Positions 1 to 64,000 of a stretch of DNA of 64,000 nucleotides are shown one piece after another. Source of the stretch: Methylomonas sp. LL1 (GTDB taxonomy: Bacteria > Pseudomonadota > Gammaproteobacteria > Methylococcales > Methylomonadaceae); the NCBI RefSeq assembly GCF_015711015.1, contig NZ_CP064653.1, forward strand, positions 1,240,001-1,304,000, read 5' to 3'. The translations under genes and the position numbers were made by a program. The notes under the pieces were generated by a model, which saw nothing but the letters and a program-made list of their open reading frames with translations, searched no databases and was not told the DNA's origin. Within the stretch, counting starts at the first letter, position 1; each line of letters starts with the position of its first letter.

Positions 1-37
1 TTGAAATCCAACAAATGACTGAAAAAATATAGCGCGT

Positions 38-1996
38 TTATCGCTCGGACTCGTTTCGATAACGGCCCAGCGCCCACAGCGGAAAAAACTTGTCGTAACC
101 GTGGTATTTCAGATAAAAAAACTTCGGAAAACCCGGCGCGTTAAAGCCGTCGTCGCGCCAAAAACCGTCGGCCCGCTGAGTCTTCAACAGATAAGCCACG
201 CCGGATTCGACTTCTGGACAGCCATTTTCGCCGGCGGACAACAAGGCCAGCAATGCCAATGAGGTATGGAACGCGCTGCTGCTATCGAATTCGCCGCGAA
301 TGCTGCTATCGTGATAGCCGGCGTTGCCCTCGCCCCAACCGCCGTCGATGCGTTGTTTGGATTTCAGCCAGACCACCGCTTTGCGTATAGCCGGATCGTG
401 CCGGTCGATGCCGGCGTTTTCAAAACCGCTCAATACCGACCAGGTACCATAAATATAATTGCTGCCCCAGCGGCCGAACCAGCAACCGTCGCTTTCTTGC
501 TGTTTGCGTAGGTAAGCTACGCAGCTGTCGACAACATCGCTGTATTCCAACTGCCTTAGGCCCAGTTTACCCAGCAACATGACGCAGCGACCACTCACAT
601 CGGCGGTTGGCGGATCAAGCAGAGCGCCGTGGTCGGCAAACGGGATTTGGTTCAGATAATAATGGGTGTTGTCCGCATCGAAAGCGCCGTATCCGCCGTC
701 AGCGGATTGCATGCCGGCGATCCAACCGGCCGCGCGCTGGATATTGTCGGCAAATTCCGGCGTGTCTGCCTGCATCATGGCATAAGCCACCACGGCGGTA
801 TCGTCGACGTCGGGGTAATAACTATTGCCGAACTGGAAAGCCCAGCCTCCGCCGGCCAATCCTGGCCGCTGTACCCGCCAATCGCCGGGTTCGTCGCTCA
901 ATTGCCTGGCCGCCAACCAGCGCAGGGCAGTCTTGACAGCGTATTGGCTTTTTCGATCATGGTCATAGCGGTCGACTTCCTGCAAAGCCAGCACAGCCAG
1001 GCCGGTATCCCAGATCGGCGACACACAGGGCTGGCAATAAGCCTGGTCGTCCTTGACCACCAGCAATCCGTCAATCGCGGCCCTGGCTATCTGCCGCTGT
1101 TGGTTGTCGGCCGGCAAGCCGAGATAATCCATGGCTTCGTAGGCATTGACCATCGCGGTAAAAATGGCGCCCAGGCCATCGTAAGCGTTCAAGCGCGCCA
1201 TGAACCAATCTTGCGCCTTGGCGGTGGCCTTGCGGCGGACGAAAGCGGGAATCAGCGGCTCCATCAACCGGCCGATGCGATCCAGAACCAGAATGGCCTT
1301 GCCTAAGCGGGTTTTGACGTGAGAAAAATATTCTGTTTCCCGCTCCGCCGGAATCACGAACAACTCGGCAATGCCGATCTTGAGCGGATTGCGGGCCTTG
1401 ACCTTGTAACTGCAAAGGATGGACAGCGGCACCATCACGGTACGCGACCAATAGGAAACCTTGTCGATATGAAACGGAAACCAGTTGGGCAGCAACATGA
1501 TTTCCACCGGGATAAACGGCGTGGCGCGCCAGGGCACCTGCTCGAACATGGCCAGCATGATACGGGTGAATACGTTGGCCTTGGCAGCCCCTCCCCGAGC
1601 CAAAATCCAGACTCTGGCCCGGCGCATATGCGCCGCATCCGGCGAATCGCCGGCCAGCTTCATCGCATAATAGGCTTTGATGGTGCAACTGATGTCGCCC
1701 TCTCCGCCCGTATAAAGCGGATAACCGCCGTCGTCACTTTGTTTACCGCGCAGAAAATTGGCGATCTTGGCTTGCAGCGGCTTGTCGATTTCGGCCATGT
1801 AGTGCATCATCAGGATGTATTCGGCCGGTATGGTGCAGTCCGCTTCCAATTCGAACACCCAATAGCCATCGTGGTTTTGCAAACCCAGCAAGCGGATTTT
1901 AGCTAACGCAATGGCCCTATCCAGGCTTGACGATGAATAACAGCTATCTGGGTGTCCTGAATCCGAACCGGACAGCGAAGAAGTTTCTGTTAGCAT
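38..1996 (-). CDS. shc: Squalene-hopene cyclase
   Basis: It cyclises squalene to hopene or hopanol, the committed step of hopanoid synthesis, as a monotopic protein on the cytoplasmic membrane. The 652-residue length is normal. The catalytic DVDDTA motif is near residue 392, and several QW-type repeats are visible, for example QSADGGYGAF and KQRIDGGWGE in the C-terminal half. The first 25 or so residues are Ser-rich and unlike the core, so a later start is possible, but the ATG used opens the frame. It is divergent from the Crp-type regulator at 2435. The 440-bp gap between them holds a leader hairpin and a CRP-like dyad. No other hopanoid gene is in the window. The family call is firm. Confidence 0.96.
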   Translation of the reverse strand: MLTETSSLSGSDSGHPDSCYSSSSLDRAIALAKIRLLGLQNHDGYWVFELEADCTIPAEYILMMHYMAEIDKPLQAKIANFLRGKQSDDGGYPLYTGGEGDISCTIKAYYAMKLAGDSPDAAHMRRARVWILARGGAAKANVFTRIMLAMFEQVPWRATPFIPVEIMLLPNWFPFHIDKVSYWSRTVMVPLSILCSYKVKARNPLKIGIAELFVIPAERETEYFSHVKTRLGKAILVLDRIGRLMEPLIPAFVRRKATAKAQDWFMARLNAYDGLGAIFTAMVNAYEAMDYLGLPADNQQRQIARAAIDGLLVVKDDQAYCQPCVSPIWDTGLAVLALQEVDRYDHDRKSQYAVKTALRWLAARQLSDEPGDWRVQRPGLAGGGWAFQFGNSYYPDVDDTAVVAYAMMQADTPEFADNIQRAAGWIAGMQSADGGYGAFDADNTHYYLNQIPFADHGALLDPPTADVSGRCVMLLGKLGLRQLEYSDVVDSCVAYLRKQQESDGCWFGRWGSNYIYGTWSVLSGFENAGIDRHDPAIRKAVVWLKSKQRIDGGWGEGNAGYHDSSIRGEFDSSSAFHTSLALLALLSAGENGCPEVESGVAYLLKTQRADGFWRDDGFNAPGFPKFFYLKYHGYDKFFPLWALGRYRNESER

Positions 1997-2052
1997 GGTT
2001 TAGTTCTCTGATTTTACTGGTCTGGTAGGGATTTTCGCCGGCGTCCGGCATG

Positions 2053-2087
2053 CCTGTTGGCGGGTCAAAAAAAACCGCCGCAACAGG
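2053..2087 (-). other. Hairpin in the shc leader
   Basis: CCTGTTGGCGG (2053-2063) pairs with CCGC-cg-CAACAGG (2075-2087), giving an 11-bp stem with a 2-nt bulge around an A-rich loop. On the shc strand it lies 57-91 nt upstream of the start codon. It could be an mRNA-leader structure. There is no terminator-like T-run after it on the shc strand. Confidence 0.4.
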
Positions 2088-2216
2088 AGGACATTGCCGC
2101 GGCGAGTGGCACACATGCCCAAAATAACGGCCTTGAAATTCCGGCGGTTTGCGGCAAAGTCCCCCACCCTGCTTGAATCGCCAGTCAGCAGCTTAGCCGC
2201 CGGCCTAGCCACGGTC

Positions 2217-2232
2217 TGTACGCTGCCGCACA
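2217..2232. promoter_or_regulatory. CRP/FNR-geometry dyad between shc and the Crp-type gene
   Basis: The 16-mer TGTACGCTGCCGCACA follows the TGT-N10-ACA geometry of CRP/FNR-family sites, with inner CG...CG conserved. It lies about 220 bp upstream of shc and 200 bp upstream of the regulator gene at 2435. A near-identical 22-mer occurs at 8873-8894, and related dyads occur at 5366, 5456 and 15096. Binding by the local Crp-type proteins is inferred. The rest of the 1997-2434 gap shows only a possible -10 (TATACT, 2373-2378) for the rightward gene. Confidence 0.5.
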
Positions 2233-2434
2233 TAAAATTATTTTTTCGATTCAACCCTTGGAATTAGCGGTAGAATCAGCCCGACACACAGCGCTAGCAT
2301 TAAATGACAAACAAACTCCGTGCCGTAGCGAACAGAGCGGAATTTATCGACTCACTACCATCATTCGCAGGTTATACTAAGTTTCATAGCTTGGGCCATT
2401 CTGATTAATCCTAAAAAAATAACAAAGGAAGCTG

Positions 2435-3175
2435 ATGACCGAACATGACAACCCTCGCCAGAATCATTTGCTGAACGCCTTGTCGGAAGCCGAATACGCA
2501 GAGTTGTTGCCGCATCTGGAAGCGGTCAAGATGCCGCTCGGCCATGTCATTTACGAATCCGGCGGCGAGCTGCGCCATGTCTATTTCCCCACCACCTGCA
2601 TCGTATCGTTACTCTATGTGATGGAAAACGGCGCATCGGCGGAAATCGCCGTGGCCGGCAACGATGGCCTGATCGGCGTCGCCCTGTTCATGGGCGGCAA
2701 CACCATGCCAAATCGGGCGGTGGTGCAGAGCGCGGGCGGTGCCTACCGCATCAAGGGGCCGCTGCTGATGGCTGAATTCAACCGCTCCGGCGGACGCCGT
2801 AACGGCTTGCTGCAAAGCCTGCTGCTGCGTTATACCCAAGCCCTGATCACCCAAATGGCGCAAACGGCGGTCTGCAATCGGCATCATTCGGTGGATCAGC
2901 AACTGTGCCGCTGGTTGCTGCTGAGCCTGGACCGGCTGCCGACGAATCAATTGAACATGACGCAGGAATTGATCGCCAATATGTTGGGCGTGCGCCGCGA
3001 AGGCGTCACCGAGGCAGCCGGCAAATTGCAACTGGCCGGCTTGATTCAATACAGCCGGGGCCACATTACGGTGCTGAACCGGGCCGGACTGGAAGACCGG
3101 GTTTGCGAATGCTACCAAGTGGTCAAAGTCGAATCCGACCGACTTCTCCCCCCCCCCCAGATGTCGCTGAGTTAA
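2435..3175 (+). CDS. Crp/Fnr-family transcriptional regulator (copy 1)
   Basis: This is a cytoplasmic DNA-binding regulator with an N-terminal cyclic-nucleotide-binding-like beta-roll (about residues 20-140) and a C-terminal winged helix. The helix-turn-helix is around NMLGVRREGVTEAAGKL (about 183-199). The roll carries AGNDGLIGV in place of the usual cAMP-contacting RSS/RAT segment, so the effector is unknown. It is a paralogue of the protein at 5601: both share ACNRxH and LxRWLL segments and the NRAGLE/DRAGLE tail. AAGGAAG lies 6-7 nt upstream of the ATG. An 11-C run (3148-3158) sits in the last codons, so slippage would change the C-terminal tail. It is divergent from shc. Confidence 0.9.
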   Translation: MTEHDNPRQNHLLNALSEAEYAELLPHLEAVKMPLGHVIYESGGELRHVYFPTTCIVSLLYVMENGASAEIAVAGNDGLIGVALFMGGNTMPNRAVVQSAGGAYRIKGPLLMAEFNRSGGRRNGLLQSLLLRYTQALITQMAQTAVCNRHHSVDQQLCRWLLLSLDRLPTNQLNMTQELIANMLGVRREGVTEAAGKLQLAGLIQYSRGHITVLNRAGLEDRVCECYQVVKVESDRLLPPPQMSLS

Positions 3176-3204
3176 GGGAGTTGCCTCCTTCCCAGCACGC
3201 TTGA

Positions 3205-3230
3205 CTTCGACTACTTCGGCTTTGCTCAGC
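3205..3230 (+). repeat. 26-bp dispersed repeat, copy 1
   Basis: A 26-bp segment beginning CTTCGACTACTTCGG recurs at 14061-14086 with 24 of 26 bases identical. In both places it lies just before a 61-bp palindromic repeat, so it is probably part of a composite intergenic repeat. Confidence 0.6.
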
Positions 3231-3240
3231 ACAAGTCCGC

Positions 3241-3301
3241 GTAGGGGCGATTTTAATCTCCCAGGGCGAATGCCCCGTAACAGCGCGTAGCGAATTCGCC
3301 C
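3241..3301 (-). repeat. 61-bp two-hairpin REP-like element, copy A
   Basis: The element is the reverse complement of 14135-14195 with 58 of 61 bases identical. It contains two dyads: GGGCGATT/AATCGCCC, where this copy has one change (TCTCCC), and GGGCGAAT/ATTCGCCC around a 14-22 nt centre. A third, partial copy is at 6373-6394. It lies roughly 50-100 bp from the probable left end of the IS110-family element. Confidence 0.75.
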
Positions 3302-3349
3302 CTTGTATGATGAATTTTAACAACCGATAGCCTAGAAGAACCGATTAAG

Positions 3350-3540
3350 CTGTCATCGTTCATTGGGAGGCCGTTCGCCCCTGAGGACTGGTAAATACCA
3401 GAGCCTGTGCTGTAGATTGGCCCCCGCCCTATTCACCCATACCGTGGAGTATCCGAGGCTTAGAGCCTGCATACACAAGGAAGGTAGGTGCATGCGCAGG
3501 GTCGGGAACCGGTGAATAGTGTACTTAACCTTTAACTGAA
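3350..3540 (+). ncRNA. Candidate IS110 bridge RNA region
   Basis: This non-coding segment directly precedes the IS110 transposase and is rich in dyads. CTGGTA-AA-TACCAG lies near 3390. ATAC/GTAT lies near 3440-3455. CCTGCAT pairs with ATGCGCAGG across about 17 nt near 3467-3501. ATTCACC (from about 3430) pairs with GGTGAAT (about 3511-3517) as a long closing stem. IS110-group elements (IS621 type) encode a bridge RNA at this position that guides recombination, so the assignment rests on position and foldability. Exact ends and the guide loops were not determined. Confidence 0.5.
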
Positions 3541-3553
3541 TTAAAAAACGATT

Positions 3554-4591
3554 ATGACGAACCTCCCAATCAATGCCATCGCTGAATCTATCCACCGCCT
3601 GTTTGCCGGCGTGGATGTCGGAGCCGATGAATTGGTGCTGGTGATCCGCAAGAACGGCAAGTCGTTCGATCCACAAAAATATGCCAATACCCGCTCTGAC
3701 CGTGCCCGCTTGGTCAACAAGCTGATCAAGCTGCCGGGCATCAAAGTCTGCCTGGAAGCCACCGGCATTTACCATTTCGACCTGGCAATTGCGTTGCATG
3801 ACGCCGGTATTCCCGTGATGGTCGTCAATCCCAAGGCCTCGCATAACTTCGCCAAGGTGTTGATGAGAAACAGCAAAACCGATGCCGTTGATGCCAATAC
3901 CCTGGCCGAATACGTCGAGCGCATGGACTTTGTCGCCTGGACCCGGCCATCGAATCAGACCCTGGCTTTGCGCGGGTTTGCCCGCCGCATTGATGCGCTG
4001 ACCGGTCAGAAAGCTGCCGCGAAAAACCATCTGCATGCACTGAGTGCGACTCAGGAAACTCCAAAGGCGTTGCTGCGCGATGCCAAGCTGGCGATCAGTC
4101 AATTGGAAAAACGCATCGATACCTTGGCCGCCGAAGCGATGACCTTGATCAACCAGCACCCGGAACTCAAGCGTGTTTTTGAGTTGCTGACCGGCATCAA
4201 AGGCATTGCCCATACCAGCGCCATTGCTTTGATGGGCGAACTGCTGTTATTGCCACCCAACCTGTCGCATCGCGAATGGGTCAAGTTTGCCGGGCTCGAT
4301 CCCAAAGCCTTTGAATCCGGCAAAAGCGTACATAAGAAAATGCGGCTGTCCAAGGCGGGTAACCGGCATATTCGCTCGGCATTGTATATGCCGGCCTTGA
4401 GCGCCAAACAGCATGATCCCCATGTCAGCGCTTATTTCCAGCACTTGGTCGACAACGGCAAGAAACCTTTACAGGCCGTCTGCGCAGTGATGCGTAAATT
4501 ACTGCATGCGATCCATGGCATGCTAAAGCACGACCAGCCGTTCGATAACACACGGTTTTATGTCATTCCGACACCCATCATCGCTGAGTGA
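3554..4591 (+). CDS. IS110-family transposase (bridge-RNA recombinase)
   Basis: A 345-residue recombinase. The N-terminal DEDD/RuvC-like domain starts at GVDVGADE (Asp21) and continues with CLEATGIYHF and KTDAVDA. The C-terminal Transposase_20 domain begins at LLTGIKGIAHTSA (about residue 212). SKAGNRHIRSALYMPAL (about 268-284) is the usual site of the catalytic serine in this family. The length is full and no frameshift is seen, so the element may be active. The start chosen follows the leader closely and has an A-rich stretch but only a weak Shine-Dalgarno. The long antisense frame over the first half is a shadow. Confidence 0.93.
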   Translation: MTNLPINAIAESIHRLFAGVDVGADELVLVIRKNGKSFDPQKYANTRSDRARLVNKLIKLPGIKVCLEATGIYHFDLAIALHDAGIPVMVVNPKASHNFAKVLMRNSKTDAVDANTLAEYVERMDFVAWTRPSNQTLALRGFARRIDALTGQKAAAKNHLHALSATQETPKALLRDAKLAISQLEKRIDTLAAEAMTLINQHPELKRVFELLTGIKGIAHTSAIALMGELLLLPPNLSHREWVKFAGLDPKAFESGKSVHKKMRLSKAGNRHIRSALYMPALSAKQHDPHVSAYFQHLVDNGKKPLQAVCAVMRKLLHAIHGMLKHDQPFDNTRFYVIPTPIIAE

Positions 4592-4713
4592 AAAAGTGAT
4601 GGAATTTTGTTGACTTGGAACAGAGTATCTACAGAACATTCGAATATCTGGAACCTATTTTTCACGGAATCTTTAGTTAAGTGTCCGGCAAGTTCAAGCT
4701 GAAATAACGGACC

Positions 4714-4740
4714 ACAAAAAAGCCGGCGTTAACCGGCTTT
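4714..4740 (-). terminator. Rho-independent terminator of the 4810 gene
   Basis: Read on the minus strand, AAAGCCGG-TTAACG-CCGGCTTT is followed directly by further T residues: an 8-bp stem, a 6-nt loop and six consecutive T. It lies 70 nt beyond the stop codon of the small secreted protein gene. Confidence 0.8.
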
Positions 4741-4809
4741 GACACTGCGCTAGCAAAACCGGTCGGTTCGGGCGGTTAACGATGCACCCCTACCCGACTG
4801 ACTTCAAGC

Positions 4810-5151
4810 TTATTTTTTTTCCAGTTGCATTTCGACTATGCCTTGCTCAACATCGGCTATACCTTGTTGCAAGTTACCGGCCTTGGCTGCCTTGATGGCG
4901 GCTTTTAGCTTGGCGTTAGCCCGTTGCAGGCGGATAGAGCTTCCCTTCTCGTTTTGTTCTTTTAAGGCTTCCCAGGCAACGGTGGCGCTGTCGATAAAGG
5001 CTTGGGTATCGCCCTTCTTGCCTGCCTCGACCGCGTTGTTGGACAAGGCGATCAGATTGGTAAAGCTTTCATTCAAGGGACTCCCGGCGGCGTGCGCTTG
5101 CAGAGAGAGGAAAGACAAAAGCAACGCCATTAAAAAGTATTTAATTTTCAT
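4810..5151 (-). CDS. Small secreted helical protein, SmbP-like
   Basis: 113 residues. A signal peptide runs to about residue 21 (hydrophobic LMALLLSFLSL, then AHA before the predicted cut). The mature part is about 90 residues of Ala/Lys/Glu-rich amphipathic helix in two or three repeats (AFIDSATVAWEALKEQN, AKLKAAIKAAKAGN, GIADVEQGIVEM). This resembles the helical repeats of small periplasmic metal-binding SmbP proteins but lacks their His-rich pattern, so metal binding is not supported. It is monocistronic with its own terminator. Upstream lies a 449-bp gap (5152-5600) shared with the second Crp-type gene, holding two CRP-like dyads and nothing else recognisable. The function is unknown. Confidence 0.72.
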   Translation of the reverse strand: MKIKYFLMALLLSFLSLQAHAAGSPLNESFTNLIALSNNAVEAGKKGDTQAFIDSATVAWEALKEQNEKGSSIRLQRANAKLKAAIKAAKAGNLQQGIADVEQGIVEMQLEKK

Positions 5152-5365
5152 AAATTTACCCGATTATTTGTAGATTGTATAAAAGCGCAAAATGACAAAT
5201 TTTGGTGGCTTAGCGCTGCTCAAGAAATTGCATAGTGCTCCGAAACCGTGATGATTAAATTGAAACGGATAGGTGCGAACACACTAAGCGCAAATTTACA
5301 CTCCCGGTTGCTTGGGTGATTCCACCTAAGCTGTATTTAGACTACAGCAGCGCTACGCCAAAGTC

Positions 5366-5381
5366 TGTACGTTAGGGTACA
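5366..5381. promoter_or_regulatory. CRP/FNR-geometry dyad, copy 2
   Basis: TGTACGTTAGGGTACA has perfect TGTAC/GTACA half-sites around 6 bp, the same 16-bp geometry as the dyads at 2217 and 8875. It lies between the divergent secreted-protein gene (start 5151) and the second Crp-type gene (start 5601). It could serve either gene. Confidence 0.5.
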
Positions 5382-5455
5382 TAGGTCGATTCAGCCCAAA
5401 ATTTACGGGTGTATCTAAGCTTCAACCGGTCCTCACCATGATTAGCCATAGCCTA

Positions 5456-5471
5456 CGTGCGCTAACATACA
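5456..5471. promoter_or_regulatory. CRP/FNR-geometry dyad, copy 3
   Basis: Read on the minus strand this is TGTATGTTAGCGCACG. It differs from copy 2 mainly in the second half-site and sits inside the same longer conserved context (GTCTGTAYGTTAG). It lies 130 bp upstream of the second Crp-type gene, which suggests autoregulation. This is an inference. Confidence 0.42.
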
Positions 5472-5600
5472 GACAAGCAAAATCATTATCGTTAGTCTGA
5501 CGCCACGCCAGTAAATCCATAGTCCCTGGCAACAAGCGCCGACACCGCGATTAATATCCTCGGCTGCCGAATTCCCTCAAATCACCGCCGGAGAGCGCCC

Positions 5601-6335
5601 GTGTTGTGTATACCTGCCGTTCCCGCGGCCAACCGCCTCCTAGCCTCTCTGCCCCGCGCCGATCACCAACATTTGCTTAGGCGTTGCGAAGCGGTCGAGC
5701 TGGTTTTTGCCGAAGTGCTTTATCTGGCCGGCGAACGCATTCCGCATGTGTATTTTCCGACCGGCAGTTTTATTTCACTGGTAACGCCGGTCGAAAACGG
5801 CGGCGGTTTGGAAGTAGGATTAATCGGTAACGAAGGCATGCTGGGCATTACCCTGATGCTGGGCGTCGATATCGCGCCATTTCAGGCGCTAGTTCAAGGA
5901 GCCGGGCCGGCACTGCGATTACCGGCGACCCAGTTTTTGGCCGAACTGGAACGCAGTCCCGCATTACAGATGGCGCTAAAACGTTATTTATACGTATCGA
6001 TGCGGCAACTGGCACAAACCGCGGCCTGTAATCGTTTTCACGTGGTGGAGGCGCGCCTGGCCCGTTGGCTGCTGAAGACACACGACCGGGCTCACGCCGA
6101 TACCTTTCATGTGACACACATGTTTTTGGCTTACATCATGGGGGTGCGCCGGGTCGGGATTACCAAAGCGGCGCTCTCATTGCAGCAGCAAAAGTTGATC
6201 AGTTACCGGCGCGGCGACGTTACCATTCTGGACCGGGCCGGCCTGGAAGCCGCCGCTTGCGGCTGTTATCGAATCGAGAAAGAAACCTACGAACGAATAT
6301 TGGCTTGTGGCGCGCCGGAAAGCATAACGGGTTAG
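5601..6335 (+). CDS. Crp/Fnr-family transcriptional regulator (copy 2)
   Basis: A 244-residue paralogue of the protein at 2435 with the same layout: an N-terminal beta-roll with GNEGMLGITLMLG instead of a cAMP-contact motif, the linker ACNRFHVVEARLARWLL, and a winged helix with YIMGVRRVGITKAALSL (about residues 176-192) as the HTH. No Cys cluster for an Fe-S centre is present at the N terminus, so it is not Fnr itself. The GTG start has GGAGAG about 5 nt upstream. Two CRP-like dyads lie 130 and 220 bp upstream. Its targets are probably the nearby stress genes that carry the same dyad. This is an inference. Confidence 0.9.
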   Translation: MLCIPAVPAANRLLASLPRADHQHLLRRCEAVELVFAEVLYLAGERIPHVYFPTGSFISLVTPVENGGGLEVGLIGNEGMLGITLMLGVDIAPFQALVQGAGPALRLPATQFLAELERSPALQMALKRYLYVSMRQLAQTAACNRFHVVEARLARWLLKTHDRAHADTFHVTHMFLAYIMGVRRVGITKAALSLQQQKLISYRRGDVTILDRAGLEAAACGCYRIEKETYERILACGAPESITG

Positions 6336-6372
6336 GCAAGATTTGATCAAGCCCTTGAGGCTTCAGAGCCAA

Positions 6373-6394
6373 GGGCGATTAAAATCGCCCCTAC
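6373..6394 (+). repeat. Partial REP-like element, copy C
   Basis: GGGCGATTAAAATCGCCC followed by CTAC is identical to the second hairpin of the element at 14135-14195. The similarity continues weakly for about 30 bp downstream (AAATTATTTCCAACC here, AAATTATTGCCAACC there). It lies in the convergent gap after the second Crp-type gene, where it could act as a bidirectional transcript end. Confidence 0.65.
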
Positions 6395-6427
6395 AATCAA
6401 TTCAGGGAAATTATTTCCAACCGAATC

Positions 6428-6799
6428 TTAATTCAAATCCTGCATAACAGCCTTGTCGGCACTCAACGCCGTCCAGCCGACCACGATTCTGTAAACCAAC
6501 AGTAGCAATGTCGGAATCAAAATGATCAAACTAATTTGCATCTCCACCATCAGCACCAGGCCGGATAGTGCAAATCCCGCCAAAGTGACCCAAACGGTTT
6601 TGATTTGCCAGTTAAAATGCGATTCCAGCCAAGTACCTTTGACATCGTTTCGATAAAGAAAATTAATCGCGACACCGACCAATAAGGGTAAGCCGGCAAA
6701 GGCAAAAGTGAGTACCTGGCAAATATAGACCGTCCCGGCCAGTTTCTTCAGCGCGGCCATATCACCGTCGGTTTTTGCATTGGTTATTGACATGTTCAT
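6428..6799 (-). CDS. DUF4870-like small membrane protein
   Basis: About 123 residues from the preferred ATG (MNMSITN), which has AGAGG about 9 nt upstream. The frame is open 12 codons further, but that extension lacks a good ribosome site. It has a short polar N terminus, then three or four hydrophobic segments (VYICQVLTFAFAGLPLLVGVAI, TVWVTLAGFALSGLVLMV, ISLIILIPTLLLLVYRIV) and a polar tail. The arrangement and the YRIVVGW segment resemble DUF4870/Tic20-like membrane proteins of unknown function. It is monocistronic, in the stress-gene neighbourhood. The family call is moderate and the role unknown. Confidence 0.7.
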   Translation of the reverse strand: MNMSITNAKTDGDMAALKKLAGTVYICQVLTFAFAGLPLLVGVAINFLYRNDVKGTWLESHFNWQIKTVWVTLAGFALSGLVLMVEMQISLIILIPTLLLLVYRIVVGWTALSADKAVMQDLN

Positions 6800-6889
6800 A
6801 ACTCGATACCTCTTGTAAAAGTTGACTTTGAGCAAGGTTAAGGTCCTGCCACGTGAATGGCTGCGGGATTAAGCTTCTGATTTCAATAC

Positions 6890-7019
6890 AAATAACTTCC
6901 CCCTTTGAAAAAGGGGGATCGAGGGGGATTTATTAAAAAATCTCCCCCAGCCCCTCTTTATCAAAGAGGGGAGCCAGAATCCCGTGATTCGGAACCAACC
7001 GAATTCCGGGAAGTTATTT
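6890..7019. mobile_element. 130-bp MITE-like element with perfect terminal inverted repeats
   Basis: AAATAACTTCCC (6890-6901) and GGGAAGTTATTT (7008-7019) are perfect 12-bp inverted ends. Between them lie successive hairpins: CCCCCTTT/AAAGGGGG (6899-6917), GGGGGA/TCCCCC (about 6923-6948), CCCCTCTTT/AAAGAGGGG (6951-6971), and a small GAATC/GATTC stem. There is no coding potential. It ends 12 bp from the stop codon of the DUF1207 gene. No clear target duplication is seen. It may double as the transcript end of that operon. Confidence 0.65.
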
Positions 7020-7031
7020 ATAACCATATCC

Positions 7032-8156
7032 TTAAAAGTGATAATGCGCCCCCAAGCCGACATATTCCACTTTGTCTTTATAAAACTGGCCGCTGGGGGT
7101 GTAACCGTTGAAATATTCGACCATGACCTGCAGTTTGCGGCCCATGACTTGTAAATTATCGAATTCGACCCCGGCCCTGGCCGAGACATCGGTACTCCAA
7201 TCGTTTTCCTCGTAATTCTTGATGTCGGCGGCAATGATGGGCCGCATGTTGGCAAATTCAAAGCGCCATGGGCTCCTAAACTCGATACCGTATTGGGCCG
7301 ACCATTTTTTCAGCTCGGTGGGTTCTCTATGAAACAAGCCGCCGCCGCCGCCATAGACTCGCACGCCATAGGGAAGCTCATAGGACAGTTTCAGGTCCAC
7401 GCCTTCGTAACTGAGGTTCACCCGCTCGAATTTGGTGTTGACCTTGCGCAGTAAAAATTCGTCGCCCAGATGCGAACTCTGGTGGAACAGTCGGCCGAAG
7501 GCGGAAAATTGACCGGCCCGCACGCTGGAATAGAGGGATGCGATGAAATCGGTATTGACCAGATCGGACGATGAGGCACCCAGATTGAAATCGCTAAACA
7601 CGCCGGCCTGAATCCCGGTTTCCCATTGCGCCGAGGAATGGCCGAAGTTGGCGCGGTAAAACGGTATGGTTTCGCCGAAACTGACCGAGGCAATATCGCG
7701 GCCATCGAAGTTGTCGCTCTGGTAATTGCGGTAGGCCGCCGAAAAATGCGCCCAACGCGGATCGGCCAACAGCGGTTTGAACAAATGGCCCGACGGCAGC
7801 AGCCCGGTCGGCAATATCAATGTATCCGCGGTCGTGACCGCCTCGGTACCGGCAATGGCGGCGGCTTCGGCCGCCTGTTGGCTGGTGGTTTCGGCGACTT
7901 TGACGGCGGTAACGCCGGGGATGGCCGACAACACCCTGACGGCTTCGGCGCGTTCCGCGCTGGCCAAGCCAGCCACCGGCAAGGTAATCACACCGTCTTT
8001 TACCGCCAATGCCGGCATATCGAGCTTTAAATCATGCTTTAGCGCGGCGGCGGCATAACCGGCAATGTAAGCGTCGTTAGCAACCGTGGCCCGAGCCAAT
8101 GACACGGGAACCAGCAAAGCGGCGGCAAACGCCATCCAGCGGCGATAAGTCATCAT
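7032..8156 (-). CDS. DUF1207-family outer-membrane beta-barrel with N-terminal BON-like segment
   Basis: 374 residues with a signal peptide (about 1-24). A region of about 90 residues (GVITLPVAGLASAERAEAV to TAVKVAE) reads like a BON domain. A C-terminal barrel of about 250 residues, of DUF1207 type, ends in YVGLGAHYHF with the terminal Phe expected of outer-membrane barrels. Alternating strands such as RVNLSYEGVDLKLSYELPYG are evident. The start codon overlaps the stop of the BON lipoprotein gene by 4 nt (ATGA), so the two are translated from one mRNA and probably work together in the envelope. The function is unknown. The BON call for the N-terminal part is tentative. Confidence 0.82.
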   Translation of the reverse strand: MMTYRRWMAFAAALLVPVSLARATVANDAYIAGYAAAALKHDLKLDMPALAVKDGVITLPVAGLASAERAEAVRVLSAIPGVTAVKVAETTSQQAAEAAAIAGTEAVTTADTLILPTGLLPSGHLFKPLLADPRWAHFSAAYRNYQSDNFDGRDIASVSFGETIPFYRANFGHSSAQWETGIQAGVFSDFNLGASSSDLVNTDFIASLYSSVRAGQFSAFGRLFHQSSHLGDEFLLRKVNTKFERVNLSYEGVDLKLSYELPYGVRVYGGGGGLFHREPTELKKWSAQYGIEFRSPWRFEFANMRPIIAADIKNYEENDWSTDVSARAGVEFDNLQVMGRKLQVMVEYFNGYTPSGQFYKDKVEYVGLGAHYHF

Positions 8157-8761
8157 TGTTGACTCGGCACGTTGGCCTTGATCATCAGCTGGTTTTGTAC
8201 CGACTTTACATGCTCCTGGCTATTCACCAAGCCGATGGCTCGGCCGACCATCTGCTCGGAATCGACGGTGCCGCTCAATGTCACCACGCCATTCACGGTA
8301 GTGACTTCAATTTGCGAGGCCTTTAGAAATTCATCGCTTAACATGGCGGCCTTGATCTTGGTGGTAATCGCCGAGTCGTCCAGATATTCGCCGGTCACCA
8401 CCGAGCTGTCGACCACCGAATCCTTGGCGCTTTCGAGTTGAGTTCCGGCTTTGTTGATGGCCTGGTCGATTTGTTTTCCGGCTTTTTCCAGCGCATCGTC
8501 CGAGGCTTTGGCCGATTCATCAAGGTATGCGCCGGCTTTTTCAGACTGATGGATTACAGACTGGTTGGCTGCATCGATTTTCTGGCCGGTTTTGTCAGTC
8601 GTGTACTCAATTTTTTGACCGACGTTATCGACCGCTTTATCGACTTTTTGCCCGGCTTTTTCCGCGGAACCTTCTTGCTGGCAAGCGGGAAGACCCAGAG
8701 CGATAGTAATACAGCCCAGCGCGATCAGGAGTGCTTGTTGGTATGAGTGGGGGATTTTCAT
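8153..8761 (-). CDS. BON-domain lipoprotein
   Basis: 202 residues. A signal sequence ends in a lipobox (LPAC, Cys27), so it is a predicted lipoprotein. Residues 30-125 are a low-complexity Lys/Ala/Asp helical region with repeated AEKAGQKVDKAV-like units. One BON domain follows at about 128-195 (DDSAITTKIKAAML, TVNGVVTLSGTV, AIGLVNSQEHVKSV), as in the stress protein OsmY. BON domains bind phospholipid or stabilise membranes. AGGAA lies 8 nt upstream of the ATG. It is the first gene of a two-gene operon with the DUF1207 barrel. The leader contains a strong hairpin and a CRP-like dyad. Confidence 0.88.
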   Translation of the reverse strand: MKIPHSYQQALLIALGCITIALGLPACQQEGSAEKAGQKVDKAVDNVGQKIEYTTDKTGQKIDAANQSVIHQSEKAGAYLDESAKASDDALEKAGKQIDQAINKAGTQLESAKDSVVDSSVVTGEYLDDSAITTKIKAAMLSDEFLKASQIEVTTVNGVVTLSGTVDSEQMVGRAIGLVNSQEHVKSVQNQLMIKANVPSQQ

Positions 8762-8794
8762 TGTATATTCCTGTTGTGGCGTAATGGAGCGTAA

Positions 8795-8829
8795 ACACTG
8801 CTGTTTGCCGGGAATGCAAATGGCAGTGT
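8795..8829 (-). other. Strong hairpin in the BON-operon leader
   Basis: ACACTGC-TG-TTTGC pairs with GCAAA-TG-GCAGTGT around the 7-nt loop CGGGAAT: a 14-bp stem with two central G-T pairs. It is 34 nt upstream of the start codon and downstream of the dyad at 8875, so it is likely to be in the transcript. There is no T-run, so it is not a terminator. Confidence 0.5.
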
Positions 8830-8874
8830 GCCGTATGCTTGCAAGGAATTTTAAGTACAGGATCGGGCGGGGTC

Positions 8875-8890
8875 TGTACGCTGTCGAACA
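8875..8890. promoter_or_regulatory. CRP/FNR-geometry dyad upstream of the BON-DUF1207 operon
   Basis: TGTACGCTGTCGAACA differs from the site at 2217 in only two bases, and the flanks (GGTC before, TAA after) are also conserved. It lies 114 bp upstream of the BON lipoprotein start. The neighbouring GGDEF-EAL gene ends here, so only the BON operon can be controlled from it. Confidence 0.55.
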
Positions 8891-8936
8891 TAAGCAGAAA
8901 GCCGTAACACGGCATCCGGTAAAAGTGGAGGCCAGA

Positions 8937-11159
8937 CTAAACTTTAATCTGAGTTGCTATAAAAAATTTTTCGAACTCCTGTGCCGGCACCGGTTTCGAG
9001 AACAGAAAACCTTGCCCATAATCGCAGCCGGCTTTCAACAATAAGTCGCGCTGCTCCGCCGACTCGATACCTTCGGCAATCACCTTCATGCCCAGGATAT
9101 GCGCCATCAAAATAATGGCTTCGCACAGGGCCATATCGGTGGAATCGGCGACCAGGTTGGAGACAAAGCCCTGGTCTATCTTCAAAAAATCGATGCGGTA
9201 TTTTTTAAGTTGCGATAACGACGAATAACCGGTGCCGAAATCGTCGAGAGAAGTCTGTATCCCCGCGCGCCTAAAGGCCAACAGTTTATCGGCCACGATG
9301 GCCGACGCATCCAGTAATAAGCCTTCGGTGATTTCCACCGCAATGCAACCACCGGGCAAACCCAGGCGGCGCAAATGCTCGAACCAGTCAGCCAGTTTTT
9401 CGCTGTTGTTATGAAACTGGGCGGGAGATTTATTGATACTGATCTGGAATTGCGCGGAATACTTGTCGCGCCAGGCGGCTACCTGATCGGCCACTTGATG
9501 GAATACCCAGCCGCCCAACTCGGTAATCAGTCCGCTGTCTTCGGCAATGGGGATAAACTCCGCCGGGCTGATCAAGCCCTGAGTCGGATGTTGCCAGCGT
9601 ATCAAGGCCTCGGCTTTTTGAATATGGCCGCTTGCCAGTTCCACAATCGGTTGGTAGGCCACCCAGATTTGATTATCGGCCAGGGCGTGGCGGAGGTCGT
9701 TGGTCATTCGTAAACGGATTTCGGCGGCTTCCTGCATGGATGGTGTGAAGTAACAAAAACGGCTGCGGCCCTGTTTCTTGGCGGCATACATGGCCTGATC
9801 GGCCTTCTTCTGCAAATCCTCGGCATTGTCGGCGTCATCCGGATAGAGGGCAACGCCGATGCTGACCGAGACATAGCAGCGTTCGTCCTTCAACTGGAAC
9901 GGCGCGATCATGGTTTGCAAAATAGACTGGGCCACGCGGTCGATGCTGTTGATTTCATGCAGTTCGCCCATGATCAGGGTGAATTCGTCGCCGCCCGGCC
10001 GCGCCAGGGTATCGGTCTCGCGGATACAACCGATCAGGCGCTGGGTGGTTTCCTTCAACAAACGATCCCCCATGTCGTGGCCCAAGGTGTCGTTGATATC
10101 CTTGAAATGGTCCAGATCGAGGAACATCAACGCCAACTTTTGATGCCCACGGTGGGATTTATTGATGGCCCGCTGCAGCCGGTCCAAAAACATACGCCGG
10201 TTGGGCAAGCCGGTGAGTGGGTCGATGTTGGCCTGGTTATGAATGATTTCTTCCGCGCGTTTTTTTTCGGTAATATCCGAGGACATGCCGACTCTGCGAA
10301 TGACTTCGCCCTGGTCGCCGTAGACAGTGCTGATCGACAACCAGCTCAGATATTCCTCGCCATTTTTGCGCCGGTTCCATATCTCGCCCTGCCATTGGCC
10401 GAGGGTATTCAGTTGTTCCCACATCGCCTGGAAAAAAGCCGGATTGTGACGATCCGATTTAAGCAGCGAGGTCGGCTGGCCGATGGCTTGTTCGGCGCTG
10501 TAGCCGGTCAATTTGCTGAAGGCCGGATTGATCGCCACGATCCGGTTGTTGGCATCGGCCACGGTAATGGCCTCCTCCAACGCCAGATAAACGGTGGCCG
10601 CCAGTTGCAGTTCCCGCTCGTTCTGTTTGCGCTCGCTAATATCCAATACCGCCATCAGGCAGGTTTCCCGAGTCGTATCGGCCGTCGCCTCGATACTGAC
10701 CCAGAGCGGTTCCTCGCCGGCCAGCAGGGTAATCTCGCAACTGTGACTGCCGTAATTGGCAAACACATTTTCCAAAAAGCCGTTGAAAATCGGCCGGCAT
10801 CCGCCGGATACGCTATCAATAAAATGGCGCCCGGCTATCTTCACCCGCTCGTTGCCCAATAATTTTTCACCGCGAAAATTGGTCTGCAGAATCCTGCCAT
10901 CGAGCCCTAGGCTAAAATAGGCCAGCGGCGCATAATCGAACAGCTCGGCATAACGTTCCAAGGCTGTTTCAGCGCCAGTGCGCGCTTCCCGCAAGGCTTC
11001 GTTCTGCATCTCCAGCTCGAGCTGATGCACTTGCAATTCATGCACCAGCCGGTAATGTTGGTGGTCATTGGTTTTTTCCGGCGCGGTCTCGGCCAGTTGC
11101 CGTTCCGCGCGTTGCCGCAGTTCCCCGTTTTCTTGAGTATTGTCAGTCCGGTTGGTCAT
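8937..11159 (-). CDS. PAS-PAS-GGDEF-EAL c-di-GMP turnover protein
   Basis: 740 residues, with no membrane segment seen. An N-terminal coiled-coil stretch (QHYRLVHELQVHQLELEMQN, about 33-60) leads into two PAS domains (about 70-180 and 190-310). A GGDEF domain follows with an intact RPGGDEF (near 390), then an EAL domain with AEALIRWQHP (near 515) and DDFGTGYSS. Both active sites look intact, so it may make or degrade c-di-GMP, or use one domain to regulate the other. The start overlaps the upstream CheB-CheR fusion gene by 17 bp, indicating co-translation and a shared pathway. Confidence 0.93.
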   Translation of the reverse strand: MTNRTDNTQENGELRQRAERQLAETAPEKTNDHQHYRLVHELQVHQLELEMQNEALREARTGAETALERYAELFDYAPLAYFSLGLDGRILQTNFRGEKLLGNERVKIAGRHFIDSVSGGCRPIFNGFLENVFANYGSHSCEITLLAGEEPLWVSIEATADTTRETCLMAVLDISERKQNERELQLAATVYLALEEAITVADANNRIVAINPAFSKLTGYSAEQAIGQPTSLLKSDRHNPAFFQAMWEQLNTLGQWQGEIWNRRKNGEEYLSWLSISTVYGDQGEVIRRVGMSSDITEKKRAEEIIHNQANIDPLTGLPNRRMFLDRLQRAINKSHRGHQKLALMFLDLDHFKDINDTLGHDMGDRLLKETTQRLIGCIRETDTLARPGGDEFTLIMGELHEINSIDRVAQSILQTMIAPFQLKDERCYVSVSIGVALYPDDADNAEDLQKKADQAMYAAKKQGRSRFCYFTPSMQEAAEIRLRMTNDLRHALADNQIWVAYQPIVELASGHIQKAEALIRWQHPTQGLISPAEFIPIAEDSGLITELGGWVFHQVADQVAAWRDKYSAQFQISINKSPAQFHNNSEKLADWFEHLRRLGLPGGCIAVEITEGLLLDASAIVADKLLAFRRAGIQTSLDDFGTGYSSLSQLKKYRIDFLKIDQGFVSNLVADSTDMALCEAIILMAHILGMKVIAEGIESAEQRDLLLKAGCDYGQGFLFSKPVPAQEFEKFFIATQIKV

Positions 11160-13785
11160 GGCTGTTCCTTAATTTGGCTTCCAGCTTCTTGGTTTCGGAG
11201 ATGTCGATAAAGGTGATCACCACGCCGTCGATCAAGTTGTCGTGGGTACGGTATGGCATGATCCTGACCTTGAACCAACGCTCGTTGCGGGCCGTGACTT
11301 GTTTTTCGATAAAAACCAGGGTACGCAGCACGTCGCGCGCATCTTGTTGCAATTGCGGATACTCCAGATCGGTGACGATGTCCGACAACGGCCGGCCGAC
11401 ATCGGCCGCTATCAGCTTGAACAAGTGGCAAATGTGGCTGGTAAAGCGGCGGATGTTGAGGGCGTTGTCCAGAAATACCGTGGCGATTTCCATGCTGTTG
11501 AGTAGATTGTCCATGTCATTGCTGGCCCGCGACAAATCGTCGACCTTGGCCTGCAATTCGGCGTTCACGGTTTGCAGTTCCTCGTTTAGCGACTGCATCT
11601 CTTCCTTGGAGGTGGTTAATTCCTCGTTGGAGGACTGCAACTCTTCATTGGTCGATTGCAGCTCTTCGTTGGCCGATTTCAGCTCTTCCTGCGAAGTCTG
11701 CATTTCCTCGCGCAAGGTTTGCATTTCATCGCGGGCTTGTTGCAAATCATACTGGAGCGATTTCATCTCGGCGTTTGGAGACTTACGGGGTGTCTTCCCC
11801 GCCGGCGGTATTTCCACATCGGTAAATACCACGATCAGCAAGCCTTTTAAGGCTTCGGGTTTACTGATGGCCTGTACCATCAGGTTTACGGTTTGCTTGC
11901 CGCCATCGGTCGCTACCAACAGGCCGGCCATCCGCACCGCATCGTCTTGAGTTCGCGCTTTTTTGAGCGAGCTGAGGATTTCATGCCGCAGCCCTTCGCG
12001 AGCCATGGCATGGATATTCCAGTTGGCTTTCCCGGCCGCCGGCTCCAGATATTTGCCGGTGCGGCCGTTGATGTACAGAATGTCGCCATCGGCATTGACC
12101 AAGACCGCCGCCGGCGCATAGTGTTGCAACAATAGCTTCTCGGCCAAGGTTTGCAGATTGATAATAGAGCTTGGTTGGTCGGTTTCGCTCGGCATGGCTT
12201 TGGTTGTGAAATACTTGGTGGGGAAATCGACTTCGAGCGGAAACGGATTGCCAACACGTAGATAAAGCCTGGACTTGCTGTCGAGGACATTGAATAAATG
12301 GCTGAAATTGCTGATGGTTTCGGAGTTGCCGAGCAACAAAATGCCACGATTGAGCAGTGTATAGTGAAACAGCAGAATCAGTTTTTTCTGCAATTCGGTA
12401 CTCAGATAAATCAACAGATTCCGGCAGCTGAGTATATCCAGTTTGGTAAACGGCGGATCCATAATGACGTTATGCGGGGCGAAAATAACCATCTCGCGAA
12501 TCTCTTTATTGATTCGATAGCCATCGCCATCGACACTAAAGAAACGGCCAAGCCGTTCCTCGCTGACATCGCCGGCAATATTGGCCGGATACAAACCTTG
12601 GCGGGCCTTGTCGATGGCATCCTGATCCAGGTCGGTGGCGAAGATTTGCAGTTTAAACGGCTGCGGATATTGGCCTTGCGCCAGGACTTCCTTGAAGGTA
12701 ATGGCCAAGGAATAGGCTTCCTCGCCGGTCGAGCAAGCCGGCACCCAGGCTCTAAGTACCTTGCCGGCCGGATATTGGGCCAACAGCGTCGGAATGGCGT
12801 TATTCTTCAGCGCTTCCCATATCGCAGGATCGCGAAAAAAATTGGTGACGCCAATCAGCAATTCCTTGAACAGCAAATCCAGTTCCTGGGGATTTTCGCG
12901 CAGATAGCGCACATATTTGTGGACTGCGTCGATCTGATGCAGCCCCATGCGCCGTTCGATACGCCGATAGATGGTATTTTTTTTATACAGCGAGAAATCG
13001 TTGCCGGTGCGTTCGCGTAGCAGGATCACGATTTGTTCCAGCGCGCTTTGCGCTTTCAGTTCCAGGATGGCCTCCGGCGCGGCATTTAGACCACGCGGAC
13101 TATGCTTCAGATAAGCCAGTATCTTTGCCCACAACTCCTGAGCCGGCGCCACGATATCCGCCAAGCCGGCCTCGATCGCGCTACGCGGCATCGAATCGAA
13201 TTGGGCGGATTCCGGCGCTTGCACGACCGCCAGGCCGGCGTTTTCCTTGATGGCGCGCAGCCCCAAGGTGCCGTCGGAGCCCATGCCGGACAGAATCACG
13301 CCGATCGCCCGCTCATGCTGATCGTCGGCCAGCGCCCGAAAAAATGCATCGATAGGCAAACGTAAACCGCGTGGCGCGACCGGGTCCAGCAGGTGCAGCT
13401 TGCCATGCAGGATAGACAAATCCTTATTGGGCGGAATCACATAGACCCAATCCGGTTTGACCTTGATCCGGTCGCCGGCCTGAACCACTGTCAACGGCAT
13501 GACCCGTTGCAACAATTCCGGCAACATGCCTTGATAATTGGGATCCAGGTGTTGAATCACCACGAATGCCACGCCGCAGTCTGCCGGTACCTGGGAAAAA
13601 AACTGTTCCAAGGCCTCCAATCCGCCGGCCGAGGTTCCAACGCCAACAATGGGCGGCGCGATTTCGACATCGAGGTTCGGTTTGGCCGCCCCCAAGGGTT
13701 TGGCCACTTTTAAGGTAGGATCGGCAAGTTTTAAGGTATCGGAGCCTAATTTGGCCGTGCGGGATTTGTCCATTTTTGAGCTCAC
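11143..13785 (-). CDS. CheB-CheR-PAS fusion protein (methylesterase/methyltransferase)
   Basis: 880 residues. The CheB-type domain (about 43-230) has the triad Ser52 (GTSAGG), His79 (IQHLDPN) and Asp171 (GMGSDGT), but no receiver domain precedes it. A CheR methyltransferase domain follows (about 245-510, with WVPACSTGEEAYSLAI and LLSCRNLLIYL-type motifs). Then come a PAS-like region, a long coiled coil of heptads (SANEELQSTNEELQ and similar, about 680-760), and a terminal PAS domain ending in FIDISETKKLEAKLR. Such fusions are known but of uncertain substrate. No chemoreceptor is adjacent. It is the first gene of a two-gene unit with the PAS-GGDEF-EAL protein. Confidence 0.93.
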   Translation of the reverse strand: MSSKMDKSRTAKLGSDTLKLADPTLKVAKPLGAAKPNLDVEIAPPIVGVGTSAGGLEALEQFFSQVPADCGVAFVVIQHLDPNYQGMLPELLQRVMPLTVVQAGDRIKVKPDWVYVIPPNKDLSILHGKLHLLDPVAPRGLRLPIDAFFRALADDQHERAIGVILSGMGSDGTLGLRAIKENAGLAVVQAPESAQFDSMPRSAIEAGLADIVAPAQELWAKILAYLKHSPRGLNAAPEAILELKAQSALEQIVILLRERTGNDFSLYKKNTIYRRIERRMGLHQIDAVHKYVRYLRENPQELDLLFKELLIGVTNFFRDPAIWEALKNNAIPTLLAQYPAGKVLRAWVPACSTGEEAYSLAITFKEVLAQGQYPQPFKLQIFATDLDQDAIDKARQGLYPANIAGDVSEERLGRFFSVDGDGYRINKEIREMVIFAPHNVIMDPPFTKLDILSCRNLLIYLSTELQKKLILLFHYTLLNRGILLLGNSETISNFSHLFNVLDSKSRLYLRVGNPFPLEVDFPTKYFTTKAMPSETDQPSSIINLQTLAEKLLLQHYAPAAVLVNADGDILYINGRTGKYLEPAAGKANWNIHAMAREGLRHEILSSLKKARTQDDAVRMAGLLVATDGGKQTVNLMVQAISKPEALKGLLIVVFTDVEIPPAGKTPRKSPNAEMKSLQYDLQQARDEMQTLREEMQTSQEELKSANEELQSTNEELQSSNEELTTSKEEMQSLNEELQTVNAELQAKVDDLSRASNDMDNLLNSMEIATVFLDNALNIRRFTSHICHLFKLIAADVGRPLSDIVTDLEYPQLQQDARDVLRTLVFIEKQVTARNERWFKVRIMPYRTHDNLIDGVVITFIDISETKKLEAKLRNSHDQPD

Positions 13786-13973
13786 AATGATAGGGATAGA
13801 AAGCGGGAAATCATATCACCTCATTTGTTGTCATTCATTTAGTGTCAGATATGAGTGAGTTGACCGAGATCATCGGCGCTCAAGCTCACTCGCATGGATT
13901 GAATGACTCACAAGCCATTAGGCCCAAGTTAAAAGTCCGTCATATTCGAAAGGATACCCAATCCCAAAAATCC

Positions 13974-14051
13974 GCCGATGACCAAGCGCCAAAAATGCTG
14001 CCGTTGACTGGGCATCAAAAAAGCTGCCGATGACTGAGCGGAGCCAAAGTC
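13974..14051. repeat. Imperfect 26-bp tandem repeat, three units
   Basis: Units start at 13974, 14000 and 14026 with GCCGATGAC, GCCGTTGAC and GCCGATGAC. Units 1 and 2 agree at 19 of 26 bases. The repeat lies in the 440-bp gap upstream of the CheB-CheR gene. The rest of that gap (13786-13973) shows no gene I can support. The short frame over it (13842-14033) has no recognisable features. Confidence 0.4.
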
Positions 14052-14060
14052 AACTTTTCT

Positions 14061-14086
14061 CTTCGACTGCTTCGGCTTCGCTCAGC
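14061..14086 (+). repeat. 26-bp dispersed repeat, copy 2
   Basis: The partner of 3205-3230, differing at two positions. It again precedes a 61-bp REP-like element, here with about 48 bp between them. Confidence 0.6.
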
Positions 14087-14134
14087 CAGCGGCTCGGCTC
14101 GGTGAACGATAGTTTTGCCGAGGGCAACCTGTTT

Positions 14135-14195
14135 GGGCGAATTCGCTACGCGCTGCTACGGGTCATTCGCCCTGGGCGATTAAAATCGCCCCTAC
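14135..14195 (+). repeat. 61-bp two-hairpin REP-like element, copy B
   Basis: The best-preserved copy. GGGCGAAT (14135-14142) pairs with ATTCGCCC (14165-14172), and immediately after it GGGCGATT-AA-AATCGCCC (14174-14191) forms a second perfect stem. It matches 3241-3301 at 58 of 61 bases in inverted orientation. It ends 32 bp from the stop of the small membrane peptide gene and may serve as its 3-prime end. Confidence 0.75.
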
Positions 14196-14227
14196 AGGTA
14201 CTCAAGAAAATTATTGCCAACCAAGTC

Positions 14228-14377
14228 CTAAAGCGCCCTTCGGCCTTGAAGGACGCGCAGCACAATCACGATCAACGCGATAACCAGCAATAAGTGGATA
14301 AATCCGCCCAATGTGTACGAAGACACTAACCCCAATGCCCATAGAAGAATCAGGATGACAGCTAAATTGACCAGCAT
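14228..14377 (-). CDS. lmo0937-family small membrane protein
   Basis: 49 residues. The start ATG has AAGGGGA about 6 nt upstream. The peptide is almost all hydrophobic: LAVILILLWALGLVSS, a short turn with TLGGFIHLL, then LVIALIVIVL and a basic end (RVLQGRR). This two-helix hairpin with LGG in the turn is the pattern of lmo0937/DUF5670-type stress-associated membrane proteins. Members often sit beside CsbD genes, as here. The function is unknown. It is too short for routine gene prediction, but the ribosome site, composition and neighbourhood support it. Confidence 0.8.
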   Translation of the reverse strand: MLVNLAVILILLWALGLVSSYTLGGFIHLLLVIALIVIVLRVLQGRRAL

Positions 14378-14466
14378 CTAGTTCCCCTTAAATTACATTG
14401 CCGAAAGATCGGTTAACCGTCGAGATGCTCAAACTGGACCAACCCCGATGCTCAACCAAGCCGGAA

Positions 14467-14745
14467 TCAGTTGCCTTCCTTAATATCCTGCTTGAGATCG
14501 CCATAGCCCTTTTGGGCCTTACCGAGATTCTTTTGGACATTGCCTTCCACTTCCATGCCCTTGTCGTCCAGTATCTTGCCGGTGACTTCCTTGACTTTGC
14601 CCTTGGTTTCTTCAACCCGGCCTTCTACTTGATCATCGTTCATCGGCGCTTCGATTTTGCTGTTTTCGGCATAAGCGTTTAACCCGCAAAATGACAAGAT
14701 GAAGCCGGCCATTAACAGGGTGGATTTGTTTTGGGTGAATTTCAT
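14467..14745 (-). CDS. CsbD-like protein with signal peptide
   Basis: About 92 residues from the ATG at MKFTQNK. A TTG six codons earlier is possible but less likely. An N-terminal signal peptide (TLLMAGFILSFCGLNAYA) precedes the CsbD-type domain DDQVEGRVEETKGKVKEVTG and EVEGNVQKNLGKAQKGYGDL. Most CsbD proteins are cytoplasmic, so an exported version is notable. It is 72 nt downstream of a second, leaderless CsbD gene, with which it may be co-transcribed. CsbD proteins accumulate under general stress and have no known biochemical role. Confidence 0.88.
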   Translation of the reverse strand: MKFTQNKSTLLMAGFILSFCGLNAYAENSKIEAPMNDDQVEGRVEETKGKVKEVTGKILDDKGMEVEGNVQKNLGKAQKGYGDLKQDIKEGN

Positions 14746-14817
14746 GATGAGTTTCCGTGACAATAGTGGGAGGAATTAACGCCGGCAGCCCCGGCTTTGC
14801 AGGGCAATCCAGCCGGT

Positions 14818-15000
14818 TTAGTCTTCAGTCGACTTCTTGATGTCTTCCTTAAGGTCACCAAAGCCCGATCGAACCTTACCGGCATTTTTTTGAACATTGC
14901 CTTCTAGTTCCATCGCTTCGTCCTCGCTGGCCTTGCCGGCGATTTCCTTCACTTTGCCTTTGAGCACTTCGACTCGGCCTTTTATTTGATCTCTGTTCAT
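14818..15000 (-). CDS. CsbD-family stress protein (cytoplasmic)
   Basis: 60 residues, the usual CsbD length, with no signal peptide. It opens NRDQIKGRVEVLKGKVKEIAG and continues LEGNVQKNAGKVRSGFGDLKEDI. It is closely related to the exported copy just downstream, suggesting a local duplication in which one copy acquired or lost a signal peptide. A CRP-like dyad lies 96 bp upstream of the ATG. GGGAACC precedes the start. Confidence 0.9.
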   Translation of the reverse strand: MNRDQIKGRVEVLKGKVKEIAGKASEDEAMELEGNVQKNAGKVRSGFGDLKEDIKKSTED

Positions 15001-15095
15001 AGTGGTTCCCGATAATGGATTGAATCGATATTCGAACGAACTCCGAATTTATTCAGCGCTCGGATGAAACCATACTCACAATGGCTAACATGGTC

Positions 15096-15111
15096 GGTGC
15101 GGCAACGCACA
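15096..15111. promoter_or_regulatory. CRP/FNR-geometry dyad upstream of the CsbD genes
   Basis: GGTGCGGCAACGCACA keeps the inner GCG...CGC and outer GT...AC of the sites at 2217 and 8875, with one outer base changed. It lies 96 bp upstream of the CsbD start. The remainder of the 308-bp gap to 15308 contains no gene I can support. Confidence 0.42.
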
Positions 15112-15308
15112 TTACTTTTGGATAAGTTATGACCGAGTCCTGGAGCCGCCGAAGCCTTGACCGGTCTGCGCTCGATGCGATTTTGTCTGTGCGAAGCGGA
15201 ATGTCAAAACAGGCGGTTCAATGGCTAGCAAACCGAAGGATTTCGCCGTCAATAACTGCCCGTTTTCGACGCTTGCATGTCGCCGGTGTGGGGAGGGGCC
15301 GTTGGCCG

Positions 15309-17756
15309 TCAAGGCGATAGTTTGGTTTGCAAGACTTGTAGAATCTTGTCGTACTCAAGATTGTCGGCATAATGTTTTAGTCTGCCGCCAAGCTCGGCAT
15401 TCCACTCGCTAATTCGGGCGACGGCCTCGGCTATCGGTTCTTCGTATAAGGAAATGGCCGCTTCGTAAAGCTGTTCGCGCAAGGCCGCCGGCATACCTTC
15501 CAAATCCTGGGGCGTCAATTCGGCAAAGGTTTTATCGGCCGGCGCTGATGCGTCCCGATAAATGAAGCGCACGCCCAGGTGTTTGCTCAAACAGGCAAAG
15601 ATTTCGTCGGGACGATACGGCTTGTGCAGTAGATCGTCCATACCCGAATCGCGCATTTCCTGCTGTTGCTCCTTAAATGCCGAAGCGGTCAATGCGACGA
15701 TCTTGACCGATTGGCCGCCAGGCAAGGCCCGAATGCGGCGGCTGGCTTCCATGCCGTCCATCACCGGCATGCGTCTATCCATCCAGACAAAATGCGGCGC
15801 CCAGCTTTGGAATAAAGTGACTGCTTCCAGCCCATTTTCGGCGGTTTGAATCTGGAAGCCGACCTGTTGCAACAGTTTTTTCAATAACAAGGTGTTTTCC
15901 AACTGATCCTCGACGATCAAAATCCGGTAGTCGGGCTGGCCTGGTTCCAATCCGATCACGCTGCCAGGTTGCGGTTCGGCGCTGGCGAGCTCGGTTTCAC
16001 TGGCCAATTGGACCGGAAATTCGGTTCGAAACACCGATCCCTTACCCAGGGTACTGTTCAGTGTCAGGCTACCCCCCAGCAATTGCACGAACTGATGGGA
16101 AATCGCCAAGCCCAAGCCGGTACCCTTATGGTTGCCGGTCTTGCCGGCCTGGACAAAGGCATCGAAGATCAGCGGCTGATCTTCGGCGGCGATGCCGATA
16201 CCGGTATCTTGCACTTCGATAATCAACCAGGGTGTCTGTCCTTGGGTTTTGACATCCAGCCGCAGGGTCACGCTACCCTGCTCGGTAAATTTGATCGCAT
16301 TGCCGATTAAATTGGTGATGATTTGCCGTAGTTTTGCTTCGTCGCCACGGATCAGGCGCGGAAAACACGAGGATTGATCCAACAGGAGTTTTATGCCTTT
16401 TTCATCGGCCCGTTGACGCATCAGGTCGTGGATGTCGCGCACCAACGCGCCCAAATCGAACGGAGCGATTTCGAGTTCAACCCTCCCCGCCTCGATCTTG
16501 GCCATGTCCAGCACATCATTGATCAGATGCAACAAATGATCGCCGCTACGGTTGATGATCTCGAGATTTTCGCGCTGGCCGTCGGAAATGCTCGGATCAC
16601 GCTGCATCAAGCCGGAGAATCCGAGAATCGCGTTCAGCGGGGTCCGCAGTTCGTGGCTCATATTGGCCAGAAACAGGCTTTTGGCGCGGTTGGCGGCTTC
16701 GGCCCGTTCCTTGGCCCCTTCCAGCTCGCGGGTACGCGACTTTACTTTGTCTTCCAAGTCGGCCTGGATACTGCGCAAGGCTTCGGTGCGCTGGTCAAAA
16801 ATCACCGCCAGTTCGTCGAGTTCATCGCCGGTACCTAGCGGCGAGCAACGCCGTTCGGAACTGCCGTCGGCCAATGCCGCGCGTTGGCGCAAGATCAGGA
16901 TGGGGCGGGCCAGGCGATAGCCGAACCAGGATGCCAACCCGATGCCGATCACGGTCAACAATAGACCGAACAAGGCCACATCACGAATGGCGGTCTTGAC
17001 CGGCGCCAGAATTTTTTCCCGCGACATGGCCAGTTCCAGTTCCAGGTTTAATCCGCCCAGATTGGTCGCCGCCGGACTTTCGGCTAGGCGCCGGCGTTTA
17101 ACCATCACGTTGCCCCCAACCTCTTCGCCGCGCAAGTAAAGCCTATTCTGGCCGTCGAAAAGGCTGTGGCGTAAATCGGGATCGGCCGGCAATACGCGTT
17201 GAGCTATCGCGGGCAAGTCGAAATTCACCAGCAGCGCCGCCTGAGTGGTGCCGTAATAAACCACCGGAACGAATACTTGCCAAAGCCGGCGTTCGGCATC
17301 GACCGATTGGCCGACCACGCCATAGTTCAGTGCGGTGCGCAGTTCATGCGAATCTTGATAGGTTGGCAGGTTGGGCTGGCTGGCATAGATAGGCCGGCCA
17401 TCGAAATCCAACAACGCCACCGCGCGAACATCGCGCCCTTGCTCGAAATTGGCCACCAACTTGGGTAGGTAAGTCTTGCGTCCCTGGCTATCGATGATGC
17501 CGTTGATCAACAACGGATTCTTGGCCAATACCTGAGCGCTTTCCAATAAATAGTCGAAGCGTTGGGCAAGTTGGCCGGCATTGACTTCGTAGCGCTTGTC
17601 GAGATCGGTTTCCAACGCCTCGGTCAGGATCCCGATCAGGCGATAAGCCACCACCGATGCCACGCTCAGCATGGCGATGACGACGAAGCTGCCGAATAAC
17701 CAAGTGATGCGCCGGCGTAAACCGTGGCCACCCGTGAAAAAGGCCAAGGATTTCAT
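15309..17756 (-). CDS. Hybrid sensor histidine kinase/response regulator
   Basis: 815 residues in the inner membrane. TM1 is at about 14-38, followed by a periplasmic sensor region of about 210 residues and TM2 at about 256-278. HAMP and a coiled coil ([20 protein letters not shown]) follow. HisKA has [11 protein letters not shown] (His368). An HATPase has [16 protein letters not shown] and [10 protein letters not shown] receiver domain has the phosphoacceptor Asp660 in [13 protein letters not shown]-terminal helical tail of about 100 residues lacks an obvious Hpt histidine. No separate output regulator is nearby. The start codon overlaps the stop of the dual solute-binding gene (TGATG), so the two are coupled. 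The kinase probably reads that protein. Confidence 0.93.
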
Positions 17757-19948
17757 CAGCGTGCTCCGACAATACGGCCACGCTCGTCGTATTTGGCCAA
17801 ATGCAATATGTCCGGCCCTAACGCATCATGCCGTTCGGCCGTAAACGGCGGAACATAGTCGCGAACGATGCCGGGATAGGATTTCAACTTTTCCATCGCC
17901 GCGCGGATGGCCTGGGTATCCGAAGTACCGGCTTGGCGGACGGCACTCGCCAACAGATGCACCAGATCATAAGCATGCGCGGTACCGGCGGGCGCCGGGA
18001 TAGGATCGATGGCTGTTAACCGGTAACGGGCACGATAGCGTTCGGTGAAAGCCGTCAGGCGGGGGTTGGCTGTGCCGTTGTCCATCAGGATGGACTGGAC
18101 AAAACGCAGTTCCACCTTACTCAGCGCATGTTGGCTTTGACGCCAAAAATCGCCGCCGGTGAATCCCCAGTGCGCGTAGATCGGTAGGGGATTGTCCATC
18201 CGCGCCATGTCTTCAACCAGTTCCCTACTTTCCGCCGCATTGGCCACCAGGATAATCACATCGGTGCCGCGGTCACGCAGTTCTGACAGCCTGGCCGCGA
18301 AATCGGTTTCACCCCGATTCAACCATTCCAGGGTCACCGTGCCGGGCGGCAGCTTGGCAATCAAGGGGTTCAGCGCTTCTTCGTTACTACGCCCCCAGGC
18401 GGACTGTTCCAGCAAGGCGGTGATATGCCGGCCGCGATGCAAGGCATGTTCGAGTAAAAAGGGCGCGACCCAGGTATCGTCGATGGAAACGCGAAAGGTA
18501 TAACTGGGTTGGTAATCATGGTGGATGACTCCGGTACCGGCCGACCAGGCCATCAAAAACGGCAGTTGCAGACGGTGGATCGTTTCCAGTTCGTCCTGTA
18601 TCACGCTAGTGTGCATGCCTGCCATCGTTGCCAACATGCCGGGCAGGCGGGCGAAGGTTTCGATATTTTCCAGACCCCGGAACGGATTTTGCCGGTGGTC
18701 GCGGGCCACGATGCGCAGCGGTCGTCCCAAAATGCCGCCCTTGCCATTGATCTCGTCCACCGCCATTTCCATGCCGCGTAAAATTGCGCCACCGGCCATT
18801 GCACCGCTGCCGGACAAGTCGGCGTCGAGTCCGAGCAACAGCGGCATGGTTGAAGCCGGTTGGCCTGCCCGGTTGGCCTGGTCCAGTAATGCCATGATCC
18901 GCAATTCGTCGGTCTTGGCCAACAAGTCGTAGCCGACTTCGAAACCGTAGCCGCGTACCAGGGGAGCCAGCGCTTCGGCAAAACGTTGGCGCTGGTCGCC
19001 GCCGAGAGTATGCACTTGCACGCCGGCGGCGCGGATTGTCTCCAGAAACTGGGCTTCGCGCCGGGCCGTTTCTTCCCGTTCCCACGGTGCCAGTTCGCGG
19101 GCGGTGTCCAGAATCAGGTCGCGTATATCCTGCGGCAAGCCCTCGAATGCCTTACGGCTGGCCGAAAACACATAGCCTAGCCAGGCATGATTGCTGAGGG
19201 TCAAGTGGCTTTGCACCTCGTATAGGCGTTTGCCGGCGATGGCGACCAGCGGATTCTCCTGGCCATCGACCGCTCCGTCGGTCAGTGCTTGATGAAGGGT
19301 CGCGAAATCGATAACGACCGGCTCGGCGCCCATTGCGCTGAATTGATCCATCAGCAACCGGCTCTTCATGGTCCGTATGCGCAGACCGGCAAAATCCTCG
19401 GGACGCAACAGAGGACGATTGGCGGTGAATTGTTTGAAGCCGTTTTCCCAGAAAGCGATGCCGACCAGACCGATGTCGTTGAGCTTGGCCAGTAACAGAT
19501 TGCCCGGTTCACCGTCCAGCATGCTGTAAAGCTCGGCACGGTCGGCGAAGTAGAAAGGCAGATCGGCATATTGCATGGCCGGCACATCGACGCTGAGTTT
19601 GGCGGTGGGCGTCAACAACAGATCGAGTTTACCTTCCCGCGCCATTTCGACCATCTGTTCGTCGGTGCCGAGTTGTTGGTCGGGATAGACTTTTACCTCC
19701 ACCCTGCCCTGGCTGCGTTCGGCTATCCGTTCGGCGAAACGCTGCGAAGCGGCATGCAAGGCACTGTCGGCACTGAGGTTGAGGCCTAAGCGTAAACTGT
19801 AGCGCGCCACGGCGACCGGTGGCGGGGCATTGGATCGAAGCGGGCCGGCGCCGGAATAATACAAATAGCACCCAACCACAGCCAGCACGATGCTCAAGGT
19901 CAGCAAGGTCACGATCAGGTAATGTATCGGTTTCCGTTTCGTTGCCAT
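17756..19948 (-). CDS. Membrane-anchored fusion of TRAP-type and ABC-type solute-binding domains
   Basis: About 730 residues from the ATG at MATKRKP (AGGA 3-4 nt upstream). A longer frame reaches 20008. A single N-terminal hydrophobic segment ([18 protein letters not shown], with a Cys that could form a weak lipobox) anchors it outside the membrane. Residues about 48-340 are a DctP/TRAP solute-binding domain ([40 protein letters not shown]). Residues about 365-720 are a LivJ/LivK-like periplasmic-binding domain ([26 protein letters not shown]). No transport subunit of either class is adjacent. Overlap with the hybrid kinase points to a sensory rather than transport role. The ligands are unknown. 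Confidence 0.9.
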
Positions 19949-20014
19949 GGTTCCTACTTTTAAATGCAGATATATGCCGTCGATTTTTACAGTGTACCCC
20001 GGTCGCATTAAACG

Positions 20015-20030
20015 CGTTGGCTAACATGCA
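20015..20030. promoter_or_regulatory. Weak CRP-like dyad upstream of the dual solute-binding gene
   Basis: CGTTGGCTAACATGCA matches the plus-strand reading of the site at 5456 (CGTGCGCTAACATACA) at 13 of 16 positions. It lies 67-82 bp upstream of the preferred start at 19948. It does not preserve both TGT and ACA halves, so it is only suggestive. Confidence 0.22.
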
Positions 20031-20059
20031 CGACCGGAGCTATACCTTGCGGATGATCG

Positions 20060-23000
20060 CTAGCTCGATGGGTGTTGATGATCGCGCGCCAATAATAAAT
20101 AAAACGCCGGCACTACGATCAAGGTAAATAGGGTTCCTATTCCCAGGCCGCTGGCTATGACCAAACCAATATCGAACCGGCTGGCCGCGCCGGGGCCGGA
20201 TGCCATCAACAACGGAATCATGGCGACTATCATCGACACCGTGGTCATCAGAATCGGCCTTAAGCGTATGGTTGCGGCCTGTTCCACCGCCTGGAACTTG
20301 CTCAGTTTATTATGACTTTGTAATTGGTTGGCGAATTCGACGATCAAGATGCCGTTTTTGGCAATCAAACCGATCAGGGTAATCAAGCCGACCTGGGTAT
20401 AAATATTGACCGAGGCGAATCCCAGCATCATGAAGGCCAAGGCACTGGCAATCGATAGCGGCACCGAGATCAGGATAATCAACGGATCGCGCCAACTTTC
20501 GAATTGGGCGGCCAGCACCAGATAGATGATCAGCAAGGCCATGAAGAAGGTCAGGATCAAGGCACTGCCTTGCTGGGCATACTGACGGGATGAACCGGTG
20601 TAGTCCCAACTAAATCCGCGCGGAAATATGTCGCGCGCGGTTTGCTCCATATAAGCCATCGCATCGCCCAAGCCCACGCCGGGCAGCATCATGCCGTTGA
20701 TGGTCAGGCTGTTAAGTTGTTGAAATTGGGTGCGCTTGCCGGGCTCCACCGAGTGTTCCAATTTGATCAACGACGACAACGGCACTTGCCCACCCGATGC
20801 GGTACGCAAATAATAGCTATCCAGCTTGCCGACATCCATCCGGGCCTGATCGTCGACTTGCGGGATGACTTTATAACTTCGGCCCTGTAAGCTGAATCGG
20901 TTCACGTATTGGCCGCCCAACAAGGTCGCCAAATTTTTGCCTATATCCTGCATATTGATGCCCAAGTCGGCCGCGCGGTCCCGGTCGATCACCAATGTGG
21001 TTTGCGGCCGGTTAAAGTTGACGTCTTTCATCAGGAAGGCAAATTTTCCGCTTTGCATGGCCTTGTCCAGCAACTGGTCGGCTACCTGATCCAACGCGGT
21101 GTAGTCGGCATCGGTCACCATCACAAACTGCATCGGCAAGCCACCTCCGGAACCCGGCAAGCTGGGACGGGGAATCACGGCGGTTTGAAAACCGGCGATT
21201 TTACCGACCTTGGCTTGCAGTTCCGGCTGAATTTCGGATTGCGAGCGCTCGCGCTGAAAGGTGGACGGCATTTTGAAGCCGCTGAACACGCTGCTGGTAT
21301 CGCCGCCAAATCCCATAATCAGGAAACTTTCCTGGTATTCCGGAATAGTTTCGAATTGTTTGATCAGTTCGCGCGCATAGGTTTCGTTATAGTGCAAGGT
21401 CGCCGTCTGAGGCCCGCTTGCCATGGTAAACAGTATGCTTTGATCCTCGGTCGGAGCCAGTTCCTTGGCCGACAACATAAACATGAAATAAATACTGACC
21501 AGCACCAACAAGGCAAACAACATGATGCTGGATGGGTATTCCAACACCTTATGTAACAGGCGTTGGTAATAGCCGGCCAGGCCAGTAAAAAAATGTTCGA
21601 CGGCCCGTTCGAATCGGCTGGGGTGTCCCGCGTCCTTCAATACTCTGGAGCTCATCATGGGCGACAGGGTCAGAGCCACCACGCCGGAAACCAAAACCGC
21701 GCCGGCCAAGGAAAAGGCGAATTCGGTAAATAGGGTTCCAACCAATCCCCCCATGAAACCGATGGGCGCATAGACCGCGATCAAAGTGGTGGTCATCGCG
21801 ACTACCGGCAGGCCCAATTCGCGCGCGCCCAGCAAGGCGGCTTGCAAGCGCGGCTGCCCGTCTTCTATGTGCCTATGAATGTTTTCCACCATCACGATCG
21901 CATCGTCGACCACCAAGCCGATGGCCAGTACCAGTGCCAGCATGGTCAATAAATTGATCGAAAAACCCATCGCCAACATCAAAAAGGCGCCGCCAATCAG
22001 GGACAACGGTACCGTCACCGCCGGCACCAGCGCGGCCCGAAACGAACCGATCGACAGGAAAATAATCACCAACACTATCGCCACGGCCTCGATCAAGGTA
22101 CTGAAGACTTCGTTGATCGAATCCTCGATAAATTGGCTGGCATCATACGGCAGCAATATGTTCATCGAGTCGGGCAAATCGCGTTCAATATCTTTTAACA
22201 ATACTTTTACCGATTTTGCCACGGTCAAGGGATTGGAACCAGGCGCCTGTTCTATCCCCATGAAAATAGCCATTTTGCCTTTGTACCAGTTGACCGAATC
22301 ATAATCCTCGCTGCCCAGCTCGGTATCGGCTATGTCCTCCAATCTGACCAAGGTGCCGTTGCGATTGCTGACCACCAATTGCTTGAATTCGTTCTCGTTG
22401 ACCGCATCGGTCGTGGCGCGTAGATCGATTTTGACGAAGTTGCCCTTGGTGCCTCCCGCCCCGGACAAATAATTGTTTTCCCTCAAGACCTCGCTCACAT
22501 CGGTGGCCGTTACCCCGAGAGCCGCCATCCGTTCCGGATCCAGCCAAATGCGCATCGCAAAGGTTTTATTGCCCAGCATCTTGGCTTTACCGACACCGGG
22601 CACCGCCTGGATCTTGGGTTGCACCACCCGCAGCATGTAATCGCTGAGTTGGGCCGCTTCCAGGCTATCGCTGTACAAGGCGATATACATCAATGCGGTG
22701 CTTTCGCCGGTTTGCGAAGTAATCACCGGGTCTTCCGCCTCGGCCGGCAATACGTTGCGTTGGCTGGCGACTTTGGCCTGAATTTCGGCGACGGCGGCAT
22801 TCGGATCGAAATTTAGCCGCATGTGCGCTTCTATGGTTGAACTCCCCTGCCGGCTGCTGGAAGACAAGTAATCAATGCCGTCGGCTTCGGCGATAGCTTG
22901 CTGCAAGGGATTGGTGATGAAGCCCTTGACCAGTTCACTGCTGGCGCCTGGATAAGAAGTGGCGATGGTCACCACGGTGTTTTCGGTTTCCGGATACTGG

Positions 23001-23104
23001 CGCAACTCCAGTACGGTAATCGCCCTGAGCCCCAGAACCAGAATCAGCAAGCTGATGACGCTGGCCAGTACCGGACGGTGAATAAATAAATCGGTGAATT
23101 TCAC
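20060..23104 (-). CDS. RND-family (HAE1-type) efflux pump permease
   Basis: 1014 residues. An inner-membrane proton-drug antiporter with twelve transmembrane segments and two large periplasmic loops. The start FIHRPVLASVISLLILVLG is typical. The proton-relay Asp pair is in LVVDDAIVMVENIHRH in TM4. The relay Lys is in LIAKNGILIVEFANQL in TM10. The two halves show internal duplication. The length matches MdtB/MexI-like pumps. The start overlaps the stop of the adaptor gene by 4 nt. No outer-membrane channel gene is adjacent, so a TolC-type partner must come from elsewhere. The substrate is unknown. Confidence 0.95.
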   Translation of the reverse strand: MKFTDLFIHRPVLASVISLLILVLGLRAITVLELRQYPETENTVVTIATSYPGASSELVKGFITNPLQQAIAEADGIDYLSSSSRQGSSTIEAHMRLNFDPNAAVAEIQAKVASQRNVLPAEAEDPVITSQTGESTALMYIALYSDSLEAAQLSDYMLRVVQPKIQAVPGVGKAKMLGNKTFAMRIWLDPERMAALGVTATDVSEVLRENNYLSGAGGTKGNFVKIDLRATTDAVNENEFKQLVVSNRNGTLVRLEDIADTELGSEDYDSVNWYKGKMAIFMGIEQAPGSNPLTVAKSVKVLLKDIERDLPDSMNILLPYDASQFIEDSINEVFSTLIEAVAIVLVIIFLSIGSFRAALVPAVTVPLSLIGGAFLMLAMGFSINLLTMLALVLAIGLVVDDAIVMVENIHRHIEDGQPRLQAALLGARELGLPVVAMTTTLIAVYAPIGFMGGLVGTLFTEFAFSLAGAVLVSGVVALTLSPMMSSRVLKDAGHPSRFERAVEHFFTGLAGYYQRLLHKVLEYPSSIMLFALLVLVSIYFMFMLSAKELAPTEDQSILFTMASGPQTATLHYNETYARELIKQFETIPEYQESFLIMGFGGDTSSVFSGFKMPSTFQRERSQSEIQPELQAKVGKIAGFQTAVIPRPSLPGSGGGLPMQFVMVTDADYTALDQVADQLLDKAMQSGKFAFLMKDVNFNRPQTTLVIDRDRAADLGINMQDIGKNLATLLGGQYVNRFSLQGRSYKVIPQVDDQARMDVGKLDSYYLRTASGGQVPLSSLIKLEHSVEPGKRTQFQQLNSLTINGMMLPGVGLGDAMAYMEQTARDIFPRGFSWDYTGSSRQYAQQGSALILTFFMALLIIYLVLAAQFESWRDPLIILISVPLSIASALAFMMLGFASVNIYTQVGLITLIGLIAKNGILIVEFANQLQSHNKLSKFQAVEQAATIRLRPILMTTVSMIVAMIPLLMASGPGAASRFDIGLVIASGLGIGTLFTLIVVPAFYLLLARDHQHPSS

Positions 23105-24195
23105 TGAATCGGCTCCCGTTCGCCGGGCGCGGGCTGGCTATCCAGCGTGACCGGCATGCCGTTACGCAGTTTGACCTGTCCGGCACTGACCACCTTGTCA
23201 CCGGCTCGAAGGCCACTAACGATTTCAACCCTGCCCTCGCGAGTTTGGCCGGTGACGACTTGGCGGCTTTGCACGGTCAGACCTTTTTCGGTTTGCTCGA
23301 TCAAGAACACCGAATCGCCGTAAGGATTGTAGCTAATGGCGGTATCGGGCAAGGTCAGCACCTGTAAATTGCTTCCGGATTTGATTTGCACTTGGGCGAA
23401 CATACCGGGACGTAGGGCTTTGTCTTGATTCGCCACCAGCGCGCGAACCTTCAGCGCGCGAGTATCGCGTTCCACCGCCGGACTAATCGCCATGATGCGG
23501 CCGCTAAAGTACCGATCCGGATAAGCTTGCACCGTGGCGCTGATCGGTTGATTTTTAGCCAATTGGCTGACATGCCGTTCCGGCAAGCTGAAATCCAGAT
23601 AAATCGGATCGAGCTTTTGCAGGCTGACAATGGCTTTGCCTTCGGCCAGGTACTCACCCAAGTTGACTTGGCGAATCCCCAACTCGCCATTGAAGGGTGC
23701 TCTGATCATTTTTTTATCGATCAGGGTCTTTTTCGCTTGAACGGCGGCCATGGCCTGATCCAGCATGGCTTTATGCTGATCGTAGTCGGATCTGGATACA
23801 TATTTTTTTTCAATCATTTTCTCGCTGCGTTCGAAACGGACTTGGGCAAAGTCTTGTTCCGCCTGTAGCCCCTTCAATTCAGCCAAATCGGTATCCGCAT
23901 CCAGTTCCACTAACAGCTGGCCTTGTTTGACGGATTGGCCGGACTCGAAATGAATGGTTTTGATTTTGCCGACCACTTCATTGCTGACATCCACACCCGA
24001 AATGGCGGTCAGACTGCCAACCGCCGATAATGACGACGACCATTGTTCCTGTTTTACCGTTGCGGCGGCCACCACGGCCGGCGGCGGTGGCACCATCTGG
24101 CTGATAGCCTGCTGAATTTGATAAAACTTAAACCCGAATATACCGCCCAATATCAACACGGTAAACAATAAGACAATTAGAATACGTTTGATCAT
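23101..24195 (-). CDS. RND efflux periplasmic adaptor (membrane fusion protein)
   Basis: About 364 residues from the ATG at MIKRILIV. A TTG five codons upstream is also possible. An N-terminal TM anchor (ILIVLLFTVLILGGIFGF) is followed by the lipoyl/barrel-sandwich halves (GVDVSNEVVGKIKTIHFESGQSV and GLRAGDKVVSAG regions). A hairpin with EQDFAQVRFERSEKMIEKK and the beta-barrel DPIYLDFSLPERHV complete it. It links the permease to an outer-membrane channel. It is co-translated with the permease, and lies 60 nt downstream of an esterase pair in the same direction that may share the transcript. No local regulator is present. Confidence 0.93.
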   Translation of the reverse strand: MIKRILIVLLFTVLILGGIFGFKFYQIQQAISQMVPPPPAVVAAATVKQEQWSSSLSAVGSLTAISGVDVSNEVVGKIKTIHFESGQSVKQGQLLVELDADTDLAELKGLQAEQDFAQVRFERSEKMIEKKYVSRSDYDQHKAMLDQAMAAVQAKKTLIDKKMIRAPFNGELGIRQVNLGEYLAEGKAIVSLQKLDPIYLDFSLPERHVSQLAKNQPISATVQAYPDRYFSGRIMAISPAVERDTRALKVRALVANQDKALRPGMFAQVQIKSGSNLQVLTLPDTAISYNPYGDSVFLIEQTEKGLTVQSRQVVTGQTREGRVEIVSGLRAGDKVVSAGQVKLRNGMPVTLDSQPAPGEREPIQ

Positions 24196-24255
24196 CAGCG
24201 TTTTAGACAATAATAGAAATAATTCAGCGCTTCCATGCCGGTGTACTGTAAGCGA

Positions 24256-24984
24256 CTAGATATACAAACGCGCCATTTGCCGCCAATATTGGCCTTGATG
24301 CGCGCGTCCATCCCATTCATAAAACCGATGGCTTATACCCTTTCGGTTCAACACCTGACTCAATTCACGGTTGTTTTGTAAAAATGGATCTTGTTTGCCG
24401 ATGACCAAGGTAATGTCCATTTTTTGTAGCAGGTTCAACTGGATTTTATCGGTTAAGTTCGGCAAATAATGGCTGGGGGTATGAAAATAGATGTTGTCGT
24501 CATAGTAACCGTCAAACAAATTTTTAAAATATTCCACTTCCAGGGTTAAATCGAATCGACCGGAGAATGCTACCAGCTTTTGAAAGCGATGGGGATGCCG
24601 AAATGCGAGATTGGCGGCATGATAGGCGCCCAGGCTGCAACCATGCACGATGGTGCAAGGATGCGGATTTTTGGCATGCATGAATGGGATCACTTCATTC
24701 AATACATATTCCTCAAACAACATATGGCGCAAGATTCGGTCTTTTGGCCGGCGCCAAAAGCAATAAAAGCTTTCGTGATCGATACTATCGAGACAAAAAA
24801 GCTGCAGATGGCCGGCATCGATTTTGTGTTTTAGGGTATCAACAATACCCAGGTTCTCGTATTCGTAAAATCGGCCATCGCGAGTAGGAAATATCAACAC
24901 CTTGGCGCCGGCATGGCCAAATACCAGAAACTCCATATCGCGTCCTAAACGGGCGCTATGCCAGTGATGATATTCACGATTCAT
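24256..24984 (-). CDS. Putative esterase, alpha/beta hydrolase (esterase D/enterochelin-esterase-like)
   Basis: 242 residues, cytoplasmic, with no signal peptide. The nucleophile elbow is GCSLG (in VHGCSLGAYHAANLA, about residue 115). A late Asp (GKQDPF) and His (GRAHQGQYW) complete a plausible triad. The opening REYHHWHSARLGRDMEFLVFG is characteristic of the PF00756-type family that includes S-formylglutathione hydrolase relatives, but this subgroup has no assigned substrate. The start overlaps the stop of the upstream acetyl-xylan-esterase-like gene by 4 nt, so the two are co-translated. Confidence 0.85.
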   Translation of the reverse strand: MNREYHHWHSARLGRDMEFLVFGHAGAKVLIFPTRDGRFYEYENLGIVDTLKHKIDAGHLQLFCLDSIDHESFYCFWRRPKDRILRHMLFEEYVLNEVIPFMHAKNPHPCTIVHGCSLGAYHAANLAFRHPHRFQKLVAFSGRFDLTLEVEYFKNLFDGYYDDNIYFHTPSHYLPNLTDKIQLNLLQKMDITLVIGKQDPFLQNNRELSQVLNRKGISHRFYEWDGRAHQGQYWRQMARLYI

Positions 24985-25964
24985 GGCGTACTTGACTGCT
25001 CTCCGAAAAAAAGCCGAATTTCACCTAATAACTGCTGTTCTTGCTGAGGTTGGCATGGATATTCGAAATGCCCGGCATCCAGCACAAACAGGGCTTTGGG
25101 ACCGGCCCAGGCATTATAAACGGCGAACTGTCCCGGAGGCGCCACCATGGGATCGAATAAAGCGGCGGCCACATGTACGGGTTGTGCCGCAAAAGTAGCG
25201 GCAATTGCCGAATCATAATAGGCCAAGGTATCTGAAATGCCAGGATGGCGCTGAAAATAGTCCGTGACGGCCGCCGCGCTTCCAATAGTCGGTAAGGACA
25301 AACGCAATGTCTGATGTCCAAAAGTCGGCACGTTCAAGTGCGCGCGATGTATGCGCTTATCCCACGGCAACGCCAAGGCACCGATACCGCCGCCGAAACT
25401 CATGCCCATATAACCTATGCGCTCGGTGGCATGCGGATAAAGTTCCAGCATTAGCGAGACGCCCAGCCATAAATCGTCCACGCAGCCGCCCAGAATATAA
25501 TGATCGGGATCGTCTATGCCATGAACCACATGCTGACTGGGCTGATCCGACAACCCTTGGCAGCGGCTTCGCGACAGGCCGCGAAAGCAAGGAAATAAAT
25601 AGGCCGTTTCCGGAATTTCGAAATGATAATCCGGTTGGCTTCTGCCGCCATAGCCATGGCCGACGATAATACATTGTTTGACAACTTGATTCTCGGGCTC
25701 CAGCAACCAACCGCCAATGCTAAATCCGCCAGTGGATTGGTATTGAATATCAAATATCGTAAAACCGGCATGCGCCCCGCACTGACCGAGGCTGAAACCT
25801 GGCCGTAACGACAATGCGTTCTGGTACCGATTTTGCCAGAATTGGGAAAAATTATTGGGTGCTTGCGGTGGTTCGATAGCTAAAAATCTCTCAAGATTGT
25901 AGCCATAACTAGGATCGAATGGGAATGGATGGTCGAATGCTTTCACGACGGGTATTTTAGGCAT
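24981..25964 (-). CDS. Acetyl xylan esterase (AXE1)-family hydrolase
   Basis: 327 residues without a signal peptide. The nucleophile motif is GMSFGGG (in YMGMSFGGGIGALALPW). The catalytic His is near FVLDAGHFEYP. The upstream IVGHGYGGR and RGLSRSRCQG segments are typical of the AXE1/cephalosporin-C-deacetylase family, which removes acetyl groups from sugars or small molecules. Cytoplasmic location suggests action on an imported or internal acetyl ester. It is the first gene of the esterase pair, and the RND genes follow in the same direction. The gap to ihfB (25965-26087) holds nothing recognisable. Confidence 0.85.
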   Translation of the reverse strand: MPKIPVVKAFDHPFPFDPSYGYNLERFLAIEPPQAPNNFSQFWQNRYQNALSLRPGFSLGQCGAHAGFTIFDIQYQSTGGFSIGGWLLEPENQVVKQCIIVGHGYGGRSQPDYHFEIPETAYLFPCFRGLSRSRCQGLSDQPSQHVVHGIDDPDHYILGGCVDDLWLGVSLMLELYPHATERIGYMGMSFGGGIGALALPWDKRIHRAHLNVPTFGHQTLRLSLPTIGSAAAVTDYFQRHPGISDTLAYYDSAIAATFAAQPVHVAAALFDPMVAPPGQFAVYNAWAGPKALFVLDAGHFEYPCQPQQEQQLLGEIRLFFGEQSSTP

Positions 25965-26087
25965 TTAGTCGTGAGGAAATTGATTGAAGCAATTAAAGAG
26001 ATAAGGGTTTGAGAGCAGTTTTATGCGAAAAAAAACTTTACGCCCCTTATCCCAATAATTGTTTCTTAATGCCGCCGATTTAAAAAA

Positions 26088-26393
26088 TCAATCGACAATT
26101 TTGAACTTCTCCCTGGATGCATCGACCATGTCGCGCAGTTCTTTGCCAGGTTTAAAATGCGGTACGTGTTTTTCGGTCAGAGAAACTGACTCGCCGGTTT
26201 TGGGGTTTCTGCCGAGACGGGCGGAACGGTGATGCAAGGAAAAACTACCAAATCCGCGGATTTCGATTCGATCTCCGCTTGCCAGCGTGTCGCTCAAGTG
26301 ATCGACAACACATCTAACTGCCAACTCAACATCTTTAAGCGGGAGATGTGGCTGTTTGCGTGCCAACACCTCGATCAATTCTGATTTTGTCAC
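26088..26393 (-). CDS. ihfB: Integration host factor beta subunit
   Basis: 101 residues. A DNA-bending protein that pairs with IhfA and acts in recombination, replication and promoter architecture. It starts [17 protein letters not shown]. The DNA-contacting arm has [15 protein letters not shown] with the intercalating Pro. The tail [12 protein letters not shown] is also typical. Its position directly after rpsA matches other gammaproteobacteria. A long hairpin lies in the 60-bp gap between rpsA and this gene. Confidence 0.96.
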
Positions 26394-26415
26394 ATCAAAC
26401 CCTGAGTAATCGAAG

Positions 26416-26445
26416 AAGGGTGATGTGATAGTTCACATCACCCTT
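26416..26445 (-). other. 13-bp perfect hairpin between rpsA and ihfB
   Basis: AAGGGTGATGTGA-TAGT-TCACATCACCCTT is a perfect 13-bp stem with a 4-nt loop. No T-run follows on the minus strand (CTTCG), so it is more likely an mRNA-stability, processing or leaky-termination element that sets ihfB expression relative to rpsA. Confidence 0.6.
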
Positions 26446-26453
26446 GGACTGAT

Positions 26454-28115
26454 TTATTTGTCCATTTGTTTAAAGATGTCGCCCAATGTCGCTGTACCGG
26501 CATTTTGTGACGAGTAATCTTTAATGGCGTTTGACTCTTCCTCAACGTCCTTGGCTTTGATCGACAAGGAAATGGATTTGGTTTTTTTGTCGACGCCGAC
26601 AAATTTAGCTTCGATTTCGTCGCCTTCTTTCAACAGCGTGCGTGCATCTTCCACGCGGTCACGTTGAATTTCGGAAGCGCGCAGATAACCTTCAACGTTG
26701 TCGGCCAAGGTGATTACCGCACCTTTAGCGTCAACTTCCTTGACGGTACCTTTTACCATTGCGCCTTTTTCATGCAGGGCAATGAAGTTTTGGAATGGAT
26801 CTTGTTCCAGCTGTTTGATACCCAGCGAAATACGCTCGCGCTCGGGATCAACCGCCAAAATCACGGTTTCGACTTCATCGCCTTTTTTGTAGTTACGAAT
26901 GGCTTCTTCGTCGTTTTCGTTCCAGGAGATGTCGGACATGTGAACCAGACCATCAATACCACCGTCCAGACCGATGAAGATACCGAAATCGGTGATGGAT
27001 TTGATTTTGCCGGAGATTTTGTCGCCTTTGTTGTGGGTTGCCGCGAATTCATCCCATGGGTTGGAACGGCATTGTTTCATGCCCAGTGAAATACGGCGGC
27101 GTTCTTCGTCGATTTCCAGAACCATGACTTCGACTTCGTCACCCAGTTGTACCACTTTGGATGGGTTGACGTTTTTGTTGGTCCAGTCCATTTCGGAAAC
27201 GTGAACCAAACCTTCGACGCCTTCTTCGATTTCTACGAAGCAACCGTAATCGGTGAGGTTGTTGACCTTACCGAATACACGGGTACCGGCTGGGTAACGG
27301 CGAGCAATGTTTTGCCATGGATCTTCTTCCATTTGTTTCATGCCCAACGAAACGCGGGTTTTGTCTTTGTCGAATTTCAAGACTTTGACATTGACTTCTT
27401 GGCCGATTTCCACGCACTCGGACGGATGACGCACGCGGCGCCATGCCATGTCGGTGATGTGCAGCAGACCGTCTACGCCACCCAGGTCGATAAACGCACC
27501 GTAGTCGGTCAGGTTTTTGACGATACCGGTCACGATAGCGCCTTCCTGCAGGGTTTTAACCAACTCTTCGCGTTCCGCGCTATATTCGCTTTCGACCACG
27601 GCACGACGCGACAATACGACGTTGTTACGTTTTTGGTCGATTTTGATGACCTTGAATTCCAGGTCGCGGTTTTCCAGGAAGGTAGTGTCGCGAATAGGAC
27701 GGACATCGACCAATGAACCCGGCAAGAACGCGCGCAACGCGCCGACCGCAACGGTGAAACCGCCGCGGACTTTGCCGTTGATGCGGCCAACCACGGTTTC
27801 TTGGGTTTCAAAGGCTTTTTCCAGCTCGGCCCAGGCTTTGCTTTTCTTAGCTTTATCGCGGGAAAGCAGAGTTGAACCCAAGCCGTCTTCGAACATGTCG
27901 AGAGCCACTTCGATTTCGTCACCGACATTGACTTCCAGATCGCCATCTGCGTTTAAGAATTGCCATTTCGGAATCACGCCTTCCGATTTGGCTTGGGTAC
28001 TGACGATCACGAATTCGTTTTCGATATCGATCACGGTACCCATTAACATGGCGCCAGGACGCATTTCAGTCTTGGCAAAACTCTCTTCTAATAACTGTGC
28101 AAAGCTTTCGCTCAT
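26454..28115 (-). CDS. rpsA: 30S ribosomal protein S1
   Basis: 553 residues, the length of the six-domain S1. The domains are repeated OB folds, each with segments such as [23 protein letters not shown], of which repeats 3-6 are the most regular. S1 helps the 30S subunit bind structured or weakly led mRNAs. It is preceded by a terminator and its own leader, so it is probably transcribed from its own promoter as well as by read-through. CTTGTT/AACAAG (28133-28152) forms a small hairpin 20 nt before the start, a plausible site for S1 autoregulation. Confidence 0.97.
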
Positions 28116-28171
28116 TTCTCTACTTTCCCAAACTTGTTAGAACACAAACAAGCTTTCTCTTATCAATAAAA

Positions 28172-28196
28172 TTAAAAAAAACCGCCTGTCGGCAGT
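28172..28196 (-). terminator. Intrinsic terminator between cmk and rpsA
   Basis: On the minus strand ACTGCC-GACA-GGCGGT (6-bp stem with one G-T pair, tetraloop) is followed by eight T. It would end or attenuate transcripts of the gyrA-to-cmk operon just after cmk and separate them from rpsA. Confidence 0.7.
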
Positions 28197-28209
28197 CGCC
28201 AATAAAGCC

Positions 28210-28866
28210 CTAACGGACTAAATTTATTACCGCGTCTATCACCTGCTGGATGCTTAAACTGGAGGAATCGATAGTGGTTGCGCCTTCCGGCACGGTCAGA
28301 GGAGCGGTTGCTCGCTCACTATCGCGACGATCACGTTCTTCTATTTCCCTGGTAATCTGTGAAAGGTTAGCATCGATTCCTTTTTCAATCAACTGCTTAT
28401 AACGCCGATTCGCCCTTTCCTCGGCGCTAGCGGTCAAATAGACCTTAAATTCGGCTTCCGGGAAAACCACGCTGCCCATATCCCGGCCATCGGCGACCAG
28501 GCCCGGAGCTTGCCGGAAATCCTTTTGTTTTTGCAGCAAAACCGCTCTGACTTCGGGATAAGCGGCCACGATGGAAGCGGCGTTGCCGGTGGTTTCGCTG
28601 GCCAGTTGCGAGGTAATATCGACCCCATTCAATCTAACGAGCAAGCTTTCACCACATTCAAATGCCAACCGCATCGCTTCGGCTACCCTCACAATGGCGG
28701 GCACGTCATCCAGTGCGATACCGGCTTGCAACACGGCGATAGCCAGTGAGCGGTAAATCGAGCCACTATCCAGATAATTCCAACCTAAAAGTTTCGCGAC
28801 GGCGCGACTGACCGTGCCTTTGCCGGCGCCACTGGGGCCGTCGATAGTGATAACGGGTATATTCAT
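28210..28866 (-). CDS. cmk: Cytidylate kinase
   Basis: About 218 residues from MNIPVITIDG. It phosphorylates CMP and dCMP. The P-loop is GPSGAGKGT, with LDSGSIYR and DGRDMGSVVFP further on, and RANRRYKQL carries the lid Arg residues. An ATG one codon upstream is equally possible and overlaps the aroA stop (TAATG). The frame is open 27 codons further, but that extension lies inside aroA and does not match the family. It is the last gene of the aromatic/serine block before the terminator. Confidence 0.95.
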   Translation of the reverse strand: MNIPVITIDGPSGAGKGTVSRAVAKLLGWNYLDSGSIYRSLAIAVLQAGIALDDVPAIVRVAEAMRLAFECGESLLVRLNGVDITSQLASETTGNAASIVAAYPEVRAVLLQKQKDFRQAPGLVADGRDMGSVVFPEAEFKVYLTASAEERANRRYKQLIEKGIDANLSQITREIEERDRRDSERATAPLTVPEGATTIDSSSLSIQQVIDAVINLVR

Positions 28867-28868
28867 CA

Positions 28869-30185
28869 TTACAGCGTGGTCAAATTCAAACCCAATTGCG
28901 TCGCAAGTTGTCTGAACTCCGGAAATGAAGTATTGACGTTGGCGCAATCCTTGATGGTAATCGAACCAGAGGAACGCAAACCGGCGATTGAAAATGACAT
29001 CGCGATGCGGTGGTCGCCGTGGGAATCCACTTCGCCGCCGCCGATGTTGCCTCCGCCCCGCACTATCATGCCGTCCTTGGTCGGTTGCGCATCGATACCC
29101 AGAATTTGCAGACCATCGGCCATCACCTGAATCCGGTCGGACTCTTTCACCCGTAATTCCTCGGCGCCGGTCAACACGGTTTGGCCTTCGGCGCAGGCCG
29201 CAGCAACAAATAATACCGGGAATTCGTCTATGGCCAGCGGCACCAAATGCTCGGGAATGTTGATACCTTTCAATGCCGCCGAACGTACGCGCAGATCAGC
29301 CACCGGTTCTCCACCAACTTCGCGCGGGTTCAATACTTCGATATTGGCGCCCATCAAGCGCAAAATGTCGATCACGCCGGTACGGGTCGGATTGATGCCG
29401 ACATGTTTCAAGGTCACATCGGAATCCGGTGCAATGCTGGCGCCAACCAGGAAAAATGCCGCAGAGGAAATATCGCTGGGCACATCGATTTCAGTCGCCG
29501 TCAGTTTACCCTGATTATTGATTTTAGCGGTGCTGCCCTCGCGGACAACTGGGTAGCCAAAACCGTTCAACATGCGCTCGGTATGGTCGCGGGTCGGTGC
29601 CGGTTCGGTAACGCTGGTTTCGCCTTCGGCATACATGCCCGCCAGCAACAGACAGGACTTGACCTGGGCGCTGGCAATCGGCATATCGTAATGCATGCCT
29701 TGCAGCTTACCGGCCTGGCCTTTGATGTGTAACGGCGCGGTGCCGTTTTCCTGGGTTTCGATTACCGCACCCATTTGCGCCAATGGCGCTGTCACCCGTT
29801 TCATCGGCCGAGATTCCAGCGACTTGTCGCCAGTCAGCGTGCAATCGAATGGCTGTCCAGCCAGCAAGCCGCTCAACAAACGCATCGATGTACCAGAGTT
29901 ACCCAAATACAAGGGCTTTACCGGCGCTTTCAAACCGTGCTTGCCGACACCGTGTATGGTGACTTCGCCGTTGACCGGACCTTCGATTTCAACGCCCATG
30001 GCACGAAAAGCTTCCAAAGTCGACATGGCGTCTTCGGCATTCAAAAAGCCGCGCACATGAGTGACCCCCTCGGCAATTGAACCCAACATAATGGAACGAT
30101 GCGACATCGATTTATCGCCGGGCACGCGGATTTCACCGCGCAAACTGCCGCCGGCTTGAACTTGAAATGTAATGGATTGAGACAT
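28869..30185 (-). CDS. aroA: 3-phosphoshikimate 1-carboxyvinyltransferase (EPSP synthase)
   Basis: 438 residues. It joins PEP and shikimate 3-phosphate in the shikimate pathway. The N-terminal GDKSMSHR, the central LGNSGTSMRLLSG and TGDKSLESRPM, and ELRVKESDR near the C terminus are the substrate-binding motifs. LGNSGTSMR carries Ala/Gly variants seen in many bacterial forms. It lies 11 bp downstream of tyrA, as a separate gene. In Pseudomonas these two are fused into one protein. It overlaps the cmk start. Confidence 0.97.
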   Translation of the reverse strand: MSQSITFQVQAGGSLRGEIRVPGDKSMSHRSIMLGSIAEGVTHVRGFLNAEDAMSTLEAFRAMGVEIEGPVNGEVTIHGVGKHGLKAPVKPLYLGNSGTSMRLLSGLLAGQPFDCTLTGDKSLESRPMKRVTAPLAQMGAVIETQENGTAPLHIKGQAGKLQGMHYDMPIASAQVKSCLLLAGMYAEGETSVTEPAPTRDHTERMLNGFGYPVVREGSTAKINNQGKLTATEIDVPSDISSAAFFLVGASIAPDSDVTLKHVGINPTRTGVIDILRLMGANIEVLNPREVGGEPVADLRVRSAALKGINIPEHLVPLAIDEFPVLFVAAACAEGQTVLTGAEELRVKESDRIQVMADGLQILGIDAQPTKDGMIVRGGGNIGGGEVDSHGDHRIAMSFSIAGLRSSGSITIKDCANVNTSFPEFRQLATQLGLNLTTL

Positions 30186-30196
30186 AGTGTTTTAAT

Positions 30197-31072
30197 TTAA
30201 TCGTCTAAAGTATCGAGAAAGCGTTGCCGGGCATTTCTGGCATAAGTAAAGGTATCGAACAATTGCCGGGACTGATTATCGGCCAACAATTGCTCAATGT
30301 GACTCAACTCGGTTTTGAATTGTTGAATCAACGGAATGATTTCCTGCTTGTTGGCCAGACAAATATCCAGCCACATGGTCGGATCGCTGGAGGCAATGCG
30401 GCTGAAATCCTTGAAGCCGCCGGCGGCATATTTGAAAATCTCGCGCTGCTCGTCCTTTCGCCCAAGCAAACCAACCAGCGCGAAGGCCAGAATATGCGGC
30501 AAATGACTGGTAGCCGCCAATACGGTATCGTGGTGTTCCACACTCATCACCGATACGCTGGAGCCAATGCGTTGCCAGAAAACGGTCAACTTATCCAACA
30601 GTTGAGGGTCGGTATCCTCCAACGGGGTAATGATCAAACGGCGGTTTTTGAATAACTCGGCATGCGAAGCATCGACCCCGCTACGCTCGGCACCGGCTAT
30701 CGGATGGGCCGGCACGAAATTGACCGGCACATGGCCGAACACTGCAGTTGCCGCCGCGACCACGCTGCCCTTGGTGCTGCCGGCATCGCTGTACAAGGCC
30801 TGTTCATTCCAGTACGGCTTGATCAATTCAAAAATGCCTTGCATGCTGCCGACCGGCGTGGCGATTATCACCAAATCGGCATTTTCCAGCGCCAAGCCGA
30901 TGTCGGTATAAAACTGGTCAATCACGCCCAGTTCCTTAGCCAACTTCAGGTTGGGCAGATTTTTTTCCCGGCCAAAAGCCACGATCTCTTGACACAAACC
31001 TTGCGCGCGCGCGGCACGGGCAATCGAACCGCCGATCAAGCCGGTGCCGATTACACATAAGCGTTTAAACAC
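30197..31072 (-). CDS. tyrA: Prephenate (or arogenate) dehydrogenase
   Basis: About 291 residues from a GTG start that overlaps the hisC stop by 8 bp. A slightly longer frame exists but does not match the family. It makes the tyrosine precursor. The NAD-binding GTGLIGGSIARA is at the very N terminus. SDAGSTKGSV, HPIAGAERSG (catalytic His) and DFSRIASSDPTMW are family motifs. No chorismate mutase or ACT domain is attached. Confidence 0.94.
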   Translation of the reverse strand: MFKRLCVIGTGLIGGSIARAARAQGLCQEIVAFGREKNLPNLKLAKELGVIDQFYTDIGLALENADLVIIATPVGSMQGIFELIKPYWNEQALYSDAGSTKGSVVAAATAVFGHVPVNFVPAHPIAGAERSGVDASHAELFKNRRLIITPLEDTDPQLLDKLTVFWQRIGSSVSVMSVEHHDTVLAATSHLPHILAFALVGLLGRKDEQREIFKYAAGGFKDFSRIASSDPTMWLDICLANKQEIIPLIQQFKTELSHIEQLLADNQSRQLFDTFTYARNARQRFLDTLDD

Positions 31073-32168
31073 CGCGCAACACCTCGGCCAAGGCAGCAAT
31101 GAAAACCCGGTTTTCCCGCTCCGTACCTATGCTGATGCGCAGATGATTCGGCATTTCGTAATTGGCGATGGGACGTACGATCACACCTTTTTGCAACAAG
31201 GCTTGATAAATCGGCAAGGCATTTTGTTTGACATCAACCGAAACAAAATTGCCGGACGATGGAATCCATTCAAGTTCCAACTCTTGGAACGCCGACGTTA
31301 GTTGGGCCATGCCGGCATTATTGACGGCAAGGGTTTGCGCCAAATATTCCGCATCGTCCAACGCCGCTTCCGCGGCGGCCAAGGCCAGCATATTGCTGTT
31401 GAAGGGCTGCCTGACTCGGTTGAGTAAATCCGCCACGTCGACGGATGAAATGCCATAACCGATGCGTAAGCCAGCCAATCCGTAAGCCTTGGAAAAAGTC
31501 CGAGCTATAATCAAATTGGGATAGCGCAACGGCCATTGCAAGGATTCGGTTCTGACCTTGGGATCGACAAATTCATAATAAGCTTCGTCCAACACGCACA
31601 ACACATGGGCCGGCAAAGCCGCAATGAAACCTTCCAGCTCGGCTTGAGGCAACAAGGTACCGGTCGGGTTGTTGGGATTGGCGATAAATACCAGGCGGGT
31701 TTTATCGGTAATGCTGGCCCGCATGGCGTCCAAATCATGGCCATAGTTGCTGGCCGGCACCACCCTGGCTTGGGCGCCAACCGCCTGAGTCAAGATCGGA
31801 TACAAGGCAAATGCATGCTGGGAAAATACCACTTCATGATCGGGCGTGACGAAGCTGCGGGCCACCAATTCCAAAATCTCGCTGGATCCGTTGCCCAGCG
31901 TGATTTGCTCGGGTACCACGCCTAACTTGGCGGACAGGGCCGCTTTTAACCCAAAACCACTGCCGTCGGGATAACGCGTCAACTCCGGCAAGGTAGCTTG
32001 AATCGCCGCAGCGACTTTGGAACCGGTGCCCAGTGGATTTTCGTTGGAGGCTAGCTTGACGATTTCGGTCAAACCCAGTTCGCGCTGTAATTCATCGACC
32101 GGTTTACCCGGCACATAAGGCACCAACTGCCGAACGCCAGCAACCGCGAGATTTAAAAATTTGTTCAT
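31065..32168 (-). CDS. hisC: Histidinol-phosphate/aromatic aminotransferase
   Basis: 367 residues, a PLP enzyme. The Schiff-base Lys is in RTFSKAYGLAGLRIGYG. NPNNPTGT and DEAYYEF are the other cofactor motifs, and it opens LVPYVPGKPVDELQRELG. In this operon position the enzyme commonly serves as the aromatic aminotransferase (HisHb/HisC2 type) in Phe and Tyr synthesis as well as, or instead of, histidine synthesis. No other his gene is present here, supporting the aromatic role by inference. Confidence 0.94.
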   Translation of the reverse strand: MNKFLNLAVAGVRQLVPYVPGKPVDELQRELGLTEIVKLASNENPLGTGSKVAAAIQATLPELTRYPDGSGFGLKAALSAKLGVVPEQITLGNGSSEILELVARSFVTPDHEVVFSQHAFALYPILTQAVGAQARVVPASNYGHDLDAMRASITDKTRLVFIANPNNPTGTLLPQAELEGFIAALPAHVLCVLDEAYYEFVDPKVRTESLQWPLRYPNLIIARTFSKAYGLAGLRIGYGISSVDVADLLNRVRQPFNSNMLALAAAEAALDDAEYLAQTLAVNNAGMAQLTSAFQELELEWIPSSGNFVSVDVKQNALPIYQALLQKGVIVRPIANYEMPNHLRISIGTERENRVFIAALAEVLRGV

Positions 32169-32179
32169 GTGGTAAATGC

Positions 32180-33265
32180 TTAAATAACTGCTTTGGGATA
32201 GGAACCGAGAATCTTCAGGAGCTTTACGTTGTTTTGCAGAACTTGTAAGGCCTTGGCTACATCCGAATCATCCTTGTGGCCCTCGATATCGATGAAGAAC
32301 ACATAATCCCACAGGCCTTGTCTGGAAGGGCGGGATTCGATGTGTACCATGCTGATGCCGTATTCGGCGAAAGGCCCTAAAATTCTATGCAAGGCACCGG
32401 CTTGATTACCGGTCGAAACCAGAATCGAGGTTTTATCCGCGCCGGTCGAGACCGGCTGTTGGGCACCGATGATGATGAATCGGGTGGTATTATTGGCTTC
32501 ATCCTCGATGTTTTTTTCGATGATGTTCAGATCATACAACTCGGCCGCGACCAAACCGGCTATCGCCGCCTTGCCATGATCCAGTGAGGCTAGCCGCGCC
32601 GCCTCGGAATTGCTGCTAACCGCCGTAAAAGGCACGCCTGGCAAATAGGTATTCAACCATTGCCGGCATTGGGCCAGCGATTGTTGATGGGAAAACACCT
32701 CGCTGATACCGATCAGACTATCCATCTTGCCGAGCAGATTTTGATGCACCCGAATCTCGACTTCCCCGCAGATTTGCAAGGGGCTATCGATGAAGCGATC
32801 CAGTGTATGAGCAATCACACCCTCGGTGGAATTCTCCACCGGCACCACCCCAAACTGACAATGCCCGGTCTCCACCGCCTGAAAAATCTCGTGTATGGTT
32901 GGAACCGGAATATCCTTGACTGCATGGCCAAAATGCTTGAATGTGGCTTGCTGGGTAAAGGTACCGGCGGGCCCAAGGTATGCCACTTCCAGCGGCTTTT
33001 CCAGCGCCAGGCAAGCGGACATCACTTCACGGAACAGATGCGCGGCGGCATTGTCGCTCAATGGGCCGGGGTTAAGTTCCTTGATGCGGCGCAGCACCTG
33101 AGCTTCCCGGTCCGGCCGATAGAAACTGCCGGTTTCGCCCTCGGCTTGTTTGGTTCTGGCGACTTCGATCGCGCAATTGGCGCGCTGATTGATCAGTTGC
33201 AAGATTTGCCGATCAATGTCATCGATCCGGGCACGCAATTCTGACAAAGGAATGATAGCGGTCAT
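32180..33265 (-). CDS. pheA: Chorismate mutase/prephenate dehydratase (P-protein)
   Basis: 361 residues. A chorismate-mutase helix bundle (about 5-90, LRARIDDIDRQILQLINQRA) is followed by prephenate dehydratase (about 95-275, YLGPAGTFTQQA, VPVENSTEGVI, NNTTRFIIIG). A C-terminal ACT domain has PGALH-like AGALHRILGPFAEYGI and the ESRPSR motif that binds Phe, so feedback inhibition is expected. It lies 8 bp after serC and 11 bp before hisC. Confidence 0.97.
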   Translation of the reverse strand: MTAIIPLSELRARIDDIDRQILQLINQRANCAIEVARTKQAEGETGSFYRPDREAQVLRRIKELNPGPLSDNAAAHLFREVMSACLALEKPLEVAYLGPAGTFTQQATFKHFGHAVKDIPVPTIHEIFQAVETGHCQFGVVPVENSTEGVIAHTLDRFIDSPLQICGEVEIRVHQNLLGKMDSLIGISEVFSHQQSLAQCRQWLNTYLPGVPFTAVSSNSEAARLASLDHGKAAIAGLVAAELYDLNIIEKNIEDEANNTTRFIIIGAQQPVSTGADKTSILVSTGNQAGALHRILGPFAEYGISMVHIESRPSRQGLWDYVFFIDIEGHKDDSDVAKALQVLQNNVKLLKILGSYPKAVI

Positions 33266-33273
33266 GATCGATC

Positions 33274-34353
33274 TTAGTGTGTACGCTCGAACTCGGCCAT
33301 GAAAGCGATCAGCGCATCGACTCCGGCCTCAGGCATGGCATTGTAGATACTGGCGCGCATGCCGCCGACCGAACGATGGCCGGCGAGTGTACTCAAACCA
33401 TTTTTGTCCGCCAAACTTAAAAACTCCTTGTCCAAGCCGGCGTCGGCCAATACGAACGGAATATTCATCCGCGAACGGCAATCCTTGGCAACCGGATTGC
33501 TATACAAACTAGATTGATCAATGGCCCGGTACAACTTGTCGGCTTTTTGGATATTTCGTTGTTCGATCGCCGCGACTCCGCCCTCGCCTTTAAGCCACTG
33601 CAACACCAGCCCCAGCAAATACCAGTTATAGGTAGCCGGCGTGTTCAACATCGAATCGCTTTTGGCTTGCTGCTCATAATTGAATACCGACGGCACCGAT
33701 TTCGGCGCCAAGCCGACCAAATCCTCGCGCACAATCACCACGGTCACGCCGGAAGGTCCCATGTTTTTCTGGGTGCCGGCGTAAATAATCCCGTAACGGC
33801 TGACATCGACCGGACGCGACAAAATATTGGACGACATGTCGCACACCAGCGGCAAATCGCCAGCCTCGGGCACATGGTTGAATTCGACGCCGTGTATGGT
33901 TTCGTTGGAGGTGTAATGCAGATAGGCCGCATTCGGGTCGATTTGCCATTGCTCGGCAGCAGGAATGGTCGTAAATTTAGACTCTTCCGAACTGGCGACC
34001 GTTTTAACCTCGCAATATTTGCCGGCTTCCTTAATGGCACTGGTCGACCAGGCTCCGGTATTGGCATAACAGGCGGAGGTTTTGCCGTTTAAAATGTTTT
34101 GCGGGATCATGGCGAATTGCGCGCTGGCGCCGCCTTGCAGAAACAACACCTTGTAATTGGCGGGGATCGACAGCAGCTCGATCAGATCATTTTTCATGGC
34201 TTCGGCAATCGCCATAAAATGCTTGCCGCGATGGCTCATTTCCATCACCGACATGCCGCTGTCCCGCCAATCCAGCATTTCCTGCTGGGCTTTCAATAAC
34301 ACGGCTTCCGGCAACATCGATGGGCCGGCGCTAAAATTGTATATCCTTGCCAT
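33274..34353 (-). CDS. serC: Phosphoserine aminotransferase
   Basis: About 359 residues from [16 protein letters not shown] enzyme of serine and pyridoxine synthesis. FLQGGASAQFAMIP and the Schiff-base segment YAGTQKNMGPSG (Lys) are intact. GHRSVGGMRASIYNA near the C terminus is characteristic. The ATG overlaps the gyrA stop by one base (TGATG), so translation is probably coupled to gyrA. Confidence 0.97.
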   Translation of the reverse strand: MARIYNFSAGPSMLPEAVLLKAQQEMLDWRDSGMSVMEMSHRGKHFMAIAEAMKNDLIELLSIPANYKVLFLQGGASAQFAMIPQNILNGKTSACYANTGAWSTSAIKEAGKYCEVKTVASSEESKFTTIPAAEQWQIDPNAAYLHYTSNETIHGVEFNHVPEAGDLPLVCDMSSNILSRPVDVSRYGIIYAGTQKNMGPSGVTVVIVREDLVGLAPKSVPSVFNYEQQAKSDSMLNTPATYNWYLLGLVLQWLKGEGGVAAIEQRNIQKADKLYRAIDQSSLYSNPVAKDCRSRMNIPFVLADAGLDKEFLSLADKNGLSTLAGHRSVGGMRASIYNAMPEAGVDALIAFMAEFERTH

Positions 34354-36953
34354 CACTCTTCTTCCCCGCCTAAATCGGCATTATCGGTTACTGAATCGTT
34401 GTCTTCGCCTTCCTCTTCATCGTCTTCGCCCAGACCCTCGATCCGGTCGACACCGACGACTTTTTCGCCCTTGTCCAGGCGAATCACCGTCACACCCTGG
34501 GTGTTTCTACCGACAATGGAAATCTCATTGACGCGGGTTCTGACCAGGGTGCCGGCATTGGTGATCAACATGATTTCGTCAGTATCGTTAACCAACACCG
34601 CGCCAACCACCGAACCGTTACGTTCCGAGGTTTGAATGGCGATCAAACCTTGGCCGCCACGCTTATGCTGGGTAAACTCTTCGATACGAGTACGCTTGCC
34701 GTAACCGTTCTCGGTGATATTCAAGACCGTGCCTTCGCTGGAAATAATCAAGGAAATGATTCTCTGGCCTTCCTGCAAGCGCATGCCGCGCACACCGGCC
34801 GCGGTTCTGCCCATGGGCCGCACATCGGTTTCATTGAAACAAACCGCTTTGCCGTCGCTATTGAACAACATGACGTTTTGTTGGCCGTCGGTCAAGGCCA
34901 CGCCAACCAGCATGTCGTTGTCGCGCAAATCGATGGCGATTTTACCCTTGGCCAGCTGGTAGGCAAATTCGGTCAACGGGGTTTTTTTCACCGTGCCGGA
35001 AGCCGTGGCCATGAACACGAATTTATCTTCGCTGTATTCGCGCACCGACAACATGGCGTTGATTTTCTCGCCCTCTTCCAGCGGCAACAAATTCACAAAC
35101 GGTTTGCCGCGCGAAGCCCGGCTGGCCACCGGCAGCTCGTAAACTTTCAACCAATACACTTTACCGCGCGAGGAGAAACACAGAATGGTGTCGTGAGTGT
35201 TGGCAATTATCAACTTGTCGATAAAGTCGTTTTCCTTGGTGGCGGTGGCCGACTTGCCACGACCGCCGCGCCGTTGGGCCTTGTAATCGGTCAACGGCTG
35301 AGTTTTGACATAGCCTTCGTGCGACATGGTCACCACCATGTCTTCCTCGGTGATCAAATCTTCCGCCGACAGGTTGGAATAATCCTGAATGATTTCGGTG
35401 CGTCTGGCGTCCGAATATTGGCCTTTGATTTCTTCCAACTCTTCCCGGATGACTTCCATCAAGCGTACATCGCTGCCCAAGATATGCAAATAGCCGTCGA
35501 TCAATTCCAACAATTGTTTGTATTCGTTGACGATCTTGTCCTGTTCCAAGCCAGTCAAGCGATGCAGGCGCAAATCCAGGATCGCTTGAGCCTGTTCTTC
35601 GGACAAGCGGTAAAAACCGTCGGCTAATCCGAATTCGGCCGCTAAGTTTTCCGGACGCGAACGATCGGCATCGGCTCTATCCAGCAAAGCCGCCACCAGA
35701 CCTGCGTCCCAGGTTTGGCCTAGCAGGCCTACCTTGGCTTCCTGCGGATTAGGCGAGGTTTTGATCAGTTCGATCATCTCGTCGATATTAGCCAACGCCA
35801 CCGCCAAACCTTCCAGGATATGCGCGCGCTCGCGCGCCCGGCGCAAGTTGTAGATGGTTCTACGGGTGACGATTTCGCGCCTATGATCTATGAAGGCCGC
35901 CAGAATTTCCTTCAAATTCATGCAATGCGGCCGGCCGTCCAGCAAGGCCACCATATTGATGCCGAACACGGTCTGCATCTGGGTTTGTTTGTACAGATTA
36001 TTCAACACCACATCGGCCACTTCGCCGCGCCGCAGTTCGATTACCATCCGCATGCCGTCCTTGTCCGACTCGTCGCGCAGACCGGAAATACCTTCCAATT
36101 TGCCCTCTTTGACCAGCTCGGCGATTTTTTCCAGCAAGCGGGCTTTATTGACCTGATACGGCAATTCGGTGGTGATGATGGCTTGCCGGCTACTGTCGCC
36201 GATGTCTTCGAAATGCGAGCGGGCCCGGATGTAAATCCGACCACGGCCGGTGGTGTAAGCCTCATAGATGCCGGAGGCGCCGTTGATGATGCCGGCGGTC
36301 GGAAAGTCCGGCCCCGGCACGATTTGCATCAATTCCGGGATGGTCAGATCGGCATTTTCGATCAGCGCCAGACAGGCGGAGACGATCTCGTTCAGATTGT
36401 GCGGCGGGATATTGGTCGCCATGCCGACCGCAATACCGGAAGAACCGTTGATCAGTAAAGTCGGGATACGGGTCGGCATCACGGTCGGCTCGGATTCCGA
36501 TTCGTCATAGTTGGAGACGAAATCGACGGTTTCCTTATCCAGGTCGGCCAACAGCTCGTGAGCGATTTTCGACATACGAACTTCGGTATACCGCATCGCA
36601 GCCGGCGAATCGCCGTCCACCGAACCGAAGTTGCCTTGACCGTCGATCAGCATGTAGCGCAACGAGAACGGCTGCGCCATTCTAACCATGGTGTCGTACA
36701 CAGCAGTGTCGCCGTGAGGGTGATATTTACCGATCACGTCACCGACGATACGCGCGGATTTTTTATAGGGTTTGTTCCAGTCGTTACCGAGCTCGTTCAT
36801 CGCATATAACACGCGCCGGTGAACGGGTTTCAGGCCGTCTCTAACATCGGGAAGTGCCCTGCCCACGATCACGCTCATGGCGTAATCGAGATAGGATTGT
36901 TTCATCTCGTCTTCGAGATTAACCGGAATAATTTCTTTAGCGAAGTCTGACAT
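34353..36953 (-). CDS. gyrA: DNA gyrase subunit A
   Basis: 866 residues. It breaks and rejoins DNA with GyrB. The catalytic Tyr is in [10 protein letters not shown] (about residue 122). The quinolone region reads [14 protein letters not shown], with Thr at the E. coli Ser83 position, as in Pseudomonas wild type, and Asp87 kept. The C-terminal beta-pinwheel carries the GyrA box QRRGGRGKS. The acidic tail ([11 protein letters not shown]) is typical. It is the first gene of the supra-operon, with a promoter 98 bp upstream. Confidence 0.98.
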
Positions 36954-37050
36954 GGGTCCGTGGTTCCAATTCAGCCAAGCGTTTCGGGCTCGACGGGTTA
37001 GCCTGCCGCATCAAATCCATTTTGCGCCGGCATGGCTCGTAAAACCGGCG

Positions 37051-37080
37051 ATTATAGCAAATGCCCGCCAGACTAGTCAG
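37051..37080 (-). promoter_or_regulatory. Probable sigma-70 promoter of gyrA
   Basis: On the minus strand there is a perfect -10 TATAAT (37051-37056) and a -35 CTGACT (37075-37080) with an 18-bp spacer. It overlaps the stop codon of the upstream dienelactone hydrolase gene and leaves a leader of about 90 nt before the gyrA ATG. Confidence 0.6.
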
Positions 37081-37796
37081 GCAAAAATCTCGGCGAAAAA
37101 GTTTTGCATCGCCCGCCAGGAACGCTGATCCGCCGTGGCTTGATAAACGGTGCCGAAAGTGGGGTCGTTGGCCACTGGATTGGTAAAAGCATGCATGGTG
37201 CCACCGTAGACATGCATCTGCCAATCGGCGCCGGCTCGGGTCAATTCGGTTTGCAAGGCCAAGACATGCTCGGGCGGCGCCATGGGATCGTCATGGCCGT
37301 GCAATACCAAGACTTTGGCTTTGATGCGCGGATTAGGCAAATTCTCCGGCGGAACCAGCAAACCGTGAAAAGACACCACGCCGCGAAGTTCCGCTCCGGT
37401 TCTGGCGAAATCCAGCGCACATAAACCGCCAAAGCAAAAGCCCATGGCGGCAATGCGAGTATTATCCGCCCACGGCAGCAGCTTGACACTGGCCAAAGCC
37501 GCATGCAGCCGCCTTTGTAATTTCGCCCTATCCCGCATAAATGGCTGCATCAGCCTGCCGTTTTCCTCCGGCGAACTCCCTCTAATGCCTTTGCCGTACA
37601 TATCAGTGGCGAAAGCCAGATACCCCAGCGCCGCCAACCTTTTAGCCTTGTCGGCCACGAACTCATCCCGCCCAGCCCATGCATGGTGAATCAACACCAC
37701 GGGCCGCATGCCTTCAACGGCATCGTCGTAGGCGAAAAAACCTTGCAGTAAAACCCCATCATCCAAATAGTCGACGGTATTGGATACGATAGCCAT
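37077..37796 (-). CDS. Dienelactone hydrolase-family protein
   Basis: 239 residues, an alpha/beta hydrolase with a Cys nucleophile in GFCFGGLCAL (about residue 118). The triad is completed by Asp in VLHGHDDPMAPP and His in YGGTMHAFTNP. It is cytoplasmic, with no signal peptide. Many genomes carry such genes without any chloroaromatic pathway, so the substrate is open. It lies 17 bp downstream of the tyrosine-phosphatase gene in the same direction. Confidence 0.9.
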   Translation of the reverse strand: MAIVSNTVDYLDDGVLLQGFFAYDDAVEGMRPVVLIHHAWAGRDEFVADKAKRLAALGYLAFATDMYGKGIRGSSPEENGRLMQPFMRDRAKLQRRLHAALASVKLLPWADNTRIAAMGFCFGGLCALDFARTGAELRGVVSFHGLLVPPENLPNPRIKAKVLVLHGHDDPMAPPEHVLALQTELTRAGADWQMHVYGGTMHAFTNPVANDPTFGTVYQATADQRSWRAMQNFFAEIFA

Positions 37797-37812
37797 GGGC
37801 CACTCCCAAAAT

Positions 37813-38298
37813 TTATGTTAATACGCCTTCGCGTTGCAGAAAGTCGAGAAAACCCTCGGATGCGGCTTCCACCATGTCAAGAACACGTTCAAAGCCGTAG
37901 GTACCGCCATAGTAGGGATCCGGTACTTCGCGCTGTTGCAGATGAGGCGCATAATCCAGAAAGTGCCGAATCTTGTGCTTATGCTGATCAGGACAGAGCT
38001 CATACATTATGGCGTGATTTTCATCGTCCATCACCAAGATATGATCGAAGCTTTCAAAGTCATCATCCTTGACCTTACGGGCCTTAAGATGCTTTAACTC
38101 CACGCCTCTATCTCTTGCGGCTTTCTGTGCCCGCAGATCCGGTGCATCACCAACATGATAGGCATGCGTACCGGCCGAATCGACATGAAACACATCGGTT
38201 AAATTGCGGGCGGACAACAGGGAAATAAACACGCCTTCGGCAGTGGGCGAACGACAAATATTGCCCATGCAGACAAATAAAATCTTGATTTTCCTCAT
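37813..38298 (-). CDS. Low-molecular-weight protein tyrosine phosphatase
   Basis: 161 residues. The phosphate loop C-X5-R is FVCMGNICRSPTA (Cys10, Arg16). The general-acid Asp is in VPDPYYGG (about residue 127). No exopolysaccharide or tyrosine-kinase gene is adjacent, so a Wzb/Etp role is not supported. The housekeeping YfkJ/Ltp-type is more likely. It is divergent from the heme chemoreceptor across a 130-bp gap. Confidence 0.94.
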   Translation of the reverse strand: MRKIKILFVCMGNICRSPTAEGVFISLLSARNLTDVFHVDSAGTHAYHVGDAPDLRAQKAARDRGVELKHLKARKVKDDDFESFDHILVMDDENHAIMYELCPDQHKHKIRHFLDYAPHLQQREVPDPYYGGTYGFERVLDMVEAASEGFLDFLQREGVLT

Positions 38299-38428
38299 GG
38301 CTGATAAAGTTTTTTAATTTAGGGTCGATAGATTGTAAGCTATACTCTCGCCGCCTGTCTTTAGCGATGTAGCTAGCGATAGATAGCATTAAGAAAAATA
38401 ATTTTAAAAGCGTTATCAGGAGTTTCGG

Positions 38429-40183
38429 ATGTTGATGATGAACTGGCATTCTGTGGGTGTGAAAGTAGTCGCGATTACCATGGCAGTGCTGACTGTTGTA
38501 GGGATTGGGGTTTTGGTTATTTTTTCGAATGTCCAAAAACAAAACCTTATCGATCGCAAAATCGAGACCTCTCGACAACTACTTTTGGTATCGGAATCCA
38601 TCCGCGATAACGTCGTCAAAAAATGGGAGAGCGGCATCTACTCTCCCGAACAACTGATGCAGTTGACCCAGAATCAAGACAGGGCCAAGAGCAGGGAACT
38701 GATTATTGCCACGGTTCCAACCGCCAATGCCTGGGACGTGATCGAGGCCAAGGCCAAGGAAGGCGGTTTCCGCTTTAAGGCCCCCGCCCTCAATCCGCGC
38801 AACCCTCCACGCAATAATCCCGATGAAATAGAACGTCAGGTTTTGGATAAATTCCAGAGCGATCCATCTTTGAAAGAATATAGCGTCGTAGACGACGAGA
38901 AACAGGAAATTCGCTATTTCAGACCGGTAAAAATGGTCAAACAATGCGAACTCTGCCATGGCGACCCAAGCACTTCACAAGCATTGTGGAATAACGACAA
39001 GGGCCAAGATTTGCTGGGTTATCCGATGGAAAACCGCCGCGCCGGCGACCTGCACGGGGCTTTCGAAATCATTACGCCGTTTGACGTGGCCTTTGCCAAC
39101 TTTAAAACCGAAATGTATTACGCCATCGGCTTTCTGGTGCTGGGCCTGTTTTTGATTGGCAGCACCGGCTATTTTGTAATGAACAATATTATTATCAGCC
39201 CCTTGACCGATCTAGCGTTGAGCTTGCAACAAATCTGCAGCGGCGAAGGTGATTTGCGCGCACGATTGAATGCTTCCGGGAAGTCAGAGTTCGCCTGGGT
39301 TGCCTCCAGCTTTAACTCCTTCGTCAAAAAGATCGCCAAAACAGTCGATGAAATCAGCGTTACCAGTGAAAAGCTGGCCAGCGCCTCGCATAAATTGGCT
39401 ACGATCACCCAAACCACCCAAAAAGGTGTCGAAAGACAGCTGCAGGAAACCACCTTAGTGGCGAATGCCATGAAACAAATGACCGCCACCGTACAAGAAG
39501 TTGCCAGAAATGCCGTCAGAGCTTCGGAAGCCGCCGAAACCGCCGACAGAGAGGCTACCAGCGGCAAGAACATCGTCAATGACGCGGTCAACGGTATTAA
39601 CAGCCTGGCCACCGAAGTCGAAAACGCCGCCAATGTGATCCATGAATTGGAAAACGACAGCAACAGTATCGGCGAGGTGCTGGGCGTGATTCAAGGCATC
39701 GCCGAACAAACCAACCTACTGGCGCTCAATGCAGCCATCGAAGCGGCAAGAGCGGGCGAACAAGGCCGGGGTTTCGCGGTGGTGGCCGATGAAGTCAGAA
39801 CGCTGGCCAGCCGGACTCAGAACTCAACGCTGGAAATCCAAAAAACCATAGAACGCTTGCAAGACCGTGCCAAACAAGCCGTTTCGGTGATGGACAACGG
39901 CCGAAAACGGGCGGCATCCAGCGTCGATCAGGCCGCCTCCGCGGGTGGTTCCATCACGTCCATCAGTGAAAGAATAGACACCATCAACGACATGAACAAT
40001 CAAATTGCCAGCGCGGCGGAAGAGCAAACCGCCGTGGCCGAGGAAATTAACCGCAACATCAGCAACATCAGCCATGTCTCGGAGGAAACCTCATTGGGCG
40101 CCAAAAACACCGCCGACGCCTGTCATGAGCTGCTGGAGCTGGCCAATCAATTGCGTTCCACTGTGGGCAATTTCAGAACCTAG
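38429..40183 (+). CDS. Methyl-accepting chemotaxis protein with c-type heme sensor domain
   Basis: 584 residues. TM1 is at about 12-32. A periplasmic Tll0287-like/DUF3365 domain contains a CxxCH heme motif, QCELCHGDP (Cys173, Cys176, His177). TM2 is at about 229-251, then HAMP ([20 protein letters not shown]). A signalling domain has the conserved hairpin tip [20 protein letters not shown] followed by [15 protein letters not shown]. The heme suggests redox or gas sensing. The ATG has AGGAG 7 nt upstream. It is monocistronic, with a terminator at 40196. No che genes are adjacent. Confidence 0.92.
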
Positions 40184-40195
40184 AAGTTTTTTGCG

Positions 40196-40229
40196 AAAAA
40201 GCCTAACGATATAATGCGTTGGGCTTTTT
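40196..40229 (+). terminator. Terminator of the heme chemoreceptor gene
   Basis: AAAAAGCCTAACG-ATATAATG-CGTTGGGCTTTTT is a 13-bp stem with one G-T pair and an 8-nt loop. It ends in five T on the plus strand and five T-equivalent bases on the minus strand, so it may work for both converging genes. Confidence 0.82.
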
Positions 40230-40354
40230 CCGCGCGCTCTACCGTAAATTTTCGCTATGTTAGGCTTCCTTAACTCCGCATGGCATAGGCATGGGTTTAA
40301 CGATTGAATAGTGCCCAATCCATGACAGCACCTTAAGGCTTGCCGCGTGGCGTT

Positions 40355-41380
40355 TCAGGCGGGTAATTGATAGCCTAGTTGTCTAAACAGCTTTAGACAC
40401 ACGCTAGCCACTGCGGAATCATATAAAACCCCACTGTTGTTTTCTATTTCTTCCAGCGCCGCAGCTATCCCCAAGCCCGGACGATAGGGTCGATGCGACG
40501 CCATCGCTTCGACCACATCGGCTACGGCCAAAATCTTGGCTTCAAGCAGAATATCCCGCCCCTTAAGGCCTTGCGGATAACCTGATCCGTCCAGGCGTTC
40601 GTGGTGTTGCAAAATCGCCTGGGAAATCGGCCAAGGGAAATCGATCGATTTCATGATTTCGTAACCTGTTTTTGAGTGTTCCTTGATCAGGTTAAATTCA
40701 ATCTCACTGAGTCGCCTCGGCATACTGAGTATTTCGGCCGGCACCGGAATCTTGCCGACATCATGCACCACGCCGGCCAGATGCAGACCTTCCAATTGAT
40801 CTTCCGCTAACGGTAGCTCCCGGCCGATCGCTACCGCCAGATTGGCGACACGCCGTTGATGGCCCGCAGTATAAGGGTCGCGCATTTCCACGGTGGCGGC
40901 CATGGCCGCGATAAAATCCAACAGACCGGCTCTGAGCTTTTTTTCGCTTTCAACCAGTTTTCCGGTACGCTCGTCCACCAGCTCTTCCAGACGATTGCGT
41001 AGCCGATTGACTTCCAAATGGGTTCTCACCCGCGCCAATAGTTCTTCACGCTGGTAGGGCTTGGTGACAAAATCGACCGCGCCCAACTCAAAGCCTTTGA
41101 CCTTCTCATCAGTGTCGGTGACGGCGCTGACAAAAATCACTGGCACATTATGGGTATCGGCTTGGTGCTTGAGCCTTCGGCAGACTTCATAACCGTCCAT
41201 TTCCGGCATGCAAATATCCAGCAATATCAATTCAGGCGGATTGCCAGCGGCGGAATGCAGAGCCAGCTCGCCGTTGATAGCGGAGCGTACCTTATACCCC
41301 TCCTCCTTTAGCAGGTTAGTCAACAGCTTCAGGGAAGCCGGGGTATCATCAACGACGAGAATTATGCCTTTATCTTCCAT
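40355..41380 (-). CDS. HD-GYP response regulator (c-di-GMP phosphodiesterase, RpfG-like)
   Basis: 341 residues. The receiver domain (about 4-120) has the phosphoacceptor Asp in LILLDICMPEMDG and the Lys in VTKPY. A coiled linker follows. The HD-GYP domain (about 150-335) has HDVGKIPVP for HD and HHERLDGSGYPQGL for the GYP signature, so hydrolysis of c-di-GMP is expected. The cognate kinase is not adjacent. The ribosome site is weak. Upstream is a 565-bp gap to 41945, discussed under the fragment at 41680. Confidence 0.94.
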   Translation of the reverse strand: MEDKGIILVVDDTPASLKLLTNLLKEEGYKVRSAINGELALHSAAGNPPELILLDICMPEMDGYEVCRRLKHQADTHNVPVIFVSAVTDTDEKVKGFELGAVDFVTKPYQREELLARVRTHLEVNRLRNRLEELVDERTGKLVESEKKLRAGLLDFIAAMAATVEMRDPYTAGHQRRVANLAVAIGRELPLAEDQLEGLHLAGVVHDVGKIPVPAEILSMPRRLSEIEFNLIKEHSKTGYEIMKSIDFPWPISQAILQHHERLDGSGYPQGLKGRDILLEAKILAVADVVEAMASHRPYRPGLGIAAALEEIENNSGVLYDSAVASVCLKLFRQLGYQLPA

Positions 41381-41679
41381 TGGTTATTCTCTATTAGCCT
41401 CTAGTGCTCTTAGGGCGATTGCCAGGAATAAAGATACCTGGATGGCGCCGGATTTTTGTCCGCCACAAGGATCGGAAAAGGCTGCAAAGTTGCATACTGC
41501 ATCCTTTTTCGAGCTGCGTCAGTTGGGCAAAGAGACCAGTCAGTCGGGTATAGTTTTCGCGGAAAATGGCCTAAGATGACACGATAGTCAAAATGTTCGG
41601 CACGATGAGCCAAGGCATTCCACGGCTTTTGGTTGTACTATCCCACGCCAGGTGTATAAAAAACCCTATACGCGCGCTT

Positions 41680-41859
41680 TCAAGCACCTTCCAACGAATC
41701 CATCAACTCGTACCGCAATTCATTAGGCAATACTAACAGCATCTTGAGGCTTAATACTACTATATCCTCCGGCGCCTCGGCCTCACTCCACGCACGAACA
41801 ACTCTCGACCGGATGATGATAAGACGACCTTCAACGGAGAATTCGAAAAGAGCGGATAA
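41680..41859 (-). pseudogene. Coding-looking fragment without a start (possible gene remnant)
   Basis: A 59-codon open stretch on the minus strand reads like real protein (EFSVEGRLIIIRSRVVRAWS, then PEDIVVLSLKMLLVLPNELR and ending MDSLEGA). It has no ATG, GTG or TTG near its 5-prime end. A TGA precedes it, and an ATG in another frame (41863) lies just upstream, compatible with a frameshift in a small gene. I do not recognise the family. The rest of the 41381-41945 gap shows nothing I can name. Confidence 0.3.
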
Positions 41860-41945
41860 TCATGTAAAATCATAGGCCGGTTTAGTCAGCCAATTAAATC
41901 GACACTATCCATTATGGAATCAGGCAATTTTTTAAGGGAGACAAA

Positions 41946-42242
41946 ATGCAAAAAGACAAGGGTATGCCTTTATGGGTTTTTCTGGCGTTATCGAGTATCG
42001 AAACTCGCAAAGGCGCACTGATTCTGATCTGGAGCAGTTTGCTGTTTAGCGCTTATTGTATTCCGTGGGTCAATTATTTTGAGAATAATGGTTGGATTAA
42101 AAATTTATTTTTAATCGACGACTGGGAGTGGTTTTCGATGATGCTGCCGATGACACTATGGTATTGGCTCAGCATGAAGTGGGTGGACAAAAACAGGGGT
42201 TGGGGTCTTGCCTCGAATATTCGGGAAGACCAACCGGGGTAG
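41946..42242 (+). CDS. Small membrane protein of unknown function
   Basis: 98 residues. AGGGAG lies 5-6 nt before the ATG. Two hydrophobic segments (GALILIWSSLLFSAYCIPWV, about 29-48, and WFSMMLPMTLWYWLSMKWV, about 62-80) flank an aromatic, acidic loop (NYFENNGWIKN). Tryptophan content is very high. I do not recognise a family with confidence. The layout resembles small inner-membrane proteins found as orphans in proteobacteria. It converges on the PilZ gene with a hairpin between them. Confidence 0.7.
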   Translation: MQKDKGMPLWVFLALSSIETRKGALILIWSSLLFSAYCIPWVNYFENNGWIKNLFLIDDWEWFSMMLPMTLWYWLSMKWVDKNRGWGLASNIREDQPG

Positions 42243-42249
42243 TCTATAG

Positions 42250-42273
42250 TGTAGCCGTGCCGGCATGGCTACA
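42250..42273. terminator. 24-bp palindrome in the convergent gap
   Basis: TGTAGCCGTGCC/GGCATGGCTACA is a continuous palindrome apart from one G-T pair. It sits between the stops of the small membrane protein and the PilZ gene. No T-run follows on either strand, so it may act as a stabilising or weak bidirectional 3-prime end. Confidence 0.4.
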
Positions 42274-42297
42274 TCCGGCTCGTTTACAGCAGCGTTA

Positions 42298-42666
42298 TCA
42301 GCCAATCAAAGCACTTAATTCACGGTTAAGCATGGCGCTGTCGCCAAGATTCAGCTCCACCAATCGACGCAGGTTAGTCATGCTATCGATGTCGATATGG
42401 TCACATTTAAAACCAATTTGGGTACCCGTGCCATGCGAAAATTTGAGCTTCATGGCGATATGTACGTCATCGGATAGACTGAGCATCAAGCTATAAAGAG
42501 TGTCGGTCGATCCAGACCATGGCCGATCAAAACCTAAAAAACATCCTTTTAAGGAAATATCGATAATTTTGCATGGCAAGGCATCATTACCATTCTCCAA
42601 CATAGCCTCGGCGTTGTAGAAAATACGCTGAAAATGCCTTTTATCGTTAACAACTTCTGTCGGCAT
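42298..42666 (-). CDS. PilZ-domain c-di-GMP-binding protein
   Basis: 122 residues, a single PilZ domain. The two binding motifs are RHFQR (RxxxR, about residues 10-14) and DISLKGCF (D/NxSxxG, about 36-43). It is likely an adaptor that changes the activity of a partner when c-di-GMP binds. It lies 4 bp downstream of the FHA protein gene, so the two are in one operon. This links c-di-GMP to phosphothreonine recognition. The window also encodes at least four c-di-GMP metabolic proteins. Confidence 0.88.
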   Translation of the reverse strand: MPTEVVNDKRHFQRIFYNAEAMLENGNDALPCKIIDISLKGCFLGFDRPWSGSTDTLYSLMLSLSDDVHIAMKLKFSHGTGTQIGFKCDHIDIDSMTNLRRLVELNLGDSAMLNRELSALIG

Positions 42667-42670
42667 CGCA

Positions 42671-43315
42671 TTATTCCAAAAAGAACATCATCGGCGTTTT
42701 ATCCACCTCGATAATGTCGTTATTGTGCAACTGCACGGTGTTTTCACCCAAGGGTTGTTTGTTGACCATCAAACCCTCGTGACCCTGTAGGGCCGACATA
42801 TAATATCCATCCTTGCGCCGTGAAATTACAGCCACTCCACCTCCGGATCGGCCCAGGCGGGTCATGGCTTTTTTCAACGGTAAAATACGGCCTATATGCG
42901 GACCATCCATCACCTGTAAATTGGCTTCCTGAAGTTTACCGCCCTCCTCCAGTTTTTGGCTAAGTTCATGCTGATCAACATCACCCGCCGACGCCATCGA
43001 AGTATATTGAGCAAAATCGGCGACTGATTCGGTCGTGTTGTAAACGATATAGTGTTTGCCAATATTGATCACATCGTTGTTTTGCAAATTCCATTCCCTG
43101 GAGGGATGATTATTGACCAATAGCGGAAATTTCTCATTCAACTGCTTGATGACGCAACTGCCGTCCTTAATCACCGCCACTGCATGCGCCGGAGCGACAG
43201 CCAGACTGTCAACCACGAGTTCATTGGAATCATCACGACCGATGTGTACCACACCGGCATCATAAATACCTGAATGAATGGGTTTATCTTTAAAGTAAAT
43301 GGTAAATTTTGCCAT
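42671..43315 (-). CDS. Double FHA-domain protein
   Basis: 214 residues with two forkhead-associated domains, about 1-95 (HIGRDDSNELVVDSLAVAPAHA) and about 130-214 (RLGRSGGGVAVISRRKDGYY). They are joined by an acidic/Ser linker. FHA domains bind phosphothreonine peptides. The first keeps GR and the S/H region, the second is more degenerate. No Ser/Thr kinase gene is near. It is the first gene of a two-gene operon with the PilZ protein. Confidence 0.87.
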   Translation of the reverse strand: MAKFTIYFKDKPIHSGIYDAGVVHIGRDDSNELVVDSLAVAPAHAVAVIKDGSCVIKQLNEKFPLLVNNHPSREWNLQNNDVINIGKHYIVYNTTESVADFAQYTSMASAGDVDQHELSQKLEEGGKLQEANLQVMDGPHIGRILPLKKAMTRLGRSGGGVAVISRRKDGYYMSALQGHEGLMVNKQPLGENTVQLHNNDIIEVDKTPMMFFLE

Positions 43316-43540
43316 TGTTGATTTCTAAAAGTCCCTGCGACCGGATTGTAGTATAGACGCAATAAGCAAGCTTGCAGAGTTATCAATATTTATTTTCAAT
43401 TTCACAATTTGGGAGGCCTGTTAGCGCCGATTCATCAGGAAAAACCGATAAGCCCGAGTCCAAAACCTGTAATATAAACCGCTATCGTTTCGGTGAATTT
43501 ACATTAAAATCAGCCCAGCCACCATACCCAACAGACGACG

Positions 43541-45670
43541 ATGACTACTTCCCCCGCAGAAATCGAGAACCCATCCTTAATTTCGCAGAACATTTATATC
43601 ACCGGCGCCGATCGCAATAGTGGCAAATCCATCATTATGCTGGCCATGATGGATATGCTAACCGGCTATGCCGGTAAAGTCGGTTTCTTTCGACCGATCG
43701 TGCACGCCGGCGGAAAAAAAGATGAATTAATTCAATTTATCAGTTATCGCTACCAACCCGATTTACCCTATGAAGCCATGTATGGCTGTAAAAGTGATCA
43801 GGCTCGAGAACTGCTGGCCGACGAACAATACGATGAATTACACAAAATCATTCTGGCCAAATATCGCGCACTGAAAGCCCAATGCGATTATGTATTGTGC
43901 GTGGGACCCGACTATGTGCACGGCGATTCGATTTTTGAATTCGGCTTTAACGCCGACGTAGCCAATAATCTCGATTGCCTGATGATGCCTATCATGCATG
44001 GCATCAATCAGGATAATCTGCAGATTTTAAACAGCCTTGCCCGGCTAAAACATGAGTTGCACGAACACGACAGCGATGTATTGGCGGTAGTCATCAACAG
44101 CGTGGACCAACAGCAAGTCGAGACTTTGCGCGACATCTTGATTCATCATGCCAACTTCCCGATTTATGTGGTTCCCGCCGAACTCTCGCTGGAAAAACCC
44201 ACCATGGGCAATATCGCCCACGCTCTAGGCGCCAAAATGTTTTCCGGCGACAACAATGCCCTGAGCCGCGAGGTTTATCATTATAAAGTCGCGGCCATGC
44301 TGGTACCGGATTTTCTGGATTATGTCGAACAAGGCGATTTGATCATCACCCCTGGCGACCGTTCCGATATTATCCTGGCTAGCCTGATGGCCTATCATTC
44401 GGCCAATTATCCGCAAATTTCCGGCCTGTTGCTGACTGGACACCAGGAACCAGGCCGCCAGGTTCAGGCGCTCATTGACGGCCTGGGCGACGCTCCGTTT
44501 GCGGTGATGGGAGTCGATTCCGATACGTTCACCACCGCCATGCGCGTTAGCCAGGTTCCCGCCCGCTTGCATTCGCAGGACGAAAGAAAAATCGCCAAAG
44601 CTCTGGGCCTGGTGGAAAGCAATATCAACATGAACGAAATTCGCTTGCAGCTGCGCAGCAAAGTCACCCATAAAATGACGCCGCTAATGTTCGAATACGA
44701 TCTGATACAACGCGCCAAGGCGAAAAAACAACATATCGTGTTGCCGGAGGGTGGCGAGGAACGCATATTGCGCGCCGCCGAAATTTTGTTGCTGCGGGAC
44801 GTGGTCAAAATTACCCTGCTCGGTAACGAAACCGAGATACGCCAGAAAATTCAATCCTTGGCGTTGAAACTGAACGATGTGGAAATCATCGATCCGATGA
44901 CCTCCGAATTGCGCCCACTGTTTGCCCAGGCTTATTACGAAGCGCGGAAACATAAAAACATCATTTATGCCACCGCATTCGATTTAATGGCCGACGTCAG
45001 CTATTTCGGCACCCTGATGATCCATCTCGGCTTTGCCAACGGCATGGTATCCGGTGCCGTGCATTCGACCCAACACACCATACGCCCGGCCTTTGAAATC
45101 ATCAAAACCAAACCCGGCGCCTCTATCGTTTCCAGCGTGTTTTTCATGTGCTTGGAGGATGAAGTACTGGTTTATGGCGACTGCGCGGTCAATCCAAATC
45201 CGAATGCGCGGGAATTGGCCGACATTGCCATTAGCGCCGCCGATACCGCCAAGATGTTCAATATCGAACCGAGAGTGGCCATGCTGTCTTATTCCACCGG
45301 TGACTCGGGCAAGGGCGAAGCCGTGGATAAAGTCCGGGAAGCGGTCAAAATCGCCAAAAGCCTGCGCCCGGATTTAAAACTGGAAGGCCCCATGCAGTAT
45401 GATGCCGCCGTCGACTTTGGCGTGGCCAAAACCAAGTTACCCAATAGTGAAGTCGCGGGCCAAGCCACCGTATTCATCTTTCCCGATTTGAACACCGGCA
45501 ACAATACCTACAAGGCCGTGCAGCGTTCGTCGGACGCGCTTGCGATAGGCCCCGTGCTGCAAGGCCTGAATAAACCGGTTAACGACCTTAGCCGAGGCTG
45601 CACCGTGCCGGACATCGTCAATACCGTGATCATTACCGCCATCCAAGCACAGGAGTGTGATGAATCATGA
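43541..45670 (+). CDS. pta: Phosphate acetyltransferase
   Basis: 709 residues, the long enterobacterial type. It has an N-terminal P-loop-like ATPase-fold domain (TGADRNSGKSIIML), a central DRTGG domain (about 215-330) and the C-terminal catalytic PTA domain (from about 385; HIVLPEGGEERIL, LSYSTGDSG, EGPMQYDAAVD). It interconverts acetyl-CoA and acetyl phosphate. The stop overlaps the DUF2380 gene by 4 nt (ATGA), and ackA follows. The ribosome site before the ATG is weak. Confidence 0.97.
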   Translation: MTTSPAEIENPSLISQNIYITGADRNSGKSIIMLAMMDMLTGYAGKVGFFRPIVHAGGKKDELIQFISYRYQPDLPYEAMYGCKSDQARELLADEQYDELHKIILAKYRALKAQCDYVLCVGPDYVHGDSIFEFGFNADVANNLDCLMMPIMHGINQDNLQILNSLARLKHELHEHDSDVLAVVINSVDQQQVETLRDILIHHANFPIYVVPAELSLEKPTMGNIAHALGAKMFSGDNNALSREVYHYKVAAMLVPDFLDYVEQGDLIITPGDRSDIILASLMAYHSANYPQISGLLLTGHQEPGRQVQALIDGLGDAPFAVMGVDSDTFTTAMRVSQVPARLHSQDERKIAKALGLVESNINMNEIRLQLRSKVTHKMTPLMFEYDLIQRAKAKKQHIVLPEGGEERILRAAEILLLRDVVKITLLGNETEIRQKIQSLALKLNDVEIIDPMTSELRPLFAQAYYEARKHKNIIYATAFDLMADVSYFGTLMIHLGFANGMVSGAVHSTQHTIRPAFEIIKTKPGASIVSSVFFMCLEDEVLVYGDCAVNPNPNARELADIAISAADTAKMFNIEPRVAMLSYSTGDSGKGEAVDKVREAVKIAKSLRPDLKLEGPMQYDAAVDFGVAKTKLPNSEVAGQATVFIFPDLNTGNNTYKAVQRSSDALAIGPVLQGLNKPVNDLSRGCTVPDIVNTVIITAIQAQECDES

Positions 45671-46197
45671 TCGTTCGCCTGATTTTGCTGTTTGCTTTGA
45701 GCGCGCCGAGCTTTTGCTTAACCGCCGCGCCTCGAATTGCCGTTCTGGATTTCGAACTGAAGGATTTAACACTAGCCCCCGGCATTCCCGCCGAAATCAA
45801 GCGTACAGCCTCGATCAAGCCCTTACTGGAACACGAATTAGCCTCGGCCGGTTATCAAATAATCCATATTCCGTTGTCCGCCCAACAGGACGCCACTAGC
45901 GGAGTCGGCTATCTGTTCGACCACGCCGATGCCGCCGCCAACCTGGGCAAACAGTTTGCCGCCGATTACGTGCTGGTGGGCAGACTACACAAACCCAGTT
46001 TTTTGTTTGCTTATTTGATCGGCAACTTGGTCCGGGTCGGCGACCAAAAACTGATCGGCAGCTATATCACCGAGTCCAAGGGGCCGAATATTGACCTGGT
46101 CATCAAAGCCGTGGAAAGTTTGGCCGTCAAAATTGATGATACCTTGGAAAATCGCTACACCCCGCCGCCACCCGGCAAACTGAAACAACAACCTTAA
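45667..46197 (+). CDS. DUF2380-family secreted protein
   Basis: 176 residues. A signal peptide (about 1-20, LILLFALSAPSFCLTAA) leads into the DUF2380 domain: APRIAVLDFELKDLTL, a helical segment, then AADYVLVGRLHKPSFLF and IGSYITESKGPN. A short Pro-rich basic tail closes it. The fold resembles the periplasmic curli-assembly/CsgG-like or TolB-N-like sheets, but no function is assigned. It is translationally coupled to pta and lies 85 bp before ackA. Why a periplasmic protein is inside the acetate operon is not clear. Confidence 0.85.
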   Translation: MIVRLILLFALSAPSFCLTAAPRIAVLDFELKDLTLAPGIPAEIKRTASIKPLLEHELASAGYQIIHIPLSAQQDATSGVGYLFDHADAAANLGKQFAADYVLVGRLHKPSFLFAYLIGNLVRVGDQKLIGSYITESKGPNIDLVIKAVESLAVKIDDTLENRYTPPPPGKLKQQP

Positions 46198-46282
46198 AAT
46201 CCCTATCCTCTGCAAAATTCGGCATGGTCAAAATCTTACGCGAGATTTACCAAATCAAAGTCACCCAAAAAACAAGGAATTT

Positions 46283-47473
46283 ATGAACATTCTCGTTCTA
46301 AACGCCGGCAGTTCCTCTATTAAATACAGTCTGTTCGACATGGCCGATCAATCCGTCTTGTTGACCGGCATTATCGAGCGCATCGGCGAATCGCTGGCCG
46401 TGCACCGCTATCGCCTGGCCGACGAACAGCCGAATTCGGCGGAAAAAATCATTAATAACCACCAGCAAGCCTTGCAAGATCTGTTTTGCGTGCTGTCCGC
46501 CACGGGCGCCGGCCAGCCGGCCTGTATCGGCCACCGGGTGGTTCATGGCGGCGAATTTTTTCGGGAACCGGCCTTGATCACAGCCGATGTGACTCAACAA
46601 ATTGCCAGCGTGATTCCGTTGGCGCCACTGCATAACCCCGCCAACTTGCTCGGCATACAAGAAGCGCTACGGCTGATGGGCGACATTCCACAAGTGGCTG
46701 TTTTCGATACCGCTTTCCACCATAGCCTGCCGGATTATGCCTATCGTTATGCCTTGCCGAACACGCTTTATAAGGATCAAGGCGTGCGCCGCTATGGCTT
46801 TCATGGAACGTCTCATCATTATGTGGCCAAGCAGGCCGCGCAATTTCTCGGCAAAGCATTGACCGCGCTGAACATGATTACGCTGCACTTGGGTAACGGG
46901 GCCAGCATTACCGCGATCGAAAACGGCCGCAGTATCGATACCTCAATGGGCATGACTCCGCTTGAGGGGCTGATGATGGGGACTCGTTGCGGCGATATTG
47001 ACCCGGCGCTGCATTTCTACCTGAGCCGCACGCTGGGGCTTTCGCTGGATGAGATTGAAAACTTGTTGAATAAAAGCAGCGGCTGCAAGGGTATTTGCGG
47101 TGAAAACGACATGCGCGGCATTCACCGGATGGCCGAAAGCGGCGATGAAACCGCGCGTCTGGCCCTGGCCATGTATGCTTACCGGATCAAGAAATACATC
47201 GGCGCCTATGTTGCGGTACTTGGCCGTATCGATGCGCTGGTTTTCACCGGCGGCATCGGCGAAAACGATGCCTGGCTGCGCCAGCAATGTTGCGCGGGCC
47301 TATCCGTGCTCGGTATCGTTATCGATAGCGAACAAAATCTTGCCGCCAATCGACCCTGCGCGCGGATCAGTCCCGCCGATTCACCAGTCCAGGTGCTGGT
47401 CATCGGTACGCAAGAAGAACTGGAAATTGCGATTCAGGCTCAAGCCTGTATTCAACAACAAGTTTCGGGATAG
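46283..47473 (+). CDS. ackA: Acetate kinase
   Basis: 396 residues. It makes ATP from acetyl phosphate, or acetyl phosphate from acetate. The opening NILVLNAGSSSIKYSLF, the central GHRVVHGG, FDTAFH, RRYGFHGTSH and HLGNGASITA, and the late FTGGIGEND are all intact. It is the third gene of the pta-DUF2380-ackA unit, with AAGGAA 6 nt upstream. In methanotrophs this route supports acetate excretion under oxygen limitation. This is known of the pathway, not shown here. Confidence 0.97.
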   Translation: MNILVLNAGSSSIKYSLFDMADQSVLLTGIIERIGESLAVHRYRLADEQPNSAEKIINNHQQALQDLFCVLSATGAGQPACIGHRVVHGGEFFREPALITADVTQQIASVIPLAPLHNPANLLGIQEALRLMGDIPQVAVFDTAFHHSLPDYAYRYALPNTLYKDQGVRRYGFHGTSHHYVAKQAAQFLGKALTALNMITLHLGNGASITAIENGRSIDTSMGMTPLEGLMMGTRCGDIDPALHFYLSRTLGLSLDEIENLLNKSSGCKGICGENDMRGIHRMAESGDETARLALAMYAYRIKKYIGAYVAVLGRIDALVFTGGIGENDAWLRQQCCAGLSVLGIVIDSEQNLAANRPCARISPADSPVQVLVIGTQEELEIAIQAQACIQQQVSG

Positions 47474-47607
47474 GGGCAGCTGCGGTGACAAACTGCCCGT
47501 CAAGCGGAACCGATGCGAGTAGCTGACTTCGACAGTTCGGTCAGCGGCTCATGTTACCGGTTTGATGCCGTTTGTTGGCGACATTGGCTTACGCCGTCCA
47601 AGTTCCT

Positions 47608-49572
47608 CTACCGTTGAGCCGGCGATAAAACCACACGATTTCTCCCCCCCTCCTTGGCGGAATAGAGGGCGCGATCGGCTTCGCTCAAAACACTATCGGG
47701 GTTTTTACTGCCAGCCGTTAATAGGGCGATACCGATAGAAACCGTCACCTCCAGAAATATGTTCTGGTGACGTAACGGAGAATCCGCCAATGTTTTGCGC
47801 AGACGCTCGGCAAACACACGAGCTTCGGACAAATCGGTATCGGGTAGGATAATGGCGAATTCCTCGCCGCCTAGACGCCCTACCACATCGATCTTACGCT
47901 GTTGCCTACGAATAATATCGGCAAAGTGTTTCAGAACCGCGTCGCCCGCGGCATGCCCATGAGTATCATTAATCCGCTTGAAATAATCGAGATCCAGCAT
48001 CAAAACCGCGGATTCCAACTCCGCATTGCGTTGCATCCGGTTGAATTCTTCTTGCAATCGCACCAAAAAATGACGCCTATTAAAAAAGCCGGTCAACCCG
48101 TCGGTAGTAGCCAGCTCCCACAATTCTTCCTCCATCCGCTTATGCTGAGTGATGTCGATGCACGAACCGATGAAGCCGACAAAGTTAGTATTCTCGTCGA
48201 AGCGCGGCACGCCGGTGTTGATGATCCAGCGATATTCTCCGTCAAAACGCCTAAGCCTAAACTCCACGCTGAAAGGCTTATGCAATTGAAAATGCCAGTT
48301 CAGTAGTTTGCCCACCAACTCAAGTTGGGCGGGATCGACGGACACCAACCAGCCATGGCCGGTTTCTTCCGTCAGTGTGCGCCCGGTAAAATCCAGCCAG
48401 TGCTTGTTGAACCAGATAGCCGACTGGTCTACGTCCGCCATCCAGATCATCACCGGCGCGGAGTCCGCCATTAATCTGAAACGAGCCTCGCTTTCCTGCA
48501 GCTCGTGATTGGTAGCCGCCGCCAATGACAAAGCCTTTTCATGCGCGATTAACTGCCGCATCAGTAGCGCCAGTAGCAAGCTCAAAATCACACCGTTGAC
48601 CAAGATAATCAATGGGTGGTATCTGCTGAGCCAATGTTGTAGACCCGGCTCGCTATGTATCACCAGAGTCCAGGTACGCCCCCCCAACGATAATTGCCGC
48701 GTCGTGCTGAGTGCTTGTTCGGAAATTTGTTGGTTATGATCGCTGTACATCAGGTCGGACTGGGATGCCTGCCGGTCGTCGTAGATGCTTAGATGCAAAT
48801 CACCGGCCCGTTCGCCACCGATGCCCGCCATAAAATCCTTGATTCGGAAGGGGGCGTAGACCCAGCCTATGATATTGGCTCTGCGTTGCTGCTCGTCGCC
48901 AACAGGCTGACCATTCCGGTAAACCGGTAAATACATCAAAAAACCAAATTGTATGTCGCTATCGGTTTCCTGCACTAAGGTAACCTTGCCCGACAGGCCG
49001 ATAGAATTGTTGTCACGGGCAAAAATCATGGCCTGCCGCCGTACCGGCTCCGAAAACATGTCGTAACTGAACGCACGTAAATTGCGCCCGGCAAAGGGCT
49101 CCAGGTAAATGATGGAGGTATAACTTTCTCGTTCGCCGGGAGGATAAATTTGATAATCCGGAAAACCTTGCTCCCGCAGGTTCCTTATATGACTGTCCTT
49201 TTTATCCTTCGGCACTATCACTGAAAAACCCACGCCCTGGATGCCGGGGTAACGTTGATCAAGATGCATCGCGGAAATGTATTCGCGAAACTCGCCACGC
49301 TCCACCGCATCGGAAGCAGCAAACAAGCCACGGGCGCCATAAAGCACTTGTTGGTAAGTCTCCAAACGCTTGTCTATGCTCTCCATCAGGTGATTCACCC
49401 TAAAATTAAAATAGGCTTGGGTATTGCGTTCGATAGTGCGCTCGGTGGCATACCACATAACGACGGTAATCAGCAGTCCCACGGTCAAAATCAGATACAC
49501 GCTCCCCGTCACCAGCAACCTACTGCGCCAGGGTCTTGATGAGGCTACTCGTGAACCGTGTGGAATAGGCAC
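47608..49572 (-). CDS. CHASE-PAS-GGDEF diguanylate cyclase
   Basis: 654 residues. TM1 (about 18-42) is followed by a periplasmic CHASE domain (about 75-300, RYPGIQGVGFSVIVP and ESYTSIIYLEPF). TM2 is at about 320-340. A PAS domain follows (about 365-485) and a GGDEF domain with an active GGEEF (RLGGEEFAIIL, near 565). No EAL domain is present, so it should synthesise c-di-GMP in response to a small extracellular ligand. It converges with ackA. The 134-bp gap between them has a GCTGAC/GTCAGC hairpin (47522-47545). Confidence 0.93.
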   Translation of the reverse strand: MPIPHGSRVASSRPWRSRLLVTGSVYLILTVGLLITVVMWYATERTIERNTQAYFNFRVNHLMESIDKRLETYQQVLYGARGLFAASDAVERGEFREYISAMHLDQRYPGIQGVGFSVIVPKDKKDSHIRNLREQGFPDYQIYPPGERESYTSIIYLEPFAGRNLRAFSYDMFSEPVRRQAMIFARDNNSIGLSGKVTLVQETDSDIQFGFLMYLPVYRNGQPVGDEQQRRANIIGWVYAPFRIKDFMAGIGGERAGDLHLSIYDDRQASQSDLMYSDHNQQISEQALSTTRQLSLGGRTWTLVIHSEPGLQHWLSRYHPLIILVNGVILSLLLALLMRQLIAHEKALSLAAATNHELQESEARFRLMADSAPVMIWMADVDQSAIWFNKHWLDFTGRTLTEETGHGWLVSVDPAQLELVGKLLNWHFQLHKPFSVEFRLRRFDGEYRWIINTGVPRFDENTNFVGFIGSCIDITQHKRMEEELWELATTDGLTGFFNRRHFLVRLQEEFNRMQRNAELESAVLMLDLDYFKRINDTHGHAAGDAVLKHFADIIRRQQRKIDVVGRLGGEEFAIILPDTDLSEARVFAERLRKTLADSPLRHQNIFLEVTVSIGIALLTAGSKNPDSVLSEADRALYSAKEGGRNRVVLSPAQR

Positions 49573-49941
49573 TTGTATATCTCCTGGTGATCAATAAAGC
49601 GGTTTTGGAGCATAAAGTTAACCAACATCTGTTTACCTCGCGCTAGGCGCGTTAGCTGTAAACCGGACTTCATGCTATTCAATGTTAGCCTTTTTTTAAA
49701 ATTGATGCCTTGAGACGATTAAATCAATACGATGAAGCAGCTAACATAAATGCTAAAATCCTGCTAAACCAGCCATGGAACGACTGTATCCTAGTCTTCC
49801 ATACTCCGCGTGAAATCAATCCTTCATCCATTTAGATCTTCCAGTTACTCTCACTTTATGCCAGGTCTAACATCGTCTCCCGCGGAGCTGGAAAAATGAA
49901 ACTCAATGTACACGCGGTCACAAATGAAGGTTAACTGATCA
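49573..49941. other. Divergent intergenic region
   Basis: This 369-bp gap separates the divergent CHASE-GGDEF and hemerythrin-GGDEF-EAL genes, so both promoters should lie here. ATGTTAGC (49682-49689) and GCTAACAT (49740-49747) form an 8-bp inverted repeat 50 bp apart. No gene or clear promoter was found. Confidence 0.4.
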
Positions 49942-52900
49942 ATGGGTAACATGAATTCGATTGATATTTTCCCCTGGAATGAAAATTTCAATACAGGCGT
50001 ACCCAAAATTGATCAACAGCATCGAAAATTAGTGCAATTGCTGAATGTGCTGGCCAGCCATATCGCATTTGAATCCGACCTTCCGGCTTTGAATATCATT
50101 TTCGATGAACTTGCCGACTATGCCCTTCATCACTTCCAAACGGAAGCCACCATTTGGCATCGGTATTTAGCGGACGATGAACTGGAAACACGGCACAAAG
50201 CGACGCATGACAGCTTTATAGACACAGTCTTAAAAATTAAAGCCAAGCAGAGTAGCCAACCGGCCAATGCGGTACTTGAACAGGTGCTGGCATTCCTGAC
50301 GCGCTGGTTGGCGGCTCATATCCTGGAAAGCGACCGGCATATGGCCATGATAGTGCTAGGCATGCAATCGGGCATGACCTTGGAGTCGGCCAAAAAACTC
50401 GCGGCCGAGAAAATGAGCGGGACTACGCCAGTATTGATCGACCTGATTCTGTCCATTTACGAAAACCTGTCCAGCAATGCCTTGCAACTGATGCGCGAAC
50501 TGTCCCAGCGCAAACGCGATGAAGAATCCTTGTTAAAACTATCCCTGGCGGTGGAACAGAGTCCCAGCTCGATAGTGATTACCAACCGGGATGCCACCAT
50601 CGAGTTTGTCAACGAGGCATTCTTAAACGCAACCGGCTATGATCGCGGCGAAGCCATCGGACAAAACCCACGGCTCTTGCAATCCGGTAAAACGCCCCAG
50701 GAAACCTTCGAACGGATGTGGGCTGCCTTGACTCAAGGCAGGGTATGGGAAGGCGAATTCATCAACAGGCGCAAGGATGGCAGTGAATATGTCGAACTCG
50801 CTCAAATTTCGCCCATACACCAGGCCGACGGTAGCGTCAGCCATTATCTGGCTATCAAGGAAGATATCACCGAACGCAAGCGACTCGAGCGCGATCTGGT
50901 CGATCAATTGGCATTCACCCAAGCCGTAATCAATGCCGAAGTCAATGGTATTGCGGTATTCCATCAGATAGACGAAGAACCCCATGTCCGCTTCACGGTC
51001 TGGAACCCCAGCATGCGGGCAATTACCGGCTTTAGCCTGGAAGAGATGAATCGGCTGGGCTGGTACCGGACGATCTATACCGATCCCGCCATTCAACAGC
51101 AAGCCAGACTGTGTATGCGGCGCTTGCAACAAGGCGATCCTATTCAGGATCAGGAATGGGCCATCACCCGGAAACATGGGGAACGGCGTATCGTCCAAAT
51201 CCACGCAACCGGCTGCGCCGATGATGCCCAAGGCGCGCATATACTGGTAGTCATGCATGACATCACGCAGCGTAAGCAGGCCGAGAAGGCGCTGCTAGAG
51301 TCTCATCAACAAATGGATTCCTTGTTGAACTCCATGGCCGAAGGCGTATATGGGGTCGATACCGAAGGTGTCTGCGGCTTTGTAAACCGTTCATTCCTGC
51401 AAATATTGGGCTACGAAAACACCGAGCAGATCATCGGCAAACCGATCCATGACCTGATTCATCATTCTCACCCGGACGGCAGCCATTTTCCCGCCGAGCA
51501 ATGCAAGATACATGACACCTGTCTTCACCATCAAGAAATTCACTTAACGGACGAGGTTTTTTGGCGTTCGGATGGCGTGGGAATACCGGTCGAATACCGG
51601 GCACAGCCTATTGTTACCAACGGTGTGATGACCGGTGCAATCGCCACTTTTGTCGATATCAGCGATCGAAAAAAGGCCGAGGAGGCCGCTCAATCAGCCG
51701 CGCAATACGCCCGAAGCTTAATCGAAGCCAGTTTGGATCCCTTGGTAACGATTAGCGCGGCGGGCAAGATTACCGACGTCAATACCGCTACCGAGTGGGT
51801 AACCGGCGTGGGCCGAGAAAAACTGATCGGCAGCGACTTTGCCGATTATTTCACCGATCCCGCCGATGCACGCGCCGGTTATCAGCTGGTATTCTCGCAA
51901 GGTTTCGTGACCGATTTTCCGCTCACCATTCGCCATGCCTCGGGCAAGATCACCGAGGTACTCTATAACGCCTCGGTTTATCGGGATGGCAATGGTACGG
52001 TGTTGGGGGTGCTCGCCACCGCCCGCAATATAACCGAGCGTAAGCGGATTGAAGCCAGGCTTAGCGATAGCGAATCCCACCTACGCACCATCATCGAGAA
52101 CGAACCGGAATGTATCAAGATCGTTGATGCCCAGGGCCGACTGGTGCAAATGAATCCCGCCGGATTGGCAATGATAGAGGCGGACGGATTGGAACAGGTT
52201 CTCGCGCAACCGGTGCTGAATGTCATCGCGCCCGAATACCGCAAGGCTTTCGCCGACATGCATGCCAGAGTCATTGCCGGCCAATCCGCGCAATTGGAAT
52301 ATGAAGTGATAGGCTTAAAAGGCGGCCGTCGCTGGCTGGAAACCCACGCCGTACCGATGAAGGAAGCCGATGGCACGGTAGTGCATCTGGCCGTCACCCG
52401 CGACATCAGCGAACGAAAACGGGCCGAAGATCAACTGCGTATTGCCGCAACGGTTTTTGAATCGCAAGAAGGCATGATGGTGACGGATGCCAATAACGTC
52501 ATCCTACGGGTCAATCAAGCCTTTACCGAAATTACCGGCTACCCCGCGGCGGAAGTGGTAGGCAAAAACCCGCATATCCTCCAGTCCGGTCGGCAAGATA
52601 AAAGCTTTTATGCCGCCATGTGGGAAAGTATCGCCACTAGCGGCACTTGGGAAGGTGAAATCTGGAACCGCCGCAAAAACGGCGAAGTCTATCCGGAATA
52701 CCTGACGATCAAGGCGGTAACGGATCAATGCCGGCGCGTCACCCATTATGTCGGCACCTTATCGGACATTAGCCTCAGAAAATCGGCGGCCGAGGAAATT
52801 GAACGCTTGGCTTTTTACGATCCGCTCACCGGCCTGCCTAATCGGCGCCTGCTGCAGAATCGCTTGAAACCGGCGCTTGCCAACAGCCATCACACCGGAC

Positions 52901-54117
52901 GTAACGGTGCCCTACTGTTCATCGATCTGGACAACTTTAAATCGCTGAACGACACGCTTGGGCATGATATGGGTGACCTGCTGCTGCAACAGGTTTCCGA
53001 CCGCTTGAACACCTGCGTCAGGGAGAGCGACACCGTTGCCCGGCTGGGCGGCGACGAATTCGTGGTGATGCTGGAAAATTTGAGCGAGGATTTATTGACC
53101 GCCGCGCAACAAACCGAAGCCATTGGTGAAAAAATTATTGCCGCCATCAACCGGCCTTTCTCGCTGGCCACGCACGATTACATCAGTACACCCAGCATAG
53201 GCGCGACCCTGTTTAAAGGCCAACAAAGATCGGCCGACGATCTATTGAAACATGCCGATATTGCGATGTATCAAGCCAAAATTTCAGGCCGTAATGCCTT
53301 GCGTTTTTTCGACCCGAAGATGCAAGAGGCGGTAATTGCCAGAGTCTCCCTGGAAAATGAATTACGCAAGGCGCTCGATAATCGGCAATTTCAACTGTTT
53401 TATCAAATCCAAGTGGAAAACTCGGATCGGGTATTTGGCGCGGAGGCTTTGATTCGTTGGCTACATCCCGAACGAGGCTTGGTGTCTCCCGCCGACTTCA
53501 TCCCGCTGGCGGAGGAAAACGGCATGATCCTTGGCATAGGCCTATGGCTGCTGGAAACAGCCTGCGCACGGCTCAAGGCCTGGCGGCAAGAGCCGGCTAC
53601 CCGGGAACTGGTGCTATCGATAAACATCAGCCCCAAGCAATTTTTTCAGATCGATTTCGTCAACCAAGTACAAACAGCGCTTCAAAAGCACGCGGTCGAT
53701 CCAAGCCGGCTCAAGCTGGAACTGACCGAAAATATTTTGATTGAAAATATCGATGAAACCATAGAAACCATGAATGCGTTGGGCGCCATCGGCGTGCAGT
53801 TTTCCTTGGACGACTTCGGAACCGGATATTCTTCCCTGCAATACCTGAAAAAATTACCGTTGAATCAACTGAAAATCGATCAATCATTCATCCGCGATAT
53901 TGTCGAAGATAGCGGCGATCAAGCCATAGTCCGCACCATCATCGCCATGGCCGCCAGCCTCAACCTCGGCGTTATTGCCGAAGGGGTGGAAACGGAACAG
54001 CAGCGGCGGTTTCTATTCGACAATAACTGCAAACACTACCAAGGTTATCTATTCAGCAAGCCGCTACCGCTGGAGCAATTCGAGCAGTTGTTGACTCTTA
54101 CCAAACCTCGAAATTAG
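49942..54117 (+). CDS. Bacteriohemerythrin-multi-PAS-GGDEF-EAL protein
   Basis: 1391 residues without membrane segments. The N-terminal hemerythrin domain (about 5-135) keeps all seven di-iron ligands with canonical spacing: His27, His64, Glu68, His85, His89, His126 and Asp131. It therefore should bind O2. About six PAS/PAC units follow (about 195-945), several ending in DITERKR-type boundaries. The GGDEF domain has RLGGDEFVVML (near 1037), and the EAL domain has GAEALIRWLHP and DDFGTGYSS. Both catalytic sites look intact. It probably couples oxygen to c-di-GMP. It ends 3 bp from the stop of the convergent CNNM gene. Confidence 0.95.
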   Translation: MGNMNSIDIFPWNENFNTGVPKIDQQHRKLVQLLNVLASHIAFESDLPALNIIFDELADYALHHFQTEATIWHRYLADDELETRHKATHDSFIDTVLKIKAKQSSQPANAVLEQVLAFLTRWLAAHILESDRHMAMIVLGMQSGMTLESAKKLAAEKMSGTTPVLIDLILSIYENLSSNALQLMRELSQRKRDEESLLKLSLAVEQSPSSIVITNRDATIEFVNEAFLNATGYDRGEAIGQNPRLLQSGKTPQETFERMWAALTQGRVWEGEFINRRKDGSEYVELAQISPIHQADGSVSHYLAIKEDITERKRLERDLVDQLAFTQAVINAEVNGIAVFHQIDEEPHVRFTVWNPSMRAITGFSLEEMNRLGWYRTIYTDPAIQQQARLCMRRLQQGDPIQDQEWAITRKHGERRIVQIHATGCADDAQGAHILVVMHDITQRKQAEKALLESHQQMDSLLNSMAEGVYGVDTEGVCGFVNRSFLQILGYENTEQIIGKPIHDLIHHSHPDGSHFPAEQCKIHDTCLHHQEIHLTDEVFWRSDGVGIPVEYRAQPIVTNGVMTGAIATFVDISDRKKAEEAAQSAAQYARSLIEASLDPLVTISAAGKITDVNTATEWVTGVGREKLIGSDFADYFTDPADARAGYQLVFSQGFVTDFPLTIRHASGKITEVLYNASVYRDGNGTVLGVLATARNITERKRIEARLSDSESHLRTIIENEPECIKIVDAQGRLVQMNPAGLAMIEADGLEQVLAQPVLNVIAPEYRKAFADMHARVIAGQSAQLEYEVIGLKGGRRWLETHAVPMKEADGTVVHLAVTRDISERKRAEDQLRIAATVFESQEGMMVTDANNVILRVNQAFTEITGYPAAEVVGKNPHILQSGRQDKSFYAAMWESIATSGTWEGEIWNRRKNGEVYPEYLTIKAVTDQCRRVTHYVGTLSDISLRKSAAEEIERLAFYDPLTGLPNRRLLQNRLKPALANSHHTGRNGALLFIDLDNFKSLNDTLGHDMGDLLLQQVSDRLNTCVRESDTVARLGGDEFVVMLENLSEDLLTAAQQTEAIGEKIIAAINRPFSLATHDYISTPSIGATLFKGQQRSADDLLKHADIAMYQAKISGRNALRFFDPKMQEAVIARVSLENELRKALDNRQFQLFYQIQVENSDRVFGAEALIRWLHPERGLVSPADFIPLAEENGMILGIGLWLLETACARLKAWRQEPATRELVLSINISPKQFFQIDFVNQVQTALQKHAVDPSRLKLELTENILIENIDETIETMNALGAIGVQFSLDDFGTGYSSLQYLKKLPLNQLKIDQSFIRDIVEDSGDQAIVRTIIAMAASLNLGVIAEGVETEQQRRFLFDNNCKHYQGYLFSKPLPLEQFEQLLTLTKPRN

Positions 54118-54120
54118 CTT

Positions 54121-55428
54121 TTAAATGATTGGATTCGTCCGTTCCGCCCTATTTGCCACTAGGACTTTATCTATACGAGTCCCATCAATATCGACAACTT
54201 CGAAATACCAGCCCTCGTAGACGAAGTTATCCGCAACCCGTGGGATTTTTTCCATAAAAAATAAAATAAATCCCCCCACGGTATTGAAGGAATTGGCGCT
54301 TTCGCCTGGAAACTGGCCGCTCATACCGATGACCGATTTCAATCTGTTGATCGATAAACCGCCATCCACTAGCCACGAACCATCGTCGCGTTGCACCACA
54401 TCGGGATCGAAATCGTCATCCGCCGTGGGCATGTCGCCAACGATAGCTTTCAGTACATCGCTTAGGGTCACCAGGCCTTCCAAATCGCCGTATTCATTCA
54501 CGATCAGGGCGAAATCGCAGCGTTTTTCCCTGAAAAACTCTAAAAGATGCGGAAGTGTTAGGGAGTCCGGCACATACAGTGGCGTTCGCAGAACGTTAGT
54601 TATATCCGCTGTTCCGCCATTCATCAGGGTTTTCAATAGATCGCTGCGATTCAAAATGCCCTGCACATTATCCAGTCCGTCGCGGCAAATCACCGCTCTT
54701 GAATAAGGACATTCCGCGATAAGACTGTTCACCTCATGGTTTTCATCGGCCAAATCGATCACGAAAATATCTTTGCGAGTGGTCATGATGGCGCCGACGC
54801 GCTGTTCATCGAGTTTTAGAACGTTGGAGACCAAATGGCCTTCACTGGCATGAAACACCCCCGCTTCCGAACCCATATCCATCAGAATCTTGATTTCTTC
54901 GTTGGTGACCGTAGCCTGTGGCGGTTGGTGCGCTCTCATGATGCGCAGCAATAAATTGCTGGATGAAGACAGTAGCCAAACCAAGGGACTGGCAATCAGT
55001 GCCAAGGCATTCATCGGCCGAGCCACGAACAGCGCAATGCCCTCCGGGCTGAGTAACGCCAGGCGTTTCGGGACCAGTTCGCCGACCACAACCGAAAAAT
55101 AGGTGATCAAAATAACGGTCGCCACCAAGGCCAGGCTTTCGGCATACGGCGCTAACAGCGGAAATTGATTGAATTGGGCTTTTAAGGGCTCGGTCAGCGC
55201 ATCCTCGCCCAATGCGCCACTCAAGATACCCACCGAGGTAATACCGACTTGAACAGTCGACAAAAAATGCGAGGGATCATCGTGCAACTTCAAAGCGGCA
55301 TCCGCTCCGGCGCGTTTTTCATCGGCCAACTTTTGCAGCCGGGCCTTGCCGGAGGAAACCAGCGACATTTCCGACATCGCAAAAATGCCGTTGATTAAAA
55401 TCAATACCAAAATAAGCGCTATATCCAT
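54121..55428 (-). CDS. CNNM/CorC-family membrane protein (hemolysin-like, DUF21-CBS)
   Basis: About 435 residues from MDIALILVL. A TTG eight codons earlier is possible. A DUF21/CNNM membrane domain with four TM segments (about 1-190, SEMSLVSSGKARLQKLAD, GILSGALGEDAL) is followed by a CBS pair (about 215-335, MTTRKDIFVID and NEYGDLEGLVTLSDVL). A C-terminal CorC/HlyC domain completes it. Family members export Mg2+ or Co2+ or affect ion homeostasis. The old hemolysin name is not informative. It is monocistronic and convergent with the hemerythrin gene. Confidence 0.92.
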   Translation of the reverse strand: MDIALILVLILINGIFAMSEMSLVSSGKARLQKLADEKRAGADAALKLHDDPSHFLSTVQVGITSVGILSGALGEDALTEPLKAQFNQFPLLAPYAESLALVATVILITYFSVVVGELVPKRLALLSPEGIALFVARPMNALALIASPLVWLLSSSSNLLLRIMRAHQPPQATVTNEEIKILMDMGSEAGVFHASEGHLVSNVLKLDEQRVGAIMTTRKDIFVIDLADENHEVNSLIAECPYSRAVICRDGLDNVQGILNRSDLLKTLMNGGTADITNVLRTPLYVPDSLTLPHLLEFFREKRCDFALIVNEYGDLEGLVTLSDVLKAIVGDMPTADDDFDPDVVQRDDGSWLVDGGLSINRLKSVIGMSGQFPGESANSFNTVGGFILFFMEKIPRVADNFVYEGWYFEVVDIDGTRIDKVLVANRAERTNPII

Positions 55429-55452
55429 TTGGTTAACCGTATCGTTTCGCAA

Positions 55453-55935
55453 AAAATGCGGGTCGAGAATTAAAAATTAAAATGACCACTGTTTACTAAC
55501 AGTCAAATAAGCCCTACCCTGAATCCATAAATCCAATCACAAGTTACGTTGAAAGCAAGGAGTTCAACAGCAATTCCACAATAAACACGCTAACAATCCG
55601 TTACCAAGTTGTTGAACTCAAGCAAACCTTATCATCATATCCAAGCAAGCTTTCATGAACGTTTCAAACGATCCAAACTGAGCGTGATCGATATTACTTG
55701 GCTTTATACAATGGTCGCCGATCACTCTCAACAAAGGGCTATCAGTCCCCGTTCGAATTCGAGCGGGAGTTTTATAAAAACGCTGTCTGAATAAGTGTCC
55801 GGTTTTGTTGAACCTTACAAATTGCAGGCGAAACAGAACGCACAGCAGTTTGAATCGCCCCCTCCGTCGTAATTTTTAGCTTAAGCTAGGCAAACGGCGT
55901 TAACATAAGCCGATTTATTCCACCGCCGATTCGCC
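55453..55935. other. Intergenic region with inverted repeat and possible IS relic
   Basis: This gap between two divergent genes holds a 10-bp inverted repeat (55560-55619). It also holds a CCCGTTC/GAGCGGG hairpin (about 55749-55768) followed by GTTTTAT, and TAAGTGTCCGG (55792-55802), which also occurs at 4678-4688 beside the IS110 element and resembles an IS end. AGCTTAAGCT (55878-55887) is a short palindrome near the regB start. No gene was supported. Confidence 0.35.
55560..55619. repeat. Inverted repeat GAGTTCAACA...TGTTGAACTC
   Basis: Perfect 10-bp arms at 55560-55569 and 55610-55619 extend to 12 bp with one G-T pair and enclose about 36 nt. The arms are too far apart for a simple terminator. 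It could be a small mobile-element remnant or a regulatory cruciform. Confidence 0.4.
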
Positions 55936-57309
55936 ATGCTTTCACACATCCTGCCCAAAGCCGAAATTTCGATCCGCGAAAACCTGAACTGGCTGTATAT
56001 CCTCAGAAATTTGATGCTGTTCGGGGTGGTGGTCACCGTATTCCTGGCGGTACACGGCCTGGGAATCGAATTGCCGATGAACCAGTTATGGCTGGCCATT
56101 TTCGCCATTTCGATGCTCAACCTTTATACCTGGCTGCGATTGCGAACGCCGGAACCGGTCACCGAACATGAGATTTTTTCCCAAATCTGCATGGACGTTT
56201 TAGCGCTGGCCTATTTGTTATATCTGACCGGCGGTGCGTCCAACCCCATCATCTGGGTATTTTTATTGCCGTTAATCATCACGGCCATCATGCTGCCGCA
56301 ATCCTACGCTTGGAACATGGTTATCATCACCTCCTGCGTCTACACCGTCCTGATCGCGTATAACGTACCCTTGCCGGCACTGGCCCCGCACGCCGAACAT
56401 CACAGCATGAGCAATCTGACCCCGGAAATGAGTTTGCGCATGCAATTACTGGAAGACAGGCGTTATTTCAATCTGCATGTGTTCGGCATGTGGTTTGGTT
56501 TTGTCTTCAGCGCCGGACTGGTGGCGTTTTTTATCATCGCGCTGGCCAAAACCCTGAAAGATAGCGAACGCAGTCTGGCCGAGGCCAGGGAAAGCGCCCT
56601 GCGCGACGACCGCGTGGTATCGCTGGGCACCCTGGCGGCCAGCGCGGCGCATGACATGGGTACGCCGTTGGGGACTATCGCGATTCTGGCCCATGAACTG
56701 GCGGAGGACTTCCCGGAACATCGTTTTCCGGAATTGAATCAAAAATTGGTGATCCTGCAGCAGCAACTCAATCGCTGTAAACAGGCCTTGTCGGTGATGT
56801 CGGCATCGGCCGGCGAAATGCGCGCGGAGTCCGGCAAAGTCATGCTGGTCTGCGATTATATCGATGACCTGCTGAAACAGTGGCGCACCCACAAAGCCTC
56901 GACCAAACTGAATCTATTCATTTCCGGCACGGTCGACATGCAAGCCGAAATTATTGCCGAGCGCACCCTGACCCACTCCTTGATCAATATCCTGAATAAT
57001 GCCGCCGAAGCCACTATCGGCGATGCCGGCATAGAATTTCATGCCGATTGGACCAGTGCCGATCTGACACTCAAAATCCGCGATTTCGGCCCGGGACTAC
57101 CAGCCGGACTAATCGATTTCGCCGGCCAACAGCCGGTTAAAAGCAATAAACAGGGAATGGGGGTTGGACTTTTCCTAACCTATACCACCATCAAACGCTT
57201 GGGGGGTACAATAAGCTTCAACAATCTTGAATCAGGCGGCGCCTGTGTCGAAATCAGTTTGCCATTATTAACTAAGGAGAGTGTGCATGACAGAAGTTTC
57301 CACGGATAA
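55936..57309 (+). CDS. regB: Redox sensor histidine kinase RegB (PrrB/ActS type)
   Basis: 457 residues. Six TM segments (about 20-205) include the ubiquinone-site motif GGASNPI (99-105; GGxxNPF in RegB). The H-box is LAASAAHDMGTPLGT (His239). The redox-active Cys of RegB corresponds to Cys281 in NRCKQALSVM. The ATPase has NILNNAAEA, DFGPGLP and GMGVGLFLTYTTI. It phosphorylates RegA according to the quinone and redox state. It overlaps regA by 23 bp. Confidence 0.92.
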   Translation: MLSHILPKAEISIRENLNWLYILRNLMLFGVVVTVFLAVHGLGIELPMNQLWLAIFAISMLNLYTWLRLRTPEPVTEHEIFSQICMDVLALAYLLYLTGGASNPIIWVFLLPLIITAIMLPQSYAWNMVIITSCVYTVLIAYNVPLPALAPHAEHHSMSNLTPEMSLRMQLLEDRRYFNLHVFGMWFGFVFSAGLVAFFIIALAKTLKDSERSLAEARESALRDDRVVSLGTLAASAAHDMGTPLGTIAILAHELAEDFPEHRFPELNQKLVILQQQLNRCKQALSVMSASAGEMRAESGKVMLVCDYIDDLLKQWRTHKASTKLNLFISGTVDMQAEIIAERTLTHSLINILNNAAEATIGDAGIEFHADWTSADLTLKIRDFGPGLPAGLIDFAGQQPVKSNKQGMGVGLFLTYTTIKRLGGTISFNNLESGGACVEISLPLLTKESVHDRSFHG

Positions 57310-57835
57310 ACCCAATTTGCTATTGGTCGATGATGATGTCACATTTTGCTCCGTTCTAAAGCCGGCCCTGGAAAAACGTAACTTCCAGGTCACCACCGCC
57401 AACGACGTTACCGAAGCCATGCAATTGGCCGAGCAAACCGAACCCGAATATGCGGTGATCGATTTACGAATTGGCTACGATTCCGGCCTGGAAATGGTCA
57501 AGAAGCTGATTTCACTGGATAGCAACACTCAAATCGTCATGTTGACCGGCTTCGCCAGCATTGCAACCGCGGTGGAAGCGATCAAGCTTGGAGCAATCCA
57601 CTATCTGACCAAACCGGCCAGTCCTGATGAAATTGTCAGAGCCCTCTACAAAAACGAAGGCGATGCCACGGTTGCCATCAGCGACAATCCGCTTTCGGTC
57701 AAACGTCTGGAGTGGGAACATCTGCAAAAAGTGCTGATGCAGCATGACGGCAATATTTCCGCGGCAGCGCGCGCGCTGAACATGCATAGACGCACCCTAC
57801 AAAGAAAACTGGAAAAGCGTCCGGTTAGAGAATGA
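57287..57835 (+). CDS. regA: Redox response regulator RegA (ActR/PrrA type)
   Basis: About 182 residues from the ATG with AAGGAGA 6 nt upstream. A GTG two codons earlier is less likely. The receiver domain has the acidic triad DDD (15-17), phosphoacceptor Asp59 (VIDLRIG), Thr87 and Lys109. A short linker leads to the Fis-type HTH AARALNMHRRTLQRKLEKRPV, whose sequence is highly conserved in RegA proteins. RegA controls respiratory and carbon-metabolism genes in response to oxygen or redox. It is co-translated with regB. Confidence 0.94.
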   Translation: MTEVSTDKPNLLLVDDDVTFCSVLKPALEKRNFQVTTANDVTEAMQLAEQTEPEYAVIDLRIGYDSGLEMVKKLISLDSNTQIVMLTGFASIATAVEAIKLGAIHYLTKPASPDEIVRALYKNEGDATVAISDNPLSVKRLEWEHLQKVLMQHDGNISAAARALNMHRRTLQRKLEKRPVRE

Positions 57836-57869
57836 CGCTATCTTCGCAACAAACATCAGGTATTACTCC

Positions 57870-58241
57870 ATGTGGAAATTATTAGATTGGTCGGTTTTGA
57901 CCGCCTATTGCGCTCTGATTTTTTGGCTATCGGCTCAACAATCATTGCCGATGCCGATGGCTTTTGAATTTCAGGATAAAGTACAGCATGCCGGGGCTTA
58001 CTTTGTGATGGCTGTGTTCAGCTGGCGCGCCCTAAGACATTCCGGTCCGACAGGCTCGTCACTGGCGCTAATGAGCTTTTTATTTTGCAGTATTTACGGT
58101 ATATCCGATGAATGGCATCAGGCCTTTGTGCCCGGACGCAACAGCAGCGTTTGGGATTGGCTGGCCGATAGCGTGGGCGCGGCGATGGCGCTGACGTTTT
58201 TGTTGAAATTCAACCTAAAACATCGCTATCGGAATGCGTAA
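57870..58241 (+). CDS. VanZ-family membrane protein
   Basis: 123 residues with four TM segments. It starts WSVLTAYCALIFWLSAQQ. The signature FQDKVQHAGAYFVMAV is followed by YGISDEWHQAFVPGRNSSVWDWLADSVGA, the conserved VanZ block with Asp, Glu, His and Arg in the loops. The function in non-glycopeptide contexts is unknown. It lies 35 bp after regA in the same direction and may be part of that transcript. It converges with the DcaP-like gene. Confidence 0.9.
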   Translation: MWKLLDWSVLTAYCALIFWLSAQQSLPMPMAFEFQDKVQHAGAYFVMAVFSWRALRHSGPTGSSLALMSFLFCSIYGISDEWHQAFVPGRNSSVWDWLADSVGAAMALTFLLKFNLKHRYRNA

Positions 58242-58265
58242 ACCGATACCGTCATACCTGGAATA

Positions 58266-58295
58266 GGGCTGGATCGAGCGAGGCGAATCCAGCCC
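58266..58295. terminator. Hairpin in the convergent gap after the VanZ gene
   Basis: GGGCTGGAT (58266-58274) pairs perfectly with ATCCAGCCC (58287-58295) around a 12-nt loop. Its position between converging genes suggests a transcript end, but there is no strong T-run on either strand. The preceding CCGTCATACC resembles the start of common REP-type repeats. Confidence 0.45.
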
Positions 58296-58352
58296 AAGCA
58301 TATGACATATATGCCTAAATCCCCTGATCGAGTCAACGGATGCGTAACACTA

Positions 58353-59783
58353 TTAAAAATTAAACCGGGTCGAAAATTGCACCCGCTGTAATTCGCCATC
58401 TTGCCCATTAACCAGCTCGCGGTTGGCATAGATGTACTCCAGTCCTATCGTGGTCTGCGAGATCGGACTCCACAATAAATTGGCGTGTAACGACTGGGTT
58501 TGCTGATTAGCGGCGCCAGCATAATTGGGTTGGTCGGCCCGAGCAAAGCCATAAGCCAGAGTCGAGCGCCAGGCTTTATTCCACCAATGCTGATAGGCCA
58601 GCATGCCGCCGTAGGCGGTGATGGTATCAAACCTGCCGGTGTTATCGGCGACGGCATCCGCAAAGAAATTATTGACCGCATACCGTCCCAGGCCATCACC
58701 GTAATTGAGCATGAAGCGGATATTATCGGCACCGATGGTACTGATCTTGCCGGCGACACTGACTGCCCCGCCCCATACCGTTTTTTCCTCATTCAGTGCC
58801 GTGGGCGTATATTGCAATTGCCGGCCCAAGGCCGCCACGGAGATATTGCCCCAGTTAGGATTAAAATTAACCCGCGCGATCAAGTCCGGATAGTGATTGG
58901 TATTGACCGTGGTCATGCTATTGGTGCGGCTATCCCATACCCTGGTCCGCGGCGATTCTACAGCCACCTGCCATTCCATCGGCAGCTTTCCGACCGAAAA
59001 CGGCTGAGTCCAACGTATTAGCGGCTGGCGCAAGGATAATAATCCTCCCACCGTATTGTTGTTATCCAATGTATCCGCAAAAGCCAGATTGTTGACAAAA
59101 GTGCTCCAGGTTTGGCCGGCCAAAAAATTACCCAGCGAACCATAGGCATGCCGAAGCCTTGGTGTATAGGTGTCTAACCTCGGATCGCCGTAAAAATCCG
59201 TCTCCAGATAGGTATTAATGTCGCCCCATCGAGTCGGGGTAAAAGATTTAAACCAAAACCGGCTTTCCTTGGCGTGCAGACTGATCTGATCGTCGTTACC
59301 CTCCGCGATAGGTCCGACCGGAATTTCAGCCACCTCCAGGCGCTGGTTGCCGCGCGTATCCTGCCCCATTCCGGTACTGCTGAACAAGGCATCGAGTTTG
59401 ACAAAACCGCCGATACCGATGGAAGTATCGGTGCCGGGAATTTTAATACTGCCACTAACATCGCCGGCGGTGACCACGGGCTTGCCGCCTTGAGCAGGGC
59501 TGGCGCTTGCCGGCGGCTGACTCGCCGATGGAGCACCGGCTTGAGCCTGGGTTTGAGCAGCTGGCGAAGCCGTGGCGGCTAGTTTGTCTTCATTGGATTT
59601 TTTCAGCTTTTGTTCCAAATCATCGATGCGTGCATTGGATTGCGAAACCTGCGTTTTCAATTCCTTGATTTCGCTGGTGAGCTGCATGATCAGCTCGCGC
59701 AGATCGTCTTCGGCATGACTATTGACCGGCAATGCCACTAACAAGGGAGACAGCAGCAGAAGCAATAATCTTGGCAACATCAC
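58353..59783 (-). CDS. DcaP-like outer-membrane porin
   Basis: 476 residues. A signal peptide (about 1-24) is followed by a coiled coil (DLRELIMQLTSEIKELKTQV, about 27-65), an Ala/Pro/Gln-rich linker, and a beta-barrel from about 115 (GGFVKLDALFSST, ESRFWFKSFTPTRWGDI, LAGQTWSTFVN) to the terminal QFSTRFNF. This is the layout of DcaP trimeric porins, which import dicarboxylates and similar anions in Acinetobacter. The substrate here is unknown. It lies 10 bp downstream of a heme-motif lipoprotein gene, so the two are probably co-transcribed. Confidence 0.9.
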   Translation of the reverse strand: MMLPRLLLLLLSPLLVALPVNSHAEDDLRELIMQLTSEIKELKTQVSQSNARIDDLEQKLKKSNEDKLAATASPAAQTQAQAGAPSASQPPASASPAQGGKPVVTAGDVSGSIKIPGTDTSIGIGGFVKLDALFSSTGMGQDTRGNQRLEVAEIPVGPIAEGNDDQISLHAKESRFWFKSFTPTRWGDINTYLETDFYGDPRLDTYTPRLRHAYGSLGNFLAGQTWSTFVNNLAFADTLDNNNTVGGLLSLRQPLIRWTQPFSVGKLPMEWQVAVESPRTRVWDSRTNSMTTVNTNHYPDLIARVNFNPNWGNISVAALGRQLQYTPTALNEEKTVWGGAVSVAGKISTIGADNIRFMLNYGDGLGRYAVNNFFADAVADNTGRFDTITAYGGMLAYQHWWNKAWRSTLAYGFARADQPNYAGAANQQTQSLHANLLWSPISQTTIGLEYIYANRELVNGQDGELQRVQFSTRFNF

Positions 59784-59793
59784 TCAGTCCCCT

Positions 59794-60255
59794 TCAAAGT
59801 TTGCGAAACAAGGTATGGCAGGCCATGCAGGTCGACTTCATTTCGTGGAGCGTACTAGAAATACTATTGAAGGCACGATTTTCCGCCTGCGTCTGTAGGT
59901 TGTGCGCGTGTTGTCCAAGCTTCCGCGCCAAATTCTCAAAGGCACTTTGTTCATCCGGACTCAAACCTAGACCGGGCAATTTGTTAACCAGCGATTGGGC
60001 GGTAGTCGCCAGAATTTGCGAGGTTTCAATGATTTGCCGCGCATATTTTCGGCGTTCGATGTCCATTTCGTGTTCCGTCATGAAGCGTTCCATCATCAGG
60101 CTGTTCATCCTATCCATCAAATCGCGCAGCTCCCGATCTTGTACCGCATGCAAGGCCGGATCGCTAGCGGCAGCCGAATGCTCATCCTGTTGCGGCCCTG
60201 ATGAACAAGCGCTTAACAAACCACAAGTTAGCATTAACGCAATGAGTTTTTTCAT
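59794..60255 (-). CDS. Lipoprotein with C-terminal CxxCH, cytochrome c-prime-like
   Basis: About 153 residues from MKKLIAL. A 17-codon upstream extension of the frame is unlikely. The lipobox is LSAC (Cys17). The mature part is predicted helical (LMMERFMTEHEMDIERRKYA and AFENLARKLGQHAHN). It ends in TCMACHTLFRKL with a heme c motif (Cys143, Cys146, His147) close to the C terminus, as in cytochromes c-prime and related four-helix bundles. It is probably anchored to a membrane and handles electrons or gases. It is the first gene of a pair with the DcaP-like porin. The gap to gcvP (60256-60439) contains a GCCGGAT/ATCCGGC dyad only. Confidence 0.8.
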   Translation of the reverse strand: MKKLIALMLTCGLLSACSSGPQQDEHSAAASDPALHAVQDRELRDLMDRMNSLMMERFMTEHEMDIERRKYARQIIETSQILATTAQSLVNKLPGLGLSPDEQSAFENLARKLGQHAHNLQTQAENRAFNSISSTLHEMKSTCMACHTLFRKL

Positions 60256-60439
60256 AAATAATATCGAGTAGTGGTTGGAACGGAGCGGATGATTCGAGGC
60301 GGACATGGCCGGATTAGCCCGTCCGCCGCATACAAACAGTTTAGTATTAACCCGAAAATTTGCCGGGTTTTGCTGATCTAGCGCACGAAATGGCCGGATA
60401 ACCCCTCCGACTCAAAAACGGATCCAGCATCCGGCAAGA

Positions 60440-63337
60440 TTACAAAGACTCGGTCCAGTCGGCGGGGCAACCGCACATCAGATGGCGATCGCCGTGGACA
60501 TTGTCGATGCGTCCGACCGGCGGCCAGTATTTGTCGTCGTGCTGGTCGCTATCGGGGAAAAAGGCTTTTTGTTTGGAATACGGCAAGCGCCATTCCTCCA
60601 ACAGCAAACGGTGGGTATGCGGAGCATGGTGCAGCACGTTATTATCGATGGCTGCCAGGCCTTCCTCGATCTCTTGAATTTCGCGCCGTATCGAGATCAT
60701 CGCCTCGCAGAAGCGGTCGATTTCGGTTTTACTCTCGCTTTCGGTGGGTTCTATCATCAAGGTATCGGCCACCGGAAACGACACGGTCGGCGCGTGAAAG
60801 CCGTAATCGATCAAACGCTTGGCGATGTCCTCGACCGTCACATTGGCGCTTTTCTTGAAGGCGTGGCAATCGATGATACACTCGTGTGCTACCCAGCCAT
60901 TGGCGTCCGTGTAAAGAATCGGATAATGCGGCGCCAAGCGGCGGGCGATGTAATTGGCGTTCATGATCGCCGCCAGCGTGGCCCGCCGTAGACCGGTTGC
61001 GCCCATCATCGCGATGTATGCCCAGGAAATGGTCAAAATACTGGCCGAGCCCCACGGTGCCGCCGACACGGTACCGACCGTGCCATATTGGCCCTTGGCC
61101 GGATTGACGCCCTCCACCAGCGGATGGTCCGGCAGAAACGGCGCCAGATGCGCACCGACGCCAATCGGCCCGACGCCGGGACCGCCGCCGCCGTGCGGAA
61201 TGCAAAAAGTCTTATGCAAATTTAGATGCGCGACATCGGCGCCGATCCTGCCTGGCCTACAAAGTCCCACTAGGGCGTTGAAATTGGCACCATCCATGTA
61301 CACCTGTCCACCATGTTGATGGACAATGTCGCAAATCTGGCGGAAGGCTTGTTCATAAACGCCGTGAGTGGATGGATAAGTAATCATCAAGGCCGCCAGC
61401 GTGTCTTGATGTTGCAAAGCCTTGGCGCGCAAATCGTCGACGCTGATATTGCCTTGCTCGTCGCAGGCCACCACCACGACTTTCAGCCCGGCCAACGCCG
61501 CACTGGCCGGATTGGTACCATGCGCGGAGGCTGGGATCAGGCAAATATCGCGCTGATCCTGGCCGTTGACCTGATGGAATTTGCGTATCACCAGCAAGCC
61601 GGTGTATTCGCCTTGCGAGCCGGCGTTAGGTTGCAGGGAAAAGGCGTCGAAACCGGTCAAATCACACAGCATGTCTTCCAATTCGGCGAACAATTGCTGA
61701 TAACCCTGGGCCTGATGCAGCGGCACAAAGGGATGCATCGCGTTGAATTCGTAAAAGGAAATCGCCTGCATCTCGGTGGCGGCGTTCAGTTTCATCGTAC
61801 AGGAACCCAGCGGGATCATGGCTCGGTCCAGCGCTATGTCGCGCCGGGCCAACTTGCGCATGTAGCGCATCATTTCGGTTTCGGAATGGTAGCGGCTGAA
61901 TACCGGATGTTGCAGAATGGCATCGTCGCGCAGTAAAGCATCCGGTATGCATTCGGTGACGATTTTATCCAGCGCATTGATGTCCGGCATTTCGTGGCCG
62001 GGCGAGGAAAACACCTGCCATAAGGCTCTGATGTCGTTGCGGGTAGTGGTTTCGTCCAGCGAAATTCCGATATGATCGGCATCGATAATCCGCAAATTGA
62101 TGCCGGCCTCTTCCGCCCTAGCCGCTACCCGCCTGGCCCGATTCGGCATCCTGACCAGCAAGGTGTCAAAATAGCAGTGGCCGAGCACCTCATGGCCGTA
62201 ATGACTAATGCCGGCCGCCAGAATCCGCGCATAGCGATGAACCCGCCCGGCGATCATGCGCAAGCCGTCGGCGCCGTGATATACCGCGTAAAAACCGGCG
62301 ATCACCGCCAACAATACCTGCGAGGTGCAAATATTACTGGTAGCCTTGTCGCGGCGAATATGTTGTTCGCGGGTTTGCAGGGCCATCCGTAGCGCGGCCT
62401 GGCCGTGGCTATCTTTCGATACGCCGATCAACCTGCCCGGCATGGCCCGGACGAAAGCCTCGCGAGTAGCGAAAAACGCCGCATGCGGGCCGCCGTAGCC
62501 CATCGGCACGCCGAAACGCTGGGCGCTGCCTATCGCAATATCGGCGTCGAAAGCCGCCGGCGGTTTCAACAATACCAGACTCAACAGATCGGCGGCCACC
62601 GTCACCAGCGCCTGTTTACGATGGGCGCTAGCGACCGTAGCGGTCAAATCACGAATTTCGCCTTGAGAGCCCGGATATTGCAGAATCAAACCAAAAAAAT
62701 CGTATTGCTCCAGCCCGGCATACGGATTAATTTCCAATACCCGATAGCCCAGCGAAGCCGCGCGGGTTTTCACCACCGCGATCGTCTGCGGATGGCAATC
62801 CTGATCTATCAACACGGTATTCGAGCTGCTTTTGGCCAGCCTACGCGACATGGTCATCGCTTCCGCGGCAGCGGTGGCTTCGTCCAACAACGAGGCATTG
62901 GCCAGTTCCATGCCGGTTAGATCGATGATCATTTGCTGGAAATTCAACAAGGCTTCCAGCCGGCCTTGGCTGACTTCGGCCTGATACGGGGTATAAGCGG
63001 TGTACCAGCCAGGATTTTCCAGCACATTGCGTTTGATTACCGCCGGCATGATGGTGTCGTAATAGCCCATGCCTATCATGGATACCAGTACCTTGTTGCG
63101 TTCGCGCATATTGCGCAGGTATTTGATCACCGCCCGTTCGCTGATGGTTTCGGTCAGTTTCAGCGGTTCGTGATTCAAGATATTGGCCGGGATGACTTTT
63201 TCGACTAAATCCTCCAGCTGGCTCAACCCCAACTCGGCCAACATGGCCTGAATTTGCCGCGGATCGGGACCGATATGGCGCGGAATAAAACTGCCGCGCA
63301 TTTCCAATTGTTCAAGACGGGGACGATTCGAGGCCAT
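60440..63337 (-). CDS. gcvP: Glycine dehydrogenase (decarboxylating), P-protein
   Basis: 965 residues, the fused single-chain type. A PLP enzyme that decarboxylates glycine and transfers the aminomethyl group to GcvH. The Schiff-base Lys is in [14 protein letters not shown] (about residue 707), followed by GPGVGPIGV. The N-terminal half has FIPRHIGPD and [10 protein letters not shown]. It lies 5 bp downstream of gcvT, so the two are co-transcribed. In serine-cycle and formaldehyde metabolism this system links glycine to one-carbon units. Confidence 0.97.
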
Positions 63338-63342
63338 GGCAA

Positions 63343-64000
63343 TTACCTGCGGTAACGATGAGGGACGAAGGGTAAATGACTGACGCCGAGTGTAATCCGC
63401 TGGTCGCGAACGGTCGCGGATAACTCGGCGCCGATCCCGGCAAATTCGCGCTGGACCAAGGCCATGGCCACCGGCCGGTTCAAACTGGGGGAAAAACCGC
63501 CGCTGGTGACATAGCCGACCGGATTATTGTGGGCATCGCAGATAGTGCAGCCTTCCCTGACCGGAATTCTGCCGTTGACCAGCAATCCGACTCGAACGAG
63601 TCCTGGGCCTTGCCGTAATTGCGGTAAAATTTTATCGGCACCGGGAAAATCGGCATGGCCGGTTTTAAACAGCCATTGCAAGCCGGCTTCGCCGGGCGTG
63701 ATGGATTCGTTCAGTTCATGGCCGTACAAACAAAGTCCGGCTTCCAGTCGTAAGGTATCGCGCGCGCCCAGACCAATCGGTTCCACGCCCTGCTCCGCCA
63801 ATAACCAGCGCGCGACTTGCTCGACATCGGATTGCGCCACGGAAAGCTCGAATCCGTCTTCGCCGGTATAGCCGCTACGGCTCACACTACAGGCAACGCC
63901 ATTCATGGTTGACGAGCAAGCCTGCATGAAGCGTAAACCGGGCGCATCGGCACAGAATTTTGCCATCACCGCCGCTGATCCCGGCCCCTGCAATGCAAGT
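63343..64000 (-). CDS. gcvT: Aminomethyltransferase, T-protein (5-prime truncated by the window edge)
   Basis: The last 219 or so codons are present. The frame is open to the edge, reading [11 protein letters not shown] at its upstream end, an internal GcvT segment. [35 protein letters not shown] and the C-terminal [18 protein letters not shown] match GcvT. It transfers the methylene group to tetrahydrofolate. The order is gcvT then gcvP directly, so gcvH is not between them and must lie upstream or elsewhere. Confidence 0.95.

Follow-up and report, generated by a model that had tools for sequence, protein, structure and literature searches.

The closest described relatives of the gene pair analyzed here are systems in which a periplasmic solute-binding protein (SBP) acts on a sensor kinase. 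In the Vibrio AI-2 sensor LuxP/LuxQ, the periplasmic binding protein targets a hybrid kinase whose periplasmic domain is Cache-like, LuxP itself being a single soluble domain of an SBP family other than those considered below. TorT/TorS likewise combines an SBP with a hybrid kinase, the SBP being single and the sensor region of a different type from that of our kinase, and EvgS, BvgS and CdgH resemble our pair in placing a pair of SBP-type domains ahead of a signalling output, in their case as tandem domains inside the receptor itself. A further likeness is found in Bordetella citrate sensing, where the carboxylate-binding SBP BctC stimulates the sensor kinase BctE (PMC9602780, PMC5812351, in the parts of both papers available to us). 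The same parts of these papers present SBP activation of sensor kinases as established, with about ten characterised cases that include BctC/BctE, yet SBP-stimulated receptors are thought to be common (PMC9602780).

The window, by which we mean the whole stretch of 64,000 nucleotides from Methylomonas sp. LL1 that was analyzed, carries a pair of adjoining genes with the following features.

17756..19948, minus strand: fusion gene, 730 aa, with an anchor helix, a DctP domain and a LivK/Peripla_BP_6 domain
19856..19924, minus strand: predicted anchor helix, residues 29-51 of the 750-aa open reading frame
18953..19780, minus strand: DctP (TRAP-type) solute-binding domain, residues 77-352; Pfam PF03480, E 4.8e-81
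17864..18832, minus strand: LivK-like (Peripla_BP_6) solute-binding domain, residues 393-715; E 1e-30
15309..17756, minus strand: hybrid histidine kinase, 815 aa, its start overlapping the fusion stop (TGATG)
16737..17756, minus strand: receptor region of the kinase, residues 1-340, with a membrane helix, a dCache-like periplasmic domain, a second membrane helix and a HAMP-like linker
16485..16685, minus strand: HisKA domain, residues 358-424, with H368 in SHELRTP
16008..16346, minus strand: HATPase_c domain, residues 471-583
15594..15923, minus strand: receiver domain, residues 612-721, with D660

In its longest form the fusion open reading frame (ORF) covers 17756-20008 on the minus strand and encodes 750 aa, with an internal ATG at 19948 behind AGTAGGAACC. 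We picked the start at 19948 from homologues, whose nearby ORF starts are mechanical, and from an AGGA-type ribosome site; it agrees with the 730 residues given by an earlier reading made from the letters alone (hereafter the sequence-only reading). Residue numbers of the fusion's domains and helix count from the start at 20008. The overlap between the fusion stop and the kinase start, also described in that reading, is present in the letters (...GCTGATGAAA) and amounts to 1 base in the window, while among homologous loci it is often 4 bases. Upstream of the pair lie RND pump genes, and the neighbouring large ORFs downstream encode CheB-CheR-PAS and PAS-GGDEF-EAL proteins. As had been reported, the neighbouring large ORFs include neither a TRAP or Liv permease nor a DNA-binding regulator. 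Small ORFs are listed within a 1.5-kb gap, and Rfam and tRNA scans of the window returned no match.

The assignment of a DctP and a LivK domain behind one anchor stands, with Pfam matches to both domains and one predicted helix. The DctP domain scores 272.7 bits against PF03480 (cut-off 23.4) and is near full-length (profile positions 4-280 of 286), while the LivK half gives a near full-length Peripla_BP_6 match over the curated cut-off, with a fold match spanning residues 387-750. Both halves thus fit their own families by sequence and by fold, and both are complete folds. Structure prediction of the whole fusion, which the sequence-only reading had proposed, gives a confident two-domain model (pLDDT 90.2, pTM 0.86), and the pTM of this joint model suggests a fixed mutual placement of the DctP and LivK halves. 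A search of a viral structure library returned general SBP-like folds. Lipoprotein anchoring was considered since the helix ends in a lipobox-like VVGC, and was rejected because the cysteine is not kept in 27 aligned fusions (A1). By eye, the fusions keep a hydrophobic N-terminal helix without an AxA-type site.

The kinase is a hybrid histidine kinase with HisKA, HATPase_c and one receiver, and with the phospho-acceptors H368 and D660 in place. Its own receiver had been recognized correctly, and 18 of 28 related receptors additionally carry an Hpt domain, for which the window kinase gives no match. The best NCBIfam match is TorS, over the catalytic part and below the cut-off, and the protein belongs to the short hybrid type that Methylobacter and Methylomonas methanica have as well (807 and 809 aa). 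The predicted model of the receptor region resembles the periplasmic domains of KinD, DctB, CqsR and LuxQ, with PctA also matched, and fits two PAS-like subdomains following a long helix between the two membrane helices. The corresponding dCache_1 match of 18.9 bits is below the cut-off of 45, and a dCache_1 match at E 0.001 occurs in 13 of the 28 related receptors.

A first contig scan with the fusion yielded 42 loci, comprising 11 single SBPs and 31 loci of fusion type (L003-L033, some of which are cut by contig ends or a frame break; L032 shows the DctP half only, followed by the contig end). The fusion-type loci include Methylomonas, Methylobacter, Zoogloea, Dechloromonas, Rhodoferax, Magnetococcales, SAR324, Desulfobulbaceae and Sulfuricurvum, among others, and those outside Pseudomonadota are all metagenome-assembled. 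In all 28 fusion loci with enough downstream DNA, the next gene carries the receptor region (approximately residues 10-350 of the window kinase), so that the proposal of a sensor reporting through its partner is well supported.

The receptor-only search, in which model A3 was run against 398 genomes of the phylum, approaches the linkage from the other side. Among its 55 rows we counted the 37 that have E below 1e-20, which come from 29 genomes; the remaining 18 are 5 N-terminal and 13 juxtamembrane-only matches. The fusion lies directly upstream on the same strand in 33 of these 37 strongest matches, which places an SBP gene beside the kinase as in systems of the LuxPQ and BctCE type, although the search favours fusion-linked receptors because A3 was built only from receptors beside fusions, and places may be missed since at most five candidates per genome are scored. 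The other four consist of a single LivK (L083), two receptors with no SBP gene (L107, L110) and a contig edge (L091). Two of the 33 are imperfect copies, the LivK half of the L104 fusion having an internal gap and L112 being cut at the contig start. The 5 weaker matches covering the N-terminal part all adjoin a single LivK (L085-L089). A second sample, drawn from the class and comprising 369 genomes, gives matches at E 1e-12 in 16 genomes; of the 13 matches that cover the N-terminal receptor part, 8 adjoin the fusion and 5 a single LivK. Among 198 genomes in the phylum of G571, the genome of L028, only G571 itself matches at E 1e-12.

Over all searches we count 84 distinct receptors. Of these, 65 adjoin a fusion, 15 a single LivK and 2 no SBP gene, 1 lies at a contig edge and 1 is unclear; a DctP protein alone was seen beside none of the 84. 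These totals come from automatic labels of 81 receptors (61 fusion, 17 LivK, 3 none) that were corrected by reading, with three further single-LivK pairs then added. The 17 LivK labels resolved on reading into 12 true single LivK proteins, 4 fusions and 1 left open (L121/L148, fragments only). The recovered fusions are L019 and L122/L149, both judged to be divided by a frame break, L123/L150, whose L150 copy is intact, and L157/L173, with a second LivK fragment between the intact fusion and the receptor. The three receptors labelled as having none are L107 and L110, without an upstream SBP gene, and L071/L091, which starts at a contig edge and in whose genome a different short contig (L229) holds a fusion.

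The sequence-only reading had allowed that the fusion might be an assembly join of two genes, or that its homologues might sit with TRAP or ABC permeases. An assembly join or chance is ruled out by the recurrence, in dozens of genomes, of fusions with this domain order and a similar length, with 65 distinct fusion-receptor pairs counted, and the neighbours of the homologues are receptors and not permeases. It is clear that the double-SBP fusion is real and uncommon, and the sensory pairing of fusion and receptor is strongly supported. The search for linkage to kinases across genomes, also suggested at the outset, shows that the pairing recurs, though two of the fusion loci have a GGDEF-EAL output and no kinase.

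This variation in output helps to define what the fusion is paired with. In 28 receptors (A2), HisKA and HATPase_c are present in 27, a receiver in 25, Hpt in 18 and GGDEF-EAL in 1. Over the wider set, GGDEF-EAL follows the receptor region beside a fusion in L033 (Sulfuricurvum) and L174 (a genome of the window's class) and beside a single LivK in L176, while the output of L175 is a plain kinase. Since outputs vary between hybrid kinase, plain kinase and GGDEF-EAL, the constant partner of the fusion is the receptor region. In addition, receiver-HD_5 genes, a c-di-GMP phosphodiesterase type, are found close to the pair in all four loci (L006, L024, L025 and L026) that were scanned out of eight with a gene cluster of this sort. 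The GGDEF-EAL and HD_5 cases together point to c-di-GMP as a recurrent, not a universal, output. According to the part of PMC8846402 available to us, work on c-di-GMP networks had by 2022 dealt with only one domain family from the periplasmic-binding-protein clan.

The 15 related receptors paired with a single LivK (L083, L085-L089, L145-L147, L176, L178, L179, L210-L212) suggest that LivK alone can serve as the partner. These pairs share with the window pair the same LivK group, a related receptor region and adjacent genes, but they lack the DctP domain, and their N-termini, judged by eye, resemble cleaved signal peptides, unlike the anchors of the fusions. In a tree of 94 LivK domains, from which four short rows (dropped from all LivK trees) and three far outgroup rows were left out, 78 sensor-type domains stand apart (100/99) from 16 relatives without a receptor. 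The sensor-type group is composed of 63 domains from fusions and 15 single proteins, all of which adjoin a receptor except L229, where the contig ends. LivH/LivM-type genes adjoin 15 of the 16 receptor-less relatives. No such gene adjoins any of the 15 single-LivK receptor loci, and among 100 fusion loci (counted with duplicates, the flanks ranging from 1.5 to 8 kb) one has a fragment, at a distance of 7.6 kb. The presence of these permease genes beside the receptor-less relatives but not beside the sensor types sets the sensor-type LivK branch apart from transport.

How the fusion arose can be stated less firmly. On the LivK tree the fusion label requires 2 changes, and the AU test does not reject one fusion clade (p 0.189), so that one origin and several origins would both fit. 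Because the base of the sensor-type group is poorly resolved, a LivK sensor may have gained DctP or a fusion may have lost it; gain is the simpler story, although without proof. For the window's own lineage, a strong receptor match in only 2 of 151 sampled genomes of the family, nearest neighbours on the LivK trees that are mostly betaproteobacteria, and a G+C content of 59.2% in the fusion gene vs. 52.8% in the window suggest that the fusion arrived horizontally.

With the fusion and receptor recurring together in distant bacteria, the fusion probably senses outside chemicals and reports them to the cell instead of importing them. Both DctP and LivK do come from transport families, so the possibility has to be weighed that the fusion delivers substrate to a TRAP or ABC permease whose genes lie elsewhere. 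The window genome has one other DctP gene, which adjoins DctQ- and DctM-like genes, and DctM occurs somewhere in 22 of 27 searched fusion genomes (28 were requested, 27 being searchable). The same survey found no DctM in the other 5 (genomes whose completeness is not given). No DctM or DctQ match occurs in any fusion locus examined, so that the fusion has a DctP domain but no linked TRAP transporter subunit. A BPD_transp_2 (LivHM-type) permease is absent from the window's whole genome, which is rated 100% complete, while the same search was positive in 12 of 14 control genomes. Given these absences and the steady link between fusion and receptor, we regard a transport role as very improbable. 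It also seems improbable, if somewhat less remote, that the two genes adjoin each other but serve unrelated functions, the kinase's dCache-like domain sensing its own ligand and the fusion doing something else. Such neighbours have a precedent in the P. aeruginosa pairs AgtS and AruS, adjacent SBP and kinase genes for which no binding or interaction was found (PMC11113362, in the part available to us), and the two receptors without an SBP neighbour are consistent with it. Against it stands a pairing that is kept across distant bacteria, through changed outputs, and in fusion and single-LivK forms. As a separate consideration, dCache domains can bind ligands directly, which counts against a co-receptor.

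We therefore consider it likely, by analogy to LuxP/LuxQ or BctC/BctE, that the fusion and the kinase form one dedicated sensory unit. The fusion would be held in the periplasm by its uncleaved N-terminal helix and would serve as ligand-binding co-receptor for the dCache-like domain of the adjacent kinase, with the LivK half putatively docking on the receptor and the DctP half acting as an added carboxylate-binding part. Control would then run from the fusion to the kinase: closure of the binding domain or domains would move the receptor membrane helices, change the autokinase state and reach the kinase's own receiver. Since no Hpt was found in the kinase, a separate Hpt protein or another regulator must pass the signal on to the presumed final output.

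Within this co-receptor mechanism, the two halves need not contribute equally. The DctP half is the more conserved across the 27 fusions (A1), with an all-pairs identity of 0.66 against 0.45 for the LivK half and with 73 of 284 positions invariant against 24 of 361. The motif WENGFKQ, the pocket positions K192 and R212, the latter at the place of the carboxylate-binding arginine, and ENPL are kept in 27/27, and alignment to 4ovs places R and K at the positions of R212 and K192; we take R212 to correspond to SiaP R147. The nearest solved relatives of this half include the sugar-acid binder 7bbr. DctP proteins are predicted to bind dicarboxylates (PMC9602780, in the part available to us). The DctP half would bind a carboxylate, most likely a small dicarboxylate or a sugar-acid-like compound. 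This conservation and the invariant motif would fit a fusion in which the DctP half alone senses a single ligand and LivK is a docking piece with a lost or unused pocket, a reading that is quite plausible while falling short of probable. It sits less well with the 15 LivK-only systems, in which any sensing by the SBP must fall to LivK, and with W488, F505, R506 and W538 of the LivK half, which are likewise kept in 27/27. That both domains are complete folds, with an apparently fixed mutual placement, would instead agree with a two-ligand sensor whose receptor reads the combination; the greater variability of the LivK half counts against it, and we hold this coincidence reading only tentatively. 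Mirror-tree comparison with the receptor (48 of 61 pairs) gives a higher Pearson correlation for LivK than for DctP (0.865 vs. 0.739) and the reverse for Spearman (0.551 vs. 0.724), and so favours neither half as the one that follows the receptor. In its fullest form, a periplasmic coincidence detector built from two domains of unrelated transport systems in a fixed arrangement, with the dCache-like receptor reading the ligand pair and feeding whichever output is attached (phosphorelay or c-di-GMP), the proposal becomes rather doubtful.

Whichever half senses, the loci form a natural series, from ABC-linked LivK, through LivK with a receptor and DctP-LivK with a receptor, to the same receptor region with another output. 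The series would let one ask about the docking surface, about a second domain as a second input, and about a transport protein turned into a pure sensor. In titles and abstract openings of the mostly open-access literature searched, we found no description of a DctP-LivK fusion. SBP-stimulated kinases are known; a separate anchored protein made of two SBPs of different transport classes and dedicated to a receptor was not met with in that literature. BctC belongs to the TctC family and also serves a transporter, as far as the available parts of PMC9602780 and PMC5812351 describe it, in contrast to the window fusion with no linked transporter. Where EvgS, BvgS and CdgH are concerned, the difference is that the two SBP families in the window form a separate protein, and relative to LuxP/LuxQ the window protein combines two SBP domains of different transport classes, fused to one another and anchored.

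Among the relatives of the two-domain fusion are two loci from Methylomonadaceae of genus code g233 (L149 and L150), in which a DctP-like domain lies N-terminal to the LivK sensor domain and is very divergent (E 3e-11 and 1e-14, respectively); this domain may stem from an independent fusion or may have diverged rapidly. The fusion of a further homologous locus, L104 (2324-4012, plus strand), has a LivK half from which approximately 150 central positions are missing; the adjoining receptor is intact. For the receptors of L107 and L110, which belong to the same family as that of the window, we looked for an upstream solute-binding protein gene and found none; these receptors are possibly direct-binding or distant-partner forms.

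Other genes in the window, apart from the fusion and its kinase, include the following:

7032-8156, minus: DUF1207 protein (strong match, E 2.2e-166)
8937-13785, minus: CheB-CheR-PAS protein, then PAS-GGDEF-EAL protein
14467-15000, minus: two small ORFs
38429-40183, plus: chemoreceptor whose sensor domain is Tll0287-like
49942-54117, plus: 1391-aa Hemerythrin-PAS-GGDEF-EAL protein

The CheB-CheR-PAS and PAS-GGDEF-EAL pair begins approximately 1.5 kb downstream of the hybrid histidine kinase, on the same strand, and the Hemerythrin protein contains six PAS_9 stretches. One of the small ORFs has a signal-peptide-like start, and both presumably resemble CsbD-type stress proteins.
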